Positions 1-64,000 of a stretch of DNA of 64,000 nt are shown piece by piece. Each line of letters begins with the position of its first letter. The first letter of the stretch is position 1. The stretch is taken from NCBI RefSeq assembly GCF_948948975.1, contig NZ_CARBVX010000006.1, positions 1 through 64,000 of the forward strand. Reading direction: 5' to 3'. The translations under genes were made by a program, and so were the position numbers. Origin of the DNA: an uncultured Lactobacillus sp. GTDB taxonomy: Bacteria > Bacillota > Bacilli > Lactobacillales > Lactobacillaceae. The notes beneath the pieces are model-generated. The model searched no databases, was not told the DNA's origin, and worked only from the letters and a program-made list of their open reading frames with translations.

Positions 1-57
1 TCAATTATCCCGTCGGATAACTAATTCACTATTTAGCTTAGAATGTTTTATATGGAT

Positions 58-1305
58 TTAGTCTAGATTTTCTTTTAATGATTGAGTTTCAGTTTGTCGT
101 TTAAGTGTAAGGAACAAGGCAATAAAACTAAGCGCGAAAGCAGTTGCGTTGATTGCCCAGCCGAAGTTATAAGAACCAGTAGTATCAAATAAAAGACCAT
201 TTAAGTAAACAGATGCAGACATTGCGAATGCACCAGTCATATTAATTACTGAAAGAATTGTACTGTAGTCCTTAGCTCCGAATTCTTCCCGAATAAGGTA
301 AGGAAGAGCGACTAAACACACACCTTGACCCAAACCTAAAATAAAGGCAGACGCAATAAGTGGAAGACTAGTCTTAAAGAAAATTTCGCCGCTCCAGCCT
401 AACAAGCCAAATAGAGAATAAATAAATAAAGTAGCTCGAGTATTAAAGCGATCAAGCATAAAACCAATAGAAATCTTACCAGCTGCTGCTCCAAGCATTA
501 CTCCAGAAACTACGGAGGCACCAATTGTTAATGGAAGTCCTTGGCTGGTAATATGCCCTGAAATATGTTGCACAGATCCAGAAACAAATTGTAAGGCGAG
601 CATTGCAAATGCTAAAGCATAAAAGACAGGAGTCTTAAGGGCTGCCTTAAGGGTAAGTCCGCTAGTTTCAAGAACTTTTTCTGGGATATTTTTCACTTTG
701 CCGTATGCTTGGTGTTTTTGGTTAGGTTTTTCTCTTAAGAAGAATGCCGAAGGAACTAAAATTCCGAGAATTAGTAATCCTTCGCAGATGAAGCCACCTC
801 TCCATCCAAAGTTGGTAATGATGTTACCAATAATTGGGTTAAAGATGGTACCACCAAAGGCTGAAACTCCAAGGGCAATTCCCATCACAGTTCCTAATTT
901 TTCATTGAACCAATTTCCTAATAGGACAGGGATGGATAAAGTAATAGCAATTGGTTGGCAAATCCCAATGATAATCCAAGCAATATAAAAATGAGTCAAA
1001 CTTTGTGCTACTGATAAGCTGAGCATGGAAACTCCAATTACAGCAAAACAGAAAGTTAAAAGCCAACGCAAGTTAAGCTTGGTCATAATTTTACCTGCAA
1101 ACAGCAAGGTAATTGCGGCAGCAGCATTTTGCAAGGTTGTCATTAAGGCAACACTTGCTCGACCAACATGGAAGCTCTTACTAATTGGCTCAAAGAACAA
1201 ACCAATAGTATTAACAATTAATCCAAATCCTACTAATGAAATTAAACAGGAGGCAATAAAAACCCACCAGGCAAAAAAATGCGAATTTTCTTTTGTCTTA
1301 TTCAC
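58..1305 (-). CDS. MFS transporter, OFA-like family
   Basis: A 415-residue integral membrane protein with about twelve hydrophobic segments, typical of the major facilitator superfamily. The stretch GIALGVSAFGGTIFNPIIG and the loop between segments 2 and 3 (GKIMTKLNLRW) resemble oxalate/formate-antiporter-type (OFA) carriers, so import or exchange of a small organic anion is possible; the substrate cannot be read from the sequence. The start is a GTG at 1305, with AGGAAAAGAA just upstream on the minus strand. Nothing nearby indicates a pathway. A short inverted repeat (TTATCC-CGTC-GGATAA, 6-21) follows the stop codon and may be part of its terminator. Family assignment is firm, function open. 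Confidence 0.8.
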   Translation of the reverse strand: MNKTKENSHFFAWWVFIASCLISLVGFGLIVNTIGLFFEPISKSFHVGRASVALMTTLQNAAAAITLLFAGKIMTKLNLRWLLTFCFAVIGVSMLSLSVAQSLTHFYIAWIIIGICQPIAITLSIPVLLGNWFNEKLGTVMGIALGVSAFGGTIFNPIIGNIITNFGWRGGFICEGLLILGILVPSAFFLREKPNQKHQAYGKVKNIPEKVLETSGLTLKAALKTPVFYALAFAMLALQFVSGSVQHISGHITSQGLPLTIGASVVSGVMLGAAAGKISIGFMLDRFNTRATLFIYSLFGLLGWSGEIFFKTSLPLIASAFILGLGQGVCLVALPYLIREEFGAKDYSTILSVINMTGAFAMSASVYLNGLLFDTTGSYNFGWAINATAFALSFIALFLTLKRQTETQSLKENLD

Positions 1306-1403
1306 TTCTTTTCCTACTTTCTAGAATTATAATCACAGAAAAAGATTATAGCGAATTAGTAAAGAATAAGGAAAGAAAAGAGACGCTCTTAACATTCTCT
1401 TAA

Positions 1404-2456
1404 TTAATAGCTTCTCTTTAATAAAATATTTGTCAGCTTTTCAAGTTGCTGGCGAGTTTGATTTTCTGGCCAATGCTTTTGTAAGTTGTGTAAAGCTTTA
1501 TCCGTATATTTATCAGCTAACTTTTGTGCTTGCTTTACACCGCCAAGATCATTAACCATTTTTTCGATCTCTTGCAATTGTTCCTTAGTCAAATCTTGTC
1601 CTAATTTAACTAACTCATGTAAGCGGCCTGTAGAGTCGTTTTGTAAGGCGAAAATTAAGGGACCTGAGTAGATACCATCTTTAACATCTAATAAGACCGG
1701 CTTTTTAAAAGTAGAACTAGTAGTTGTATAGTCTAAAATGTCATCTCTTAGTTGAAAAGCTTGGCCCAAGTATTCACCAAATTTTTTAGCTTTTAGAGCC
1801 TTAGTTACTTTAAGGCCACTTTCATAAGCGCCAATAAAACAAGCTAGGCCAAATAAGACTCCAGTTTTACCCCTAATTTGATCTAAGTATTCCTTTTCAG
1901 AAATATTAATGTTATAGGCATTGTTATACTGTTCAGTTTCACCGACTAGGATATTTTGCATGGTTTTTCCATCTGCAATAACACTGTGCAGGCTTTGAGC
2001 ATTTTCACTTAAAAGAGTGAGTGATAAAGCGAATAAATAGTCGCCAGCATAAACTGCGATATGTTTGCCATACTTAGTCTGAATTGAGGGTCTTCCATGG
2101 CGCATGCTCGATTCATCGATAATATCATCGTGAATTAAGGTAGCATTATGGAGAGTCTCAATTGAGGTTGCTATTTTTTGTAGTTCTTCGCGTTTTTGGT
2201 TAGCGTTTGGTCCAAAAGAGCCAAAGAGCATTACACAAGCAGGACGCAGCATTTTGCCAGGGAAAGCAAAGGTATCTTTTAGTGCTTCTCCTAGTAAGCC
2301 CGGAACAGTATTTACATGTTTTAAGATAATACGATTGATAGCAATCATATCTTTTTGAGTTTCTGGAAAATTGTCCCAAAAAGTGAAATTGCTCTTGTTA
2401 TTGTTTCTTTTTTCGGGAAGTGAATTTTGTAGTGGATGAGTTGAATTTTCTGCCAT
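1404..2456 (-). CDS. Polyprenyl diphosphate synthase (trans-type)
   Basis: Condenses isopentenyl diphosphate onto an allylic primer to build a long isoprenoid chain. Both aspartate-rich motifs of trans-prenyltransferases are visible: LIHDDIIDESSMRHGRPS around residues 110-127 (DDxxD) and LRDDILDY around 235. At 350 residues it is slightly long, owing to a hydrophilic N-terminal extension of about 30 residues. The chain is probably hexa- or heptaprenyl, as in menaquinone side-chain or related quinone synthesis; no other quinone gene is in the window. The ATG at 2456 has no recognisable Shine-Dalgarno sequence, so translation may begin further in. Chain length and product are not determined. 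Confidence 0.85.
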   Translation of the reverse strand: MAENSTHPLQNSLPEKRNNNKSNFTFWDNFPETQKDMIAINRIILKHVNTVPGLLGEALKDTFAFPGKMLRPACVMLFGSFGPNANQKREELQKIATSIETLHNATLIHDDIIDESSMRHGRPSIQTKYGKHIAVYAGDYLFALSLTLLSENAQSLHSVIADGKTMQNILVGETEQYNNAYNINISEKEYLDQIRGKTGVLFGLACFIGAYESGLKVTKALKAKKFGEYLGQAFQLRDDILDYTTTSSTFKKPVLLDVKDGIYSGPLIFALQNDSTGRLHELVKLGQDLTKEQLQEIEKMVNDLGGVKQAQKLADKYTDKALHNLQKHWPENQTRQQLEKLTNILLKRSY

Positions 2457-2732
2457 GATAAATATTTAATTAAGAGGAGAAGGTGTCCTTTTAATTAATA
2501 AATCCTTCCAATCAGTTGAATATCAGCATAAGAGCAGTTAAAATTAAACAGAAATAAAGTTAATGAAGTAAAATTGTTATTTTTTATTTCATTTTCAATT
2601 TTGAAGATAGCTTTATTTTTAATTAAAAAAGATCTTATAAGTATAATTCTACACTATCTATTAATATTATTTAAAAGGAGATATAATTTTTTGATGAGTA
2701 AATTAGATTCTTCTTTACTTTATTGATAGGAA
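2457..2732. other. AT-rich intergenic region, no supported gene
   Basis: Gap between the divergent prenyl synthase and rpmG. It is very AT-rich and holds only a nine-codon frame at 2694-2723 (MSKLDSSLLY), preceded at 13 bases by AAAAGGAG. The spacing is poor and nothing supports it as a gene. The minus-strand promoter of the prenyl synthase must lie here but I cannot place it. Confidence 0.5.
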
Positions 2733-2761
2733 TTGCTAAAATAACATTTTTTTGCTAAGAT
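2733..2761 (+). promoter_or_regulatory. Promoter of rpmG-secE
   Basis: TTGCTA, 17-base spacer, TAAGAT; transcription would start about 17 bases before the rpmG start codon. Confidence 0.55.
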
Positions 2762-2784
2762 AAATGCAGTTTAGGGGTGGTTTT

Positions 2785-2934
2785 ATGGCAGTAAAGAAAG
2801 CAGCTCTTGCATGTACTGTATGTGGTTCTCGCAATTATTCTATTGCAGCAAGCAAGAATAGAACACAAAGACTTGAACTTAAGAAGTTTTGCAAGCATTG
2901 CGGAAAGCAAACTTTGCATAAGGAAACGAGGTAG
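2785..2934 (+). CDS. rpmG: 50S ribosomal protein L33
   Basis: A 49-residue ribosomal protein beginning [18 protein letters not shown]. It keeps both CxxC pairs (CTVC and CKHC), so this is the zinc-binding form of L33 rather than the cysteine-free paralogue. The position directly before secE and nusG is the standard arrangement in Firmicutes. GGGGTGG lies 5-11 bases before the ATG. The gene is short but the identification is unambiguous. Confidence 0.95.
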
Positions 2935-2941
2935 GTAAGCA

Positions 2942-3112
2942 ATGTTTAAGTTTATTAAGAGTGTTAACCAAACTATGGCAAAAGTATCATGGCCTACATG
3001 GAAACAAAATAGACGTGATACCGGTGTTGTAATCATCAGCTCAATTTTGTTTGGGGCTTACCTTGGTTTGCTAGATTTATTATTTAGCTACTTAACGCAA
3101 ATGTTCTTATAA
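2942..3112 (+). CDS. secE: Preprotein translocase subunit SecE
   Basis: A 56-residue small SecE: an amphipathic N-terminal helix (MFKFIKSVNQTMAKVSWPTW, with the conserved VSWPT) and one transmembrane segment (VVIISSILFGAYLGLLDLLF). It clamps the SecY channel of the general secretion pathway. It starts 7 bases after the rpmG stop, with AGGTAAGC as ribosome binding site overlapping that stop, so the two are cotranscribed and probably coupled. A terminator-like hairpin separates it from nusG. Confidence 0.95.
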   Translation: MFKFIKSVNQTMAKVSWPTWKQNRRDTGVVIISSILFGAYLGLLDLLFSYLTQMFL

Positions 3113-3150
3113 AAACAGTATATGTGTTATAATTAAATCAGTTAAAAAGG

Positions 3151-3170
3151 CCTCCCTCGGAGGTTTTTTT
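3151..3170 (+). terminator. Intrinsic terminator after secE
   Basis: CCTCC-CTC-GGAGG stem with A-run before and seven T after. It may only attenuate, since nusG follows 37 bases later. Confidence 0.7.
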
Positions 3171-3207
3171 ATTTGCATAAAGGTATTATTTTAAGGAGTT
3201 TAGAAAC

Positions 3208-3759
3208 ATGGTTGAAACCAGCGAAAAGAAATGGTACGTTTTACACACTTATTCTGGCTACGAAGAAAAGGTTAAGAAAGATTTACTTTCTAGAGCCCAA
3301 TCAATGGGTATGCAAAATTATATCTTTCGAGTAATTGTTCCTGAAGAACAAAAGACTGAAACTGTTCGTGGTAAGAAGCAAGAAGTCGATGAAAAGGTAT
3401 TTCCAGGTTACGTTTTAGTAGAAATGGTAATGACTGATGAAAGTTGGTATGTTGTCAGAAATACGCCAAACGTTACTGGATTTGTTGGCAGTCACGGTGG
3501 TGGATCAAAGCCATCTCCTTTATACGATGACGAAATTGAAAGAATTCTTGCTTCTCAAGGCCAACCAGCTAAAGAACCTAAAGCTGACTATGAAGTTGGT
3601 GAAACAGTAACTATTATTGATGGTGCATTTAGTGGCATGAGTGGTAAGATTACTGAAATTAACCCAGAAAAAGATAAACTTTATGTTTCTATTGATATGT
3701 TCGGCAGAGAAACAAATGCTGAACTTGACTATAACCAAGTAAAAGAATTTGACCAATAA
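3208..3759 (+). CDS. nusG: Transcription termination/antitermination factor NusG
   Basis: A 183-residue NusG. The N-terminal NGN domain starts KKWYVLHTYSGYEEKVKKDL and contains FPGYVLVEM, which contacts RNA polymerase. The C-terminal KOW domain includes VGETVTIIDGAFSGMSGKI (about residues 130-148). It modulates pausing and couples transcription to translation. The start is ATG after AAGGAG. The location between secE and rplK is conserved across Firmicutes. Confidence 0.97.
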   Translation: MVETSEKKWYVLHTYSGYEEKVKKDLLSRAQSMGMQNYIFRVIVPEEQKTETVRGKKQEVDEKVFPGYVLVEMVMTDESWYVVRNTPNVTGFVGSHGGGSKPSPLYDDEIERILASQGQPAKEPKADYEVGETVTIIDGAFSGMSGKITEINPEKDKLYVSIDMFGRETNAELDYNQVKEFDQ

Positions 3760-3777
3760 TAAAAATTTAATTAGCTA

Positions 3778-3806
3778 TTGTCAATTTAATAAATTGCTGG
3801 TAGTAT
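3778..3806 (+). promoter_or_regulatory. Promoter of rplK-rplA
   Basis: TTGTCA, 17-base spacer, TAGTAT. It lies just after nusG and upstream of a structured leader, so rplKA can be transcribed apart from nusG. Confidence 0.65.
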
Positions 3807-3826
3807 ATTAGAGTATCTTTATTATT

Positions 3827-3855
3827 GTGGGAGGAGAAGAAGGAAAATTCTCCAC
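3827..3855 (+). promoter_or_regulatory. Candidate L1-binding hairpin in the rplK leader
   Basis: Outer helix GTGG/CCAC, a one-sided GAGG bulge, inner helix AGAA/TTCT. This is the helix-bulge-helix form expected of mRNA sites that mimic the 23S rRNA target of L1, through which L1 represses rplKA translation. The assignment rests on position and shape. Confidence 0.5.
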
Positions 3856-3890
3856 TATAACCGCATCACGGAATCAAGGAGGTATTGACC

Positions 3891-4316
3891 GTGGCAAAGA
3901 AAGTTATTAACGTAGTTAAACTGCAAATTCCTGCTGGTGCAGCAACTCCTGCACCTCCAGTTGGTCCTGCATTGGGTCAAGCTGGAATCAACATCGTTGG
4001 TTTCACTAAGGACTTCAACGCACGTACTGCTGATCAAAAGGGTATGATTATCCCTGTAGTTATTACTGTATATGAAGATCGTTCATTCGAATTCATTACT
4101 AAGACTCCACCAGCTGCTGTTCTTTTGAAGAAGGCTGCTAAAGTGGACAAGGGTTCTGGTGAACCTAACACTAAGAAGGTTGCTAAGGTAACTAAGGACC
4201 AAGTTAAGGAAATTGCCGAAACCAAGATGAAAGATCTAAACGCTGCAGATATTGAAGCTGCTATGCGCATGATTGAAGGTACTGCTAGAAGCATGGGCTT
4301 CACTGTCGAAGACTAG
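3891..4316 (+). CDS. rplK: 50S ribosomal protein L11
   Basis: A 141-residue L11, part of the GTPase-associated centre where it binds 23S rRNA and EF-G. N-terminal [20 protein letters not shown] and the C-terminal RNA-binding domain with GTARSMGF are typical. I chose the GTG at 3891: AAGGAGG (3876-3882) lies 8 bases upstream and the protein then has the family's usual length. An in-frame TTG at 3885 would be only 2 bases from the Shine-Dalgarno. First gene of the rplK-rplA operon. Confidence 0.96.
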
Positions 4317-4361
4317 TGTTTTTAGGAACGTCGGATCGTTAATCAAAATTAACGAATCAAG

Positions 4362-4393
4362 GTGGGAGAGTGTGAGAAGACTCGTTTGACCAC
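4362..4393 (+). promoter_or_regulatory. Second L1-site-like hairpin between rplK and rplA
   Basis: Outer helix GTGG/CCAC, asymmetric loop (GA against GTTTGA), inner helix GAGT/ACTC. It shares the GTGGGAG start with the leader hairpin at 3827 and ends 20 bases before the rplA start. Confidence 0.45.
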
Positions 4394-4413
4394 ATTTTCA
4401 GGAGGATTTTTAC

Positions 4414-5106
4414 ATGGCAAAGCATGGAAAGAGATATTTAGAAGCAGCTAAAAAAGTTGATTCAACTAAATTTTATTCAGTAGATGAAGCTATGAAGTTA
4501 GCAAAAGAAACTTCATACGCAAACTTTGATGCAACTATTGAAGTTGCATATAACTTAAACGTTGATCCTAAGCAAGCAGATCAACAAATTAGAGGTGCAT
4601 TGGTACTTCCAAACGGTACTGGTAAATCTAAGAAGGTTGTTGTTTTTGCTGAAGGTCCACAAGCTGACCAAGCTAAAGAAGCAGGTGCTGACGAAGTTGG
4701 TTCTGATGATTTAGTAGAAAAAGTTCAAAACGGTTACTTAGACTTTGACGTAGTTATTGCTACTCCAATGATGATGGCTAAGGTTGGTCGTTTAGGTCGT
4801 ATCTTAGGACCTAAGGGATTAATGCCAAACCCTAAGACTGGTACTGTTACTATGGACGTTGCTAAGGCTGTTGAAAACCAAAAAGCAGGTCAAGTTGAAT
4901 ACCGTGTTGATAAGCAAGGTTTAATCCATGCACCAATCGGTAAGGCTTCATTTGACGCTGAAAAATTAGCACAAAACTTTGATGCATTACGTGACGTTAT
5001 TCTTCGTGCACGTCCTGCATCAGCTAAGGGTCAATATGTTAAGAGTGTTGCCGTTTCTGCAACCTTTGGCCCTGGTATCCACTTGGATCCATTAAACTTA
5101 GACTAA
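4414..5106 (+). CDS. rplA: 50S ribosomal protein L1
   Basis: A 230-residue L1 that forms the mobile L1 stalk and assists E-site tRNA release. The signature [21 protein letters not shown] is present (about residues 127-147). L1 commonly represses its own operon by binding mRNA, and two hairpins of suitable shape lie upstream. Strong ribosome binding site CAGGAGG. It is followed by a strong terminator that ends the rplKA operon. Confidence 0.97.
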
Positions 5107-5130
5107 TTAATAGTTGTTTAATTAAACGAA

Positions 5131-5159
5131 AAGACTTCACAATTGTGAAGTCTTTTTTT
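5131..5159 (+). terminator. Terminator of rplK-rplA
   Basis: Perfect 24-base palindrome AAGACTTCAC-AATT-GTGAAGTCTT followed by T residues. Confidence 0.9.
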
Positions 5160-5238
5160 GTACTAAGGTTGAAAGTGTAATGAGATTTTAGCTAAAATTA
5201 AACAATACGCTATTTTTAGAACAGGAGCTGAAGGAGAA

Positions 5239-5883
5239 ATGCTAAATTATATTTTTAGTATTATGCCATCATTATTTTCCGGTGCTTGGTTAACTATTGA
5301 AATCTTTTTTTGGACGACTGTAGTTTCTATTCCGCTAGGTTTATTAGTTGCCTTTGGTTTACATTCAAAATTGAAATTAGTTAAAGCTATTTTGAAATTT
5401 TATGTATGGATTATTCGTGGTACACCTCTTTTACTACAATTAATTTTTATTTTTTATGGCTTACCAACTGTTGGAATTGTCTTTCCAAGATACGAAGCTG
5501 CGTTAGTCGCATTTATTATCAATTATGCTGCTTACTTTGCAGAAATCTTCCGTGGTGGACTGCAAGCAGTACCTGTCGGCCAATTTGAGGCAGCACAAGT
5601 GCTAGGCTTAAGTAGATGGCAAACAATTAATCGTATTGTTCGTCCACAAGTTGTTAAGATTGTTTTACCTTCGATTGGTAATGAGCTGATAAACTTAGTT
5701 AAGGACTCCAGTTTGGTCTATGTAATTGGTTTAGGAGACCTTTTACGTGCCGGAAATGTTGCGACTGCAAGAGACGTGTCTTTAGTTCCACTAGTATTAG
5801 TAGGGTGCGTATATTTGGCAATGACAGCAGTTTTAACAGCTTTATTGAGAGTGGTGGAGAAGAGAAGCAATGTCTGGAAATAA
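5239..5883 (+). CDS. Amino-acid ABC transporter permease
   Basis: A 214-residue HisM/GlnP-type permease with about five membrane segments. It contains RGTPLLLQLIFIFYGLP and the EAA loop FEAAQVLGLSRWQTINRIVRPQ, which docks on the ATPase. It forms an importer for a polar amino acid with the two genes that follow; its 3' end overlaps the ATPase gene by 14 bases, implying tight coupling. AAGGAG precedes the ATG by 5 bases. The exact amino acid is not evident. The operon interrupts the otherwise contiguous ribosomal protein genes. Confidence 0.9.
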   Translation: MLNYIFSIMPSLFSGAWLTIEIFFWTTVVSIPLGLLVAFGLHSKLKLVKAILKFYVWIIRGTPLLLQLIFIFYGLPTVGIVFPRYEAALVAFIINYAAYFAEIFRGGLQAVPVGQFEAAQVLGLSRWQTINRIVRPQVVKIVLPSIGNELINLVKDSSLVYVIGLGDLLRAGNVATARDVSLVPLVLVGCVYLAMTAVLTALLRVVEKRSNVWK

Positions 5884-6517
5884 AGTTTTAGAGCTCAAGA
5901 ATATAAGTAAAAGTTTTGGTGCGAGAAAAATTATTGATAAGTTAAATTTATCACTAGATCAGGGGGATATCTTAAGTATTATTGGCCCTTCAGGTGCAGG
6001 AAAAACTACGCTTCTTCGTTTGATTGCGGGGCTTGAAAGTGCCGATAGTGGAAAATTCCTCCATAATGGAAAAGAATTTGATCCTACAGATCGTAATAAT
6101 CATTTGGTAGGGATGGTTTTTCAAGATTACAATCTTTTTCCAAACCTTTCTGTAATGGATAATATTACCCTTGCTCCAATTATGGTGAATAAGATGAGTA
6201 AAGCAGAGGCTGAAAAAGCAGCTGCACCTGTTTTAGATCAATTAGACTTAGACAAGTTTAAAACTTTATATCCATATCAATTATCAGGAGGACAAAAGCA
6301 GCGTGTAGCCATTGCCAGAGCCCTGCAAATGAAACCTGAAATCTTGTGTTATGATGAGCCTACGTCTGCCTTAGATCCCGAGTTAGTAGGAAAAGTAAAA
6401 GATATTTTCTTAAAGCTTAAACAAACAGGAATGACACAGGTGATTATTACTCATGATCACCAGTTTGGAAAAGCTGTTGCTGATAAAATCTTAAAAGTTG
6501 AGCCAATAGAAAAATGA
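5870..6517 (+). CDS. Amino-acid ABC transporter ATP-binding protein
   Basis: A 215-residue GlnQ-like ATPase. Walker A GPSGAGKTT (about residues 39-47), Q-loop MVFQDYNLF, signature LSGGQKQR, Walker B ILCYDEPTSALD and switch ITHDH are all intact. It energises the permease encoded just upstream. The gene overlaps the permease by 14 bases and the solute-binding gene by 4 (ATGA). It is about 25 residues shorter than many GlnQ proteins at the C-terminus, within the family range. Confidence 0.93.
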   Translation: MSGNKVLELKNISKSFGARKIIDKLNLSLDQGDILSIIGPSGAGKTTLLRLIAGLESADSGKFLHNGKEFDPTDRNNHLVGMVFQDYNLFPNLSVMDNITLAPIMVNKMSKAEAEKAAAPVLDQLDLDKFKTLYPYQLSGGQKQRVAIARALQMKPEILCYDEPTSALDPELVGKVKDIFLKLKQTGMTQVIITHDHQFGKAVADKILKVEPIEK

Positions 6518-7305
6518 TGAAAAAAATAATACGATTTTTAAGCCTATTGATCATTGTGCTAGCTTCTGTTGGCCTGGCTGGATGTCAAAGACAGGAAAAC
6601 TCATGGCAGACGATTAAATCACGTGGTACTTTAGTAATTGGTGTTGATGACAGCTTCGTACCAATGGATTTTCGCCAAAAGAATGGTAAGCTTGTTGGCT
6701 TTGATGTTGACTTAGCGAAGGCCGTTTGCAAGGAGATCGGTTTAAAACCTGATTTTCAGACAATTGATTGGTCAATGAAAGAAACAGAACTTCGCAATGG
6801 GACAATAGATGTTATCTGGAACGGATATACTAAGACGAAGGCTAGGGCAAAGAAAGTAGCATTTTCAAAACCATATCTTGAAAATGATCAGATCCTGGTT
6901 ACACGTAAAAATGAAGGAATAAATAATTATCGACAAATGAGGGGGAAGATTCTTGGAGTTCAAACAGGATCTTCAGGAGGCGACGATTTGGATAATTATC
7001 CTAAAGTCTTAAAGAAACGTGTCAAAAGTACAGTTCTGTATGATACTTATAACAATGCCTTCATTGATTTAAAAGCTGGCAGAATTGATGGCTTATTAAT
7101 TGATGGGGTATATGCAAATTATTATTTAGCTCATAGCAAGTATCAAAAAGAATTTAAAAAAGAAAAATTACTATATCCAAGTGAAAAATTTTCAGTAGGA
7201 ATCAATAAAAAAGATAAAACTCTTAAAAACAAGATTAATCAAGCTCTTGACCACTTAGAGAAGACGGGAGAGCTAAAAAAGATTCGCGAAAAATGGTTTA
7301 ATTAA
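6514..7305 (+). CDS. Amino-acid ABC transporter substrate-binding lipoprotein
   Basis: A 263-residue solute-binding protein of family 3. The N-terminus is a lipoprotein signal ending in LAGC, so the protein should be tethered outside the membrane. The mature part has the family signature GFDVDLAKAVCKEIGL and the C-terminal IREKWF. It captures a polar amino acid for the adjacent permease and ATPase. The start overlaps the ATPase stop as ATGA; a second ATG follows at once (6517) and could be the one used. No terminator is obvious before the rplJ promoter. Confidence 0.93.
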   Translation: MMKKIIRFLSLLIIVLASVGLAGCQRQENSWQTIKSRGTLVIGVDDSFVPMDFRQKNGKLVGFDVDLAKAVCKEIGLKPDFQTIDWSMKETELRNGTIDVIWNGYTKTKARAKKVAFSKPYLENDQILVTRKNEGINNYRQMRGKILGVQTGSSGGDDLDNYPKVLKKRVKSTVLYDTYNNAFIDLKAGRIDGLLIDGVYANYYLAHSKYQKEFKKEKLLYPSEKFSVGINKKDKTLKNKINQALDHLEKTGELKKIREKWFN

Positions 7306-7314
7306 AAAAAGCTA

Positions 7315-7343
7315 TTGACGACTTATCTAATTTAAGGTAATAT
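7315..7343 (+). promoter_or_regulatory. Promoter of rplJ-rplL
   Basis: TTGACG, 17-base spacer, TAATAT: a near-consensus strong promoter placed right after the ABC operon. Confidence 0.8.
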
Positions 7344-7349
7344 ATTGTA

Positions 7350-7457
7350 CAGTAAATTCTACCTAAGACTCGGGTGGCTAACGTGCCTTAATATCCCGCC
7401 GAGGCCAGAAAAACAAAGAGTTTTACAACTCCATGTCTTTTTGGCATGGAGTTTTTA
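7350..7457 (+). promoter_or_regulatory. L10(L12)4 ribosomal leader with attenuator
   Basis: The rplJ 5' region carries the conserved L10-leader core (GGTGGCTAACGTGCC and GCCGAGGCCAGAA) followed by a terminator hairpin with CTCCATG and CATGGAG arms and a T-run (about 7430-7457). In Firmicutes, L10(L12)4 binding to such leaders controls rplJL expression, here probably by choosing between termination and read-through. Confidence 0.8.
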
Positions 7458-7504
7458 TTTCGGCTGATAGAATTTATCTTAAAGTAAATTTGGAGGTGAA
7501 TTCG

Positions 7505-8005
7505 TTGAGTAAAGCAATCATTGCTAAAAAAGAAAAGCTTGTTGATGACTTTGCAGCAGAACTTAAGGAAGCTAAGGCTATCTTAGTAATTGACTACTTA
7601 GGTTTAACTGTTGAAGAAGTAACTAACTTACGTAAGGATCTTCGTGATGCTAACGTTAAGATGAAAGTTATCAAGAACACTTACTTAAAGCGTGCTGCTG
7701 AAAAGGCTGGTATTGAAGGTTTAGACGATACTTTTGTTGGTCCTACTGCTGTTGTTTACACTGCTGATGCAGAAGACATCACTGAACCAGCTCGTATTGT
7801 TTCTAAATACGAAGATGATATCGACGCATTATCAATTAAAGGTGGTATGCTCGAAGGTAAGGTTGCCAGCCAAGAAGAAATCAAGAAACTTGCAGCTATT
7901 CCAGGTCGCGAAGGTTTACTTTCAATGCTTGTATCTGTATTACAAGCTCCAGTTCGCAACTTTGCATACGCTGTTAAGGCTGTCGCTGATTCAAAAGACG
8001 AATAA
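7505..8005 (+). CDS. rplJ: 50S ribosomal protein L10
   Basis: A 166-residue L10, the base of the L7/L12 stalk; the C-terminal helix binds L12 dimers. Starts SKAIIAKKEKLVDDF. I chose the TTG at 7505: GGAGG (7492-7496) is 8 bases upstream and the family normally begins MSKAII. A longer open frame runs back to 7433, but that part lies inside the leader's terminator hairpin and is not coding. TTG initiation may hold down L10 synthesis relative to L12. Confidence 0.95.
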   Translation: MSKAIIAKKEKLVDDFAAELKEAKAILVIDYLGLTVEEVTNLRKDLRDANVKMKVIKNTYLKRAAEKAGIEGLDDTFVGPTAVVYTADAEDITEPARIVSKYEDDIDALSIKGGMLEGKVASQEEIKKLAAIPGREGLLSMLVSVLQAPVRNFAYAVKAVADSKDE

Positions 8006-8048
8006 TATTAGTAAATTTACACATATCTAATTTCGGAGGAAACTTATA

Positions 8049-8411
8049 ATGGCTTTAGATACTGAAAAGATTATTGAAGATTTAAAAGGTGCTTCAATCC
8101 TTGAATTAAACGACTTAGTAAAGGCTATTGAAGACGAATTTGGTGTTTCAGCTGCTGCTCCAGTTGCTGCTGCAGGTGCTGCAGGCGCAGGTGCAGAAAA
8201 GACTGAATTTGACGTTGAATTGACTGATGTTGGTCAAGAAAAAGTTAAGGTTATCAAGGTTGTTCGTGACATCACTGGTCTTGGCCTTAAGGATTCTAAG
8301 GACCTTGTTGATGGTGCTCCTAAGAACGTTAAAGAAGGCGTTTCTGAAGACGAAGCTAACGACATCAAAGCTAAGCTTGAAGAAGTTGGCGCAACTGTTA
8401 CTGTTAAGTAA
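8049..8411 (+). CDS. rplL: 50S ribosomal protein L7/L12
   Basis: A 120-residue acidic stalk protein that recruits translation GTPases and is present in several copies per ribosome. The N-terminal dimerisation domain is followed by an alanine/glycine hinge ([15 protein letters not shown], about residues 35-49) and the globular domain with [20 protein letters not shown]. Strong CGGAGG ribosome binding site. Ends the rplJL operon, followed by a terminator. Confidence 0.97.
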
Positions 8412-8440
8412 TAACGTCTTAACTGAACATCCTACTGAAA

Positions 8441-8474
8441 ATGAGGACTCTATTTTACGGAGTCCTCATTTTTG
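8441..8474 (+). terminator. Terminator of rplJ-rplL
   Basis: ATGAGGACTC / GAGTCCTCAT stem with a T-run. Confidence 0.9.
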
Positions 8475-8488
8475 TTTACAATAAAGCT

Positions 8489-9325
8489 ATGTTTAAGAAA
8501 AATTTTTATAAATGGTTTAAAGCTACTTTAGCTATTATTTCAATTATTCTGCTTGTGTTAGATTTTGCGGCAATAATTGATATTAATAGTAGGAATAGTA
8601 AGTGGTTTTGGCTAAATAACCTTATTTTAATTATTTTGGCAATAGATTACTTTTCTCGGCTCTATCTTGCAAAAAATAAGAAAATATTTTTTAGAAATAA
8701 TATTTTTGAGCTGCTAGCAATTATTCCTGTTGGTCTTGCCTTTAGTTGGATGAAACTGGCTCAGTTGGGAGATATTGGTTTATATTTTAGGCTATTACGT
8801 TTAATCCGGTTGGCTGGTCTAGTAGGTATGCTAAAAGATATATTACATACTCATGGGATTTTATATGTAATCTACTTTAGTATTGCCTTTTTGATGTTAG
8901 GATCAGTTGCAATTTCGATTACTGAACATGTTTCATTAGACCAAGCATTTTGGTGGGCAGTAACTACTGCAAGTACTGTCGGTTATGGAGATATTTCTAA
9001 GCATACAATTTCGCCACAGTCCTTATTGGGAAAATTGGTAATTTTGGTGATGATCCTTATTGGAGTGGGAGTAATGGGAATAGTTACTAGTTCACTTACT
9101 GCCTACTTGATGAGAAGAAATGAGGGCAAAATCAGTATTAAAGATAAGAATGCAGACTTGACCTTAATTTTAGATAAATTAGACCGGCTAGAAGATCAAA
9201 ATAAAATACTGGCCGAGCAAAATCAAAACTTACAAAAGCAAATCCAAGAATTAAAAGAAAATCGACCTCCTCGGGAGTGGGATAAACTTAAAGAATGGAT
9301 TGAAAAGAAAAAAGATAAAAATTAA
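8489..9325 (+). CDS. Voltage-gated-type potassium channel
   Basis: A 278-residue six-segment ion channel. The selectivity filter TVGYGD follows the pore helix AFWWAVTTAS. The fourth segment carries spaced arginines (FRLLRLIRLAGLVG), the pattern of a voltage sensor. The C-terminal 60 residues form a likely cytoplasmic coiled coil (LDKLDRLEDQNKILAEQN). I place the start at ATG 8489 because an earlier in-frame start at 8441 lies within the rplL terminator. The ribosome binding site is weak. It probably passes K+ and may stabilise membrane potential; gating is inferred only. Confidence 0.85.
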   Translation: MFKKNFYKWFKATLAIISIILLVLDFAAIIDINSRNSKWFWLNNLILIILAIDYFSRLYLAKNKKIFFRNNIFELLAIIPVGLAFSWMKLAQLGDIGLYFRLLRLIRLAGLVGMLKDILHTHGILYVIYFSIAFLMLGSVAISITEHVSLDQAFWWAVTTASTVGYGDISKHTISPQSLLGKLVILVMILIGVGVMGIVTSSLTAYLMRRNEGKISIKDKNADLTLILDKLDRLEDQNKILAEQNQNLQKQIQELKENRPPREWDKLKEWIEKKKDKN

Positions 9326-9326
9326 A

Positions 9327-9357
9327 GCGTAAATTCAAAAATGAATTTACGCTTTTT
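9327..9357 (+). terminator. Terminator after the ion channel
   Basis: AGCGTAAATTCA / TGAATTTACGCT stem with T-run. It also abuts the end of the convergent small gene and may work in both directions. Confidence 0.85.
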
Positions 9358-9581
9358 TACACTTTCAAATAAAAATGTAGAATAATCATGAATAGAAGAT
9401 AACAACCAGCAATTATAATGATAACCCACCCAGCTGTTAACCAAAATCTTGCCCAAGTTTGTCTATTTGTTGAAAGAACGCGACCAAAAACTGCTTGGTT
9501 GCCTTTTATTCTAAAGCCTATCCATAAACAGATAATTCCAACAATAATTGCTAAAATAAATATAGGAATAGAAATCATCAT
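9357..9581 (-). CDS. Small membrane protein, unknown function
   Basis: A 74-residue protein with two hydrophobic segments (SIPIFILAIIVGIICLWIGF and WVIIIIAGCYLLFMIILHFY) around a basic loop. I chose ATG 9581 (or the adjacent 9578) because AGAAAGGAAGAG lies at the right distance upstream on the minus strand; a longer frame to 9605 would begin before that site. No family recognised. It converges on the ion channel gene. Confidence 0.6.
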   Translation of the reverse strand: MMISIPIFILAIIVGIICLWIGFRIKGNQAVFGRVLSTNRQTWARFWLTAGWVIIIIAGCYLLFMIILHFYLKV

Positions 9582-9684
9582 TCTATCTCTTCCTTTCTGT
9601 AACATTCTAATTATAAGACTTTATAGAAAAAAACAAAGTAGAATTGATAAACTATAAGTAGAAATTAAAGAATCGAGAATAATT

Positions 9685-10296
9685 ATGACAAAAAAGAATC
9701 AAATGTATTTTGCGGCTAATCCTGATGCCAAGCATGATGAACACCTAGTTGATTATCATATTGATGATATCGACTTGAAATTTACAACTGACGCAGGTGT
9801 TTTTTCAAAATTGAGAGTTGATTATGGCTCTGGCGTTTTAATAAAGGCAATGAAAAACGTTGATTTTCCAAAAGATGGCATCTTAGATGTTGGAACTGGC
9901 TATGGTCCAATGGGATTATTTGCGGCTAAGTTTTGGCCTGATCAAGAAGTCGATATGGTAGATGTAAATGAGCGTGCCTTGGACTTAGCCAAAAGAAATG
10001 CACAGTTTAATCGAATCGATAATGTAAATATTTATCAGTCAGACATTTATGAACAAGTGGATAAAAAATATGGGCTAATTATTACTAATCCACCAATTCG
10101 TGCTGGTAAAAAGGTAGTCGACCAAATTTTAACTGAAGCGAAAGATCATCTAGTAGAAAATGGCGTCTTGTTGGTAGTAATTCAGAAGAAACAAGGTGCA
10201 CCTAGTGCCAAGAAATTAATGACAAAGATATACGGAAATTGTGAGATTTTAACTCGAGACAAAGGCTACTACATTTTAATGAGTACAAATAATTAA
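9685..10296 (+). CDS. Class I SAM-dependent methyltransferase, YbxB/RsmC-like
   Basis: A 203-residue methyltransferase. The SAM-binding motif is LDVGTGYGPMGLFAAK (about residues 69-84) and the catalytic motif IITNPPIRAGKK resembles the NPP[FI] loop of RsmC-type 16S rRNA guanine-N2 methyltransferases. The B. subtilis homologue ybxB also sits just downstream of rplL, supporting orthology. The likely role is rRNA modification; the target base is not shown by the sequence. Confidence 0.85.
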   Translation: MTKKNQMYFAANPDAKHDEHLVDYHIDDIDLKFTTDAGVFSKLRVDYGSGVLIKAMKNVDFPKDGILDVGTGYGPMGLFAAKFWPDQEVDMVDVNERALDLAKRNAQFNRIDNVNIYQSDIYEQVDKKYGLIITNPPIRAGKKVVDQILTEAKDHLVENGVLLVVIQKKQGAPSAKKLMTKIYGNCEILTRDKGYYILMSTNN

Positions 10297-10372
10297 AAAA
10301 ATAACAATAAAGGTTTATAATGAAAACGGATACAAAGTAGAGAAATAATACTTTGAAAGAAGTGAATTCATT

Positions 10373-10555
10373 ATGAAACTGTTTATCAATATTATTTTAG
10401 TCTTGATTGTTTTAGCTGGTCTTGGTGGAATGATTTACTTATCGATTGATGGTGATCGTTTCTTAGGCGCAGCTGGGTTAGCGATGCTTTATTTCATTGG
10501 ATCAATCGGCTATTTTGTTAACTGTTATACGATTAAAAAACGTGGTCGTATTTAG
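10373..10555 (+). CDS. Small two-helix membrane protein
   Basis: A 60-residue protein made almost entirely of two membrane segments (FINIILVLIVLAGLGGMIYL and LGAAGLAMLYFIGSIGYFVN) and a basic tail. GAAAGAAGTG precedes the ATG. No function recognised; the length and clean ribosome binding site suggest a real gene. Confidence 0.6.
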   Translation: MKLFINIILVLIVLAGLGGMIYLSIDGDRFLGAAGLAMLYFIGSIGYFVNCYTIKKRGRI

Positions 10556-10635
10556 ATAGAAAGGGTCAAAAGATCTTTTTTATTTTTACTTATTATCCTA
10601 TACATGAATATGTTTTATGATGAATTTATTTATTG

Positions 10636-10664
10636 AAGCTGGTTAATTTAGCCAGCTTTTTTTA
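10636..10664 (+). terminator. Terminator upstream of rgg1
   Basis: AAGCTGG / CCAGCTT hairpin followed by a T-run; separates the housekeeping block from the bacteriocin locus. Confidence 0.8.
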
Positions 10665-10731
10665 GTTATAAAGGGTATTATATTTACAAATACTAGTACT
10701 TATAAGCTCAAACATAGGAATAGATGATGAT

Positions 10732-11574
10732 ATGAAAATAAGAGAAGCTCTTCGAAAAGAAAGATTGGCTCAGCATAAAACACAAGCCGCTTGGATTAAA
10801 AATATACCTATGTCTGTTTCTCACTATTCAGAAATAGAAACAGGTTATGCTAAAAATGGAAAAGAAGCAGATATTGATAGTGAAAAATTAATTTTACTTC
10901 TTAAATCTAATCATGTAGATATAATAAAATTTTTTGAGTCAGTCAATGGCTCATACAAAATTGATGAACGTGCAAGGATGATAGAGAATATTTCTAATCA
11001 ATTATCGGTTGCTTTTAACAATAATGATTTAGAAAAAGTCGAGAAAATTACTCATGAATTGGAAAATATGCCTGCTGTTCCAAAAATTACATATTATCGG
11101 GCTGTATTAATCAGGGCTTATTTAAAAGACGAAATGATTTCAATGGATAAAGCAACTCGAGCAAAAATTAATCAATATATTTATCAAAAAGATAATTGGG
11201 TTACAGATAACGAGGCATTAACAATTTTTGGTAACTCTATGCCTATTTCTGATCCAGACATTTTGATTGCTAGAATGGGAAAGGTATTACGCTACTATAA
11301 AAATTTAGAAAATTGTCCAGCTACTTTTCAGCGGAGAGTATCCACAGTTTGCGTTAATTATTTATACACGGCGCTTTGTATTAGAAAAATTGATAAATAT
11401 GTGTCAGAAACAATGGCTCTTATTCGTACGTTGCCTTTTGATGACAGGTTTGGTTTAAAGATTCTTATTACGCAATATTTTGAAGATATGAAAAAAGGAG
11501 ATAAAAAGTCTATGCAGCAATTAAAAGATGTTCTGAGACATGCAGGTCTAACGAAACTTGCAAATCGATTATAG
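10732..11574 (+). CDS. Rgg-family transcriptional regulator (rgg1)
   Basis: A 280-residue regulator with an N-terminal XRE-type helix-turn-helix (about residues 1-65; ALRKERLAQHKTQAAWIKN...SHYSEIETG) and a helical repeat domain that in Rgg/RRNPP proteins binds a short peptide. The spacing AFNNNDLEKVEKITHELENM is typical of the family. It is followed within 100 bases by a 20-codon hydrophobic peptide gene and then a bacteriocin operon, so it probably controls bacteriocin production in response to that peptide. It is one of four such regulators here; all have the same size and layout but diverge in sequence. Confidence 0.88.
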   Translation: MKIREALRKERLAQHKTQAAWIKNIPMSVSHYSEIETGYAKNGKEADIDSEKLILLLKSNHVDIIKFFESVNGSYKIDERARMIENISNQLSVAFNNNDLEKVEKITHELENMPAVPKITYYRAVLIRAYLKDEMISMDKATRAKINQYIYQKDNWVTDNEALTIFGNSMPISDPDILIARMGKVLRYYKNLENCPATFQRRVSTVCVNYLYTALCIRKIDKYVSETMALIRTLPFDDRFGLKILITQYFEDMKKGDKKSMQQLKDVLRHAGLTKLANRL

Positions 11575-11625
11575 AATGAAAGTTGATCTAAAAATAATTC
11601 GAAATATCGAAATTTAATTGTGAAC

Positions 11626-11654
11626 TTGAATATTTATATATATTGTCTTAGATA
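11626..11654 (+). promoter_or_regulatory. Candidate promoter of the peptide/bacteriocin unit
   Basis: TTGAAT, 17-base spacer, TAGATA. Upstream (about 11599-11612) is the direct repeat TCGAAAT-A-TCGAAAT, a possible Rgg1 binding site. The leader would be very short, starting near the ribosome binding site of the peptide gene. Confidence 0.5.
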
Positions 11655-11675
11655 AGAAATAGAGGAGGAATAAAG

Positions 11676-11738
11676 ATGATTTTCGAAATCTTTGCACTTC
11701 TGATCACTATTTTAAAAAAATTAAACTTTTTATTGTAA
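11676..11738 (+). CDS. SHP-like short hydrophobic peptide
   Basis: A 20-residue peptide, MIFEIFALLITILKKLNFLL, preceded by a near-perfect GAGGAGG ribosome binding site. Size, hydrophobicity, a single acidic residue and an internal lysine pair match short hydrophobic peptide (SHP) pheromone precursors that partner Rgg regulators; those are exported, trimmed, re-imported and bound by Rgg. It sits directly after rgg1 and before the bacteriocin gene. SHPs are more often encoded divergently or convergently to rgg, so this same-strand order is somewhat unusual. The role is inferred. Confidence 0.6.
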   Translation: MIFEIFALLITILKKLNFLL

Positions 11739-11820
11739 TTTATAAAGTATTATATTATTATTAACAAAAATAAAATAATTAAAGAATATATAAATGCTTT
11801 TTTAATTATTATTAAATAAT

Positions 11821-12108
11821 ATTAAGAAAGGTAGAATTATAACTGCTCTTGCAACGACTGGAGCAGCCTTAGCATTGACTATCACGCCAGCCTTGGCAGC
11901 AACAGTTTATGCGCAAGGAGGAACTTGGAATTATGGAGTAAGCAATACCTATGTATGGTCGTATTATTCACATAATGGTAGAACTCACAGTGCTTCCGTG
12001 AAAGGAAACTACTCGACTTCTAGCGGATGGACACGACCAGGAGTAACTGCAAGAGCTTCTGCTACGAAGGCATGGATGGGAAACCAATCATATTACAATG
12101 TGAAATAA
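11821..12108 (+). CDS. Lactococcin 972-family bacteriocin, atypical start
   Basis: The mature region GGTWNYGVSNTYVWSYYSHN with the closing SYYNVK fits lactococcin 972-type bacteriocins, secreted proteins that block septum formation by binding lipid II. The in-frame upstream part gives a good signal peptide (KKGRIITALATTGAALALTI, then PALA and VYA cleavage candidates), but no ATG, GTG or TTG precedes it. The frame opens at 11806 and the natural first codon is ATT at 11821. A TTG at 11875 would delete the signal. Either ATT is used, or the start codon has been lost and the gene is silent. About 95 residues. The family's export/immunity genes follow. Confidence 0.75.
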   Translation: MKKGRIITALATTGAALALTITPALAATVYAQGGTWNYGVSNTYVWSYYSHNGRTHSASVKGNYSTSSGWTRPGVTARASATKAWMGNQSYYNVK

Positions 12109-12122
12109 TTTATAAAGGGGAA

Positions 12123-12154
12123 AAATAATAACGCATTAAATGCGCTATTATTTT
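12123..12154 (+). terminator. Hairpin between bacteriocin and immunity genes
   Basis: AATAATAACGCA / TGCGCTATTATT, one mismatch, then TTTTTG. It probably attenuates so that more bacteriocin than immunity mRNA is made. Confidence 0.65.
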
Positions 12155-12167
12155 TGTATATGAGAAA

Positions 12168-14153
12168 ATGTTTAGGATTGTTAAATTAGGAATCTTTGGA
12201 ATTATAACTGCTCTTAGTTTGATTTTACTCGGTATGCTTACTCAGCAGTTGGATAAGGGAAATGTTCCTGGAAGTCCTACTGTTATTGAAGTAACTAATC
12301 AAAATGGAAAGTATTCTAAAAAAAGAGTATTTGATGAATTAAAGAAAAGTGCTACTCAAAATAACTATCAAATTAGTTTAGTAAGATTAAACACAGTAAC
12401 TGGGAATACGTCGAAGTCATTTTATAATTTTAATGATAAATTAAATCAAAATATTACCTGTTTCAAAAATTCAGATATTTCAAAAATAAACGACCAGAAA
12501 CTTAATTTAGAAGAAGTTAAAGGACGTTACTATACCAACGCTGATTCTCAATCACTTAAAGAATTGAGTAAAAAATTATCAAGCTTAGGATTGAGTTTTA
12601 CAATTTATCATATTTCTTTACTCAGCCTTTTAAAAAATGAAAGTAACATAATTAGCTATTTACCTATATTTATAAGTCTTTTAGCTATTTTACTTATCAT
12701 TATGTTGATTGAAAAAATTTATTCATTTAAAAAATACGCAGTTTTAAGGTTAAATGGATGGTCGTATCTACAAATAATAGTTAACGATCTAAAACGAATG
12801 CTTGTATCATTTAGTACTTTAATCGGCATATTTCTAGGACTGAGTATAGGCTATGCACTTTTAGTGATGAATAAAGATGGGATTATATTTTGGCTCAAAT
12901 ATAGTTCCTTATTGTTGATATTTATATTTGCGTTTTTCATCGTTTTGGATCTTATTTCCTATACTGTATTAGCATATATTAATCTTTATCCAGCTTTGAA
13001 GGGACAAACTTATACTAGACCTTTCGTTGCGACAGGATATATCTTTAAAATATCTTTGATAATTTTAACTACTATCAACGTCTTAAGCTTACACCATACG
13101 GTTGAGACTTTTAGAAATGATCAGACTATAATGCATGAATGGATTAAGCACAATAGTGGTTATGTTCTTCAATTTACTAATGTAGATGATAAAAATGTAA
13201 CCGAAACAGATAAATTAGGGAGTTTAACTAGAGAAACAATGGATTTAATGCCGAATAATATTGTTTCAAGAAATTCACAAGAATTTCATCCTAATTTACA
13301 AGATGATACTCCAGAAAATGGAAATGTACTTTTTGTTAATAAAAACTACTTTAAATACAATGAAATCAAGAGTACTAATAATAAAAAAATCAGTTTTAAA
13401 GATATTAAAAATAAAAATTTTACAATCTTAATTCCTATAAATAGAGAGAATCAGAGACAGAGTTTTATCAAAAAATTTGATGAATTTATAAATTTCCAGG
13501 AAACTTTATCAGGTACAAAAAAGATGAAGGGAAGTTTAAAGATAGTTACTTATGCGAACAACCAATCTATTTTTAATTATACGATTGGAAAAGAAATTGC
13601 TGATTCAATTTCAAGAGATCCAATTATTGTAGTAATAAATAATTTGAATGCCTTATCGGATAATTTCTACTATTCTGCAGCAACTCAAGGGATGATTCAG
13701 TTTTTTGATTTAGACAAGTTGCAGCGAACTTTAAATAAAACTGGACTTTCTAAGTATATTGGTGGAATTACAGATGCTAAAACAAGATTGGCTAACTTTA
13801 GAATTGAGCTAGTTCAGCGTATTACAATTTTATCCTTAATAGTTATAATTTCTTTAATCCAATTAATTTTAGTTATTGCGTTTATCAGTTTATCCTTTAT
13901 CCAAAAAAATCGCTCGAAATTAACAATTAATAAATTATTTGGTCAATCAAATATAAATTTGGTCTCTAGATTTATTTTATTTAATTTAAGTATAGATACA
14001 ATTTTATTTTTATGTGTGTTCATAGTTCAAAAAGCGTCCTTTAGTTCTCTTTGGTATTTAATTATTTATTTAATTGCAGAGGGGTTAATTATTTTCTTTC
14101 TTTCAAATCGATCTGAAAAGAAACTACTTTTGACGTTAAATAAAGGAAATTAA
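12168..14153 (+). CDS. Bacteriocin-associated integral membrane protein (DUF1430-like)
   Basis: A 661-residue membrane protein with one N-terminal segment, a short extracellular part, a cluster of about four segments (residues 160-320), a large hydrophilic domain (about 330-545) and three C-terminal segments. This FtsX/MacB-like layout and the setting identify it as the permease partner that accompanies lactococcin 972-type bacteriocins, with the ATPase gene 14 bases downstream. It is believed to give immunity or export bacteriocin. It is very AT-rich, as is the whole locus. Confidence 0.8.
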   Translation: MFRIVKLGIFGIITALSLILLGMLTQQLDKGNVPGSPTVIEVTNQNGKYSKKRVFDELKKSATQNNYQISLVRLNTVTGNTSKSFYNFNDKLNQNITCFKNSDISKINDQKLNLEEVKGRYYTNADSQSLKELSKKLSSLGLSFTIYHISLLSLLKNESNIISYLPIFISLLAILLIIMLIEKIYSFKKYAVLRLNGWSYLQIIVNDLKRMLVSFSTLIGIFLGLSIGYALLVMNKDGIIFWLKYSSLLLIFIFAFFIVLDLISYTVLAYINLYPALKGQTYTRPFVATGYIFKISLIILTTINVLSLHHTVETFRNDQTIMHEWIKHNSGYVLQFTNVDDKNVTETDKLGSLTRETMDLMPNNIVSRNSQEFHPNLQDDTPENGNVLFVNKNYFKYNEIKSTNNKKISFKDIKNKNFTILIPINRENQRQSFIKKFDEFINFQETLSGTKKMKGSLKIVTYANNQSIFNYTIGKEIADSISRDPIIVVINNLNALSDNFYYSAATQGMIQFFDLDKLQRTLNKTGLSKYIGGITDAKTRLANFRIELVQRITILSLIVIISLIQLILVIAFISLSFIQKNRSKLTINKLFGQSNINLVSRFILFNLSIDTILFLCVFIVQKASFSSLWYLIIYLIAEGLIIFFLSNRSEKKLLLTLNKGN

Positions 14154-14167
14154 AGGGGGGGATCAGT

Positions 14168-14821
14168 ATGTTATCGGCTGTTCAGATTAGTAAAAAGTTT
14201 AAAGATAGAATTATTTTAAACGAGACTTCATGTGAATTTGAAAAAGGAAAGAGCTATGCAATTATTGGGCAGAGTGGTGCAGGAAAAACTACTTTTTTAA
14301 ATATTCTTGGAGGACTAGAACAACCCGACTCTGGGAAGATCTGTATCTCTGGAAAAGAAGTAAGTGAAAAAAATATAGATAAATTACGAAGAGATATATT
14401 AGGATATATTTTTCAAAATTTTGGATTAATTGATAATGATTCTGTTAAGAGTAACTTATCAGTTGGGATAAAGCATAAAAAGATGCCGGAATCCCAAAAA
14501 ATAAAATTAATGCATGAGGTTCTTGAGCAATTAGATTTGAAATATTTAGATTTAGAACGGAAAGTTTATACTTTAAGTGGAGGAGAGCAGCAGAGAATAG
14601 CCTTGGCGCGCATAATCTTGAAACAACCTCAAATAATTTTTGCAGATGAGCCAACAGGATCCTTAGATCCAGATAATGCTTCACTTATTTTAAAACATTT
14701 ATTGGCAGATTTTAGTAAGCAGGCAATAATTTTAATAGCAACCCATGATCCGAAAGTATGGAATGCCTGTGATTACGTAGTTAAATTAAACAATCAGACT
14801 ATTCAATTTGTTAAAAATTAA
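14168..14821 (+). CDS. Bacteriocin-locus ABC transporter ATPase
   Basis: A 217-residue LolD/MacB-type ATPase. Walker A GQSGAGKTT (about residues 34-42), Q-loop YIFQNFGLI, signature LSGGEQQR, Walker B IIFADEPTGSLD and ATHD are intact. Such ATPases accompany lactococcin 972-type loci and pair with the large membrane protein encoded just upstream. AGGGGGGGATC lies before the ATG. It probably powers bacteriocin immunity or release. Confidence 0.88.
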   Translation: MLSAVQISKKFKDRIILNETSCEFEKGKSYAIIGQSGAGKTTFLNILGGLEQPDSGKICISGKEVSEKNIDKLRRDILGYIFQNFGLIDNDSVKSNLSVGIKHKKMPESQKIKLMHEVLEQLDLKYLDLERKVYTLSGGEQQRIALARIILKQPQIIFADEPTGSLDPDNASLILKHLLADFSKQAIILIATHDPKVWNACDYVVKLNNQTIQFVKN

Positions 14822-14843
14822 GCTTTAATGCAGGGGGTAAAAT

Positions 14844-15170
14844 ATGAAGAAATTTAAAATAGGAGTTATTTCACTTCTGACTGTACTGGTAATAGCAATT
14901 ATTGGCGTTTTGACTGTTCATACGTCTACTACTGATCGTTTAAATCCATTGGTTAGTGAAACAGTTAGTTATGCTAAGGTTCCGAAAAACACTCAGAATT
15001 ACAAACAAGTAACGATCATTAACCCAAAGGATGGTAAAACTAGAGCTTATAAAATAAAGCAAGTAGGTGGTTATGATCCAAATCAGGAATATGTTAAGAT
15101 CCATCATAAGGGCCAATATGTAAAATCAATTTCATACATTACAAAAAATCAATTCTATAACCAACAATAA
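14844..15170 (+). CDS. YxeA-like (DUF1093) secreted or anchored protein
   Basis: A 108-residue protein with an N-terminal hydrophobic segment (KIGVISLLTVLVIAIIGVLT) and an extracellular part. The ending YVKIHHKGQYVKSISYIT fits the YxeA/DUF1093 family. In B. subtilis yxeA lies near the peptide-sensing ABC genes yxdLM, and the present gene follows a similar ABC pair by 22 bases, with AGGGGG as ribosome binding site. A role in bacteriocin self-protection is likely but unproven. Confidence 0.7.
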   Translation: MKKFKIGVISLLTVLVIAIIGVLTVHTSTTDRLNPLVSETVSYAKVPKNTQNYKQVTIINPKDGKTRAYKIKQVGGYDPNQEYVKIHHKGQYVKSISYITKNQFYNQQ

Positions 15171-15178
15171 AAATTTTT

Positions 15179-15203
15179 AGCTAGCGGGTCGCTAGCTTTT
15201 TTC
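15179..15203 (+). terminator. Terminator of the bacteriocin operon
   Basis: AGCTAGCG-GGT-CGCTAGCT then T-run. Confidence 0.92.
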
Positions 15204-15243
15204 TTTTTGTTAGAATATAAGCAGAAATTAAAGAGGAAGATAT

Positions 15244-15726
15244 ATGTTAACTAAAGAGCAAAAAGAAAAATACATGCACCTAGCCTTTGAACAGGCAAAA
15301 AAAGCTGAAGAACAAGGTGAAGTGCCAATTGGTGCAGTTGTTGTGGATAAAGACGGCAATGTGATTGGTGAAGGGTATAATAGACGCGAGCTTGATGAAG
15401 ATGCAACGCAGCATGCGGAAATGATTGCCATTAGACAAGCTTGTAAAAAATTAAATTCTTGGCGCCTAGTCGACTGTAGTTTGTTTATTACACTTGAACC
15501 CTGTCCAATGTGCAGCGGTGCTATCATTAATTCAAGATTAGCTGAAGTTTATTATGGTGCTTTTGATCCAAAAGCTGGAGCAGCAGGCAGTGTCATTGAC
15601 TTATTTAAGGTAGAAAAATTTAATCACCATCCTAAAATTTATGGCGGTTTATTTAGGGATCAAGCAGCCCAAATGCTAAAAGATTTTTTCCGTGAAATTA
15701 GACGTAAACAAAAGCAAGATAAATAG
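15244..15726 (+). CDS. tadA: tRNA adenosine(34) deaminase TadA
   Basis: A 160-residue zinc deaminase that converts adenosine 34 to inosine in tRNA-Arg(ACG). The active-site motif is HAE (57-59), with the zinc cysteines in PCPMC (C87, C90). It starts with ATG after AGAGGAAG. The position before the SRP RNA and dnaX matches B. subtilis. No anomalies. Confidence 0.95.
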   Translation: MLTKEQKEKYMHLAFEQAKKAEEQGEVPIGAVVVDKDGNVIGEGYNRRELDEDATQHAEMIAIRQACKKLNSWRLVDCSLFITLEPCPMCSGAIINSRLAEVYYGAFDPKAGAAGSVIDLFKVEKFNHHPKIYGGLFRDQAAQMLKDFFREIRRKQKQDK

Positions 15727-15749
15727 TGGAAAAATAAATCAAAATACTG

Positions 15750-15755
15750 TATTAT
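15750..15755 (+). promoter_or_regulatory. -10 box of the SRP RNA gene
   Basis: TATTAT with a weak TGGAAA -35 17 bases upstream (15727-15732), correctly placed for a start near 15761. Confidence 0.45.
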
Positions 15756-15760
15756 AGTTT

Positions 15761-15836
15761 GTGGGCAATGTCCGACCTCCAAATTGTGTCAGGACCGGAA
15801 GGTAGCAGCACTAAGGTTGCTTGGGCATGTGCCTTT
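15761..15836 (+). ncRNA. ffs: Signal recognition particle RNA (short 4.5S type)
   Basis: The conserved Ffh-binding domain is clear: GTCAGGACCGGAAGGTAGCA followed by the complementary arm through AAGGTTGCTTGGGCA. Outer strands GGGCA and TGTGCC close the hairpin. It is the short, Alu-less form, as in other lactobacilli. Ends are approximate. Confidence 0.9.
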
Positions 15837-15854
15837 TTTTGAGAATTTAAACAG

Positions 15855-15886
15855 CTCTTAGCTCGTTTGAGCTAGGAGTTTTTTTG
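15855..15886 (+). terminator. Terminator upstream of dnaX
   Basis: CTCTTAGCTC-GTTT-GAGCTAGGAG then T7. Confidence 0.85.
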
Positions 15887-15902
15887 ATAAAGGAAGTGCA
15901 AA

Positions 15903-17711
15903 ATGGCTTATCAAGCGCTATATCGTAAATGGCGTCCGCGAACTTTTGATGGAGTCGTAGGACAAACAGCGATTACTGATACATTAAAAAATGCAATCAA
16001 GCGTGGCAAGATATCACATGCTTTTCTATTCGCAGGACCACGTGGTACTGGTAAAACATCATGTGCTAAAATTTTTGCCAAGGCCTTAAATTGTACTAAT
16101 CTGCAAGATGGAGAACCATGTAATGAATGTGAAAACTGTCTTGCGGCAGATCAAGGAACAATGAATGATATCATCGAAATCGATGCCGCATCTAACAATG
16201 GTGTTGATGAAATTCGAGATATCAGAGATAAAGTAAAATACGCCCCAACACAGGGAAAATATAAAGTCTACATCATCGATGAGGTTCATATGCTTTCGAT
16301 GGGTGCCTTCAATGCCTTGCTTAAGACACTAGAAGAGCCGCCGGAGCATGTGGTCTTTATCTTAGCTACAACAGAACTTCAAAAAGTTCCAGCAACTATT
16401 ATTTCTAGAACCCAGCGCTATAATTTCAAGCGGATTGATCAACATGATTTAATCGCTCGCATGACTTATATTCTTGGCCAAGAAAAAATTGACTTTGAAG
16501 AAAAGGCCCTTGAAGTAATTGCTCAAGTAGCTGATGGTGGAATGCGTGACAGTTTAAGTATCTTGGATCAGATTTTATCTTATGATCAAGATAAGGTTAA
16601 ATATGAAGATGCTTTAAGAATAACTGGTTATGCGGCTCAAGAAAAAATTGAACAAGTATTATTAAATTTACTTAATGGTGAAACTTCAGCAGCTCTTGAA
16701 ATAGTTCATGCACTTTTGCAGGATGGAGCATCTACTAAGAACATTTTAGACGAGTTAATCAGTCTAACTGTTAAAGGGATGCTAGCAATTAAGAGTAAGA
16801 AGGAAGAAACTTTTTTAACTGAGAATTATGTTTCTGAATTAGCTAAAATTCCAGAAGAAAAATTCTACTCACTCGTGCAAGCGGCTAATAGTGCCTTAAA
16901 TGACTTGCGCTACACTAACCAGCAACAAATTCCGCTTGATGTATTTGTAGTTCAAGTAACCCAAGCGCCAGTAAAAGCTGATAATACACCTCAACAAGCT
17001 GAAGCAATTTCGTCAGATGTTGTTCAAACTCTAAAAAATCAAATTGACATTTTAAGTAAGCAAGTTGCGGAATTGAAAAATAGACCGGCACCTGCTAGAA
17101 GTACTACTTCAGACTTTTCTGGCACAATTAAAACTGAAACTAAGTCGCAAATTAGGCAGCGTAATGAACAAGAAAATAAGCCAGAACAAAAGCCGAAAAG
17201 AAGAAAGGCTAATTCTAATAACCAAGCGGCTCAAGAAAATAACCGCCGGCAAGTATATCATGTGCTTGAAAATGCCACTAAGGAAGACTTAAATACAGTA
17301 AAAGATATTTGGCCAGACTTACTGTCTACGCTAAAGGTATCTCAAAGAGCTGTAATGGAAGTTTTGGATCCTGTGGCTGCAAGTCATGAGCAAATTGTTT
17401 TAAAATGTAAGTATGAATTATGGTTCGAGCGAGCAAATCAAGATGGAGACTTAATTTCTCAACTTGAAACTGAAATTGCGAAGCTAACAAAGCATAATTA
17501 TAGTATTGTTTTAGTTGCAGATTCTTCATGGTTGAAAGTACGGCATGATTTTGTGGCAAGTCATAAAGAAGAGTTACTTGCTAAAAAATTTCAAAAACTA
17601 GAAAAATCTGAACAAGAAGCAAATGGTAATCAGATAGATCCTCAAGCTAAAAAAGAAGTCATTGATAAGGCTAAAGAATTGTTTGGAGATCTAGCACAGA
17701 TTAAAGATTAA
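15903..17711 (+). CDS. dnaX: DNA polymerase III subunits gamma/tau
   Basis: A 602-residue clamp-loader ATPase. Walker [10 protein letters not shown] (45-53), a zinc module around [16 protein letters not shown], Walker [10 protein letters not shown] near residue 125 and sensor [12 protein letters not shown]-rich linker (about 370-450) leads to the tau C-terminal region that binds the polymerase. I see no obvious programmed frameshift signal for a short gamma form, so only tau may be made. Leads the dnaX-ybaB-recR-yaaL operon. Confidence 0.96.
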
Positions 17712-17724
17712 GGAGAGAAAGAAT

Positions 17725-18054
17725 ATGGGTAAGAGACCTAATTTTGGTGGTATGGGCATGGGTAACATGCAAGGCTTGATCAAGCAAGCTAAGAAGATGC
17801 AACAACAAATGGAAGCTGAACAAGCAAACTTAGCTACTCAAGAATTTGTTGGTAAGTCTGCAGATGACATGGTAGTTGCTACTTTTAGCGGCGACCGTAA
17901 ATTAAAAGACTTGAAGATTGATAAGGAAGCAATCGATCCCGACGATCCAGATATGCTTCAAGATCTTGTTATCGATGCTGTAAACAAGGGAATCAAGGCA
18001 GTCGATGATGCTACTCAAGCATCAATGGGCAAATACACTAAAGGTTTGATGTAA
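17725..18054 (+). CDS. ebfC: YbaB/EbfC nucleoid-associated protein
   Basis: A 109-residue DNA-binding protein with an N-terminal glycine/methionine-rich start ([20 protein letters not shown]) and the central sheet ([17 protein letters not shown]) of the YbaB family. It forms a homodimeric clamp on DNA. It lies 13 bases after dnaX and 1 base before recR, the conserved order in most bacteria. Confidence 0.92.
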
Positions 18055-18055
18055 G

Positions 18056-18655
18056 ATGCAATATCCATTACCAATTGCCCGTTTAATTGATAATTATATG
18101 AAGCTGCCTGGTATTGGTGAAAAAACAGCAACTCGCTTAGCCTTTTACACAATGGACATGCCAGAAGATGATGTGGAAGACTTTTCTAAGTCATTAATGC
18201 AGGTGAAAGAAAACCTTCATTCTTGTTCTATCTGTGGAAACATCACTGAAAGTGATCCATGTGAGATTTGTCGCGATCAAAATCGTGACCGCTCAACGAT
18301 AATGGTAGTTGAGCAACCAAAAGATGTCATGGCTTTTGAGGAAATGGGCGAATATAATGGCTTGTACCATGTCTTACATGGAGTCTTGTCCCCAATGGAT
18401 GGAGTAGGCCCAGAAGAAATTAACATTAAGAGCTTGATTACTAGACTTCAAAAACAAGATGAAGTTAAAGAAGTTATTCTTGCCCTAAACTCCAGCCCAG
18501 AAGGTGAAGCAACTGCTATGTATCTAGCTAAGCTGATTAAGCCAGCTGGCTTAAAGGTAACGCGTCTTGCTGCTGGTTTAGCCGTGGGTAGCGATATTGA
18601 ATATGCGAACTCAATTACTTTGAAGCGCGCTGTTCAAGGGAGAACAGATCTATGA
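18056..18655 (+). CDS. recR: Recombination protein RecR
   Basis: A 199-residue RecR of the RecFOR gap-repair pathway. N-terminal helix-hairpin-helix ([16 protein letters not shown]), four-cysteine zinc finger ([16 protein letters not shown], about 58-73), then the TOPRIM domain with MVVEQPKD and the C-terminal [15 protein letters not shown]. It begins one base after the ebfC stop and overlaps the next gene by 4 bases. Confidence 0.96.
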
Positions 18656-18888
18656 TTGGAAAAAGGAACAAAGTTAAAAAAGCAGGTGACGAACGATTAC
18701 TAAGAATTGTTGCTCACCTGCAAAGACAACTTGCTGAACAAAAAGTTTTCGATCAAACAACAATCGATTATTCATTTGATAATCGAGTTTTAAATAAAAT
18801 TCTTCATGCAAAATTTATTTTTTTATACGAAGAAGCAAGAAGAAGAAACACTAAATCTAGTAGCTCATCAAGCGTTATTACTAGATAA
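18652..18888 (+). CDS. yaaL: YaaL-like (DUF2508) small protein
   Basis: A 78-residue, strongly charged helical protein ([20 protein letters not shown]...) of the family found right after recR in Firmicutes. Function unknown. The start overlaps the recR stop as ATGA. A serine-rich tail (SSSSSS) precedes the terminator. Confidence 0.8.
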
Positions 18889-18892
18889 TGTA

Positions 18893-18915
18893 GTCCACTG
18901 CGGTGGACTTTTTTT
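18893..18915 (+). terminator. Terminator of the dnaX operon
   Basis: GTCCAC-TGCG-GTGGAC followed by T7. Confidence 0.92.
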
Positions 18916-18994
18916 GTGGAAAAATAAATAATCTTGAAAAAACAAGTCTGTCTTTCTTTTTTCTTTTACAGTACAATGCCAAGTGGGGGTAGAC

Positions 18995-19636
18995 ATGAGA
19001 GGATATTTAATTACATTTGAAGGCCCAGATGGGGCAGGAAAAACTACAGTTATTAACGAAATAATTAAGCAATTGCCGCAAACTTTACAAGAGCGAACTA
19101 TTGTTACACGTGAGCCAGGGGGATCGAAAATTTCAGAAAATATCAGAACGATTATTTTAGATCCAGAAAATAAAGAAATGGACGATCGAACTGAGGCTTT
19201 GCTTTATGCAGCCCAAAGAAGTCAACATGTGAGTGAAGTAATTCGTCCAGCCTTAGCAGCTGGTAAAGTAGTTTTATCAGATAGATTTATTGATAGTTCT
19301 TTAGCTTACCAAGGTGTAGGTAGAAATCTAGGTGTTGAAGAAGTAAAGCAAATTAATAATTTTGGAACTAGCGGACTTGAACCTGACCTAACGATTTTCT
19401 TAGACCTAGATCCAGCTATTGGTTTGGCTAGAATTGAAAAAGAGCGGGCTGGTCAAGAAGATCGACTTGAACAAGAAAAAATTGACTTCCATAATAAGGT
19501 CTATGCTGGTTATCGTGAATTACTTGAACGCTATCCTGATCGAATTAAAAAAGTAGATGCTAATTTGCCGATCAAGGATGTTGCAGCTAATAGTGTTAAA
19601 ATAATAAGAAAACAATTACCTGATATTTTTATGTAA
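18995..19636 (+). CDS. tmk: Thymidylate kinase
   Basis: A 213-residue kinase that phosphorylates dTMP to dTDP. Starts [18 protein letters not shown] with the P-loop at residues 10-18; the DR(F/Y) motif [13 protein letters not shown] binds the nucleotide. I prefer ATG 18995 to the in-frame GTG at 18983, because the run AAGTGGGGG then acts as ribosome binding site. First gene of tmk-darA-holB-yabA-rsmI. Confidence 0.95.
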
Positions 19637-19649
19637 GGATTTGGTAAGA

Positions 19650-19976
19650 ATGAAACTTGTTTTAGCAATTGTACAGGATAAAGATGCAGATACCTTAGCA
19701 AAAGAATTTATTCAAAATGATGTTCGTGCAACTAAATTAGCTACCAGCGGTGGCTTTTTGAGAGCAGGGAATACAACTTTTATCGTGGGTATTGAAGATG
19801 ACCGCGTAAATGAAGTATTAGAAATCATTAAAAAGAGCTCCCATACTAGAGAACAATATGTCTCGAATATGAACATGGATGCTGCAGGCACTTCCATGCT
19901 TGGAAAACCAGTTCAAGTTACTGTTGGCGGAGCGACTGTCTTTGTATTACCAGTTGAGGAATTTAAGCACTTTTAA
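19650..19976 (+). CDS. darA: Cyclic di-AMP-binding PII-like protein DarA (PstA/YaaQ)
   Basis: A 108-residue PII-like protein. MKLVLAIVQDKDADTLAKEF, the RATKLATSGGFLRAGNTTF loop and the closing VGGATVFVLPVEEF fit the YaaQ/DarA family, which forms trimers that bind c-di-AMP. ATG 19650 is preferred to TTG 19641, since AAGGAT lies upstream. Its place between tmk and holB is the conserved Firmicutes order. Its downstream targets are not known in general. Confidence 0.92.
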   Translation: MKLVLAIVQDKDADTLAKEFIQNDVRATKLATSGGFLRAGNTTFIVGIEDDRVNEVLEIIKKSSHTREQYVSNMNMDAAGTSMLGKPVQVTVGGATVFVLPVEEFKHF

Positions 19977-20833
19977 TGATTGATTTAAAAAATATTGGCC
20001 AAAAGCAGGCTGATCTTTTAAGGGATGCATATTTAAATAAAAAAGTTGCCCATAGTTACTTGTTTGTCGATCCCATGCAAAAGAAGGGAATAAATACAGC
20101 TTACTGGCTGGCCTGCCTTTTTAATTGCTTAGGAGAAGATAAGCCAGACGGAACTTGTAACAATTGTCAGAGAATCTTAGATGGAAATCATCCAGATGTC
20201 TTCTTAGTAAAACTAGAAGGTAAGCAGACTCTCTCAATTGATCAGATTCGTCCTTTAAAAGAAGAACTTGCTAAGAGCCCTGTTGAAGGAAATCGCCGCT
20301 TTTTTATAATTGAAAATGCGGAAAAATTAACTTTAGCTGCAAGCAACGCCTTGCTTAATTTATTAGAAGAACCAGTAGCACCAGTAGTTACGATTCTGAT
20401 CACAAATAATGAAAATCAGATTTTACCAACGGTTAAATCCAGAACCCAGATTCTTAATTTTTCTGATGAAAAGATTGATAGTAAAAGAGCACGGCTACTT
20501 GAATATGGCTTAACAGATGAAGAAATTGATGATCTAGGCGATACAAGTAAGCTTGAAGAAGAGAGTAGATACTTGTTTCAAGAATTATTAGAACATAATG
20601 ATTTAGCCTTGGTGCGTGTGAATCAGATCAGCAATCTTGCTACTAAGCCGGCAAGTCAAAAGTTTGTTTTTTATCAGCTTAAGACTTTGGCAATGAAGAG
20701 CTTAGAAGCTGGCAAAAAGTTAAGAGCAAGTGCATCTTTATTAGAGTTATTAATGACTTGCGATAAGATGCGAGCTAGTAATGTTAGTTTCCACAATACA
20801 TTAGATTATTTAGTATTGAGTTTTGAACGGTAG
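19976..20833 (+). CDS. holB: DNA polymerase III subunit delta'
   Basis: A 285-residue clamp-loader subunit related to DnaX. It has the zinc-type cysteines (CLFNCLGEDKPDGTCNNC) and the SRC-like sensor KSRTQILNF, and lacks a functional P-loop (the equivalent region reads VDPMQKKGI), as expected of delta prime. The start overlaps the darA stop (TAATG), indicating translational coupling. Confidence 0.93.
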   Translation: MIDLKNIGQKQADLLRDAYLNKKVAHSYLFVDPMQKKGINTAYWLACLFNCLGEDKPDGTCNNCQRILDGNHPDVFLVKLEGKQTLSIDQIRPLKEELAKSPVEGNRRFFIIENAEKLTLAASNALLNLLEEPVAPVVTILITNNENQILPTVKSRTQILNFSDEKIDSKRARLLEYGLTDEEIDDLGDTSKLEEESRYLFQELLEHNDLALVRVNQISNLATKPASQKFVFYQLKTLAMKSLEAGKKLRASASLLELLMTCDKMRASNVSFHNTLDYLVLSFER

Positions 20834-20843
20834 GTGTTTTTGA

Positions 20844-21188
20844 GTGGATCCATTTTCACAATTGTCACAATTACAGCACAATCTTCAGGCAATGACAAAA
20901 ACTGTTGCCGGTCTGGAAAATGACATGCTTGAAGTATTGAAAGAAAATACAGAATTAAAAGTTGAAAATCAACTGTTAAGAGAAAAAATTAGTAAGTTAG
21001 ATGCAAATAAAGAACCAGCCGAAAATAAGTCGCAAGCTGGTTTGAAGTCGTTAAGAAACATCTACGATTCCGGTTACCATATCTGCAATATGTACTATGG
21101 TTCTCACCGTGAATCAGGTGAAGATTGTATGTTTTGCTTAGATATTTTAGATAATTTTGTAAATCACGGACAAAAGAGTAGGGGATAA
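20844..21188 (+). CDS. yabA: Replication initiation control protein YabA
   Basis: A 114-residue protein with an N-terminal coiled coil (about residues 1-55) and a C-terminal zinc-binding part (YHICNMYYGSHR...CMFC). In B. subtilis YabA bridges DnaA and the sliding clamp to limit re-initiation. The start is a GTG at 20844, 10 bases after holB; a GGTAGG sequence precedes it at slightly long spacing. Confidence 0.92.
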   Translation: MDPFSQLSQLQHNLQAMTKTVAGLENDMLEVLKENTELKVENQLLREKISKLDANKEPAENKSQAGLKSLRNIYDSGYHICNMYYGSHRESGEDCMFCLDILDNFVNHGQKSRG

Positions 21189-21193
21189 AAATT

Positions 21194-22051
21194 ATGCAAG
21201 TGCAGAGTAGTTTTAATGAAAAAGATAAGGGACGTCTGTATCTTGTCCCTACTCCAATTGGAAATTTAGAAGATATTACTTTAAGAGCAAAAAGAATTCT
21301 AACTGAAGCTGACTACATTGCAGCTGAAGATACCCGAACTAGTGGGATCTTGCTTGAAAAGATTGGCGTTCATAATAAGATGATTTCTTTTCATAAGTAT
21401 AATTCTAAAGAACGGGCACCAGAGTTGATCAAGCTACTTAAAGAAGGAAAGACAATTGCTGAGATTTCTGATGCTGGGATGCCAGTGATTTCTGATCCAG
21501 GTTATGTCTTAGTGCAAGAATGTATCAAAAATGACATTCCTGTTGTGTCTCTTCCTGGTCCTTCAGCTTTTGCGACTGCCTTAATTGCTTCGGGGTTTGA
21601 TGCACAACCCTTTACTTATTATGGCTTTTTGCCGCGTAAGAGCAGTGAGCAAAAGAAGTACTTTGAAATGATGAATACTTCGCGTGCTACTTCAATTTTT
21701 TATGAAGCACCGCATCGATTGAAGAAGACCTTGAAGACTTTAGCTGAAGTAATTAAGCCAGATCGAAAAATTGCTTTAGCGCGGGAGTTAACCAAGATTC
21801 ATGAAGAATATATCAGAGGATCAATTAGTGAGATTAATGAGTATTTCACTGAAAATGATCCTCGAGGTGAATTTGTGGTTTTAGTTTCTCCTAATGAAGA
21901 GGAAGAAAAGCAACTTTCTTGGGATGAGTTAATCAAGCAAGTAGCTGAACGGGTAGAGGCTGGAGAAAGTAAAAAAGATGCCATTAAGTCAGTTGCTAAG
22001 GCAAATAAGGTTTCAAAGAATGAACTTTATGACAAATACCATCAAAATTAA
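21194..22051 (+). CDS. rsmI: 16S rRNA (cytidine(1402)-2'-O)-methyltransferase
   Basis: A 285-residue tetrapyrrole-methylase-fold enzyme. RLYLVPTPIGNLEDITLRAK and ISDAGMPVISDPGY are the family signatures. It methylates the ribose of C1402 in the ribosomal P site. It follows yabA by 5 bases and closes the replication operon; a thioesterase gene follows directly. Confidence 0.95.
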   Translation: MQVQSSFNEKDKGRLYLVPTPIGNLEDITLRAKRILTEADYIAAEDTRTSGILLEKIGVHNKMISFHKYNSKERAPELIKLLKEGKTIAEISDAGMPVISDPGYVLVQECIKNDIPVVSLPGPSAFATALIASGFDAQPFTYYGFLPRKSSEQKKYFEMMNTSRATSIFYEAPHRLKKTLKTLAEVIKPDRKIALARELTKIHEEYIRGSISEINEYFTENDPRGEFVVLVSPNEEEEKQLSWDELIKQVAERVEAGESKKDAIKSVAKANKVSKNELYDKYHQN

Positions 22052-22065
22052 GCATGAGGATTAAG

Positions 22066-22800
22066 ATGGAAAAGATTTTTAAAGAAGAGCACCAAGTTAG
22101 CTATGGGGATTGTGATGAAACAGGAAAAATTCAACTTCCTCATTTAATTGAGCATTTTATGCAGGTTTCAAATGATCAATTAACTTCAGGTGGTGCTGGG
22201 ATTCATGATTTACTAAAGCAAAATCTAGGCTGGGTTGTAGTTGAGTATCATCTTGATATCGACCGCTTGCCTGAAGCTGGTGAAAAAATTACCGTTACTA
22301 CAAATGGTAGTGGATATAATCGCTTTTTTGAATACAGAGATTTTGGTATAATTGATTCTACTAACAAAAAGATAGTAGATGCTAAAAGCCAATGGGTAAT
22401 TTTAGATTTAAAGAATCGTAAAATTACTGAGGCAGATGATCAAATGATGCAGAAATTTGGAAATCCATACTTGAAACATATGCCGCGCTTTAAGAGATTA
22501 CGTCCCTTAAAAGAATATCGCTCAAGTAAGAGATATGCTGTTAGATACTATGATTTGGATACAAACCATCATTTAACTAATAGTGTTTATTTTGATTGGA
22601 TGATTGATACCTTGCCAAGAGAATTCTTGAACTCTCATACTGTCAAAAGTATTGATATTTCATTTAAAAAAGAAGTTCAATACGGCGATCAAGCACTATC
22701 AGAAGTAGAGCTTGATCAAGATACATTGACTTCGTATCATTTAATTTCTAATCAGGGTAATACTTCTGCTTTAGCTGAAATTAATTGGAAAGAAAATTAA
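22066..22800 (+). CDS. Acyl-ACP thioesterase
   Basis: A 244-residue double hot-dog protein. The N-terminal half contains VSYGDCDETGKIQLPHLIEHFMQ and the C-terminal half RYYDLDTNHHLTNSVYFDWM, the pattern of FatA-like acyl-ACP thioesterases, which release fatty acids from acyl carrier protein. ATG 22066 is chosen because GAGGATTA lies 7 bases upstream; an in-frame ATG at 22054 precedes that site. Terminator follows. Confidence 0.88.
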   Translation: MEKIFKEEHQVSYGDCDETGKIQLPHLIEHFMQVSNDQLTSGGAGIHDLLKQNLGWVVVEYHLDIDRLPEAGEKITVTTNGSGYNRFFEYRDFGIIDSTNKKIVDAKSQWVILDLKNRKITEADDQMMQKFGNPYLKHMPRFKRLRPLKEYRSSKRYAVRYYDLDTNHHLTNSVYFDWMIDTLPREFLNSHTVKSIDISFKKEVQYGDQALSEVELDQDTLTSYHLISNQGNTSALAEINWKEN

Positions 22801-22802
22801 AG

Positions 22803-22837
22803 GCATGACTTGTTGTTAGTACAGTCGTGCTTTTTTT
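22803..22837 (+). terminator. Terminator of the tmk-rsmI-thioesterase operon
   Basis: GCATGACT / AGTCGTGC hairpin followed by T7. Confidence 0.88.
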
Positions 22838-22848
22838 GAAAGGTAGGG

Positions 22849-23370
22849 ATGCCAATGAAGGCAGGAATAAAGAAATTAGATTTGCAAGGTTTAGTTACCT
22901 TAGCTCTTTTTGTAGCCATGGATATTGTACTTGAGAAGATATCTTTTGGTCCATCAACCTTAAAGGTAGGTTTAGGATTTATTGGAAGTGCACTGCTTGC
23001 TTATTATTTTGGTCCCTTGTGGGGCGGAATTGGGGCATTAGCCAGTGACTTATTACGGTCGGCGATTTTTGGAGTTGAGGGAGGCTTCTTCCCTGGCTTT
23101 ACGCTGTCAGCAATTGTTGGGGTAGTAATTTACGCCCTCTTCCTATATCAAAAACCAATTAAATGGTGGCGGATCATTGCTGCAACCTTATTAGTTACCT
23201 TAGTTGTTAATGTCTTAATGAATACTTACTGGATTCATCTATTATATGGCTTAGATTTAAGAGCAGCATTTCTACAAAGAATTCTAAAAGAGTTAATCAC
23301 TCCTTGGATTCAAATTGTCGTTCTTTACGTGATTTTAAATGCTCTTCAACGTGTTAAAATAAGAAGGTAA
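22849..23370 (+). CDS. folT: Folate ECF transporter S component FolT
   Basis: A 173-residue, six-segment substrate-capture protein. ISFGPSTLKVGLGFIG and GFFPGFTLSAIVGVVIYALF, with MNTYWI, fit the FolT group. It would team with shared EcfAA'T energising subunits encoded elsewhere to import folate. There is no riboswitch in the 48-base gap upstream. Either ATG 22849 or 22855 could be the start; GGTAGGG favours the first. Confidence 0.85.
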   Translation: MPMKAGIKKLDLQGLVTLALFVAMDIVLEKISFGPSTLKVGLGFIGSALLAYYFGPLWGGIGALASDLLRSAIFGVEGGFFPGFTLSAIVGVVIYALFLYQKPIKWWRIIAATLLVTLVVNVLMNTYWIHLLYGLDLRAAFLQRILKELITPWIQIVVLYVILNALQRVKIRR

Positions 23371-23398
23371 TTTCGATAATAATAAGGATAGAATTTAA

Positions 23399-24124
23399 AT
23401 GAAAATATTAAGTATTACTACTGCAACCAATCATTTGAGCGTAGCTTTGAATGATGGAGATAAAATTTTGGAAAAGAACGAAGAAGATCATCGAAATCAT
23501 AGTGAACATTTAGATCCTTTAATTAATGAATTGTTGAAGGAAAATGATCTTACTTTAAAAGATATTGATCGTTTTGCAGTTGCAGAAGGTCCTGGTTCTT
23601 ATACTGGTTTAAGAATTGGAATTACTACTGCGAAGATGTTTGCTTCTATTTTAAATAAAGACTTAGTTGGAGTATCAACTTTAGCAGCGTTAGCTAATGG
23701 TGCAAGCGATGGCTTGATTGTAAGTGAATTAGATGCTCGTAATAAGAATTTCTTTGCTGGTGTTTATCGTAAAGCTGACGGTAAGTTAGAGAATCTAGTT
23801 CCTGACGGTCACTATCATTTAGATGACTTGATGAATAAGGTGAAAGATCTTGGCTTATCTGAACAAGTTATCTTTGTTGGTAGCCCAATTGAAAAATACC
23901 AAGATGAAATTAAGGACTTACTTGGTTCAGACAATTTCACTCAAGATGCTGGAGACAACCAAATTCATGCTGGTGAAATTGGAAAGTTAGCTCTTAATAA
24001 AGAAACAGTAGATCCTGATAAGATGGTGCCAAAATATTTGAGACGTACGCAAGCTGAAATGGATTGGCATAATAAGACTGGGAAGGCATTTGGCCCGGAT
24101 AGCGACTATGTTGAAGAAGTTTAG
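23399..24124 (+). CDS. tsaB: tRNA t6A synthesis protein TsaB
   Basis: A 241-residue ASKHA-fold protein. KILSITTATNHLSVAL is the opening nucleotide-fold strand pair, and VAEGPGSYTGLRIGITTAKM is the hallmark TsaB segment. It scaffolds TsaD and TsaE in threonylcarbamoylation of A37 in ANN-decoding tRNAs. Its last 17 bases overlap rimI. The tsaB-rimI-tsaD order is standard in Gram-positives. Confidence 0.95.
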   Translation: MKILSITTATNHLSVALNDGDKILEKNEEDHRNHSEHLDPLINELLKENDLTLKDIDRFAVAEGPGSYTGLRIGITTAKMFASILNKDLVGVSTLAALANGASDGLIVSELDARNKNFFAGVYRKADGKLENLVPDGHYHLDDLMNKVKDLGLSEQVIFVGSPIEKYQDEIKDLLGSDNFTQDAGDNQIHAGEIGKLALNKETVDPDKMVPKYLRRTQAEMDWHNKTGKAFGPDSDYVEEV

Positions 24125-24644
24125 TTTATTTTTCCATCCGATAGAAATCGACCTCAGCTTTACGCCTTTTGCCTTGAGACTGAATAATGAAACTTATCAG
24201 GTTATGAAGGCTAGCGATGAGAATATTGCGGACTTGTTAGGTTTAGAGCAAGAAGTGTATTTTGGACGGACGCCTTGGAGTCGATTTTCTTTTAAGAGTG
24301 AATTAAAGAAGCATGCTAATTCCTTGTACTTGGTAGTTTATCAAGGCTCGACTTTGGTGGGCTTTGTGGGGATGAGAATGCAGGCTCAAGAAGGTCATAT
24401 TACCAATATTGCGGTGAAACCTACTTATCAGCGAAGAGGAATTGGTGAATTCTTGCTGAGAACGATGATTGGGATTGCTGAGAAAAATCATGCAGTTCAG
24501 ATGACTTTAGAAGTACGCAGCGATAACTATAATGCTCAAAGTTTATATCGTAAGTTAGGCTTTAAGGATAACTTTATCCGGAAGAACTACTATACTATTG
24601 AACAAGCAGATGCGATTAGCATGATTAAGGAATTGACAGATTAA
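24108..24644 (+). CDS. rimI: Ribosomal-protein alanine N-acetyltransferase RimI
   Basis: A 178-residue GNAT acetyltransferase with the acetyl-CoA loop [15 protein letters not shown] and the C-terminal YRKLGFKDN. It is longer than minimal RimI by an N-terminal 30 residues. ATG 24108 lies within the end of tsaB, so translation is probably coupled; an in-frame TTG at 24090 is less likely. By context it acetylates ribosomal protein N-termini, but the substrate is inferred. Confidence 0.85.
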
Positions 24645-24661
24645 GAATAGGAAGAGATAAA

Positions 24662-25708
24662 GTGACTAAAAAAGATGTTCGAATTTTAGCATTTGAAAGC
24701 TCATGTGATGAAACTTCAACTGCTGTGATTAAAAATGGTCGTGAAATCGAAAGCTTAATTGTAGCTACTCAAATTAAAAGTCATCAACGCTTTGGTGGGG
24801 TTGTGCCAGAGGTAGCAAGTCGTCACCATATTGAAGTAATTACGCAGATTACTAAGGAAGCTTTAGATGAAGCAAATGCGACTTGGGCTGATATTGATGC
24901 AATTGCGGTCACCTATGGACCAGGTCTAGTTGGGGCACTTTTGATTGGTGTTAGTGCAGCAAAGGCTGCTTCAATGGCAACTGGAATTCCGTTAATTGGC
25001 GTTGACCACATTATGGGCCACATTATGGCAGCGCAATTAAAGGATGAGATTGAATATCCAGCTCTTGCCTTGCAGGTGTCTGGTGGACATACTGAGATTG
25101 TCTTGATGAAGGATCCGATCCACTTTGAAATTGTGGGTGATACCAGGGATGATGCAGCTGGTGAAGCCTATGATAAGATCGGCCGCGTTTTAGGTGTTAA
25201 TTACCCAGCAGGTAAGACGATTGATGAGTGGGCACATAAGGGGAAAGATACCTTCCACTTCCCAAGAGCAATGATGGAAGATGATGACTATGACTTCTCC
25301 TTCTCTGGTCTTAAGAGTGCCTTCATTAATACTTGCCACCATGCAGATCAAATTCATGAAGAGCTTAATAAGTATGACCTAGCTGCAAGTTTCCAGGCTT
25401 CAGTTGTGGATGTGTTAAGTCATAAGACAATTAGAGCAATTAAGGAATATAAGCCGAAGACCTTTATTCTAGGCGGCGGGGTCGCCGCAAACCACGGCTT
25501 ACGGGATAGATTAGCAGAAGAGATTGAAAAGTTGCCTGCTGATATTAAGCCAAAGGTAATCTTGCCAGACTTGAAGCTTTGCGGTGATAATGCAGCAATG
25601 ATTGGTGCAGCTGCTTATAACTTGTATCAAGCAGGTAAGTTTAGTGATGTGAACTTAAATGCAGATCCATCACTTGAGTTGCCATATGCCGATAGCATGT
25701 TGAAATAA
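24662..25708 (+). CDS. tsaD: tRNA N6-adenosine threonylcarbamoyltransferase TsaD
   Basis: A 348-residue ASKHA enzyme. Early [12 protein letters not shown], the metal-binding HIMGHI (HxxxH), [10 protein letters not shown] and the [14 protein letters not shown] phosphate loop are intact. It transfers the threonylcarbamoyl group to A37. It starts with GTG at 24662, with GGAAGAG 8 bases upstream. Strong terminator downstream. Confidence 0.96.
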
Positions 25709-25760
25709 GAGCTAGAAAATAAACGATAAAGAATAGTTAACAGAATAAGTTATTTTATGA

Positions 25761-25817
25761 AAAACCAAATGATGTTGAAGAATAACGTTTTTTCTTCGAT
25801 GTCGTTTGGTTTTTTTG
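25761..25817 (+). terminator. Terminator of tsaB-rimI-tsaD
   Basis: Long imperfect hairpin: AAACCAAATGA / TCGTTTGGTTT outside, GTTGAAGAA / TTCTTCGAT inside, then T-run. Confidence 0.85.
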
Positions 25818-25835
25818 CTTTGTTCGTAAAACACC

Positions 25836-25866
25836 TTGACAAAATAAAAAATGGGGGGGGTAAACT
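25836..25866 (+). promoter_or_regulatory. Surface-protein promoter with a G8 tract in the spacer
   Basis: TTGACA (25836-25841) and TAAACT (25861-25866) are separated by 19 bases, the last eight of which are G (25853-25860). Loss of two G would give the optimal 17-base spacer. Homopolymeric spacer tracts are a known basis of phase-variable promoters in other bacteria; here it is inferred. Confidence 0.65.
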
Positions 25867-25926
25867 AGGCTTGTATCTACCTTTTAGATCGAACCCAGTT
25901 ATTTAATTATATTTGGAGGAGTAAGA

Positions 25927-28900
25927 ATGAAAAGTAAAAATAATAAGTTAATGTATGTCTCCGCTGCAGTGCTTGTGGCTGGTGCAGTAGCTGGCGTTAA
26001 TACTCAAAATGCTCATGCGGCTGAAGTTCAAAAGCAAGCTGATAAGAATGCAGCACAAAAGACAATTGATCAAAATCAAAAAGATTTAACTCAAACGCAA
26101 GATCAATTAAATAAAGCTCAAGCAGATCGTGATGAGGCCGCACGTAAAGTTCCAGATGCGCAAGCAAATGTTTTAACGGCTGATTCAAACAATCAATCAG
26201 CGCAAAATGTTTTAGCTAATGCTCAAGATCAATTAAAGACTGCTCAAGATGCACAAGCTAAAGCTCAAGCAAATTATGATGCTTTTTATGAAAATAATGT
26301 TAAGTCTGCACAAAATGATGTAAATAAAGCTAACGCTGATGTTCAAAGTACACAAGAACAAATTAATGTTCAAAACACTAAACAAGCAGAAGCTTTAAAT
26401 AATCAAAAAGGTCAAGAAGATGCTTTAAAGACAAATACTGAAACTTTGAACAAGACTAATGAAGAAATTAGTAAAACTCAAGGTCAAGTTGAACAAGCAC
26501 AAGAGACTTATGATGCCGTAAATAAAGATTATCAACCAGTTAAAGCAGAATTAGATAAGCAAGCAAAAGAAGCAGACGATGCTCAAAAGGCTGCACAAGA
26601 AAATGCTAAGGAATTAACTCAAGCACAAAATGAGTTGAAGACTGCACAAGATACTGCAAATAAAGCAGCAGAAACTATTAATAATGCACAAGCAAAATTA
26701 AAGAGCGATACCAATGCATTAAACGGTGCAAAGAGTGAATTGAGTTCAAAGCAAAAACAAGCTAGCGACTTAACCAGTCAACGAGATCAAGTTGCTAAAG
26801 ATTTGCAAATTGCACAAAACAAGATGAATACTGCAAAAGCAGAATTAGATGCAGATAACGATGCAGTAGTCAATACTATGGTTATGCCACAAGTTTACAA
26901 AGACACAGTAAAGAAGTGGACTGGTAAATCACATACCGATGATTATTACAAAGAAATGGAAGCCGCAAGCTGGATTGGCTGGACACAAAACGAATACAAG
27001 CATAATGAAGCTGAAAAGAATCATATGGTTGATTTAAAGCACATGTCTAGAGCCGACCAAATTGAATTGAATAAGTTTGGTATTGATTTAATTAATCAAT
27101 TAAGAAGTCAAATTGGCGTAGATCCATGGACATTTAATGAATCAGCCTTAGATTTCGCAAATGCAATTGCAGATAAATACGTGAAAGATGATTGGGATTC
27201 AGATAAGAATGGCCATGATAGTGCAGCAATCAATGAATTAGCACATAAATATGGCTTGAATTATGGGGTTACAAGTGATGGTACATATAGTAAAGATGGC
27301 CAATATTATGAAAACCTTATGACTGATCGATTCGGAAAAACAGAAATCCCAGTTGATCAAGTGAAAGACGAAATGGAAAAGACAGGTAATCCATATCACT
27401 ATAGTATTCAGTATTTAGCATATGGCCCAAGAAACACATATACACATTCAAAAGATGACTATACTAATCGTTTGGATGACATGGATCATTTGAAAAATCA
27501 AGTTTTCAATTCTATTAAACAACTTGTATTTAGTGATGAGGAATGGTTGCATGCAGATAGCCTTTTGTCTCAGGATATGTTCAACAATACCGCAAAAGGT
27601 AAAAATTATGCAGCAATTAGCATCAGTGTAAAGCCAACACCTGATCGTTGGGGCTTTGACGATATGCCTATTCACTTCATTAATGTTCATGAATCCCAAG
27701 TTTTAGATCCAAAAGTATTCAATGTGAGTGCAAATGTTCCATTAGATTCCAACAAATCCGATGCCGCTAAGCAATATTCTGAAAGTTTAGCACAAGTAAA
27801 CGATTTGAATGCTAAGAAATCAAACTTAGATAATCAAATTAATGGATTAACTAATAACATTTCTGATCTTACTAGCCGTATTAATGATTTAACTAAGTCA
27901 ATTAGTGACGGTAACAAGACTCTTGAAACTGCAAAGGCAAGTAAGACTGATGCAGACAAGAAGATTGCAGTTCTACCAGGTCGCGTTCAAGAATTGAAGG
28001 ATAAACAAGCATCCCTTGATAAAGCTCAGTCTAAGACAGAATCTGATTTAGCTACTTACCAAGCTAAGAATAAAGATCTTCTTGCTCAATTTAACGCTGC
28101 TAAATCTAACTTAGATAAGTTAACAGCTAAGTTGAATGACCTTAACAGTGCAAAGAGTAAGGCCGAAAGTGCAGTAGCAGAAAGCAAATCTAACTTAGAC
28201 AAGGCAACAAGTGAATTATCAGCTATTTCTTCTCGTTTAGATGAATTGAAAGCTAAGTTATCAACTGCTAAAACTACTAAAGAACAAGCTGATGCTAACT
28301 TAGCTAAGGCTAAAGCTGCATATGATGAATATGTAAGCACCCATAAAGATGTAATTGATAACTTGAACAAGGCAAATTCTGAATTAGCAGATAAGACTAA
28401 AGCTTATAACGAAGCAAAAGAAGACGCTGCTAAGACTGATAAGGAATACCAAGCAGCTCAAGAGGAATTGACTAAGTTAAACAATCATATTGAAGACTTA
28501 TCAACAGCAATTACTAACTATGAATCTAAGATCAAGCAATTAAATACTACAATCAACAAGCAAAAGGCAGACCAAAAACGTGCTGCTCTTGATGCTCAAA
28601 TCAACAAGGCTCTAGATAATGTTTCAGCTCCTAAGCATACTGCTACTAATACTAGTGTTCAAGCTGGCACTTCTAGCTCAGTAGCTCCAGAAGTTGCTGT
28701 ATCTACTACTCAAAGAAGTGGGGTCTTAACTAACACAGTAGTGAGATCAAATAATGCATCTGTTTTAAGCCCTCAAACTAAGAAGTTAGTTGCCCAAGCT
28801 AATGCATCTAAGAATTCATTACCACAAACTGGTGCTAACGATAAGCTCAGCGTATTTGCTGCTTTAGCAGGATTGTCTTTAGCATCCCTAGGCTTAGGCT

Positions 28901-28935
28901 CTTTAGTAAGCGACAAGAAGAGAAAGCGTAACTAG
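25927..28935 (+). CDS. LPxTG surface protein, SEC10/PgrA surface-exclusion type
   Basis: A 1002-residue cell-wall protein. Signal peptide 1-31 (cleavage after NAHA); a long coiled coil (about 32-310) rich in Q, A, K and D; a central globular region (about 315-600) with a CAP/SCP-like segment (ELNKFGIDLINQLRSQIGVD); a second coiled coil (about 620-900); then sortase signal LPQTG (965-969), hydrophobic segment and KKRKRN. This matches PgrA-type surface-exclusion proteins, which hinder conjugative mating or aid adhesion. No plasmid genes are nearby, so adhesion or surface masking is more likely. GGAGG ribosome binding site; the promoter upstream may be phase-variable. Confidence 0.9.
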   Translation: MKSKNNKLMYVSAAVLVAGAVAGVNTQNAHAAEVQKQADKNAAQKTIDQNQKDLTQTQDQLNKAQADRDEAARKVPDAQANVLTADSNNQSAQNVLANAQDQLKTAQDAQAKAQANYDAFYENNVKSAQNDVNKANADVQSTQEQINVQNTKQAEALNNQKGQEDALKTNTETLNKTNEEISKTQGQVEQAQETYDAVNKDYQPVKAELDKQAKEADDAQKAAQENAKELTQAQNELKTAQDTANKAAETINNAQAKLKSDTNALNGAKSELSSKQKQASDLTSQRDQVAKDLQIAQNKMNTAKAELDADNDAVVNTMVMPQVYKDTVKKWTGKSHTDDYYKEMEAASWIGWTQNEYKHNEAEKNHMVDLKHMSRADQIELNKFGIDLINQLRSQIGVDPWTFNESALDFANAIADKYVKDDWDSDKNGHDSAAINELAHKYGLNYGVTSDGTYSKDGQYYENLMTDRFGKTEIPVDQVKDEMEKTGNPYHYSIQYLAYGPRNTYTHSKDDYTNRLDDMDHLKNQVFNSIKQLVFSDEEWLHADSLLSQDMFNNTAKGKNYAAISISVKPTPDRWGFDDMPIHFINVHESQVLDPKVFNVSANVPLDSNKSDAAKQYSESLAQVNDLNAKKSNLDNQINGLTNNISDLTSRINDLTKSISDGNKTLETAKASKTDADKKIAVLPGRVQELKDKQASLDKAQSKTESDLATYQAKNKDLLAQFNAAKSNLDKLTAKLNDLNSAKSKAESAVAESKSNLDKATSELSAISSRLDELKAKLSTAKTTKEQADANLAKAKAAYDEYVSTHKDVIDNLNKANSELADKTKAYNEAKEDAAKTDKEYQAAQEELTKLNNHIEDLSTAITNYESKIKQLNTTINKQKADQKRAALDAQINKALDNVSAPKHTATNTSVQAGTSSSVAPEVAVSTTQRSGVLTNTVVRSNNASVLSPQTKKLVAQANASKNSLPQTGANDKLSVFAALAGLSLASLGLGSLVSDKKRKRN

Positions 28936-28942
28936 TCTGTCT

Positions 28943-29821
28943 ATGGAAGAGCGAAAAGTTCTAAAGCGCCTTGGGTTTAAAGAAGAAAAAGAGTTAGCTT
29001 CGATTGAACAACTGCAAGACTATAATATAAGTTATGCAGAAGACGATGAAAATTATTTTAATCTTTCTGATAAAGACGGAAAAAAGCCTGAAAAAATTAT
29101 AGAATCTTTTTTACAATATCATCGTTATCTTCTTCCAGTTTTTCATTATGCATATGGTAGGGTAACAATTACTGGTTGGCGTGCATGGCTAGAGAATGAA
29201 GTAGTATATTTCCATAAAGGTGCTAGACATGATAAGTCTTGGATACAAAAAAGATATGAAACGAGAGAAAACATGTCAAAGCATGATGAATCTAAAGATG
29301 ACTCAACTAATGGAACTACAGTTACGCATGTTGATTCGATTATGAGCAGTGGTGGAAAAAAATCATATCCTATAGATGCTGGACATGTTTTAGCTAAACT
29401 AACTAACCTAACTCCTCTTATTAGTGATTATCTGGGTAGTAATCAAAATTCTGATAATATTAATACTTATCCACAGTTTAAAAACGCTAATGAGAAAGAT
29501 AAAATAACCGACCATGATTATGGACAATTGCATTTTGAAAGAAAAGCTTTAGACAACTTACCATGTTATTACGAAGCAGAGGCAATTATTCGAGACTGGA
29601 ATGATGTAGTGCCGATTGGTACAAGAATTAGAATGATTGATGCTACTAATTTCAAGGAACATTTTCATGTCTTCATTCCAAATATTGTTCATGAGAACAC
29701 TTCTTCAAATTATATTTTAAGTGATGATAATAAGGTAGATGATTATCGCACCTTCTTTAAAGGAGGTGATTTAAACAGTCTAAAATGGAAAAAGGCTGAT
29801 ACTCCAAAGAATAATAAATAA
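28943..29821 (+). CDS. DNA/RNA non-specific endonuclease-like protein
   Basis: A 292-residue protein. The stretch IDAGHVLAKLTNLTPLIS (about residues 146-163), followed by an NxxNxxxxPQF segment and YGQLHFERKA, resembles the DRGH...N...YE arrangement of EndA/NucA-type nucleases with the first motif as DAGH. The catalytic His and metal-binding Asn seem kept, the Arg is replaced by Ala. There is no signal peptide. It starts 7 bases after the surface-protein stop without a clear Shine-Dalgarno, so it may depend on coupling. Function is a moderate inference. Confidence 0.6.
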   Translation: MEERKVLKRLGFKEEKELASIEQLQDYNISYAEDDENYFNLSDKDGKKPEKIIESFLQYHRYLLPVFHYAYGRVTITGWRAWLENEVVYFHKGARHDKSWIQKRYETRENMSKHDESKDDSTNGTTVTHVDSIMSSGGKKSYPIDAGHVLAKLTNLTPLISDYLGSNQNSDNINTYPQFKNANEKDKITDHDYGQLHFERKALDNLPCYYEAEAIIRDWNDVVPIGTRIRMIDATNFKEHFHVFIPNIVHENTSSNYILSDDNKVDDYRTFFKGGDLNSLKWKKADTPKNNK

Positions 29822-29835
29822 CAGTTTGATTTTTA

Positions 29836-29855
29836 ATTAGAGTGAAAACTCTAAT
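29836..29855 (+). terminator. Possible terminator after the nuclease-like gene
   Basis: ATTAGAGT-GAAA-ACTCTAAT hairpin; the following T-rich stretch is interrupted by CCAC. Confidence 0.45.
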
Positions 29856-29903
29856 CCACTTTTCTTTTATTTTTACATAAAAGGTTGTTTAACATTTCAT
29901 TGA

Positions 29904-29935
29904 AAGCAAGTAATTTAATAGTTACTTGCTTTTTT
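29904..29935 (+). terminator. Terminator
   Basis: AAGCAAGTAA / TTACTTGCTT hairpin followed by T residues; ends the surface-protein/nuclease unit. Confidence 0.85.
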
Positions 29936-30033
29936 GATACTTTTTGACTTTAAAAGACCTTATTCTGCCTATAAATAAGGATTATTGTTATAATAAGAAT
30001 TGAAAGATCAATAATCTTGAGGAGGAATTTATT

Positions 30034-30657
30034 ATGAGAGATGAAGTTCAAGCTCCACAAGAGGAAACTCCTAACACATATTGGCGTTGGCTGGTAGAGT
30101 CATGGCGCTATCCTCTCGGTCACAACCTAGGGGAAAAGTGGTACGGAGTTGTTACCTTATTAGGTGAAGATATTGTATTATTCATTGGTTTAGCTATTGC
30201 TAGCAATTATATTGCTAATTTATTTGATATTACTCTGGTACACCATGCATCAGGTTTTACATTTTGGTCAATTGTAATTTTGTTTGTTGTTCAAATTATT
30301 ACAATTCTTTGTTCCATGGTTGGTCACTTGTTCGTGTTTGGTAGTACTGGCGGCTTTTGGCAATATGTTAACAAGGTTGCACAAGTAACTAACTGGAACT
30401 TCTGGATTGTAATTTGTGCATTCTTCTTCTTAATCCTAAGCTTAAGCTCAGGCTTGCTTGGATTTGGAGAGGTCTTAGTCTGGATCTTCTATGCACTGTT
30501 TTCTTTAGGTTCATTCCTATTGGTTGTTTGTCCTGATCCGGGAACCGAAAAGATGATCCATGATCCATTCTGGGGTGCAGTAATTTATTTAGTAATGGTT
30601 GCTGTGATTTATGTTATTATTTGTGGCTTAGCCTTTAGCATTATGATCAACTTGTAG
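30034..30657 (+). CDS. Multi-pass membrane protein, unknown function
   Basis: A 207-residue protein with a 45-residue hydrophilic N-terminus (with WRWLVESWRYPLGHN) and about five membrane segments. Strong TTGAGGAGG ribosome binding site and a TATAAT at 29989-29994. Separate transcription unit: terminators lie on both sides. I do not recognise the family. Confidence 0.65.
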   Translation: MRDEVQAPQEETPNTYWRWLVESWRYPLGHNLGEKWYGVVTLLGEDIVLFIGLAIASNYIANLFDITLVHHASGFTFWSIVILFVVQIITILCSMVGHLFVFGSTGGFWQYVNKVAQVTNWNFWIVICAFFFLILSLSSGLLGFGEVLVWIFYALFSLGSFLLVVCPDPGTEKMIHDPFWGAVIYLVMVAVIYVIICGLAFSIMINL

Positions 30658-30670
30658 AAATATTAAACAA

Positions 30671-30723
30671 AAAAAGATGTCGCTTAATCAACGCGTAGTG
30701 CGAAGATTAACGACATCTTTTTT
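30671..30723. terminator. Bidirectional terminator
   Basis: AAAAAGATGTCG / CGACATCTTTTT with inner TTAATC / GATTAA; serves the membrane protein (+) and the ATPase operon (-). Confidence 0.9.
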
Positions 30724-30732
30724 GTTGTGGGG

Positions 30733-31251
30733 TTATTTTAACAAATCAGCTAGAGTATCCTCATTTGAATGATAGCTTTTATATCGTTTTAAAATTCGAA
30801 TTAACTCATCAAAATGATCATCCCAAAATTGGAAATTATCCTCGTATGATTTGACCTTTTTCAAATCATGATAATGTTCTTTTACAAATATACTAGGCTT
30901 TTTGTAATTGCCGTTTGTGTATTTTTTATAATCATTATGCAATAGGATAAACAATATTTCTATTTCAGGACGCGTAGTTAAATTGGTTACTTCTGATATT
31001 TTTGGAAGATAAGCTTTAGGTACGACAAAATTTTCGGATCTTGAATCTAATATGCGGTATATATGGATTTTTTGTCCAAAACTCTTATTTAAGTATTGCT
31101 TGGCGAACCTCTTACCATTTCGGCACCGAATAACTTCTTCTTGTAACACATTCTCTCGAGTACACCTTAGTGCATCATGATCTAAGAGAACGTCAATTAT
31201 TGCTTGTTCTGTATTTCCCTCTGCGATGAAAGCTACTAATTCATTATTCAC
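30733..31251 (-). CDS. Small TOPRIM/RloB-like partner of an ATPase
   Basis: A 172-residue protein. N-terminal VAFIAEGNTEQAIIDVLL has the glutamate-bearing strand-loop of TOPRIM-like nucleases, followed by IYRILDSRSENF (acidic position) and TRPEIEILFILLHNDYKKY, which resembles the conserved PxxE(I/L)xL segment of RloB/DUF4435-type proteins. It overlaps the upstream ATPase gene by 8 bases, so the two act together. By analogy with AriA-AriB (PARIS), AbiL and RloA-RloB it may be the effector of an anti-phage system. It is shorter than AriB. Assignment is tentative. Confidence 0.45.
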   Translation of the reverse strand: MNNELVAFIAEGNTEQAIIDVLLDHDALRCTRENVLQEEVIRCRNGKRFAKQYLNKSFGQKIHIYRILDSRSENFVVPKAYLPKISEVTNLTTRPEIEILFILLHNDYKKYTNGNYKKPSIFVKEHYHDLKKVKSYEDNFQFWDDHFDELIRILKRYKSYHSNEDTLADLLK

Positions 31252-32464
31252 GAATATTGTTCACCGCTTTCTTGGTAGCTTTTTTAAGCTGCATGTAAGC
31301 AGAATATTCTGGGGCAGTTCCGCCCAAATAATCTGATTCAAAGACATCACTCTTATTTAAATCACTTCTGACATTAGAAGACGAGTATCTTTGTAATTGA
31401 ATCTGATTATCTCTTTTAGCAATATAAACTTCATCTCCTCGTTCTAAATCATCTAATAACTCGGAATAGTGAGTACTGAAAATCAATATTGCGCGGTTAA
31501 CATTAACCTTTGGATCAGAAAAATCTTCAATAAAGGATCTAACGATAGCATGATTAAAGTGATTCTCTAATTCATCAACAAAAATTATTCCACCAGTTTG
31601 CAAAGCAGCAATCACACTCCCGTATAAAGTAATTCCTTTAGCCGTTCCAGACGATAAATAATGCTCAATAACATCGAATGCTGTTGCATTAATTTCTTCT
31701 TCACGATTCTTGAATTTTAGACGGTATAGAATTTTTAACTGACCAGATTCGTCTCTATCTTGTTCAATTTTCAAATATTCAATGGTTGGATCTAAATAGT
31801 TTAAGATTTCGGTTGGGACGTCTTTATCTCCATATAAAAGGGCGTTTACATTTGCAAGCATTAAGTTACCACTAATAGATTGAACGGCATACTTTTTCTT
31901 TGCTTGAACTAATCTGAAAATTGAATCATCAGGAGAGAGTAGAGAGGTAGCTTCTTCACTCAACTTATTCCTATCAAAAAGTGGATCAATATTTTTGAAA
32001 TTTAAGATATTTTTCTTGGTAGATCTCTTATTAAATTTCTTTTCGTAAATCACTTCATTGCCAATGATCCACTTTTTATTTGGACTAGTTTTATCTAAAT
32101 TGAAAGTAATCACATCTTTATATAAAATCTCATCTTCACCATAAAAGTAGGTCGTGACCTTTATTGGTTCTGTTCCAATAAAAATGTCCTGAAGGGAAGT
32201 TTGGTCAATTGACATTCTATATAAAAGCAATTTAAGCATCCCGATGATGGTACTCATAATCGTTGTCTTACCGGTAGCATTTTTACCAACAATAGTGATG
32301 ATATTATTGATCCAAAGATTTCCAGCAAGATGTGTTAGTTGACTTTTAGTGCTTTCTAGTACACGTGCATCACTCATGAGTGAAAATTCTAATTCATCAG
32401 AGAATAAGGGATGATTTTCTATTTTCATTTTTAGAAAATAAAGTTTATTAGTCTTTTCATTCAT
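31244..32464 (-). CDS. AAA/ABC-type ATPase of a two-gene, possibly defensive, operon
   Basis: A 406-residue SMC/ABC-like ATPase. Walker A GKNATGKTT (60-68), a signature-like SSGTAKG, Walker B GIIFVDELENHFNH (about 290-303) and the switch histidine in FSTHYSELLD. This is the AAA_21-type architecture found as sensor ATPase in several phage-defence pairs. It precedes and overlaps the TOPRIM-like gene. No other defence genes or mobility genes are adjacent. The cluster sits between a membrane protein and guaC, a likely accessory insertion. Confidence 0.7.
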   Translation of the reverse strand: MNEKTNKLYFLKMKIENHPLFSDELEFSLMSDARVLESTKSQLTHLAGNLWINNIITIVGKNATGKTTIMSTIIGMLKLLLYRMSIDQTSLQDIFIGTEPIKVTTYFYGEDEILYKDVITFNLDKTSPNKKWIIGNEVIYEKKFNKRSTKKNILNFKNIDPLFDRNKLSEEATSLLSPDDSIFRLVQAKKKYAVQSISGNLMLANVNALLYGDKDVPTEILNYLDPTIEYLKIEQDRDESGQLKILYRLKFKNREEEINATAFDVIEHYLSSGTAKGITLYGSVIAALQTGGIIFVDELENHFNHAIVRSFIEDFSDPKVNVNRAILIFSTHYSELLDDLERGDEVYIAKRDNQIQLQRYSSSNVRSDLNKSDVFESDYLGGTAPEYSAYMQLKKATKKAVNNIRE

Positions 32465-32580
32465 TCTACATTTGCTCCTTAATTTAAGAAATAAAATATT
32501 GGGTATTTGTCATCTATAATTATAGTTGATTTTTGTACTTTTATACAGATAAAGCGTTTAAAAATACAACTTTAGTTTAT

Positions 32581-32621
32581 AAAAAATCCATATCCATTAG
32601 CTTGATTGCTAATAGATATGG
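32581..32621 (-). terminator. Terminator of guaC
   Basis: CCATATC-ATTAGC / GCTAAT-GATATGG hairpin; on the minus strand it is followed by a T-run. Confidence 0.85.
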
Positions 32622-32666
32622 CTTGATAACTATTTACTGTGAATGTTGGAATACAGTAGAAGTCTA

Positions 32667-33659
32667 TTACTTATCTCCATCGAAGATAGAAGACTTAACA
32701 ATAACATAATCTACTACTCTGATTGCACTTAGATCTTTTCCACCGGCATAAGAAATTGAAGACTGTAGATCTTCTTGCATCTCGCGCAAAGTATCTTTAA
32801 TTGAGCCGCGGTATGGAACTAACATCTGCTTACCTTCGACATTGCGGTAGGCACCTTTTTGAACTTCAGAAGCTGAACCCCAGTATTGTTTATAACGCTT
32901 ACCATCGATAGTAATTAAGTTGCCAGGGGATTCTTCATGACCAGCAAAAAGTGAGCCAATCATAACCATTGAAGCACCGAAGCGAACCGACTTTGCGATA
33001 TCACCATTATGGCGAATTCCGCCGTCAGCAATTAAAGGCTTTCTAGCAGCTTTAGAACACATTCTAAGCGCTGCTAATTGCCAGCCACCAGTACCAAAGC
33101 CGGTCTTTAACTTAGTAATGCAGGCTCTACCAGGTCCCACACCAACCTTAGTTGCGTCAGCTCCGGCATTTTCTAATTCACGAACTGCTTCAGGTGTAGC
33201 AATATTCCCAGCTGTTAAGAAGGTATCAGGTAATTTTTCCTTAATGTACTTGATCATTTTAATGACATAGTCAGAATGACCATGTGCTACATCAATTGTT
33301 GTATATTCTGGAATAATGTTTTCCTTAGCAAGATAGTCGATGAAGTCGTATTCGCTATCCTTAATTCCAACTGAAATTGAAGCAAATAATCCCTTATCAT
33401 GCATCATCTTAATAAAGTCAGCGCGTTTTTCTGGGTAAAAACGGTGCATAACATAATAGTAGCCATTTTCTGCAAGCCAGATGGCTAAATCCTCGTCAAT
33501 AACACTTTCCATGTTTGCAGGAACAACTGGGATTTTAAATGTTCGACTTCCAAATTTAACTCCTGTGTCAGCTTCTTTCCGGCTCTTAATAATACATTTA
33601 TTAGGTACAAGTTGGATGTCATCATAATCGAAAGCTTCCATACTAAAATAGTTGCTCAT
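32667..33659 (-). CDS. guaC: GMP reductase
   Basis: A 330-residue TIM-barrel enzyme that converts GMP to IMP with NADPH, returning guanine nucleotides to the IMP pool. The catalytic cysteine lies in [16 protein letters not shown], and [19 protein letters not shown] binds phosphate. The type-2 GuaC pattern distinguishes it from IMP dehydrogenase, and it lacks CBS domains. It is transcribed divergently from purA; AMP and GMP interconversion through IMP is thus controlled from one intergenic region. Confidence 0.94.
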
Positions 33660-33696
33660 TTAATTTACCTCGTGCTCTTTAAAAACTACATGAGTT

Positions 33697-33725
33697 AATA
33701 TACGGGTGAAGTTAGTCAAAGTCAA
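33697..33725 (-). promoter_or_regulatory. guaC promoter
   Basis: On the minus strand: TTGACT, 17-base spacer, TATATT. Confidence 0.7.
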
Positions 33726-33761
33726 GAATAAAAATGAATATTTATTTTATCGATTATTAAA

Positions 33762-33774
33762 AATGTTCGGAAAT
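33762..33774. promoter_or_regulatory. PurBox (PurR site)
   Basis: AATGTTCGGAAAT; its complement ATTTCCGAACATT fits the lactic-acid-bacterial PurBox AWWWCCGAACWWT at every position. It lies just upstream of the purA -35 and 36 bases beyond the guaC -35, so PurR could control both. Confidence 0.7.
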
Positions 33775-33777
33775 CAA

Positions 33778-33806
33778 TTGACTATTAAGATATAGATTGT
33801 TAAACT
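33778..33806 (+). promoter_or_regulatory. purA promoter
   Basis: TTGACT, 17-base spacer, TAAACT, 3 bases after the PurBox. Confidence 0.75.
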
Positions 33807-33849
33807 AGTCTTCGGTTTTAAGAAAATGATTTTTATGAGGTGAAATCAA

Positions 33850-35139
33850 ATGACAGCAATAGCAGTTGTAGGTAGTCAATGGGGCGACGAAGGAAAGGGT
33901 AAAATTACTGATTTCTTAAGTAAAGAAGCAGCAATGGCTGTTCGTTCAAATGGTGGTAATAATGCCGGCCACACAATTGAAATTGGTGATAAGACTTTCA
34001 AGATGCGCCTAATTCCATCTGGAATTTTTGCTGCTAAGAAGGGTGCTGTAATTGGTAATGGTGTAGTTATCAATCCAGAAGTAATGTTCGGAGAATTAGA
34101 TAACCTTGAAAAAGAAGGTATCGACATTAGCGGCTTGAAGATTTCTAACCGTGCACACATTATTATGCCTTACCACATTTTACAAGATACTTATCAAGAA
34201 GAAGCAAAGGGTGACAAGAAGATCGGAACTACCAAGAATGGTATTGGTCCTTGTTACATGGATAAGGCTTCAAGAACTGGTATCCGTGTTTGCGATTTAC
34301 TTGAAAGAGATACTTTTGAAGAGAAGTTACGTACTAATTTAGCTGAAAAGAATGCTTTATTCACTAAGGTTTACGGTAAGCCTGAACTTAAATTTGAAGA
34401 CATCTTTGAAAAGTACCTTGAATACGGTCAAAAGATGAAGAAATACGTTACTGATACTTCAGTAGTTGTAAACGATGCTTTAGACAACGACGAAAAAGTT
34501 CTTTTTGAAGGTGCACAAGGAGTAATGCTTGATATTGATGAAGGTACTTACCCATACGTAACTTCTTCAAACACTATTTCAGGTGGAATTGCTTCTGGTA
34601 TCGGAATGGGTGCTAACCGCTTAGATACTGTTATTGGTGTCTGCAAGGCTTACACTACTCGTGTTGGTGAAGGACCATTTCCAACTGAATTATTAGATGA
34701 AGTTGGTGATCGTATTCGTGAAACTGCTCATGAATACGGTACTGTTACTGGTCGTCCACGTCGTGTTGGTTGGTTTGATTCAGTTGCTCTTCGTCACGCT
34801 AAGCGTGTTGCTGGTATCAACGCTTTAAGTTTGAACTTATTAGATGTCTTTTCTGGTTTTGACAAGATTAAGATTGCTACTGCTTATGAACTTGATGGTG
34901 AAAAGATTGACTACTACCCAGCAAGTTTGAAGGAATTATACAGATGTAAGCCAGTTTACGAAGAACTTCCTGCATGGGAAGAAGATATTACCAATGTAAA
35001 GACTTGGGAAGATTTACCAGAAAATGCTAAGAAGTTCTTGAACCGCGTTTCTGAATTAGTAGGTGTTCCTTTAGTTACTGTTTCAGTTGGTCCTGATCGT
35101 GAACAAACTATTGTTTTGAAGAATCCTTGGGAAAAATAA
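33850..35139 (+). CDS. purA: Adenylosuccinate synthetase
   Basis: A 429-residue GTP-dependent ligase joining aspartate to IMP, the first step from IMP to [15 protein letters not shown] near the N-terminus and [21 protein letters not shown] are signatures; [11 protein letters not shown] lies in the C-terminal half. ATGAGGTGAA gives the ribosome binding site. It is followed by purB after 3 bases; together they make AMP from IMP. Confidence 0.97.
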
Positions 35140-35142
35140 TTT

Positions 35143-36438
35143 ATGTTAGAACGTTATACTCGTCCAGAAATGGGCAAAATTTGGTCCTTAGAAAATAAAT
35201 ACGCTGCTTGGTTAAAGGTAGAAATCGCTGCAACTAACGCATGGGCAGAACTTGGTGAAGTGCCAGAAGCAGATGCTAAGAAGATTGCAGACAATGCTTC
35301 TTTTACTGTTGAGCGTGTTTCAGAACTTGAAGCCATTACCCACCATGATGTGGTTGCTTTTACGAGAACAGTTTCTGAAAGTTTAGGTGAAGAGAAGAAG
35401 TGGGTTCACTTCGGTTTAACTTCAACTGATGTTGTGGATACTGCACAAGGTTATATCTTAAAGCAAGCTAATGAGATCATTTTGAAAGACTTAGAGGCTT
35501 TAAAAGAAACTATTGCCGAAAAAGCTAAGAAATACAAATACACTGTTGAAATGGGCCGTACTCACGGTGTTCAAGCAGAACCAACTACTTTTGGTTTGAA
35601 GCTTGCTCGCTGGTATGCCGAGATTAACCGTGACATTGAACGCTTTAAAGCAGCCGCTAAAGATGTAGAATCTGGTAAGATTTCTGGTGCCGTTGGTACT
35701 TTTGCCAATGTGCCACCAGCAGTTGAAACTAGCGTTTTAAAGCAATTAGGTTTAACTCAACAACCTGTAACTAGTCAAGTTTTGCCAAGAGACTTACATG
35801 CTTACTACATTGCTACAATTGCTTTAATCGCAACAAGTATTGAGAACTGGGCTACTGAAATTCGTGGACTGCAAAGAAGTGAAATTCACGAAGTTGAAGA
35901 ACACTTTAGAGCTGGTCAAAAAGGCTCTTCTGCAATGCCTCATAAGCATAATCCAATTGGTTCTGAGAACTTATCCGGTATGGCTAGAGTAATGCGTGGC
36001 TACATGGTACCAGCTTATGAAGATGTAGCTTTATGGCATGAAAGAGATATTTCTCATTCAAGTGCTGAACGTGTAATTTTACCTGATGCAACCATTGGAA
36101 TTGACTACATGTTAAACCGCTTCAACCGCATCTTAACCAACTTGGATGTTTTCCCAGAAACAATGCTCAAGAATATGGATCGCACTTATGGTTTGATCTA
36201 TTCACAACGTGTGCTTTTGAAGTTAATTGATGAAGCAGGTTTATCTCGTGAAAAGGCCTATGACATTGTGCAAAAGCTTGCTAATAAGTCTTGGCAAGAA
36301 CAAACTTCATTTAGAAAGTTAATTGAAGACAGTGAAGTTATGGATTACTTGTCTGAAGAAGATCTAGACGATGCTTTTGATTATCACTATCACTTGAAGC
36401 ATGTTGATGAAATTTTTGAAAAGTGCGGCTTAGATTAA
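35143..36438 (+). CDS. purB: Adenylosuccinate lyase
   Basis: A 431-residue fumarase/aspartase-superfamily enzyme that removes fumarate from adenylosuccinate and from SAICAR. The signature [20 protein letters not shown] (about residues 263-282) holds the catalytic serine loop, and [16 protein letters not shown] is conserved. It begins 3 bases after purA, so translation is coupled. A terminator follows. Confidence 0.97.
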
Positions 36439-36451
36439 GATAGAAGTAAGA

Positions 36452-36493
36452 ACGTTTTGTTAGATATAATTGTGTCTGACAAGGCGTTTTTTG
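36452..36493 (+). terminator. Terminator of purAB
   Basis: ACGTTTTGTTAGA / TCTGACAAGGCGT stem with G-T pairs, then T-run. Confidence 0.8.
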
Positions 36494-36506
36494 TTTTGGA
36501 GGAATC

Positions 36507-36962
36507 ATGAAAGCTGAACATTCTGCAGGCGCTATTATCTGGCGTAAAAATAATGAAGAAATCGAATATTTGTTAATTCAAAGTCAACCATATAAACAAT
36601 TCAAGAGTGCTTGGGCATTTTCAAAGGGACATCTTGAAGCAGGTGAGACAGAACGGGATGCTGCAAAGAGAGAAGTCTTTGAAGAAGTAGGATTAAAGCC
36701 TGAATTTAATTTTGATTTTCATGAGAGTTATTCATACAAGGTCACTAGCGAAATCGAAAAGACAGTAACTCTATTTTTAGCCAAATATAGAGCTGACCCA
36801 AAAATAAAACGGCAAGAAAGTGAAATTAGGTCGACTGAATGGTTAAATTATCGAGCTGCTCAGGAAAGAATTAGGAAGCAGAACTTTAAGGAATTTAAAT
36901 CTGAAGGCTTGTCAGCAATCTTGGATAAGGCTAATGATTATTTGGTGAATCGTGAGGGATAG
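36507..36962 (+). CDS. Nudix hydrolase, Ap4A-hydrolase type
   Basis: A 151-residue Nudix protein. The box is complete: GHLEAGETERDAAKREVFEE followed by VGL (about residues 36-58). The N-terminal AGAIIWRKNNEEIEYLLIQS and lack of further domains resemble bis(5'-nucleosyl)-tetraphosphatases. It probably clears dinucleoside polyphosphates; the substrate is inferred. TTGGAGGAATC gives a strong ribosome binding site. Confidence 0.85.
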   Translation: MKAEHSAGAIIWRKNNEEIEYLLIQSQPYKQFKSAWAFSKGHLEAGETERDAAKREVFEEVGLKPEFNFDFHESYSYKVTSEIEKTVTLFLAKYRADPKIKRQESEIRSTEWLNYRAAQERIRKQNFKEFKSEGLSAILDKANDYLVNREG

Positions 36963-37084
36963 AAGAAAACACACTTTTGAAAAAATTAGACAGAAACTTA
37001 GGATTGGTTTTAAACCAGAGATATAGAGGAATTAACAACCAAAAGTAACTAATTAACACGAGTCAAATTAATCATCTAGATAAA

Positions 37085-37114
37085 GAATTCAGTTTTCTGA
37101 ATTATTTTTTTGTT
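37085..37114 (+). terminator. Terminator before rgg2
   Basis: GAATTCAG-TTTT-CTGAATT followed by T7. The remaining 36963-37084 holds no gene that I can support. Confidence 0.75.
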
Positions 37115-37161
37115 ATAAAATTAACAAAAAAATAAATAAAAGCAAATAAGGAGATGAGATT

Positions 37162-37980
37162 ATGAAAATTGGACAGGCGTTAAAAGAAGAACGTCAAAAA
37201 TTAGGCTTAACTCAGGAACAGATGATAAAGGGCATTATTAACAAGGGTCATTATTCAAAAATAGAGCGTGGATTAGAAAGTATTTCAATTGATACTTTAT
37301 TTAGAATTATTTTGAAACACCATATTGATATCAGTGATTTTTTTAATAAAGTTAAGTATGATTACTATACGTCTGAAGATAAAAAAGCTGAAGAATTGAA
37401 GCAAAAGATGTTGCATGCTTTTAATAACAATCAAAGGGAAAAAGTAGGAATTTATTTAAATGAAATCCTAGATTTAAAAGAGCATCAACTTTTTAAATAT
37501 CGAACAATAATTGCTATTGCTTCTTTAGAAAATAGCTTATCTGACTTAAGTTTAGCCTTTAAAAATAAAATAGTTACTAGATTTTCAGAACATGAAAATT
37601 GGGTGGAAAATATCGGTGCATTACAATTATTTTCTGATTGTATGAAAATATTTTCTTTAGAGCAAGTAGACTATTTTCTTGGTCAATTATTAAAACACTA
37701 TCAAAAGAATTCTTGTTCTGAGAGTATGAGGGAAAGAGTAGCAATTATTTGTAATAATTATCTTTGTTATTGCTATAAGCAAAAATTAAACGGAGATAAT
37801 ATTGAAGCTGCATTAGATTATTTAGCGAGCTTAGAAACGACTACTCATTTTTTGCTTTATCGAATTTGTCATGAGTTATATTTTAATTTATTTAGTGGGA
37901 ATACAGAAAAAGCAGCTCAAATAAAAAAATTGCTGATGAAATGTGGATATCAAGATTGTATGGAATATTGGCAAATTTAG
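37162..37980 (+). CDS. Rgg-family transcriptional regulator (rgg2)
   Basis: A 272-residue regulator: XRE helix-turn-helix at 1-65 (ALKEERQKLGLTQEQMIKGI...HYSKIERG) and an all-helical C-terminal domain of the RRNPP peptide-binding kind. AAGGAGATGAG gives a strong ribosome binding site. The next gene is a small membrane-anchored protein; a 28-base inverted repeat between them is a likely operator. It shares general layout with rgg1, rgg3 and rgg4. Confidence 0.85.
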   Translation: MKIGQALKEERQKLGLTQEQMIKGIINKGHYSKIERGLESISIDTLFRIILKHHIDISDFFNKVKYDYYTSEDKKAEELKQKMLHAFNNNQREKVGIYLNEILDLKEHQLFKYRTIIAIASLENSLSDLSLAFKNKIVTRFSEHENWVENIGALQLFSDCMKIFSLEQVDYFLGQLLKHYQKNSCSESMRERVAIICNNYLCYCYKQKLNGDNIEAALDYLASLETTTHFLLYRICHELYFNLFSGNTEKAAQIKKLLMKCGYQDCMEYWQI

Positions 37981-38038
37981 TTGTGTATAGCACAACATAA
38001 TGAATAAAAACTGAAAAAGCTGTGATAATTATAAACAA

Positions 38039-38066
38039 CAAATGATAAATATAAATTTATTATTTG
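38039..38066. promoter_or_regulatory. Inverted repeat, candidate Rgg2 operator/promoter
   Basis: CAAATGATAAAT-ATAA-ATTTATTATTTG, twelve base pairs with one G-T. It includes a TATAAA -10-like element (38050-38055) without a -35. The left 16 bases (AAATGATAAATATAAA) recur exactly after rgg3 at 56099-56114. Confidence 0.5.
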
Positions 38067-38097
38067 TGTAAGTATTTCTAGATAGGGAAAGTGAGCT

Positions 38098-38562
38098 ATG
38101 AAAAATAAAAAACTATTTGTAGCTACTTTTGTAGCATTATTGCTTTTCGTTGGTGGAGGAGCATGGTTTTATCATAATCAGACCACGGTTCCTGAGGAAT
38201 GGGTTGGTCAAAGCCTAATGACTTTAGAAAAAGAAGATAACAGGTTAAGTAATTCTTTTTATTTAATGTTTGATAAAAATACTGCTTATATTGCCACACG
38301 CTTAGGTGGCAATGAAGAGAGCAAGTCATCAAAATTAAGTAAAGATATTTTAAATGCCTTTTCGAAGAATGGAAATACTCGACCACAAGCTGGTGAATGG
38401 GTGAAATTAGGACGGGTTAAAACTGAGCGATTGAAAGATGGCTATAAAATTAAAACAAGGAAAGTAACCTTTGATTTAAAAAAGGCTTCCAATGGAGCAT
38501 ATCAAAGTCAAGATGGTACTTATTGGCAATTTGTCCCTAAAAAGGTGGTGGAAAATAAATAG
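38098..38562 (+). CDS. Membrane-anchored protein of unknown function (rgg2 target?)
   Basis: A 154-residue protein with one N-terminal membrane segment (LFVATFVALLLFVGGGAWFY) and a basic extracellular domain of beta-rich appearance (RKVTFDLKKASNGAYQSQDG). No lipobox. It lies directly behind rgg2 and the inverted repeat, so it is probably the regulated output. Family not recognised. Confidence 0.6.
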   Translation: MKNKKLFVATFVALLLFVGGGAWFYHNQTTVPEEWVGQSLMTLEKEDNRLSNSFYLMFDKNTAYIATRLGGNEESKSSKLSKDILNAFSKNGNTRPQAGEWVKLGRVKTERLKDGYKIKTRKVTFDLKKASNGAYQSQDGTYWQFVPKKVVENK

Positions 38563-38602
38563 TAAAAATGGATATAAGTGATATTAATATTAACCGTATA
38601 CA

Positions 38603-38650
38603 AAAATATGCCTGATTAGACCAAGATAGATCTAATTAGGCATATTTTTT
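38603..38650. terminator. Bidirectional terminator
   Basis: AAAATATGCCTGATTAGA / TCTAATTAGGCATATTTT, between convergent genes. Confidence 0.92.
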
Positions 38651-38658
38651 ATGTTTAA

Positions 38659-39951
38659 TTATTGTTTCCAGCTAGCATCAAATTTTTGCTTGGCAGTCTG
38701 AATAGCTGGATTAATATTTTTCTTCTTTTTAGCATCAGCTAAGATTGCTTGCATACTTGCTTGAACTTGGTCATAAGCAGGTGTGGCATTCTTAGTTACT
38801 GGTAAGAAGTACAAGTCTTTAGTAGTCTCAGCCAAGATTGCTGGTACTTTACTTGTATTAAGTGACTTGTAAGCTTGTGAGTTTAGGACTTGCGTATTAA
38901 CTGGCATATAGCCGGTAGTTTTAGTCCAGTAGAATTGTTCTTTCTTACTGGTCAAGAATTTTAGATACTTGAAGGCAGCTGACTTTTGTCTAGCGCTAGC
39001 CTGGTTAAACATATAAATATCAGTTCCTTGTTGCGCATTAACCTTGCTTGGACGAGGGGCAATGCCAAATTGATATTCTTTCTTCAAGCCTTGTTTTAGA
39101 TATGCTTCATTAGCAGTTGAACCGATAAACATTGCTACCTTACCAGAATTAAATGGGGTAGACATATATTTTTCAGTACCAGCTTGCATGAAGTAGCCCT
39201 TACGAACCCCATCAGCGTAGTAGTCAATTACTTCTTTTGAATCTTTACCAGAAAAGTTAATCTTCTTAGTAAAGTTGATGCCTTTTTCCTTCATCCCCAA
39301 CATATAGTAATTGTTTAAAGCATCAAAACCAGCCCCAGTTACTTGATGGTCACTCTTTTGATAGATCTTTTCAGAAGCAGACTTAAGCTCACCCATTGTT
39401 TGCGGAACTTTGAGATTATATTGATCTAGTAAAGTCTTATTATAGAAAAGTACTTCAACTGACTTATTGAATGGGACTCCGTATTGAGTATTGTTAATTT
39501 TTGCGCCGTTCCAAAGTGCTTGCTTAATATTACTTTTAGCATAGGGGCCCCAGCCAAGGTCATCATTTTTAACATAAGGAGTGAGGTCAACTAGCATTTT
39601 TTGCTTAGCGGCATTATACAACCATCCTGGATAAGCCTGGGTGATAGTCGGCAAATTATCAGGTGATTGCATTGTTGAGGAAAGCTTAGACTGAAGATCC
39701 GCATAATTACCGCCTTGGCTTTCAAGCTTGATCTTGATTTTTGGATTTTCTTTTTCAAAGTCCGCAGTCATCTTCTTGAGGGCTTTTTCAGAAGAACCGG
39801 TTAATGAATACCAAAAAGTTACCGTAGTATTCTTGGTAATCTTAGTCGGAATTTTGCTACTAGACTCCTTAGTTTGAGTCTTAGAGCATCCAACTGCTAA
39901 AAGTGCCGTTCCAATTGCGGCAAGAGTTAACATCTTTTTTCTAAATTTCAT
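38659..39951 (-). CDS. Sugar-type ABC transporter substrate-binding lipoprotein, orphan
   Basis: A 430-residue family-1 extracellular solute-binding protein. Lipoprotein signal with cleavage before C22 (LLAVGCSK). TVTFWYSLTGSSEKALKKMT and the tryptophan-rich PGWLYNAAKQKMLVDLTPYV resemble UgpB-like binders of glycerol-3-phosphate or oligosaccharide. No permease or ATPase gene is next to it, so it must use components encoded elsewhere. Ligand undetermined. Confidence 0.85.
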   Translation of the reverse strand: MKFRKKMLTLAAIGTALLAVGCSKTQTKESSSKIPTKITKNTTVTFWYSLTGSSEKALKKMTADFEKENPKIKIKLESQGGNYADLQSKLSSTMQSPDNLPTITQAYPGWLYNAAKQKMLVDLTPYVKNDDLGWGPYAKSNIKQALWNGAKINNTQYGVPFNKSVEVLFYNKTLLDQYNLKVPQTMGELKSASEKIYQKSDHQVTGAGFDALNNYYMLGMKEKGINFTKKINFSGKDSKEVIDYYADGVRKGYFMQAGTEKYMSTPFNSGKVAMFIGSTANEAYLKQGLKKEYQFGIAPRPSKVNAQQGTDIYMFNQASARQKSAAFKYLKFLTSKKEQFYWTKTTGYMPVNTQVLNSQAYKSLNTSKVPAILAETTKDLYFLPVTKNATPAYDQVQASMQAILADAKKKKNINPAIQTAKQKFDASWKQ

Positions 39952-40029
39952 TTTTCTTCTCCAGTCAATTCATTTTGACAGGTACTATTTTAACATGAAT
40001 TTAAAATTAGCCGAAAATTTTTAAAATAA

Positions 40030-40055
40030 TAAAAAACCATCCCTCATCGGATGGT
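40030..40055 (-). terminator. Terminator of the ABC-F gene
   Basis: CCATCC / GGATGG hairpin; T-run on the minus strand. Confidence 0.85.
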
Positions 40056-40061
40056 CAAAAA

Positions 40062-41987
40062 TTATTCAAATTCATCTAGTGCTTCTAAAGCATTTTCCCA
40101 GTCAGTATTTGCTTGATCTAGTTGCTCTTGAACAGCAGATAATTTTTCTTGAAGAGGTCCAAGCTTTTCAAATGAAGCCGCAATATCAGGGTTGGCCATC
40201 TCAGTTTGAATTTCTTGCTCTTCTGTTTCCAGCTTTTCAATTCTAGCTTCTGCATCACTAACAGCGCGTTCTAACTTACGTTTTTGTGAATCACGAGCCT
40301 TTTGTTCTTGATAGGAAAGTTTACCTTTATTTTGATTAGCACTAGTAGCACTTTCAGTTTGTTCAGCTTTTGCTTCTTGAACAGCCGCAGCTTGTTTAGC
40401 TTTTTCATCTAAGTAGTAGGAATAATTACCATTGTAAATCTTAGCGTGTCCATCACGAACTGAAATAATCTTATTAGCTAACTCATTAATAAAGTAACGG
40501 TCGTGAGAAACAAAGAGTAGGGTGCCGTCATAATTATCTAAAGCTTGTTCAAGCACCTCTTTTGCTTCAATATCTAAGTGGTTAGTTGGCTCGTCCATTA
40601 GTAGGAAGTTGTCTTTTTCAAGAGACAAAACAGTTAGAGTTAAACGAGCTTTTTGTCCACCCGATAATTGCCCAACTGTCTTATCAATATCTTCAGCAGT
40701 AAATAAGAAGGAAGCTAAGATTGAACGAACGTCTTTTTCTGGCATGGTCTTGTGACGATCCCAAATGGTATCAAGGACTGTCTTTGAAGGATCAAGACTT
40801 TGAAGTTCTTGATCGTAGTAACCAATGTCTAAACTAGCACCATACTTAATTGAACCATCTTTAGGCTCAAGTTTTTTCATAATTGTTTTAAGTAAGGTAG
40901 ATTTACCAATTCCGTTTGGCCCGATAATCGCAACTCGGTCATTTTTATTAACTTGAAAGTCAATGTCAGAAACCATAGTTTTATCTGGATAACCGATAGT
41001 TAAGTCTTTGGCAATTAAGACTTCTTTTCCTGAAGGACGGTCACTAATAAAGTTAATGCGAACTTTTTGCTTGTGCTTAGGTGGTTTAATTCGCTCCATC
41101 TTGTCTAAGGCTTTACGTCTACTTTGAGCACGTTTGGTAGTAGAAGCACGAACTAAGTTCTTTTGAATGAACTCTTCTTCTTTTTTGATTTTTTCTTGTT
41201 GCTTCTCATAGGCAGCTTCTTGCTGGTTATCCATCAATTCACGTTCTTTAACGTATTGACTATAGTTACCCTTAAAAGTAGTTAGTTTTCCAAAGTTTAA
41301 TTCAAAGATTTGGTTAGCTAAGTGATCTAAGAAGTACTGGTCGTGAGAAACAGTAATAATTGCGCCTTGGTAGTTCTTCAAAAATGCTTCTAACCAATCT
41401 AAAGTATCTAAGTCAAGATAGTTAGTAGGTTCGTCTAGCAAGAGAACTGGTGGCTTTTGCAACAGTAATTTCACAAAAGCAAGGCGTGTTTTTTCACCAC
41501 CAGAAAGAGTTCCGATAACTTTCTGCCACGTATTTTCTTTAAAATTGAAACCGTTAAGAATGCTCTTAATTTCAGCTTGATAAGTAAAGCCGCCTTCTTG
41601 TTCAAAGTCATAGGCAAGCTGGTCATAGCGTTTGAGCAGGTCTTCATCTTCAGGATGCTCAGCAATTTGTTCCTGCATTTTGGTAATGCGTTTATTTTTT
41701 TCAATTAAATTATCAAACACAGTAAGCATTTCGTCCCAGATAGTCTTGTTTTCATCAAGGGCATTTTCCTGGGCAATGTAGCCGACTTTTAATCCCTTAT
41801 TAATGGTAAATTGACCACTAGTTGGTTCTTGTTGGCCAGTCATAATCTTTAATAAGGTAGTTTTTCCTGCTCCATTAGGACCAACCAGACCAATTCTGGC
41901 ATTATCAGGAACAGAAAAAGAAATGTTACTGAAAATAGTGTTGCCTCCGAAACGTTGTTCGAGGTCTTGAGCTTGTGCAATAATCAT
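40062..41987 (-). CDS. ABC-F family ATPase, YdiF-like
   Basis: A 641-residue protein with two ABC domains and no membrane segment. Walker A GPNGAGKTT (about 36-44) and GPNGIGKST (about 358-366), signatures LSGGEKTR and LSGGQKAR, Walker B LLLDEPTNYLD and LLMDEPTNHLD. The linker (about 240-320) is rich in K/R and E. The C-terminal 90 residues form a coiled coil. ABC-F proteins act on the ribosome. Proximity to rex mirrors B. subtilis ydiF, so housekeeping translation support is more likely than antibiotic resistance. Confidence 0.9.
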   Translation of the reverse strand: MIIAQAQDLEQRFGGNTIFSNISFSVPDNARIGLVGPNGAGKTTLLKIMTGQQEPTSGQFTINKGLKVGYIAQENALDENKTIWDEMLTVFDNLIEKNKRITKMQEQIAEHPEDEDLLKRYDQLAYDFEQEGGFTYQAEIKSILNGFNFKENTWQKVIGTLSGGEKTRLAFVKLLLQKPPVLLLDEPTNYLDLDTLDWLEAFLKNYQGAIITVSHDQYFLDHLANQIFELNFGKLTTFKGNYSQYVKERELMDNQQEAAYEKQQEKIKKEEEFIQKNLVRASTTKRAQSRRKALDKMERIKPPKHKQKVRINFISDRPSGKEVLIAKDLTIGYPDKTMVSDIDFQVNKNDRVAIIGPNGIGKSTLLKTIMKKLEPKDGSIKYGASLDIGYYDQELQSLDPSKTVLDTIWDRHKTMPEKDVRSILASFLFTAEDIDKTVGQLSGGQKARLTLTVLSLEKDNFLLMDEPTNHLDIEAKEVLEQALDNYDGTLLFVSHDRYFINELANKIISVRDGHAKIYNGNYSYYLDEKAKQAAAVQEAKAEQTESATSANQNKGKLSYQEQKARDSQKRKLERAVSDAEARIEKLETEEQEIQTEMANPDIAASFEKLGPLQEKLSAVQEQLDQANTDWENALEALDEFE

Positions 41988-42052
41988 AATAATTTTCTCC
42001 TAGAGCTTATTTTAACATAGCAAATGTTTTAAATTTTATGAAAATATTATCT

Positions 42053-42060
42053 TTGTGAAA
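42053..42060. promoter_or_regulatory. Rex half-site-like motif
   Basis: TTGTGAAA matches the left half of the Rex operator TTGTGAA-N4-TTCACAA; the right half (GTTTCTTG) is poor. Autoregulation is possible. Confidence 0.25.
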
Positions 42061-42152
42061 ATTGTTTCTTGATTTATCCTTGAAGAATGCCTATTATTAG
42101 TTTGATTAGTAAATATTTCACATTTTTATTTTATGAAAGAAAGAGGCATCTC

Positions 42153-42797
42153 ATGGATGAAATTAAGATTCCTAAGGCTACCGCTAGACGCTTGCCACTT
42201 TATTACCGCTATTTAATTTTTTTGAATGATGAAGGAAAAGAGAAAGTATCTTCAACTGAATTAGCTGAAGCTGTACAAGTAGACAGTGCTTCAATTCGTC
42301 GAGATTTTTCTTATTTTGGTGCATTAGGTAAGCGTGGATACGGTTATGACGTTAAGAACTTACTTAATTTCTTTAAAAAGATTTTAAATCAAGATACCTT
42401 AACCAATGTTGCCTTAGTTGGTGTTGGTAACATGGGTCATGCGCTTTTAAATTATAACTTTAAGCGTACTAATAATATCAGAATTAGTGCTGCTTTTGAT
42501 ATTAATCCTGAAATTACTGGAACAATTATGTCAGGTGTGCCGGTTTATGACATGAGTGAGATGAAGAAGCAATTGCGTGAACAGCAGATTACCATTGCTA
42601 TTCTCTGTGTTCCTCAAACTGCAGCTCAAAAGACAGCTAATGAAATGTTTGAAGCTGGAATTAAGGGAATTATGAACTTCACGCCGCTTCGTTTATCTGC
42701 TCCATCTAGTGTTCGAGTTCAAAATGTTGACTTAGCCACTGAACTTCAAACTTTGATCTACTTTTTGGATGCAGATAAAGATAAGAACAAAAAATAA
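42153..42797 (+). CDS. rex: Redox-sensing transcriptional repressor Rex
   Basis: A 214-residue Rex. N-terminal winged helix ([20 protein letters not shown]...[20 protein letters not shown]) and a C-terminal Rossmann fold with [13 protein letters not shown], which senses NADH/NAD+. NADH releases it from operators of fermentation genes. I chose ATG 42153: AGAGG lies upstream and the family starts here; the open frame to 42087 is upstream sequence. Confidence 0.94.
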
Positions 42798-42820
42798 TTT
42801 ACTATAATATCGTATTGGTG

Positions 42821-42850
42821 CACAAGTTTACATAAGCTTGTGTATTTTTT
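42821..42850 (+). terminator. Terminator of rex
   Basis: CACAAG / CTTGTG hairpin with TATTTTTT. Confidence 0.75.
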
Positions 42851-42936
42851 ATGTGCTTTTATTTGTAATTAAATAGAAAATAATTTTAAGATATATGAGC
42901 ATAGAAAAATTATGAGATAGAAATAAGGTAGATAAA

Positions 42937-43503
42937 ATGATTAAAAAACTTGCAGTATATTGTGGTGCAAGGACTGGAAATCGTCCTGATTATACTAAGG
43001 CTGCCTATGATTTTGGTAAAAAAATGGCTGATCGTCAAATCGAATTAGTCTATGGTGGTGGAAAGTACGGTCTAATGCGTGCAGTTGCAGATGGTGTGTT
43101 AGAAAATGGCGGTATCGTTCACGGCATCATTACTGAAGAATTGAAAGATCGCGGTGCGGCTTACGATAAAGTACAAGATTTTCGTGTAGTTCCCAATATG
43201 GATAAGCGAAAAGATACGATGATGAATCTAGCTGATGGAATGGTAGCTTTACCTGGCAGTATTGGAACTTTAGAAGAAATAAGTCAGGCTATTTCTTGGA
43301 CTGCGATTGGAGACAATGCTAAGCCGGTAGCTTTTTATAATTATGAAGGTTTCTATGATTATTTAAATAAACTCCTTAAGCGGATGAATAAAGATGATTT
43401 TTTAGAAAATATCTACCTCAACGCCATTTATTTTGAAACTGATTTTGATAAAATTTTGCAGTTTATGGAAGATTATCAGGCTCCGGCTTATCGGCAGTAT
43501 TGA
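42937..43503 (+). CDS. LOG-family protein (nucleoside 5'-monophosphate phosphoribohydrolase-like)
   Basis: A 188-residue Rossmann-like protein of the lysine-decarboxylase-like/LOG group. VYGGGKYGLMRAVADG and LPGSIGTLEEISQAISW are the diagnostic motifs (usual PGGxGTxxE appears as PGSIGTLEE). Bacterial homologues remove ribose-5-phosphate from AMP-type nucleotides. It overlaps the putative start region of the next gene, so they may be coupled. Confidence 0.88.
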   Translation: MIKKLAVYCGARTGNRPDYTKAAYDFGKKMADRQIELVYGGGKYGLMRAVADGVLENGGIVHGIITEELKDRGAAYDKVQDFRVVPNMDKRKDTMMNLADGMVALPGSIGTLEEISQAISWTAIGDNAKPVAFYNYEGFYDYLNKLLKRMNKDDFLENIYLNAIYFETDFDKILQFMEDYQAPAYRQY

Positions 43504-43532
43504 TGTGTTTTAAGCCTAAGAAGGTAGCGCAA

Positions 43533-43847
43533 ATGACAAAGAAAATTTTACTTTCCTGCGCTGGCGGTTTTTCAACATCTCTTTTAGTTAACAGAATGAA
43601 AGAAGCTGCTGAGGCAGAAGGCAAAGATTATAAAATTAAAGCAGTATCGGCAGCACAAATTGAAGGTATCTGTGAGCAAGATGCACCAGACTGCATTTTA
43701 ATTGGACCGCAAATTAGCTATATGATCGATCAATTGAAAGAAATTGCGAACAAGCATCATGTTCCCTTAGAGGTGATTGGGATGCAGGATTACGGCACCA
43801 TGAATGGGAAGAATGTCATTGCGCAGGCTGAGAGATTGTTTAAGTAG
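43533..43847 (+). CDS. PTS lactose/cellobiose-type IIB component
   Basis: A 104-residue EIIB with the phosphorylated cysteine in ILLSCAGGFSTSLLV (about residue 9) and GPQISYMIDQLK. I chose ATG 43533 after AAGAAGG; the frame to 43500 would add an atypical basic stretch. No IIA or IIC gene is adjacent, so it is a stand-alone IIB, unlike the complete system at 47.3 kb. Sugar unknown. Confidence 0.85.
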   Translation: MTKKILLSCAGGFSTSLLVNRMKEAAEAEGKDYKIKAVSAAQIEGICEQDAPDCILIGPQISYMIDQLKEIANKHHVPLEVIGMQDYGTMNGKNVIAQAERLFK

Positions 43848-43868
43848 CCACAAGTTATATTTATATAG

Positions 43869-43897
43869 GTCCTCAATTATTTGGGGGCTTTTTTTCT
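43869..43897 (+). terminator. Terminator after the stand-alone PTS IIB
   Basis: GTCCTCAA / TTTGGGGGC hairpin (with G-T pairs) followed by T7. Confidence 0.75.
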
Positions 43898-43921
43898 TTG
43901 ACAATATACACTAGAATAAAA

Positions 43922-43935
43922 ATAAAGCGCTATCA
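43922..43935. promoter_or_regulatory. CRE (CcpA site) of the LevR-like regulator gene
   Basis: ATAAAGCGCTATCA matches TGWAARCGYTWNCW at 12 of 14 positions. TTGACA at 43898-43903 is a -35 candidate. Confidence 0.5.
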
Positions 43936-43963
43936 TAGCTAGTGCATAGGTTGGAGAACTAGA

Positions 43964-46564
43964 ATGGCTACCAATAAAGAAAAAATATATAAGTATATTC
44001 AAAAACAGTTTTTAAAAGATCAAGAAGATGGTGATGATAAAGGAGTCGATACTGAAGAAATCGTAGATTATTTGAATATTAAGCGATCAAATGCGAGTGC
44101 CTTACTTAATCAATTAGTAAAAGAGAATTTACTTGAAAAAACGACTACCAGACCAGTTCATTATCATTTATCATATAAAATTTGTCATAATGCTTTTGAT
44201 GATGTAGTTGGAAGTAACAATAGCTTAGCCGAATCTATCAGGCAAGCAAAAGCTGCAATAAACTTTCCTGGCGGAGCGTTGCCAATTCACATTGTGGCAA
44301 CACCTGGTAGTGGAACTACTTATTTTTCTAAGATAATTATCAAATACGCAAAAGATCAGAAAATAATTCCTGCAGATGCTACCTATCATGAAATAAATTG
44401 TCTTTTACTAGAGGATAAACCACAGCAGTTGAATGAAGAATTATTTGGTAAAGATGATAATATTGGTCTCCTTCAAAGATATAAAAATAGCGTTGTGATA
44501 ATTAATCACTATGAAAAATTGGATTCGGCTCAAATATATAGAATTAATCACATTTTAGATGAGTATAAGAATCAAAATAATAATTTGATAATTTTATCTA
44601 CTGTACCTACAAACGAAAATAAAATAAATATTCCAATTCAAATTAAACTGCCCCTATTCAATGAAAGACCTTTATCGGAAAAATTGACAATCATTGAAAT
44701 GATGTTTGAAAAGCAAGCTAAAAATTCAGGTAAGCCAATTATTGTAGGTTCAGATTTAGTTTTAGGACTTGCTAAACATGTGTATGATCGTGGTTTTAAA
44801 TCTTTAAGTAAACTAATTACTCTTGCAAGTGCAAAAGCATATTTAAGATCACTAGATAATAATGAATCTTCCATAAATATTAATCATGGAGATTTGCCAG
44901 ATACTTTTGTCTTTAATAAAACTTTAGATGTTAAAGATTTCCAAGAAGCTGAAGAATTAATTAATAATCGTGAGAGATTCATTTTCAAAGGTAATATTAA
45001 AGAGAATACTAACGATATAGAACGTAGATATGAAGAAAAATTATATAAGACACTAAATAATAAATATCAAAACTTATCACAAGAAGGATTAAGTCCAGAA
45101 AAAATTCAAAGAATTGTATTTACTAGAGTAGAAAAGCTTTTCAATGAATACGGATTTAAGAGAAGGGCAGATAATAATCCAAGAAATGCTGAAACTTTGC
45201 AAGAACTGAGTAAAATTGTTCCTCAAAATATAATTAACCTAACCAGTAAATTTTTAACTAAGGCATCTAAAAAGTTAGACCGAAAATTTAATCATAGTAT
45301 TTTTTATGGTTTGTGTTTACACATTAATTCAGTAATTAATTTAGGAACTAGTAGTCATCAAGAGATATCTGATCTAAAAATTATAAAAATTCGAGAGACG
45401 TATCCTAAAGAATATGATCTAACGCATGCTTTTGCAGCACAATTAAACGAATATTTACATTACTCTTTTGATGAGGAACAAATAATTAATTTGCTAATGT
45501 TTCTAATTGAGCCTAAACAGACTAAGGAACATCCAGTTGTACTATATGCAATGCATGGAAAAGGCGCAGCACATTGTTTAAGTGAGGTTACAAATAAACT
45601 AAATGATACATATAATTCTTTTGCCTATGATATGCAATTAAACAAGAGTCTGGATGAAGTTTATAGCGAATTACGGTCTTTGGTTCTAAAAATTAATCGT
45701 GGACAAGGGATTATTGTGATATATGATATGGGGTCATTTAAAGATATTTTTAATAGGATAATCGATGAGACCAACATTCCAATTCGTTTGATAAATATTC
45801 CTATTACCTTGGTAGGACTTGAAGTGACGCGACGGGCTTTAAATGCAACAAATATTGATGATATTTATCATGATGTATTGTCTAATTTGCAAACTTGGAA
45901 TAACAATACCGCTAATAATAAACAGAATATGATTATTACCTTATGTCACACAGGTGAAGGTGGAGCTGTTCAACTAAAGGATTATATTGAACAATATTCT
46001 CATTTACAGTTTGTAGTTAAAGCGATGAGTATATCTGATAGGGATGTATTAGCTAAGAACGTACAAGATCTGAGAAAAATCTACAACATTAGATCATTTA
46101 TTGGAACTTATAACCCAAATTTATTTGGGATTCCATTTATATCTATTACCAAAGTGTTTGAAAATAGTCATAAAGATCTAGATAAAATTTTAAGTTTTAT
46201 TCCCGTTCATTCTAATTCATCTACATACGATAGAATTTATGATTATTACAATGAAGAACTTAAATATACACCGGTAGATAAATTAAAGGAAACTATGCCA
46301 CAAGTTTTGGATTCTTTGAATGAACAATACGAGCTAAATGAGGATCAACGTATTGGAGTATTTACTCATATTGTTGGAATTATTGAAAATGCTCTCTCAG
46401 GCAAACCTAGACAACAGATAGATATAAATGTTCAAAAAATGCGAGCACTAGAGTCAGATTTTGCATATTTAGAAAAGGTACTTGCACCGGTGGAGAAAAA
46501 ATTTAATATGGTTTTCAATAATAGTGATTTATATACTATTGCTGCTATATTGAAAAAATTATAG
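43964..46564 (+). CDS. LevR-like PRD regulator with degenerate AAA+ domain
   Basis: An 866-residue regulator of the sigma-54-activator/PRD type: N-terminal DNA-binding helices (1-65), AAA+-like region (75-330), PRD1 (about 410-515, H in LCLHINSVI near 451), EIIA-like domain (about 520-630, MHGKGAAH), EIIB-like domain (about 655-740, LCHTGEGG) and a C-terminal PRD2. The Walker A site reads TPGSGTTYF, without the lysine; GAFTGA is missing after ELFG, and Walker B is VVIINHYEKL. It therefore cannot work as a normal sigma-54 ATPase. PTS phosphorylation should still tune it. It probably controls the PTS/glucosidase operon downstream. Confidence 0.85.
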   Translation: MATNKEKIYKYIQKQFLKDQEDGDDKGVDTEEIVDYLNIKRSNASALLNQLVKENLLEKTTTRPVHYHLSYKICHNAFDDVVGSNNSLAESIRQAKAAINFPGGALPIHIVATPGSGTTYFSKIIIKYAKDQKIIPADATYHEINCLLLEDKPQQLNEELFGKDDNIGLLQRYKNSVVIINHYEKLDSAQIYRINHILDEYKNQNNNLIILSTVPTNENKINIPIQIKLPLFNERPLSEKLTIIEMMFEKQAKNSGKPIIVGSDLVLGLAKHVYDRGFKSLSKLITLASAKAYLRSLDNNESSININHGDLPDTFVFNKTLDVKDFQEAEELINNRERFIFKGNIKENTNDIERRYEEKLYKTLNNKYQNLSQEGLSPEKIQRIVFTRVEKLFNEYGFKRRADNNPRNAETLQELSKIVPQNIINLTSKFLTKASKKLDRKFNHSIFYGLCLHINSVINLGTSSHQEISDLKIIKIRETYPKEYDLTHAFAAQLNEYLHYSFDEEQIINLLMFLIEPKQTKEHPVVLYAMHGKGAAHCLSEVTNKLNDTYNSFAYDMQLNKSLDEVYSELRSLVLKINRGQGIIVIYDMGSFKDIFNRIIDETNIPIRLINIPITLVGLEVTRRALNATNIDDIYHDVLSNLQTWNNNTANNKQNMIITLCHTGEGGAVQLKDYIEQYSHLQFVVKAMSISDRDVLAKNVQDLRKIYNIRSFIGTYNPNLFGIPFISITKVFENSHKDLDKILSFIPVHSNSSTYDRIYDYYNEELKYTPVDKLKETMPQVLDSLNEQYELNEDQRIGVFTHIVGIIENALSGKPRQQIDINVQKMRALESDFAYLEKVLAPVEKKFNMVFNNSDLYTIAAILKKL

Positions 46565-46619
46565 AAAGAAAAAAGATAGCTTATTCAACATGATGTTGAT
46601 TGAACTATCTTTTTTCTTT
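46564..46619. terminator. Bidirectional terminator
   Basis: AAAGAAAAAAGATAG / CTATCTTTTTTCTTT arms, between convergent genes. Confidence 0.88.
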
Positions 46620-47036
46620 GAATTTTTGTACACCATTAGCTAACTTATTAAGTTCTTCTTGTGCACTTCTGTGATACATAAAATCATAAAATAAATTAGC
46701 TAGTTTATTATGTTGCTCAGGATCATAAGTTTGAATATCTTCAGTTAAAGTGATTTTACAACCCTTATTTGTATCCTTAGTTGCATAATCAGCAGTAACC
46801 ACTTCTCCTAAACTAGTAAAAGTTGCAGAATAGATCTTATTACGCTCGAATTTGTTGATAACAACTTTAGTGTTTATAGTTCCATCTCTTCCCTTTAGAG
46901 CGTAGTGGGTTCCAGCTGCGATTTTTACATTTTTATTGTTATTTCGTGCTTTTTTGATTTCTTTAGTCAATGAATCCTCTATATAGTCAAAGAAATCATT
47001 AGCTGAAAAATCAAATGTTCTAATAATTTTCACCAT
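46605..47036 (-). CDS. DUF3284-like protein
   Basis: A 143-residue soluble protein. MVKIIRTFDFSANDFFDYIE and the YDPEQHNKLANLFYDFMYHR tail fit DUF3284, a family of unknown function commonly found beside beta-glucoside PTS genes, as here. ATG 47036 is preferred; the frame to 47078 adds unrelated hydrophobic residues. Its stop lies within the bidirectional terminator arm. Confidence 0.7.
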   Translation of the reverse strand: MVKIIRTFDFSANDFFDYIEDSLTKEIKKARNNNKNVKIAAGTHYALKGRDGTINTKVVINKFERNKIYSATFTSLGEVVTADYATKDTNKGCKITLTEDIQTYDPEQHNKLANLFYDFMYHRSAQEELNKLANGVQKFKEKR

Positions 47037-47123
47037 ACTTAAAGTATAAGCGGAAATATAAAAAATAAAAGAACACAAAAAAATTTGGAAATGATTAAAA
47101 AATATAAACAGAAAAATGTTGGC

Positions 47124-47200
47124 TATACACTAATCGAAAAAATCAAAACTATAAATATACACTATTTACTAAATAAGTTTTGAAAAGTGATTAGTGTATA
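47124..47200. repeat. Perfect 12-base inverted repeat upstream of the PTS operon
   Basis: TATACACTAATC (47124-47135) and GATTAGTGTATA (47189-47200), 53 bases apart. Two further TATACAC/GTGTATA half-motifs lie nearby (around 47156 and 47262). Likely binding sites for the LevR-like regulator or for DNA looping. Confidence 0.5.
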
Positions 47201-47273
47201 TTTTAGCTATTTAAAAGTTAAAAATAATAGTTTCCTGTATACACAAAATTTTTTTGCTAATTTGTGTATATTA

Positions 47274-47287
47274 TGAAAGCGCTTTAT
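47274..47287. promoter_or_regulatory. CRE (CcpA site) of the PTS operon
   Basis: TGAAAGCGCTTTAT matches TGWAARCGYTWNCW at 13 of 14 positions; predicts carbon catabolite repression. Confidence 0.75.
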
Positions 47288-47323
47288 TATAAAACTGTAA
47301 GTTAAATAGAGGAGAGATAAAAG

Positions 47324-47662
47324 ATGGAAGCAGTAAATTCAAAAGCTGAAGACATCGCAATGGCTATTATCGCAAATTCAGGTGATGGAAGATCAAAAGC
47401 TTTTAATGCGTTGACTGAAGCTGAAAATGGAAACTTTGATAAAGCGGAACAACTAATTAAGGAATCAAGTGAAGCAATTGGTAAAGCACACGATGTGCAA
47501 ACTCAAATGCTAATTGATGAAGCAAACGGAAAAAAGACTGAGTTCAGTATTTTAACTATCCATGCTCAAGATCACTTTATGACAAGTTTATTAGCAAATG
47601 ATTTGATTAAACACATGATTAAAATGCAAGAAGAAATTAATAGCTTAAAGGAGGAAAAATAA
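47324..47662 (+). CDS. PTS lactose/cellobiose-type IIA component
   Basis: A 112-residue helical EIIA. SILTIHAQDHFMTSLLANDL (about 75-94) contains the histidine that receives phosphate from HPr. It forms a trimer in this family. Preceded by GAGGAGAGA; followed 2 bases later by the IIB gene. First gene of a four-gene operon for a beta-glucoside. Confidence 0.92.
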   Translation: MEAVNSKAEDIAMAIIANSGDGRSKAFNALTEAENGNFDKAEQLIKESSEAIGKAHDVQTQMLIDEANGKKTEFSILTIHAQDHFMTSLLANDLIKHMIKMQEEINSLKEEK

Positions 47663-47664
47663 TT

Positions 47665-47976
47665 ATGAAATACAATATTTTACTTTTATGTGCAGGTGGT
47701 ATGTCAACAAGTATCTTAATGAAAAAGTTAGATAAATACGCTTCAGAGAATCATATTGATGTAAATATTAAAGCAACTGGTTTATCTTCAGATTCTTATG
47801 TCGAAGAGGCTAAAAATTTTGATGTGATTCTAATGGGACCACAAGTATCCTACAGAATTGATGAAGTTAGAAAAGCAACGCAGATGCCAGTAGAAGCAAT
47901 TCCTCCTACAGATTATGCGTTAGGAAATGCAAAAAAGATTTTTGCAATAGCTAAAAAACTTGAGGATGAGAAGTAG
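47665..47976 (+). CDS. PTS cellobiose-type IIB component
   Basis: A 103-residue EIIB with the active cysteine in ILLLCAGGMSTSILM (about residue 9) and MGPQVSYRIDEV. It passes phosphate from IIA to the sugar on IIC. AAAGGAGG overlaps the end of the IIA gene. Related to, but distinct from, the stand-alone IIB at 43.5 kb. Confidence 0.93.
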   Translation: MKYNILLLCAGGMSTSILMKKLDKYASENHIDVNIKATGLSSDSYVEEAKNFDVILMGPQVSYRIDEVRKATQMPVEAIPPTDYALGNAKKIFAIAKKLEDEK

Positions 47977-47999
47977 ATGTCACTCATAGGAGGAGAAAA

Positions 48000-49337
48000 A
48001 TGGATAAGCTTTTTAATAGTAAATTCATGCAGACCCTACAGAAGTGGGGACAAGATTTAGGAAAAAATAAATTTGTTTCTTCACTTCAATCAGGAATGAT
48101 GGCATTAATGGGAGTTTTAATGGTGGGAGCCATTTTCCAAATTATTCAAAGTGTATTGGGACCATCAATGCTGAAGGCCATATCAGCAACTAGCCCATGG
48201 TATGCATATTTAAATATCCCATATCAATTCACGATGAATTCTATTGCTTTATGGGTAGTGGCATTAATGTCCTTCCAATATGCACGAAAATTAGATTTAA
48301 CAAGTCCCTTAATTTCAATGCTTGATGCATTGGTAGTATTTATGGCAGTATGTGCACCAATTTCTACTGATAAAGCAGGTGTTATAAGTTTGAATTCAAC
48401 CTATTTATCGGCTCAAGGGATGTTTATCGGATTTTTAGTAGTTTTTGTAGTGATTCAAATTGAACATTTTTGTTACACCAAAAATATAAGAATAAAAATG
48501 CCAGACGTTGTCCCACAATTTTTACAAGATGGTTTTGCAGCTATTATTCCTTTACTGATTGAATTAGTAGTATTTCTGGCAGTTCACATTATTGTTGTAT
48601 CTGTAACAGCTGGAAAATATACTTTAGCTTCTGGTTTTATGGCATTAATTTCTACACCATTAAATGCTTTAGTATCAACTCCTGGTATGTTTGTATTAGT
48701 CTTTATAGCCTTACTTTTATGGACATTTGGTATTCATGGTTCTCTAATAGTAGGTTCAATATTAATGCCAATCACTATTCAAGCAATTGGTGTGAACGCT
48801 GCTCTTCATGCTTCAGGCAAAGCCTTACAATTTAATGCTGTATTTTTGATGAATGCTATGTCAGTTGTAGGTGGTACTGGTAACACATTCCCACTCGTAT
48901 TAATGGGATTAAAAGCAAAATCTAAACAAATTAAAGCCGTATCAAAGGTCTCATTAATTCCAGGATGGTTTAACATTAATGAACCTGTTACATTTGGTAT
49001 GCCAATTATGTATAACCCAATATTAGCAATTCCATACATTTTGAACGTAATGGTAGTAATGATATTAACTCTAATTGGTTATAAGATCGGATTACTAGTT
49101 CCTGCATGGATTCCAGTTATTGCTAACTTACCAATTGGATTTATGGATTTCTTACAAACATTATCTTGGAAGAATATTGTGTGGGACTATCTAATGATTA
49201 TTCCATCAGCTCTAATTTGGTTCCCATTCTTTAAAGTTTATGACAAACAGCTTTATGCACAAGAACAACAAAAGGCTAAAGAAGAGCAAGAAGAATCAGA
49301 TGAAGAAACTGCCGATAGTTCAACTACTATGGCTTAA
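48000..49337 (+). CDS. PTS cellobiose-type IIC permease
   Basis: A 445-residue membrane channel with about ten segments. LWTFGIHGSLIVGSILMPI and PGWFNINEPVTFGMPIMYNP are the conserved IIC motifs (the NEPV glutamate is in the sugar site). An acidic C-terminal tail (KEEQEESDEETADSS) follows the last segment. It carries a beta-glucoside in and phosphorylates it with IIB. Strong AGGAGG ribosome binding site. Confidence 0.93.
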   Translation: MDKLFNSKFMQTLQKWGQDLGKNKFVSSLQSGMMALMGVLMVGAIFQIIQSVLGPSMLKAISATSPWYAYLNIPYQFTMNSIALWVVALMSFQYARKLDLTSPLISMLDALVVFMAVCAPISTDKAGVISLNSTYLSAQGMFIGFLVVFVVIQIEHFCYTKNIRIKMPDVVPQFLQDGFAAIIPLLIELVVFLAVHIIVVSVTAGKYTLASGFMALISTPLNALVSTPGMFVLVFIALLLWTFGIHGSLIVGSILMPITIQAIGVNAALHASGKALQFNAVFLMNAMSVVGGTGNTFPLVLMGLKAKSKQIKAVSKVSLIPGWFNINEPVTFGMPIMYNPILAIPYILNVMVVMILTLIGYKIGLLVPAWIPVIANLPIGFMDFLQTLSWKNIVWDYLMIIPSALIWFPFFKVYDKQLYAQEQQKAKEEQEESDEETADSSTTMA

Positions 49338-49353
49338 TAAAAGATGTATCTAA

Positions 49354-50841
<1,488 letters not shown>

Positions 50842-50852
50842 AATTAGATAGC

Positions 50853-50891
50853 AAAAAAGTCTTTAGAGTGAAAACTCTAAGGACTTTTTTT
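50853..50891 (+). terminator. Terminator of the PTS operon
   Basis: AAAAAAGTC-TTTAGAGT / ACTCTAAG-GACTTTTTTT, loop GAAA. Confidence 0.92.
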
Positions 50892-50996
50892 GACCACTTA
50901 GAACTATAAAATGACCGCTTAGTTAATTTCACTAGATTTTAATCTTACATTCATGTTTAATATAATTATCGAAAATGAAACAAGGAAGTGAGAATT

Positions 50997-51455
50997 GTGA
51001 AAGTTAAGCTTGAACTTGATCCAGATCAGAAGGAAACAGAAATAACCATTCATGCTGGCAAGTTAACGCCTGAAATAGAAAGAATTTATCAACAACTTCA
51101 AATGGATTCAGATCATCCTGACCAAATTGAGGGAATGATGGACAACACTTCCTACTATTTAAGTATTAATGATATTTTGTTTTTTGAAACAGACGCTAAG
51201 CAAGTAATGGCGCACACGACTAGAGAAGCATATTTTGTTAAGTACAAATTATATGAATTAGAAAACTTATTAAGTGGACAGTTCATGCGGGTATCAAAAT
51301 CGACAATTTTAAATTTAGATCAGATTTATGCTATTACAAAATCGATCTCTAATTGTCAGATTAAATTTCATGATTCATATAAGACAGTCTATGTTTCTAG
51401 ACGATATTATCGAGATTTAAATGATAGATTAAAAGAGAGAAGGGCATTATCATGA
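50997..51455 (+). CDS. LytTR-domain transcriptional regulator
   Basis: A 152-residue stand-alone LytTR protein: short N-terminal part then the DNA-binding domain (about 55-150) with LSINDILFFETDAKQVMAHT and FMRVSKSTILNLDQI. No receiver domain. GTG 50997 is preferred since AAGGA is about 10 bases upstream; GTG 50988 abuts that site. The next gene overlaps by 4 bases and encodes a membrane protein, as in LytTR regulatory systems where a membrane partner restrains the regulator. Confidence 0.85.
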   Translation: MKVKLELDPDQKETEITIHAGKLTPEIERIYQQLQMDSDHPDQIEGMMDNTSYYLSINDILFFETDAKQVMAHTTREAYFVKYKLYELENLLSGQFMRVSKSTILNLDQIYAITKSISNCQIKFHDSYKTVYVSRRYYRDLNDRLKERRALS

Positions 51456-52210
51456 GAAAGGCCAGTTTTGGAAGGATTCTTTGGGGCTTAGGCTTGCTTG
51501 CAGCAGCCGCATTTTTAGTTTTAGATCAGCTGCATTTAATTCCAGTCGAATTAGGATTCTGGACAATTTTTTGGACTGTAGTATTTGTAGCGACATTAAT
51601 TACTTCCCTAATTAATAGAAGTTTAGGCGGGACAATTTTTTCGATTGCATTTTTATTAATTATCTATGCAAAGCCCCTTCACATTGAAAGTATTGTTCCT
51701 TGGACAGTGCTTTTAGCAGCATTTTTGGTTTGGGGAGGTTTAAGATTAATCTTCAAAAAAAGTTGGAAGCCAACTGTAATTATTAATGGTGAAAAAATCA
51801 GTACTAATTGGTCTGACTTAAAGGCACCTCATAAATTTAAAGCTGAACATGTATTTTCTGATACAACAAGTTCAGATAATGGCGACAATATTGTAATTAG
51901 TGAAAAAATGTCTTCTACTTCACGTTATGTTCATTCACAGCATTTAGAGACAGTAACGATAAATGTTTCAATGGGAGACGTTAATGTCTACCTTGATTCA
52001 GCAAAGCCAGCTGGGGATGAAGTTATTGCTAACGTGAATATGTCAATGGGAGATTTAACCTTCTACATTCCAACGTCTTGGCGGGTAGACAATCAATTAA
52101 ATCAAGGATTCAATGATATTACTATTGATGGGGATCAACCAGCAGAGGGACCAACTTTAGTGCTTCAAGGCCGCGCCAATATGGGAGATATTACTGTTAA
52201 GAGGGTTTAA
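51452..52210 (+). CDS. LiaF-like membrane protein
   Basis: A 252-residue protein with four N-terminal membrane segments (about 8-105) and a C-terminal beta-rich domain (about 110-252) with repeats such as VSMGDVNVYL, MSMGDLTFYI and NMGDITVKRV, the pattern of LiaF/DUF2154 cell-envelope stress proteins. It overlaps the LytTR gene (ATGA), so it probably senses membrane or cell-wall stress and inhibits the regulator. Confidence 0.82.
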   Translation: MRKASFGRILWGLGLLAAAAFLVLDQLHLIPVELGFWTIFWTVVFVATLITSLINRSLGGTIFSIAFLLIIYAKPLHIESIVPWTVLLAAFLVWGGLRLIFKKSWKPTVIINGEKISTNWSDLKAPHKFKAEHVFSDTTSSDNGDNIVISEKMSSTSRYVHSQHLETVTINVSMGDVNVYLDSAKPAGDEVIANVNMSMGDLTFYIPTSWRVDNQLNQGFNDITIDGDQPAEGPTLVLQGRANMGDITVKRV

Positions 52211-52227
52211 AATATCCTTGTTTCAAT

Positions 52228-52256
52228 TTGATGAGAAAATAAAAAAGAAGTAGAAT
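52228..52256 (+). promoter_or_regulatory. Promoter of antisense-RNA copy A
   Basis: TTGATG, 17-base spacer, TAGAAT; exactly 270 bases before the equivalent of copy B. Confidence 0.55.
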
Positions 52257-52262
52257 ATTTAT

Positions 52263-52390
52263 AGCATAAAAAAAGAGAGCTACTGGTAATAGCTCTCACA
52301 AAGCACAAGCCGCTAAAATGCGGTGGTAAAGATTGATAACAAACAAAAAAGTCGCTAGCAACTCAGCCAAAAGTTATCAAGCGGCTTTTT
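52263..52390 (+). ncRNA. Putative antitoxin RNA, copy A
   Basis: Predicted about 128-nt transcript: a GAGAGCTA-CTGGTAA-TAGCTCTC hairpin near the 5' end and a terminator at the 3' end. Ends are inferred from promoter and hairpin. Confidence 0.45.
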
Positions 52391-52398
52391 AGTTTGCT

Positions 52399-52496
52399 CT
52401 ATTTTTTCTTCCACAAGTCGTGGATAGACTTTATTAGTCTTTTTACAGCTTGCGCCAACTTGTTTGTATCGTTTACTAGTTTTATTAAAGCTAGAA
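52399..52496 (-). pseudogene. Truncated toxin-like frame, copy A
   Basis: On the minus strand it keeps the C-terminal 31 or so residues (LIKLVNDTNKLAQAVKRLIK...) of the copy B peptide, but sequence upstream of 52496 diverges and supplies no membrane segment, start codon or ribosome binding site. A degenerate duplicate. Confidence 0.5.
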
Positions 52497-52497
52497 A

Positions 52498-52526
52498 TTG
52501 AACTTATAAATGTAATGCTGTAAACT
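52498..52526 (+). promoter_or_regulatory. Promoter of antisense-RNA copy B
   Basis: TTGAAC, 17-base spacer, TAAACT; start expected near 52533. Confidence 0.6.
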
Positions 52527-52532
52527 ATGTAT

Positions 52533-52660
52533 AGCATGAAAAAAGAGAGCTACTGGTAATAGCTCTCACAAAGCACAAGCCGCTAAAAGTGCGGTGGCAA
52601 ATATTGATGCAAACAAAAAAGTCGCTAGCAACTCAGCCAAAAGTTATTGAGCGGCTTTTT
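52533..52660 (+). ncRNA. Putative antitoxin RNA, copy B
   Basis: Predicted from its promoter to the shared terminator. It has the GAGAGCTA/TAGCTCTC hairpin and a CCGC/GCGG motif. Its last 45 nt would overlap the 3' end of the opposing toxin mRNA at the common bidirectional terminator, as in BsrG/SR4- and Fst-type loci. Confidence 0.5.
52615..52660. terminator. Shared bidirectional terminator
   Basis: AAAAAAGTCGCT / AGCGGCTTTTT arms around a 23-base loop; an equivalent in copy A lies at about 52345-52390. Confidence 0.7.
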
Positions 52661-52668
52661 CATTTGCT

Positions 52669-52821
52669 CTATTTTCTCTTCCACAAATCGTGGATAGGCT
52701 TTATCAGTCTTTTTACAGCTTGCGCCAACTTGTCTGCATCGTTTACTAGTTTTATTAAAGCTAGAACAACACAATCCAAGAGACCAATAAAGGTAAGGAC
52801 AGCACCAAAAAAGGCTGTCAT
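52669..52821 (-). CDS. Putative type I toxin (small membrane peptide)
   Basis: A 50-residue peptide: an N-terminal membrane helix (MTAFFGAVLTFIGLLDCVVL), then an amphipathic basic tail ending KRLIKPIHDLWKRK. This is the shape of membrane-acting type I toxins, though I cannot place it in a named family. GGGAGG (52835-52840) precedes the ATG by 13 bases, longer than ideal. A minus-strand promoter TTAAAC-N17-TATACG (52906-52934) would give a long leader. Its mRNA would run head-on into the antisense RNA at the shared terminator. Confidence 0.5.
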   Translation of the reverse strand: MTAFFGAVLTFIGLLDCVVLALIKLVNDADKLAQAVKRLIKPIHDLWKRK

Positions 52822-52905
52822 AAAGCAAAGTGTACCTCCCTTCAGTAAGACTCTGAACAACAGTTATTACACCATTGGCATCATCCCCTCAAGCAAAAGT
52901 ACTAC

Positions 52906-52934
52906 CGTATATTTAACTTTTTGTGCTTGTTTAA
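52906..52934 (-). promoter_or_regulatory. Possible toxin promoter
   Basis: On the minus strand TTAAAC, 17-base spacer, TATACG, about 85 bases before the toxin ATG. Confidence 0.35.
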
Positions 52935-52988
52935 TTTTATCAAAAAATTACCAAAATTAATCTACATTTATGAGTAAATTAGCACTTT

Positions 52989-53015
52989 TTAGCACTCTGG
53001 CTACAAAAGTGCTAA
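52989..53015. promoter_or_regulatory. CIRCE element 1 (HrcA operator)
   Basis: TTAGCACTC-N9-AAGTGCTAA, one mismatch to the CIRCE consensus; lies upstream of the promoter. Confidence 0.85.
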
Positions 53016-53032
53016 TTTTTGTGTCTAAATAC

Positions 53033-53061
53033 TTGCTTTTCTTTTATAAACAATGTACTAT
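53033..53061 (+). promoter_or_regulatory. groESL promoter
   Basis: TTGCTT, 17-base spacer, TACTAT, located between the two CIRCE elements. Confidence 0.65.
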
Positions 53062-53073
53062 CGTAATTGTAAG

Positions 53074-53100
53074 TTAGCACTTATGATATATGAGTGCTAA
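53074..53100. promoter_or_regulatory. CIRCE element 2 (HrcA operator)
   Basis: TTAGCACTT-N9-GAGTGCTAA just downstream of the start site. HrcA binding here represses groESL until heat stress. Confidence 0.93.
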
Positions 53101-53143
53101 GTAATATAATTATAGATTTAAATTATGTACAGGAGGGACTAAC

Positions 53144-53428
53144 GTGTTACAACCAATCGGTGATCGCGTGATCGTTAAAGTAAAAGACGAAGAAGAAGAA
53201 AAAGTTGGAGGCATTGTCCTGGCTTCTAACGCTAAAGAAAAGCCTCAAATGGGCGAAATTATTGCCGTAGGAAATGGTAAGCGCAACGTAAATGGCGACT
53301 TAATTCCTATGTCAGTTGCAAAAGGTGAAACTGTATTCTTTGATAAATACTCTGGCACTAACTTGAAGTACGAAGGCGAAAAGTACTTAGTTCTTCGTGA
53401 AAGCGACTTATTAGCTGTCGTTAAGTAA
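53144..53428 (+). CDS. groES: Co-chaperonin GroES
   Basis: A 94-residue Gro[22 protein letters not shown], with the mobile loop [19 protein letters not shown] that docks on GroEL. It caps the folding chamber. The start is GTG at 53144, 8 bases after AGGAGGG. Heat-shock control by two CIRCE elements. groEL follows after about 30 bases. Confidence 0.97.
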
Positions 53429-53443
53429 TAAAATTTGAAATAA

Positions 53444-55090
<1,647 letters not shown>

Positions 55091-55131
55091 TTTAGAAACT
55101 AATTACATTTACTAATTTAATAGATTGATAA

Positions 55132-55168
55132 AACACTCCATGATTTTTGATAATCATGGAGTGTTTTT
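55132..55168 (+). terminator. Terminator of groESL
   Basis: AACACTCCATGATT / AATCATGGAGTGTT then T-run. Confidence 0.93.
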
Positions 55169-55229
55169 GTGTAGTAGAGTATAATATCTTAATAAAAAAT
55201 TACAGTTTAATTTTCTATTAAGAAAGAAG

Positions 55230-56066
55230 ATGACAGTGATGACCATTGGCGAAGCTTTAAAAGAAACTAGAAAAAATCTAGGATTATCTCAAACTGAGAT
55301 GGCATATCCTATTCTAACGAAATCTTATTATTCTAAAATTGAACGAGGAATCCACGAGATTAATGCCAGGGATTTAATTAAGATTTTAGAGATGCATGAT
55401 GTTGATATTAGTAAATTTCTAGTAAAATGCGGGGTTAAGGATAATAGAATTGATAAAGAATATTGGGGAGAGCAGTTAAGCCAGGCATACTATGATCAAG
55501 ACTTGAATAAGGTTAAAGAACTAGAATTAGAAATACCAAATATTAAAACAGATAACTATACTAAAGATCTTTTAAAATCGATGATTATTCTGAATAAGGC
55601 AAATTTAAAGGGAAGTATAGATACGTTACCTGATGAAATAAAAGAACATGTTAAATCTCTAATTTTCAAAGCAGAAAATTGGAATAACGAAAATCTCAGT
55701 TTATTCTCAATTAGTCTTCCTTTATGGTCAGATCAAGAACTGAAACCAATAGTAACCTTTCTTTTGAAAAAATATATTAATATTGAAAACTTTCCACGAG
55801 AGATGCAAATTTTAGTTTCTTCAATAATGGTTAATTATCTGTCCCTATTGATTCGATCATCATCACAAAATTTAGACTTAGTAGAAGATATATTCATTTT
55901 ATTAGACAATTTACCAGTAAAACCATTAAATTGCTTTGGAAAAATAATGAAAAATTTTTATCGAGCATATTTTCAAGGCGATGAGGAAAAAAAACAGGAT
56001 ATCCTAGACTTTTTTACTAACAACGATATGAATAAAATTTCTGAAATTTTAAAGGTGTCAATTTAG
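55230..56066 (+). CDS. Rgg-family transcriptional regulator (rgg3)
   Basis: A 278-residue Rgg protein: XRE helix-turn-helix at about 5-65 (ALKETRKNLGLSQTEMAYPI...YYSKIERG) and helical C-terminal domain (VNYLSLLIRSSSQNLDLVED and similar). Either ATG 55230 (after AAGAAAGAAG) or ATG 55239 is the start. First gene of the accessory island between groEL and mutS. Downstream are an 8-codon frame, a secreted protein and a small membrane protein, an arrangement like ropB-speB of Streptococcus pyogenes. Confidence 0.85.
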   Translation: MTVMTIGEALKETRKNLGLSQTEMAYPILTKSYYSKIERGIHEINARDLIKILEMHDVDISKFLVKCGVKDNRIDKEYWGEQLSQAYYDQDLNKVKELELEIPNIKTDNYTKDLLKSMIILNKANLKGSIDTLPDEIKEHVKSLIFKAENWNNENLSLFSISLPLWSDQELKPIVTFLLKKYINIENFPREMQILVSSIMVNYLSLLIRSSSQNLDLVEDIFILLDNLPVKPLNCFGKIMKNFYRAYFQGDEEKKQDILDFFTNNDMNKISEILKVSI

Positions 56067-56098
56067 ACACTTTTTATTTTGCACTAAAGATGTGAGTA

Positions 56099-56114
56099 AA
56101 ATGATAAATATAAA
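56099..56114 (+). promoter_or_regulatory. Promoter-like element shared with rgg2
   Basis: AAATGATAAATATAAA, identical to 38040-38055. It contains TATAAA without a -35 box, as expected for an activator-dependent promoter. Confidence 0.45.
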
Positions 56115-56158
56115 AAATAAGTGAAAAATATCAAAGAAACGAGCGTGGGGTGAGAGAT

Positions 56159-56185
56159 ATGGGATCATGGTATCAATTTAAATAA
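56159..56185 (+). CDS. Putative leaderless signal peptide, 8 residues
   Basis: MGSWYQFK, starting 6 bases after GGGGTG. It sits between rgg3 and a secreted protein gene, the position of the 8-residue leaderless SIP signal between ropB and speB. Too short for any statistical support; put forward because of position, ribosome binding site and aromatic content. Confidence 0.3.
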   Translation: MGSWYQFK

Positions 56186-56191
56186 CCGGCT

Positions 56192-56217
56192 TTGTAAAAA
56201 ATATATTTTTTTACAAC
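56192..56217 (+). repeat. AT-only hairpin before the secreted protein gene
   Basis: TTGTAAAAAA / TTTTTTACAA arms. Could be a weak attenuator or a regulator site. Confidence 0.35.
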
Positions 56218-56272
56218 TATTTGTACATATATAAATAGTAGGAGAAATTTGTTTACTAGGAGAAAAGTAATA

Positions 56273-56899
56273 ATGAAAAATAAAAAGATCTTTTTAGGTA
56301 TATCTTTGTTTGCACTGGGTATAATTTTTTTGAATAGTAATGGTAATGCGAAGGCTGCTACAGAAGATTCTAACTATAAGTACAGTTCAATAAGTATAGC
56401 TAATAGTGATATTCAAAGCATAGACCCATATATCATTATTTTAAATAATCAATTTGCATTATCTGCTGAAGGTAGAAAAATGTTATCGGAAGATCAAATT
56501 AAGGAAGCTGAATATTTAATCCGATCATCAAACACATATATAGCAAATAATGGATTAATCATTGATCCAGAAACTAAGGAAGCAATTGTATATAGTCCTT
56601 TTGTATCATTTGCAGCTTATAATAAGCATTATACATATGCATGGAAATGGTTTGGAGGGAGGTATTATTTCACATCGAATGCAGCTGTGACAGAACTAGT
56701 TTATAAATTTAGGCAGCATGCTAATAATTTAACTGGAGTAGGATTGATTAGTGGTCCTGCAGGAACTATTTTAGCGGGAGCAGCTGCTTGGAAATATAAC
56801 CAAATTGCTAATGATCTAGAAAATTATAATCATTCTCATAATCAGATTTATATGGATTTGAATTGGAACATGACATATAGTTTTCATATTTTACAATAA
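56273..56899 (+). CDS. Secreted protein of unknown function (rgg3 target?)
   Basis: A 208-residue protein with a clear signal peptide (MKNKKIFLGISLFALGIIFL, cleavage after AKA near 28). The mature part holds an aromatic-rich segment (YNKHYTYAWKWFGGRYYFTS) followed by a glycine/alanine-rich hydrophobic helix (LISGPAGTILAGAAAWKY) reminiscent of membrane-active peptides. ATG 56273 is chosen because AGGAGAAAAG lies 5 bases upstream; the frame to 56249 is earlier. The next gene is a small membrane protein. A bacteriocin-like or host-directed role is possible; no family recognised. Confidence 0.65.
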   Translation: MKNKKIFLGISLFALGIIFLNSNGNAKAATEDSNYKYSSISIANSDIQSIDPYIIILNNQFALSAEGRKMLSEDQIKEAEYLIRSSNTYIANNGLIIDPETKEAIVYSPFVSFAAYNKHYTYAWKWFGGRYYFTSNAAVTELVYKFRQHANNLTGVGLISGPAGTILAGAAAWKYNQIANDLENYNHSHNQIYMDLNWNMTYSFHILQ

Positions 56900-56914
56900 T
56901 GGAATGAGTTACGT

Positions 56915-57154
56915 ATGAATAACCAATTTCAATTTTATCTTATAATACTATCAATAATCGTGAGTTTTATTCTCTATTATATTATTCGACCGAGAATCCC
57001 AATTTTATACGAAGCGTTAGTATGTACGTATGTGACTTTATTTTGTCTGTATTTAGTAATACAAGGGGAATACATACTATTAATCGGAGTAGTTATTTTT
57101 ACTGTATTATCTATTTACTATTGGAAAAAATATTATACTAAAAAAAGTAACTAA
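56915..57154 (+). CDS. Small three-helix membrane protein, possible immunity protein
   Basis: A 79-residue protein with three hydrophobic segments (FYLIILSIIVSFILYYIIRP, LVCTYVTLFCLYLVI, ILLIGVVIFTVLSIYYW) and a basic tail. It lies 15 bases after the secreted protein gene, so cotranscribed. Size and layout fit immunity proteins that accompany secreted toxins; inferred from context. Confidence 0.55.
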   Translation: MNNQFQFYLIILSIIVSFILYYIIRPRIPILYEALVCTYVTLFCLYLVIQGEYILLIGVVIFTVLSIYYWKKYYTKKSN

Positions 57155-57216
57155 TTCTTTAAATAATAAATTTTGGATTAATTAACTATTTTTAATAAAA
57201 AAATAATTTTATATAG

Positions 57217-57222
57217 TATAAT
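57217..57222 (+). promoter_or_regulatory. -10 box of the peptide/ABC unit
   Basis: TATAAT, consensus, with no usable -35 (AATAAA); suggests activator-dependent transcription starting near 57229. Confidence 0.5.
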
Positions 57223-57255
57223 CTAATAAAAATATTAAATAAGGAGGATTAAATT

Positions 57256-57306
57256 ATGCCGACAGTAGTATTAAATGCTCATCAAAATTTACAAGACAAT
57301 AAATAG
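57256..57306 (+). CDS. Putative 16-residue peptide gene
   Basis: MPTVVLNAHQNLQDNK, preceded at ideal spacing by a perfect AAGGAGG (57241-57247) and a consensus -10 box. It lies 57 bases before an ABC exporter gene that has its own AAGGAGG. The peptide is hydrophilic, unlike an SHP, and has no double-glycine leader. It could be a leaderless export substrate, a RiPP precursor, a signal, or a leader peptide that controls the transporter. No relatives recognised. Confidence 0.45.
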   Translation: MPTVVLNAHQNLQDNK

Positions 57307-57363
57307 GTGAGCGGAGAATAATTACAATTCATTTTGTTGAATCCGTTCATCAAGGAGGACAAA

Positions 57364-59127
57364 ATGAATCACGTTAAAAAATTAAATCAGTACTTCAAAG
57401 AATTAGCTAGAACTTATTATTTATTCTTTAAATCAGCACCTCTAATTGCGATTTGCGTTTTATTATTAGCACCCTTGCAAGCGGTAGTTCCGTTAATTGC
57501 CGTAGCAGCTGGACAAAAGGTAATTGATCAAGTTACTACTCATTCACCCTTTATGGAAATGATCATTGTATGGATTGTAGCGACTGCGTTTCAACAGTTT
57601 TTACCATCTTTATCAACAATGGTGCAGGGAATTTTAACTGATAAATTAACAGGTTTTATTAACATTAGTTTGATGAAGAAATCTGAAGATCTACAGTCAA
57701 TTAGGATTTTTGACGACAGTAAATACTTTGATGATTTACAAATGCTTCGAGATGATGCAAGCTGGCGTCCAGTTAACTTAATTGTTTTTGGAGTATCAGT
57801 TTTGCAGTCGTTTCTAACGTTAGCTTTTATGTTAGTGTACTTGGCTCGTTATAATTGGTGGCTGGCGCTTTTATTATTAGTTGTAATGGTGCCGCAGAGT
57901 ATTTCTTACTACCGTATTCAGCAGCAATCATTTGAAACAATGGTTGAAAGAAGCAAGAATGCAAGATATCTACATTACTATAGTAGTTTGTTGTTAGACC
58001 GCAGGGATGCTAAAGAAGTTCGACTTTTTAATATGTTTCCTAAAATTATTGAAAAGTATACGACCTTATTTGAACAGACTAAAAGGGATGTAAATCAAAT
58101 TCGTAAAAAGCAACTCGCTGTTAGTTCATTATTTGTTCTTCTAACTGTTGGAGTGTTTGGTTACGGTTTTTATTGGTTTACTAACTCGGTAAGAACAGGT
58201 GCTCTAGAAGTTGGCGTTTTGTTGATGTTTGTTTCTGTAATTGGTTATATTTCCACAAGTATGGCACGAGTAGTGGAAGATAGCAGTCTACTTTATGATT
58301 CCTTACTGTGGATTGAAAAGTACTTTAATTTTCTTGAATATCACGATGATTTTAAAAATGGAAAGCAAGAATTTCCTGATGAGTTTAAGAAGATTGAAGT
58401 TAAGGATCTTTCATTTACATACCCATTTTCTGATGATGAAGTTTTACACAATATTAGTTTTTCAGTAAATAGTGGCGAAAAGATCGCAATTGTTGGTGAA
58501 AATGGATCAGGAAAATCTATTTTAGTAAAGTTGTTAATGCGATTTTATGACCCGACTACTGGAGCTATTTCGATTGATGATGATAATTTAAAAGATTTTA
58601 ATATTTTTGACTTACATAAAAATTTATCAGCTACTTTTCAAGATTTTTCTCGTTTTAAGTTAACGCTTAAAGAAAATGTAACTACGGGATATTCATTTAA
58701 TGAAGAGCGAGTAAATAATGTTTTGAAAGCTGCAGGCTTAGAGAATTTGCTCGCTAATGATCATCTGCACCTAAGTACGATTCTAGCTAAAGATTTTAAA
58801 AATGGGACTGACTTGTCTGGTGGTCAATGGCAGAAGATTGCTTTAGCACGAGACTTATACGCAAATGGTAAAATTGAATTTTTAGATGAACCAACAGCAG
58901 CGTTAGATGCTAAGAGTGAAGCAGAAATTTATGAGCGCTTTTTAAGAGAAAATAACCAAAAAACGATATTCTTTGTTACGCACAGACTATCTGCAGTTAA
59001 GTTTGCTGATAAAGTACTCTTTCTTGATAGTGGAAAAGTTAGTGGCTTTGATACTCATGCTAATTTATTGCATAAAAATGCAAACTATCAAGAAATGTAT
59101 AACTTACAGAAAAATGCATATATTTAA
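57364..59127 (+). CDS. ABC transporter, fused membrane and ATPase domains
   Basis: A 587-residue half-transporter: six membrane segments in the first 310 residues, then an ABC domain with Walker A GENGSGKSI (about 378-386), signature LSGGQWQK, Walker B IEFLDEPTAALD and VTHRLSAV. No C39 peptidase domain, so it does not cut double-glycine leaders. ATG 57364 follows AAGGAGG; the frame to 57334 precedes that site. It presumably exports a peptide, perhaps the 16-residue product encoded upstream. Confidence 0.88.
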   Translation: MNHVKKLNQYFKELARTYYLFFKSAPLIAICVLLLAPLQAVVPLIAVAAGQKVIDQVTTHSPFMEMIIVWIVATAFQQFLPSLSTMVQGILTDKLTGFINISLMKKSEDLQSIRIFDDSKYFDDLQMLRDDASWRPVNLIVFGVSVLQSFLTLAFMLVYLARYNWWLALLLLVVMVPQSISYYRIQQQSFETMVERSKNARYLHYYSSLLLDRRDAKEVRLFNMFPKIIEKYTTLFEQTKRDVNQIRKKQLAVSSLFVLLTVGVFGYGFYWFTNSVRTGALEVGVLLMFVSVIGYISTSMARVVEDSSLLYDSLLWIEKYFNFLEYHDDFKNGKQEFPDEFKKIEVKDLSFTYPFSDDEVLHNISFSVNSGEKIAIVGENGSGKSILVKLLMRFYDPTTGAISIDDDNLKDFNIFDLHKNLSATFQDFSRFKLTLKENVTTGYSFNEERVNNVLKAAGLENLLANDHLHLSTILAKDFKNGTDLSGGQWQKIALARDLYANGKIEFLDEPTAALDAKSEAEIYERFLRENNQKTIFFVTHRLSAVKFADKVLFLDSGKVSGFDTHANLLHKNANYQEMYNLQKNAYI

Positions 59128-59136
59128 TGTTAGAAA

Positions 59137-59170
59137 AATTCTTCATGCAATTAGGCATGGAGAATTTTTT
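59137..59170 (+). terminator. Repeated terminator, copy 1
   Basis: AATTCTTCATGC / GCATGGAGAATT hairpin with T6. Loop AATTAG differs from copies 2 and 3. Confidence 0.85.
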
Positions 59171-59296
59171 GATTGTAAAAAGTAGATTTATATCCTTATT
59201 GTTTAAATTAATTTAAATATTATCCAGCTGGTGTTACAAATAGTGGTAAAAGTAATACTATATCTATATGGGGTGATAAATATAATATCTGAATCT

Positions 59297-59458
59297 ATGA
59301 ATTTTAGGCTAGATAAGGCAAGTAAGAGAAATTCAGACTTAGACGAAGAAAGTAAAAAAGAAATGATACGAGTCTTGGCAGTAGAGAATGGCTTAATAGA
59401 AGATACCGATAGAGACGTTAAAAGTCTTGATAAGTATTTTAAAGATCTGGGTACCTAA
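59297..59458 (+). CDS. Short hypothetical protein, possibly a remnant
   Basis: A 53-residue highly charged helical frame (MNFRLDKASKRNSDLDEESK...). No good ribosome binding site; an in-frame GTG at 59273 is an alternative start. The following 59459-59636 has broken frames (for example T-T-H-R-E-L-R-K-G-N-L-D before a stop), suggesting decay of a once longer gene or gene pair. Confidence 0.3.
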   Translation: MNFRLDKASKRNSDLDEESKKEMIRVLAVENGLIEDTDRDVKSLDKYFKDLGT

Positions 59459-59636
59459 AAAATGTACAATATTATACTTTCTACTATCTAATGATGAAAT
59501 AAAAGAAGTTACTGAAGCGATCCATTAGTTATTTACTATTGCGTTGATAAGAAGAAAATCTAAGGTTTACCACTATTACGACTCATCGTGAATTAAGAAA
59601 AGGAAATTTAGATTAAGATAGAAATACTAAACGTTG

Positions 59637-59672
59637 AATTCTTCATGCAAGCAGGCATGGAGAATTTTTTTT
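59637..59672 (+). terminator. Repeated terminator, copy 2
   Basis: Same hairpin with loop AAGCAG; identical over about 34 bases to copy 3 at 61953. Confidence 0.85.
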
Positions 59673-59762
59673 ATAATTTCGTATAAAAACAGAGTGAAGA
59701 TCAATTCTAATTGACTTAAAATTATTGGTAAATAAAGAAATAGGAAAAATACGGTGGAAACA

Positions 59763-60584
59763 ATGGAAAGAACCGAGATAGGCAAATTTTTATATCAAGA
59801 ACGTAAAAAGAGACACTTAACACAGAAAAATTTTCTAGGTGGAATAGTTTCCGTTTCCCAGTATTCACGTGTAGAAAGTGGAGAGCAAGACTTAAGGACA
59901 AGTGATTTTTTTAAAATAGTACAGTTGAATCATATCAATATTACTAATTTATTAAATCCAAATGATCAAAGAGATAATAAGGAACTAGAAGATAAAAAAT
60001 TAAATGAATTGGCTATTGCATTTTATGAACGAGACCTTGATAAGATAAAGCAAATTAAAGACGAGTCTAAGAAAAATGATGCTTTTACTACTTTACTATT
60101 AAACGCTACTTTGATGGAAAAAATTTTAGAAAATAATCTTGATGACCTTGATCCAAAAATAATAGAAAAATTTTCAAAAAAACTAGATGAAGCTGAAGAT
60201 TGGACAACAGATAAGATTTTTCTACAGCTATTTGGAAGTTCAATGATGATCTTTAATATGGATCGATTGAATATGTATATGAAGAAAATTGTGAAAAGAT
60301 ATGGAAACACAATAAATCAATATTCTTTTGAAAGACAGAGAAGAATAGGGTCTATCTGTATTAATTATTTAGGGAGAAGCTATAAAGACAATGATAGAAC
60401 TCAATTAAGTCAAGTTTTGTTGATCCTTTATAATATGTCAGCTATTCCAGATTTATTAATGTATAAGTTACTTGGCCAATATTTTGAAGCATTATTTACA
60501 AATGATAGAGAAAAAGCTGATGAGTTGCTAAAAGTGTTATCTTTCTCAGGTTATGAGATATTCGTAATGAACTTGCCAAAATAA
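59763..60584 (+). CDS. Rgg-family transcriptional regulator (rgg4)
   Basis: A 273-residue Rgg protein with XRE helix-turn-helix at about 2-62 (EIGKFLYQERKKRHLTQKNF...QYSRVESGEQDL) and the helical C-terminal domain (ICINYLGRSYKDNDRTQLSQ). GTG 59754 is an alternative start; ATG 59763 is preferred as GGTGG lies 6 bases upstream. It is followed by an MFS transporter, and the pair is enclosed by two identical terminator repeats, so it looks like a self-contained cassette. Confidence 0.83.
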   Translation: MERTEIGKFLYQERKKRHLTQKNFLGGIVSVSQYSRVESGEQDLRTSDFFKIVQLNHINITNLLNPNDQRDNKELEDKKLNELAIAFYERDLDKIKQIKDESKKNDAFTTLLLNATLMEKILENNLDDLDPKIIEKFSKKLDEAEDWTTDKIFLQLFGSSMMIFNMDRLNMYMKKIVKRYGNTINQYSFERQRRIGSICINYLGRSYKDNDRTQLSQVLLILYNMSAIPDLLMYKLLGQYFEALFTNDREKADELLKVLSFSGYEIFVMNLPK

Positions 60585-60631
60585 TTTGCAAATTTGCAAA
60601 TTTTAACAAATATAGCTGAGAAATGATTATA

Positions 60632-60643
60632 GTTTAATTAAAC
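60632..60643. promoter_or_regulatory. Palindrome between rgg4 and the transporter
   Basis: GTTTAATTAAAC, perfect 12-base palindrome, with AAATGATTATA just before it, similar to the element after rgg2 and rgg3. A direct repeat of TTTGCAAA lies at about 60588-60600. Candidate Rgg4 site. Confidence 0.35.
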
Positions 60644-60688
60644 ATTTATTCAATCGCTAGAAAATAATAATATGAAAGGGCTCACTCT

Positions 60689-61948
60689 ATGAACGAATAT
60701 TTAAAAAATATAAAGTACCGTACCCTTCTAAATTCTGACTTAATTGATTCAATTGGTAATAGCTTATATGATATTGTTTTTGTCATTTATGCTAGTACTG
60801 TTCCAAATAAATCTCTTGCTGTTTCACTCGCTTCAATGGCTACTATAGTACCGGCTTTATTATCAGTGATAATTGGTGTTTGGGCAGATCGAGCTTCTAA
60901 AAAAGTAAACTATATGATTCTTACTCGTTTGAGCCAGGCACTACTTTTTATGGCACTCGCATTTTTAATCGGTTTGAATAAATCTTTTGGACTATTTTTA
61001 GTATTGCTGCTGATTAATATCATTTCAGATATTTTAGGAAATTTTGGAAATGGTTTATCGCTTCCGCTCCTGCAGCATTCGGTTGCTGAAAAAGATTTAA
61101 ACTCAGCCATGGGATTATATACTGCTTCTAACACCACTATTCAATTAATTTTCCAGGCTATTGGAGCTACATTAATTGTCGGTTTTAATTATAATTATCC
61201 GCTTTTTGGATTGATTAATGCAGTGACATTTAGTCTTGCTGGACTAATTATTTTTGCTCATAGGCAACAACTCCAAGTTGCTGAGAGTCAGATAAAAAGT
61301 CTGAATACTGACAATGCAGAATCAAATAGCTCTATCAAAAATTCATTTAATCTTTTAACTAGAAAAAAGAGATTATTAATAATTATAATATTAGCTGTTG
61401 GCATCAATTTTTTAGGTGCAGCCATGATTCCATTAATTAATGTCTCACTTTTAAAATATAAAGCATTATATTTTTTTAATTATGGGTATACTGTGGCTGG
61501 AATAAACATTCTATTTTCAGTAGGTACTATTTTAGGTGCTTTATTTGTTAATGATTTTTTTAAGAAAAGTTCTATTGAGAGTTTGCTAAGTTACTGTTCA
61601 CTTTCCTTGTTACTAGCTATCGTACTTATTAGACATACATCGTTTTGGCTATTAGCAATTATTATTTTAATTACAGGATATTTAGCTGGAAAAATAAATC
61701 CTCGCCTCAGTGCTTTAATTATGACGATAGTACCTGATACGCAGTTGGCATCTACAAATGGTCTTTTTCAAATGTTAGTATTAATTGGTGCGCCTATAGG
61801 ACAAGTATTATTTTTAGGAATAGCAAATGGATTTTCTCCTTTATATAGCTGGATTCTATTTTCAATATTGGCTGTAGTTTTAGTGATTATAACTTCCTTT
61901 TTCAAAGTGAAATTAAAAAGATCTATATCACTCTCAGTTGATGAATAG
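60689..61948 (+). CDS. MFS transporter of the rgg4 cassette
   Basis: A 419-residue membrane protein with twelve predicted segments in two halves split by a hydrophilic loop (about 195-225). IVPALLSVIIGVWADRASKK and GNFGNGLSLPLLQHSVAEKD resemble the MefA/YfmO-type drug-efflux group (MFS_3 or related). GAAAGGG precedes the ATG. It is probably the output of Rgg4; whether it exports a drug, a peptide or another compound is not visible. Confidence 0.8.
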   Translation: MNEYLKNIKYRTLLNSDLIDSIGNSLYDIVFVIYASTVPNKSLAVSLASMATIVPALLSVIIGVWADRASKKVNYMILTRLSQALLFMALAFLIGLNKSFGLFLVLLLINIISDILGNFGNGLSLPLLQHSVAEKDLNSAMGLYTASNTTIQLIFQAIGATLIVGFNYNYPLFGLINAVTFSLAGLIIFAHRQQLQVAESQIKSLNTDNAESNSSIKNSFNLLTRKKRLLIIIILAVGINFLGAAMIPLINVSLLKYKALYFFNYGYTVAGINILFSVGTILGALFVNDFFKKSSIESLLSYCSLSLLLAIVLIRHTSFWLLAIIILITGYLAGKINPRLSALIMTIVPDTQLASTNGLFQMLVLIGAPIGQVLFLGIANGFSPLYSWILFSILAVVLVIITSFFKVKLKRSISLSVDE

Positions 61949-61952
61949 TATA

Positions 61953-61988
61953 AAATTCTTCATGCAAGCAGGCATGGAGAATTTTTTT
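61953..61988 (+). terminator. Repeated terminator, copy 3
   Basis: Loop AAGCAG; nearly identical to copy 2. Last element before mutS. Confidence 0.88.
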
Positions 61989-62026
61989 GCACCTCAAGAG
62001 TTAACATTTTTAAGTGATTTTTACGT

Positions 62027-62032
62027 TATAAT
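62027..62032 (+). promoter_or_regulatory. -10 box of mutS
   Basis: TATAAT 40 bases before the mutS start; the nearest -35-like TTAACA (62001-62006) is at a long 20-base spacing. Confidence 0.4.
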
Positions 62033-62071
62033 AGAACATAGGTTTTTGGAAGAAAGGATATTTGGTAACGA

Positions 62072-64000
62072 ATGGCAAAAAAAGATACGACACCAATGAT
62101 GAAGCAATATTACGAAATTAAGGAACAATATCCCGATGCGTTTTTGTTTTATCGTGTGGGTGATTTCTATGAATTATTTGAAGATGATGCAATCAAAGGT
62201 GCACAAATTCTAGAATTAACCTTAACTCATCGTTCAAATAAAACTAAAAATCCAATTCCAATGGCAGGCGTGCCTCATTTAGCTGTGGATACTTACGTTA
62301 ATACTTTAGTAGAAAAGGGCTATAAAGTAGCACTTTGTGAACAACTTGAAGATCCGAAAAAAGCTAAAGGGATGGTTAAACGCGGAATTATTCAATTAAT
62401 TACGCCAGGTACCATGATGCAAGAGCGGCCAGATCAAGCAAAAGACAGTAACTATTTAACTTCTGTTATTTCTACAAATTCTGGCTTTGGTTTAGCCTAC
62501 AGTGACTTATCCACTGGGGAAACTTTTTCCACTCATCTAGCTGACTTTGAAGGAGTAGCAAACGAATTATTGTCACTTCAAACACGAGAAGTTGTATATA
62601 ACGGCCACTTAACTGACTTAAATAAGGATTTTTTGAAGAAGGCTAACATTACTGTTTCTGAACCTGTTGAAGTTGATGGCGAACATGCAGAAATTTCTTA
62701 CGTAGCTCAAAATTTAACTAATGATGCTGAAATTAAAGCTACTAAGCAATTAGTTGCATATCTTCTTTCAACCCAAAAGCGTAGTTTAGCCCACCTGCAA
62801 GTTGCTCAAAGCTACGAACCAACGCAATACTTGCAGATGTCTCACACGGTTCAAACTAACTTAGAGTTAATTAAGTCAGCTAAAACATCTAAGAAGATGG
62901 GTTCTTTATTCTGGCTTTTAGATAAGACTAGTACTGCTATGGGTGGACGTTTATTAAAATCTTGGATTGAGCGACCACTTCTTTCAGTTACAGAAATTAC
63001 ACGTCGTCAAGAAATGGTTCAAGCCCTTCTTGATGATTACTTTACCCGTGAAAAAGTTATCGACAGCTTAAAGGGTGTGTATGACTTAGAAAGATTAACA
63101 GGTCGAATTGCTTTTGGTTCAGTTAATGCACGTGAAATGCTTCAATTAGCGCATTCTTTAGGTGCAATTCCTAAAATTTTGAATTCACTGCTTGAAACAA
63201 ATAATCCACATCTGCAAAATTTTGCAAAACAAATTGACCCACTAAAAGGAATTCATGACCTAATTGTCAACACTATTGTGGATAATCCACCGCTTCCAAC
63301 GACTGAAGGTGGATTAATTAGAGAAGGCGTTTCAGAACAATTAGACCGCTATCGAGACGCCATGAATAATGGTAAGAAGTGGCTATCTGAAATGGAGAGT
63401 CATGAACGTGAAGTAACTGGAATCAATAATCTAAAAGTTGGTTATAACAAAGTTTTTGGCTACTATATTGAAGTTACAAATTCCAACAAGAGCAAGGTGC
63501 CAACTGATCGCTACACTAGAAAGCAGACCCTAACTAATGCAGAACGTTACATTACGCCTGATCTAAAGGAACATGAAGCTTTAATTTTAGAAGCTGAAGC
63601 AAAATCAACTGGTTTAGAATATGACTTATTTGTAAAGCTGAGAGAAGATGTTAAAAAGTACATCCCCGCCTTGCAAAAACTAGCTAAACAAATCGCAAGT
63701 CTAGATGTTTTAACTAATTTTGCGACAGTCAGTGAACAAAATAACTATGTTCGTCCTAACTTTGTGACTGATAAACAAGAAATCAATGTAGTCAATGGCC
63801 GTCACCCAGTTGTTGAACAAGTTATGACCGCTGGTAGCTACATCCCAAATGACGTGAAGATGGATCAAGATACTAATATTTTCTTGATTACGGGACCAAA
63901 TATGTCTGGTAAATCAACCTATATGCGTCAGATGGCTTTAATAGCAATCATGGCGCAGATTGGTTCGTTTGTTCCAGCTGATAGTGCAACTTTACCAATT
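62072..64000 (+). CDS. mutS: DNA mismatch repair protein MutS (cut by window end)
   Basis: The first 643 residues of MutS. Mismatch-reading motif FYELF lies in YRVGDFYELFEDDA (about 27-40); connector, lever and clamp domains follow; the ATPase Walker A GPNMSGKSTYMRQ is near residue 610. About 200 C-terminal residues, with Walker B and the helix-turn-helix, lie outside the window. It starts with ATG 62072 after AGAAAGGA at a long spacing. It recognises mismatches and recruits MutL. Confidence 0.97.
   Translation, partial: MAKKDTTPMMKQYYEIKEQYPDAFLFYRVGDFYELFEDDAIKGAQILELTLTHRSNKTKNPIPMAGVPHLAVDTYVNTLVEKGYKVALCEQLEDPKKAKGMVKRGIIQLITPGTMMQERPDQAKDSNYLTSVISTNSGFGLAYSDLSTGETFSTHLADFEGVANELLSLQTREVVYNGHLTDLNKDFLKKANITVSEPVEVDGEHAEISYVAQNLTNDAEIKATKQLVAYLLSTQKRSLAHLQVAQSYEPTQYLQMSHTVQTNLELIKSAKTSKKMGSLFWLLDKTSTAMGGRLLKSWIERPLLSVTEITRRQEMVQALLDDYFTREKVIDSLKGVYDLERLTGRIAFGSVNAREMLQLAHSLGAIPKILNSLLETNNPHLQNFAKQIDPLKGIHDLIVNTIVDNPPLPTTEGGLIREGVSEQLDRYRDAMNNGKKWLSEMESHEREVTGINNLKVGYNKVFGYYIEVTNSNKSKVPTDRYTRKQTLTNAERYITPDLKEHEALILEAEAKSTGLEYDLFVKLREDVKKYIPALQKLAKQIASLDVLTNFATVSEQNNYVRPNFVTDKQEINVVNGRHPVVEQVMTAGSYIPNDVKMDQDTNIFLITGPNMSGKSTYMRQMALIAIMAQIGSFVPADSATLPI

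Follow-up and report, generated by a model that had tools for sequence, protein, structure and literature searches.

Introduction

In Neisseria meningitidis, the promoter of porA carries a poly-G tract in the spacer between its −35 and −10 boxes, and expression is high with 11 Gs, 2.2-fold less with 10 and 13-fold less with 9, as reported in PMC3639595. The promoter of Treponema pallidum tp0126, encoding an OmpW-like protein, also has a poly-G tract between the two boxes, and its optimum is reported at a spacer of 17, as told in PMC7864442. The same source describes poly-G tracts in the promoters of further T. pallidum surface-protein genes (tprL and tprE/G/J), the tprL tract ranging from 7 to 11 Gs within isolates (PMC7864442). 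These systems, porA and tp0126 above all, are direct precedents for the general statement, made in a preceding sequence-only reading of the DNA analysed here, that homopolymer tracts in promoter spacers are an established means of phase variation (PMC3639595, PMC7864442).

The nearest published case found in a commensal Gram-positive bacterium is the pilus switch of Bifidobacterium breve, in which replication slippage in G tracts acts on sortase-dependent surface structures (PMC9187656). Those tracts lie in coding sequence and cause frameshifts, unlike the promoter tract described below; other G tracts, in promoter spacers of B. breve UCC2003, receive one sentence as a matter outside the scope of the paper (PMC9187656). 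Among lactobacilli, the surface adhesin gene msa of Lactiplantibacillus plantarum also has a switchable promoter, but the switch is a DNA inversion and not homopolymer slippage (PMC8493755). No report of poly-G promoter variation in lactobacilli was found among the papers listed from the open-licence PMC literature; a report elsewhere is possible.

The Lactobacillus promoter described here resembles that of porA in its poly-G spacer, in the surface protein downstream, and in that tract length alters the spacing of the boxes. Yet porA belongs to a different phylum and its effect has been measured, and tp0126 encodes a spirochaete outer-membrane protein for which reporter work is cited, whereas the Lactobacillus site, whose tract abuts the −10 box within a spacer of 19–20 bases, is known from sequence alone (PMC3639595, PMC7864442). 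We propose, at a probability of roughly 80%, that this site is a phase-variable (contingency) promoter and one of a larger set of poly-G promoters serving several surface genes. The bacterium would then probably turn its surface protein up and down at random, like some pathogens.

A Poly-G Spacer Promoter Ahead of an LPXTG Surface Protein

The window, i.e., the whole 64 kb stretch of DNA analysed, has a GC content of 34.1%, and the candidate promoter lies on its forward strand. The −35 hexamer TTGACA (25836..25841) is followed by an A-rich half-spacer of 11 bases (25842..25852), by the G8 tract proposed as the slippage site (25853..25860), and by the −10 hexamer TAAACT (25861..25866). The 19-base spacer (25842–25860), with G in its final eight positions, matches exactly what the sequence-only reading had described. 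As in porA-type variation, the tract sits inside the −35/−10 spacer, the boxes being assigned by consensus; TAAACT agrees with TATAAT at only 4/6 positions. A standard promoter scan covering spacers of 16–18 does not list the 25836–25866 site because its spacer is 19.

Immediately downstream is AGGCTTGTATC (25867..25877, +), similar in most copies of the promoter. CTTGTAT-like bases shared among the copies occupy the position expected for a sigma-A start, 7–9 bases past the −10 box, and transcription would begin near 25873–25875. An alternative placement, with the start inside the G run and the −10 box in the A-rich stretch, has a −35 region that varies between gene groups; it was rejected because the copies preserve TTGAC and the box that follows the tract (compared by eye). 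The promoter lies between a strong terminator-like hairpin and a Shine-Dalgarno (SD) sequence, GGAGGAG (25915..25921, +), with the ATG at 25927 and the −10 box 60 bases ahead of the open reading frame (ORF). The hairpin (25759..25815, +; 24-pair stem, T-rich 3′ side) belongs to an upstream gene of 348 aa (24662..25708, +), which we take to be tsaD-like; it was recognized by its fold z-score of −5.7, a simple terminator scan limited to loops of 3–8 having listed no terminator here.

The ORF (25927..28935, +) encodes a 1002-aa protein with a SEC10/PgrA domain at residues 293–714 (TIGR04320, 213.2 bits, curated cut-off 70) and an LPXTG anchor scoring above its cut-off (TIGR01167, 18.2 bits against 15.9); Pfam PF00746 falls just below its own (19.7 against 20). 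The PgrA-like LPXTG product named in the sequence-only reading is thus real, and the product is a surface molecule, as in the porA type. Among the 120 relatives listed, those with a readable source come from Lactobacillus johnsonii and are named as SEC10/PgrA, surface or hypothetical proteins. The model suited to the domain is TIGR04320; PF24161, precomputed for the relatives, is a CCDC39 coiled-coil model that matches in 0/75 genomes and likewise in none of 14 control genomes. The named founders of the SEC10/PgrA family act in surface exclusion during plasmid conjugation. A plasmid search for copies of the region gave no match. Seven bases downstream of the gene lies a 292-aa ORF (28943..29821, +) without a Pfam or NCBIfam match, possibly on the same transcript. 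Elsewhere in the window, on the reverse strand (30733–32464), an AAA_21 ATPase gene (PF13304, 46.4 bits) overlaps a 172-aa ORF without a Pfam match, and the two look like a two-gene defence-type pair.

The G8 tract is the sole G run of at least eight in the window on either strand, the next longest being a single G7 at 14155. The sequence-only reading called G runs of this length rare in so AT-rich a genome; comparison with dinucleotide shuffles makes run length in the window only mildly unusual: three G7 matches are seen against a mean of 0.59, and 6/100 shuffles reach three. On the sequences compared, it is the placement and conservation of the tract, not the run length, that go beyond chance, and a chance origin was rejected on the promoter-spacer placement together with the recurrence of the module described below. 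The G7 run (14155–14161) forms the SD region of a 217-aa ORF starting at 14168, presumably encoding an ABC-transporter ATPase-like protein. L. taiwanensis has GGAGG at this place (L349), and the run may vary the spacing between the SD sequence and the start codon.

Recurrence of the Module in the L. johnsonii/taiwanensis Group

The genomes referred to here as the group are L. johnsonii ATCC 33200 (G024), L. taiwanensis DSM 21401 (G072), the uncultured Lactobacillus metagenome-assembled genome (MAG) MGBC166701 (G001), another uncultured Lactobacillus MAG (G071), and G060, G022 and G015. Their shared loci, rather than a tree, suggest that they are one clade. Among the genomes compared, the one nearest to the window is G001, with 42% of its 31-letter words.

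A module consisting of TTGAC, 11 bases, G8 or G9, and a −10 box recurs ahead of several surface genes of the group. When 15 copies, the window included, were aligned at the −35 box, TTGAC and the 11-base offset were found in all of them, and 14/15 carried an uninterrupted G8 or G9. In readable copies the −10 box is TAAACT, TAAAAT, TAGACT or TACAAT, mostly followed by AGGCTTGTATC-like sequence. One copy (L054) has an extra T between the tract and TAAACT; another, the SEC10/PgrA promoter of L. taiwanensis (L265), runs from 2660 into Ns directly after its G8, where the tract itself may have broken the assembly. Upstream of the −35 box the gene groups differ by eye, except for the copy ahead of a mucin-binding gene (G060, G071), which is ~83% identical to window positions 25734–25908, terminator included, and seems to have arisen by duplication of the entire region. 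Because the copies are partly homologous by descent, as this one indicates, they are not independent.

The genes headed by the module encode SEC10/PgrA proteins (profile search), a YSIRK mucin-binding protein (Muc_B2, MucBP_2), a YSIRK-type protein in G022 (by eye), and an LPXTG-type protein without a SEC10 domain in L. taiwanensis. The start of the mucin-binding gene lies 450 bases downstream, and its assignment to the module is accordingly probable rather than direct. The sequence-only reading treated the site as a single case; it is one of a set. Across the genus, the pattern TTGACN{9,19}GGGGGGTAAA was found at 11 places in 8/75 genomes, and the reversed-pattern control at none. Two of these places, both G7, lack the 11-base offset (spacer 15 in G037, 16 in G059) and precede secreted-type proteins by eye.

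The same module ahead of several different surface genes, together with the similarity of the CTTGTAT-like bases after the −10 box, would also suit a tract that serves as the binding site, or operator, of a regulator of a surface-protein regulon, its conservation reflecting protein binding. We regard this as very unlikely, since in the promoters of LCP genes (see below) the tract lies mid-spacer, between different hexamers and flanking sequences, since unrelated bacteria have promoters of the same architecture, and since the shared CTTGTAT sits where the start-site region is expected.

The relation between gene and tract was also approached from the gene, by a protein search for the SEC10/PgrA domain followed by inspection of the upstream sequence. 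Nine long-frame hits were taken in the group (two each in G060 and G022, one each in G001, G024, G072, G015 and G071), leaving aside a 295-aa frame at G001:C2:120795. Eight of the nine proteins were scanned and all eight pass TIGR04320 (116.8 to 200.5 bits); the ninth, from G001, is near-identical to that of G060. The tract is present in 9/9 genes, as an uninterrupted G8 or G9 in eight (followed by Ns in G072) and interrupted in G024. The set outside the group comprised 19 long-frame hits, taken without a TIGR04320 scan and apart from the remaining hits, which are mostly frames of 200–450 aa with few longer; two (L252, L263) were dropped for want of a usable start. A G run of at least five within 200 bases before the script-chosen start, which in L251 and L260 is an internal GTG, occurs in 0/17 of the readable long homologues. 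As related genes are not independent, this result describes a lineage feature and not a rate.

Long G Tracts within the Group

Six group genomes contain 30 distinct tracts of G8 or longer, 1 to 8 per genome. Hexamers matching at least 9/12 positions around the tract, at a spacer of 15–21, were found on the G strand for 15/30 tracts and on the C strand for 0/30, compared with 4.4% of 19981 random positions in the same loci and 10/220 runs of G4–6. With the threshold lowered to at least 8/12, the G strand gave 16, the C strand 3, random positions 17.8%, and G4–6 runs 39/220. The L265 tract scores zero in this census only owing to its Ns.

Five of the 15 spacer tracts belong to promoters of LCP-family genes (L206 in G001, L209 in G060, L210 in G072, L201 in G022 and L215 in G015), and so occur in 5/6 group genomes. 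The family (LytR_cpsA_psr) was assigned by PF03816 for one scanned copy and by like N-termini for the others. Here, G8 or G9 stands in mid-spacer, with spacers of 18–19, and these putative promoters are a second poly-G design, separate from the module, on a wall-assembly-type gene. A G8–G10 tract also lies ~290–300 bases upstream of a 437-aa ORF, presumably MurC-like, in L202, L205, L207 and L213 (lengths 10, 9, 9 and 8), with no promoter-like hexamers around the tract in these four genomes. Coding sequences of surface-type proteins hold further G8–G10 tracts (L198 in G022; L042 and L214 in G015); the frames of L198 and L042 stop a short distance past the coding tract, and both genes also have a poly-G promoter. 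Some census tracts have no explained place. Exact-consensus promoters in four group genomes numbered 35 against 47 in the reversed control; they show no excess and do not fix the spacer optimum.

Poly-G Spacer Promoters in Other Lineages

A scan of the family gave 11 places in 9/397 genomes, with four places in the reversed control. Four of the 11 lie outside the genus, two of them ahead of SEC10/PgrA genes (one second genus). G346 has G9 and a spacer of 19, and G443 has G7 and a spacer of 18; the TIGR04320 scores are 180.2 and 215.7 bits, the domain in G346 being in a second frame after one of 184 codons. By eye, the G6 place L064 lies ahead of a membrane-type protein, and L065, also G6, appears to fall inside coding sequence.

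Among 84,980 species genomes from all bacteria, the pattern TTGACN{9,12}TGGGGGGGGN{0,3}TAAANT matched 92 times in 91 stretches. The G run continues uninterrupted to the −10 box in 80/92 matches, though the pattern allows up to three other letters, and the sixth base of the −35 box is A in 77/92. Spacers of the 80 uninterrupted matches measure 17 (8), 18 (20), 19 (38), 20 (12) and 21 (2), counts whose limits (17 to 23) are set by the search pattern. An SD-led ORF follows within 300 bases in 63/80, and a hydrophobic N-terminus is found in 41/63 of these ORFs versus 132/432 of the other ORFs at these loci (Fisher p 3e-7); these all-bacteria figures are indicative, as the scan was run without a C-tract control and copies within one genome are related.

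Two genomes contain many such promoters, against 0 in the reversed control. The Bacillota MAG SIG197 (G448; L085, L102, L106, L111, L120, L124) has nine of the form TTGACA..G7-G10-TAAAAT, with G7, G9 and G10, several of them ahead of like short secreted-type proteins, and may hold a large phase-variable family. The Treponema MAG Mgla_MAG_ref_134 (G449) has six poly-G spacer promoters, several (L097, L100, L105, L113, L145) ahead of lipoprotein-like ORFs by eye. In viral contigs, the poly-G promoter scan gave seven matches. Runs of six show no strand preference in these contigs (G6 before TAAAAT in 16 stretches, C6 in 15; G6 before TATAAT in 33). After removal of duplicates, runs of at least seven occur in 7/14 G and 3/10 C matches, the latter with spacers of 8–9, counts too small to carry a conclusion.

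These distributions bear on the idea that the tract is nothing more than a neutral run of Gs, or one that arose by chance, in a promoter passed on through gene duplication. The paralogous modules do share descent, at least in part. Against this idea, 15/30 of the G8+ tracts fall within promoter spacers and do so on a single strand, and the LCP promoter, a second genus and distant bacteria supply separate cases. Downstream of the sole interrupted copy (GGGAGGGG, in L. johnsonii ATCC 33200), the frame stops early, after 622 codons. Of all the explanations considered, we give this one the least credence.

Variation in Tract Length

At the corresponding locus, the tract is nine Gs long in G001 (G9) and eight in G060 (G8), while the flanks differ at 0/2017 positions upstream and 2/4000 downstream (ungapped). 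Within the ~6 kb compared, the two genomes differ in length only in the G tract. Length polymorphism between near-identical genomes, as in porA-type variation, is thus present in one pair, of which one member, G001, is metagenome-assembled, so that a one-G assembly error is possible. Two other G tracts common to both genomes, in the LCP promoter and at the murC-like locus, are G9 in both. The sequence-only reading had named a tract length fixed across strains as grounds for refuting the switch; in this one pair the length is not fixed. It had also envisaged states of G6 (spacer 17) and G7 (spacer 18); neither occurs among the 15 aligned module copies, in which uninterrupted tracts are G8 or G9 only (spacers 19 or 20).

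Poly(dG) stacks in a compressed, A-like helix. The G tract might then be a fixed structural part of the promoter, a spacer of 19–20 working like one of 17–18, and changes in its length would be rare and harmful. The 11 + 8/9 bases kept in the 14 uninterrupted copies, bar the extra T of L054, are in line with such a part, as are the all-bacteria spacers, which within their bounds of 17 to 23 are commonest at 19 and fall in number beyond. However, the near-identical pair differs by G8/G9, the promoters of one unrelated genome vary among G7, G9 and G10, and 17/17 readable homologues outside the group manage without the tract. A fixed structural role is therefore unlikely in our view.

Proposed Mechanism

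Under the phase-variable reading, sigma-A RNA polymerase would use TTGACA and TAAACT, and DNA polymerase would slip on the G8 tract, adding or removing one G and so giving spacers of 18, 19, 20 or other lengths. Each change would raise or lower transcription of the gene for the SEC10/PgrA LPXTG protein, and a clonal population would consist of cells with differing amounts of the protein. This scheme implies that the tract slips at a high rate in growing cells, that its length changes expression, and that the benefit lies in a variable display of surface proteins.

The known systems allow a tentative prediction of the direction of the effect. By the tp0126 rule, a spacer of 19 is below the optimum, and G8 should therefore exceed G9, with G7 predicted to be stronger still. 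Since spacers of 19–20 exceed the usual optimum of 17, the promoter may have low activity at all the lengths observed; the peak of the all-bacteria spacers at 19 instead suggests that spacers containing poly-G may work at, or favour, a greater length. The porA figures indicate that a change of a single G can have a large effect. We consider graded tuning likelier than a strict switch between ON and OFF.

A wider proposal is that bacteria have repeatedly evolved a widespread promoter design, made up of TTGACA, about ten bases, G8–G11 and TAAA(A/C)T, by which surface proteins are displayed stochastically. It would span Lactobacillus, a second lactobacillary genus, Treponema, Lachnospiraceae and other Bacillota, and would be tuned around spacers of 17–19, its tract directly adjoining the −10 box. 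Within the L. johnsonii/taiwanensis group, SEC10/PgrA, mucin-binding and wall-assembly (LCP) genes would each be varied independently by this design, as parts of one multi-gene system. We put this forward tentatively, at a little under even odds.

Implications

Most known cases of promoter slippage as a means of phase variation come from pathogens that live on mucosal surfaces (porA, tp0126). A candidate set that spans several genes in commensal bacteria, and whose design is found again in other lineages, is of more than ordinary interest. If the phase-variable reading is true, cultures of these gut lactobacilli (the L. johnsonii group) used in probiotic and animal studies would be mixtures with respect to their surface proteins, and strain comparisons based on genomes may miss the expression state. 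Adhesion or immune phenotypes may then drift by one base.
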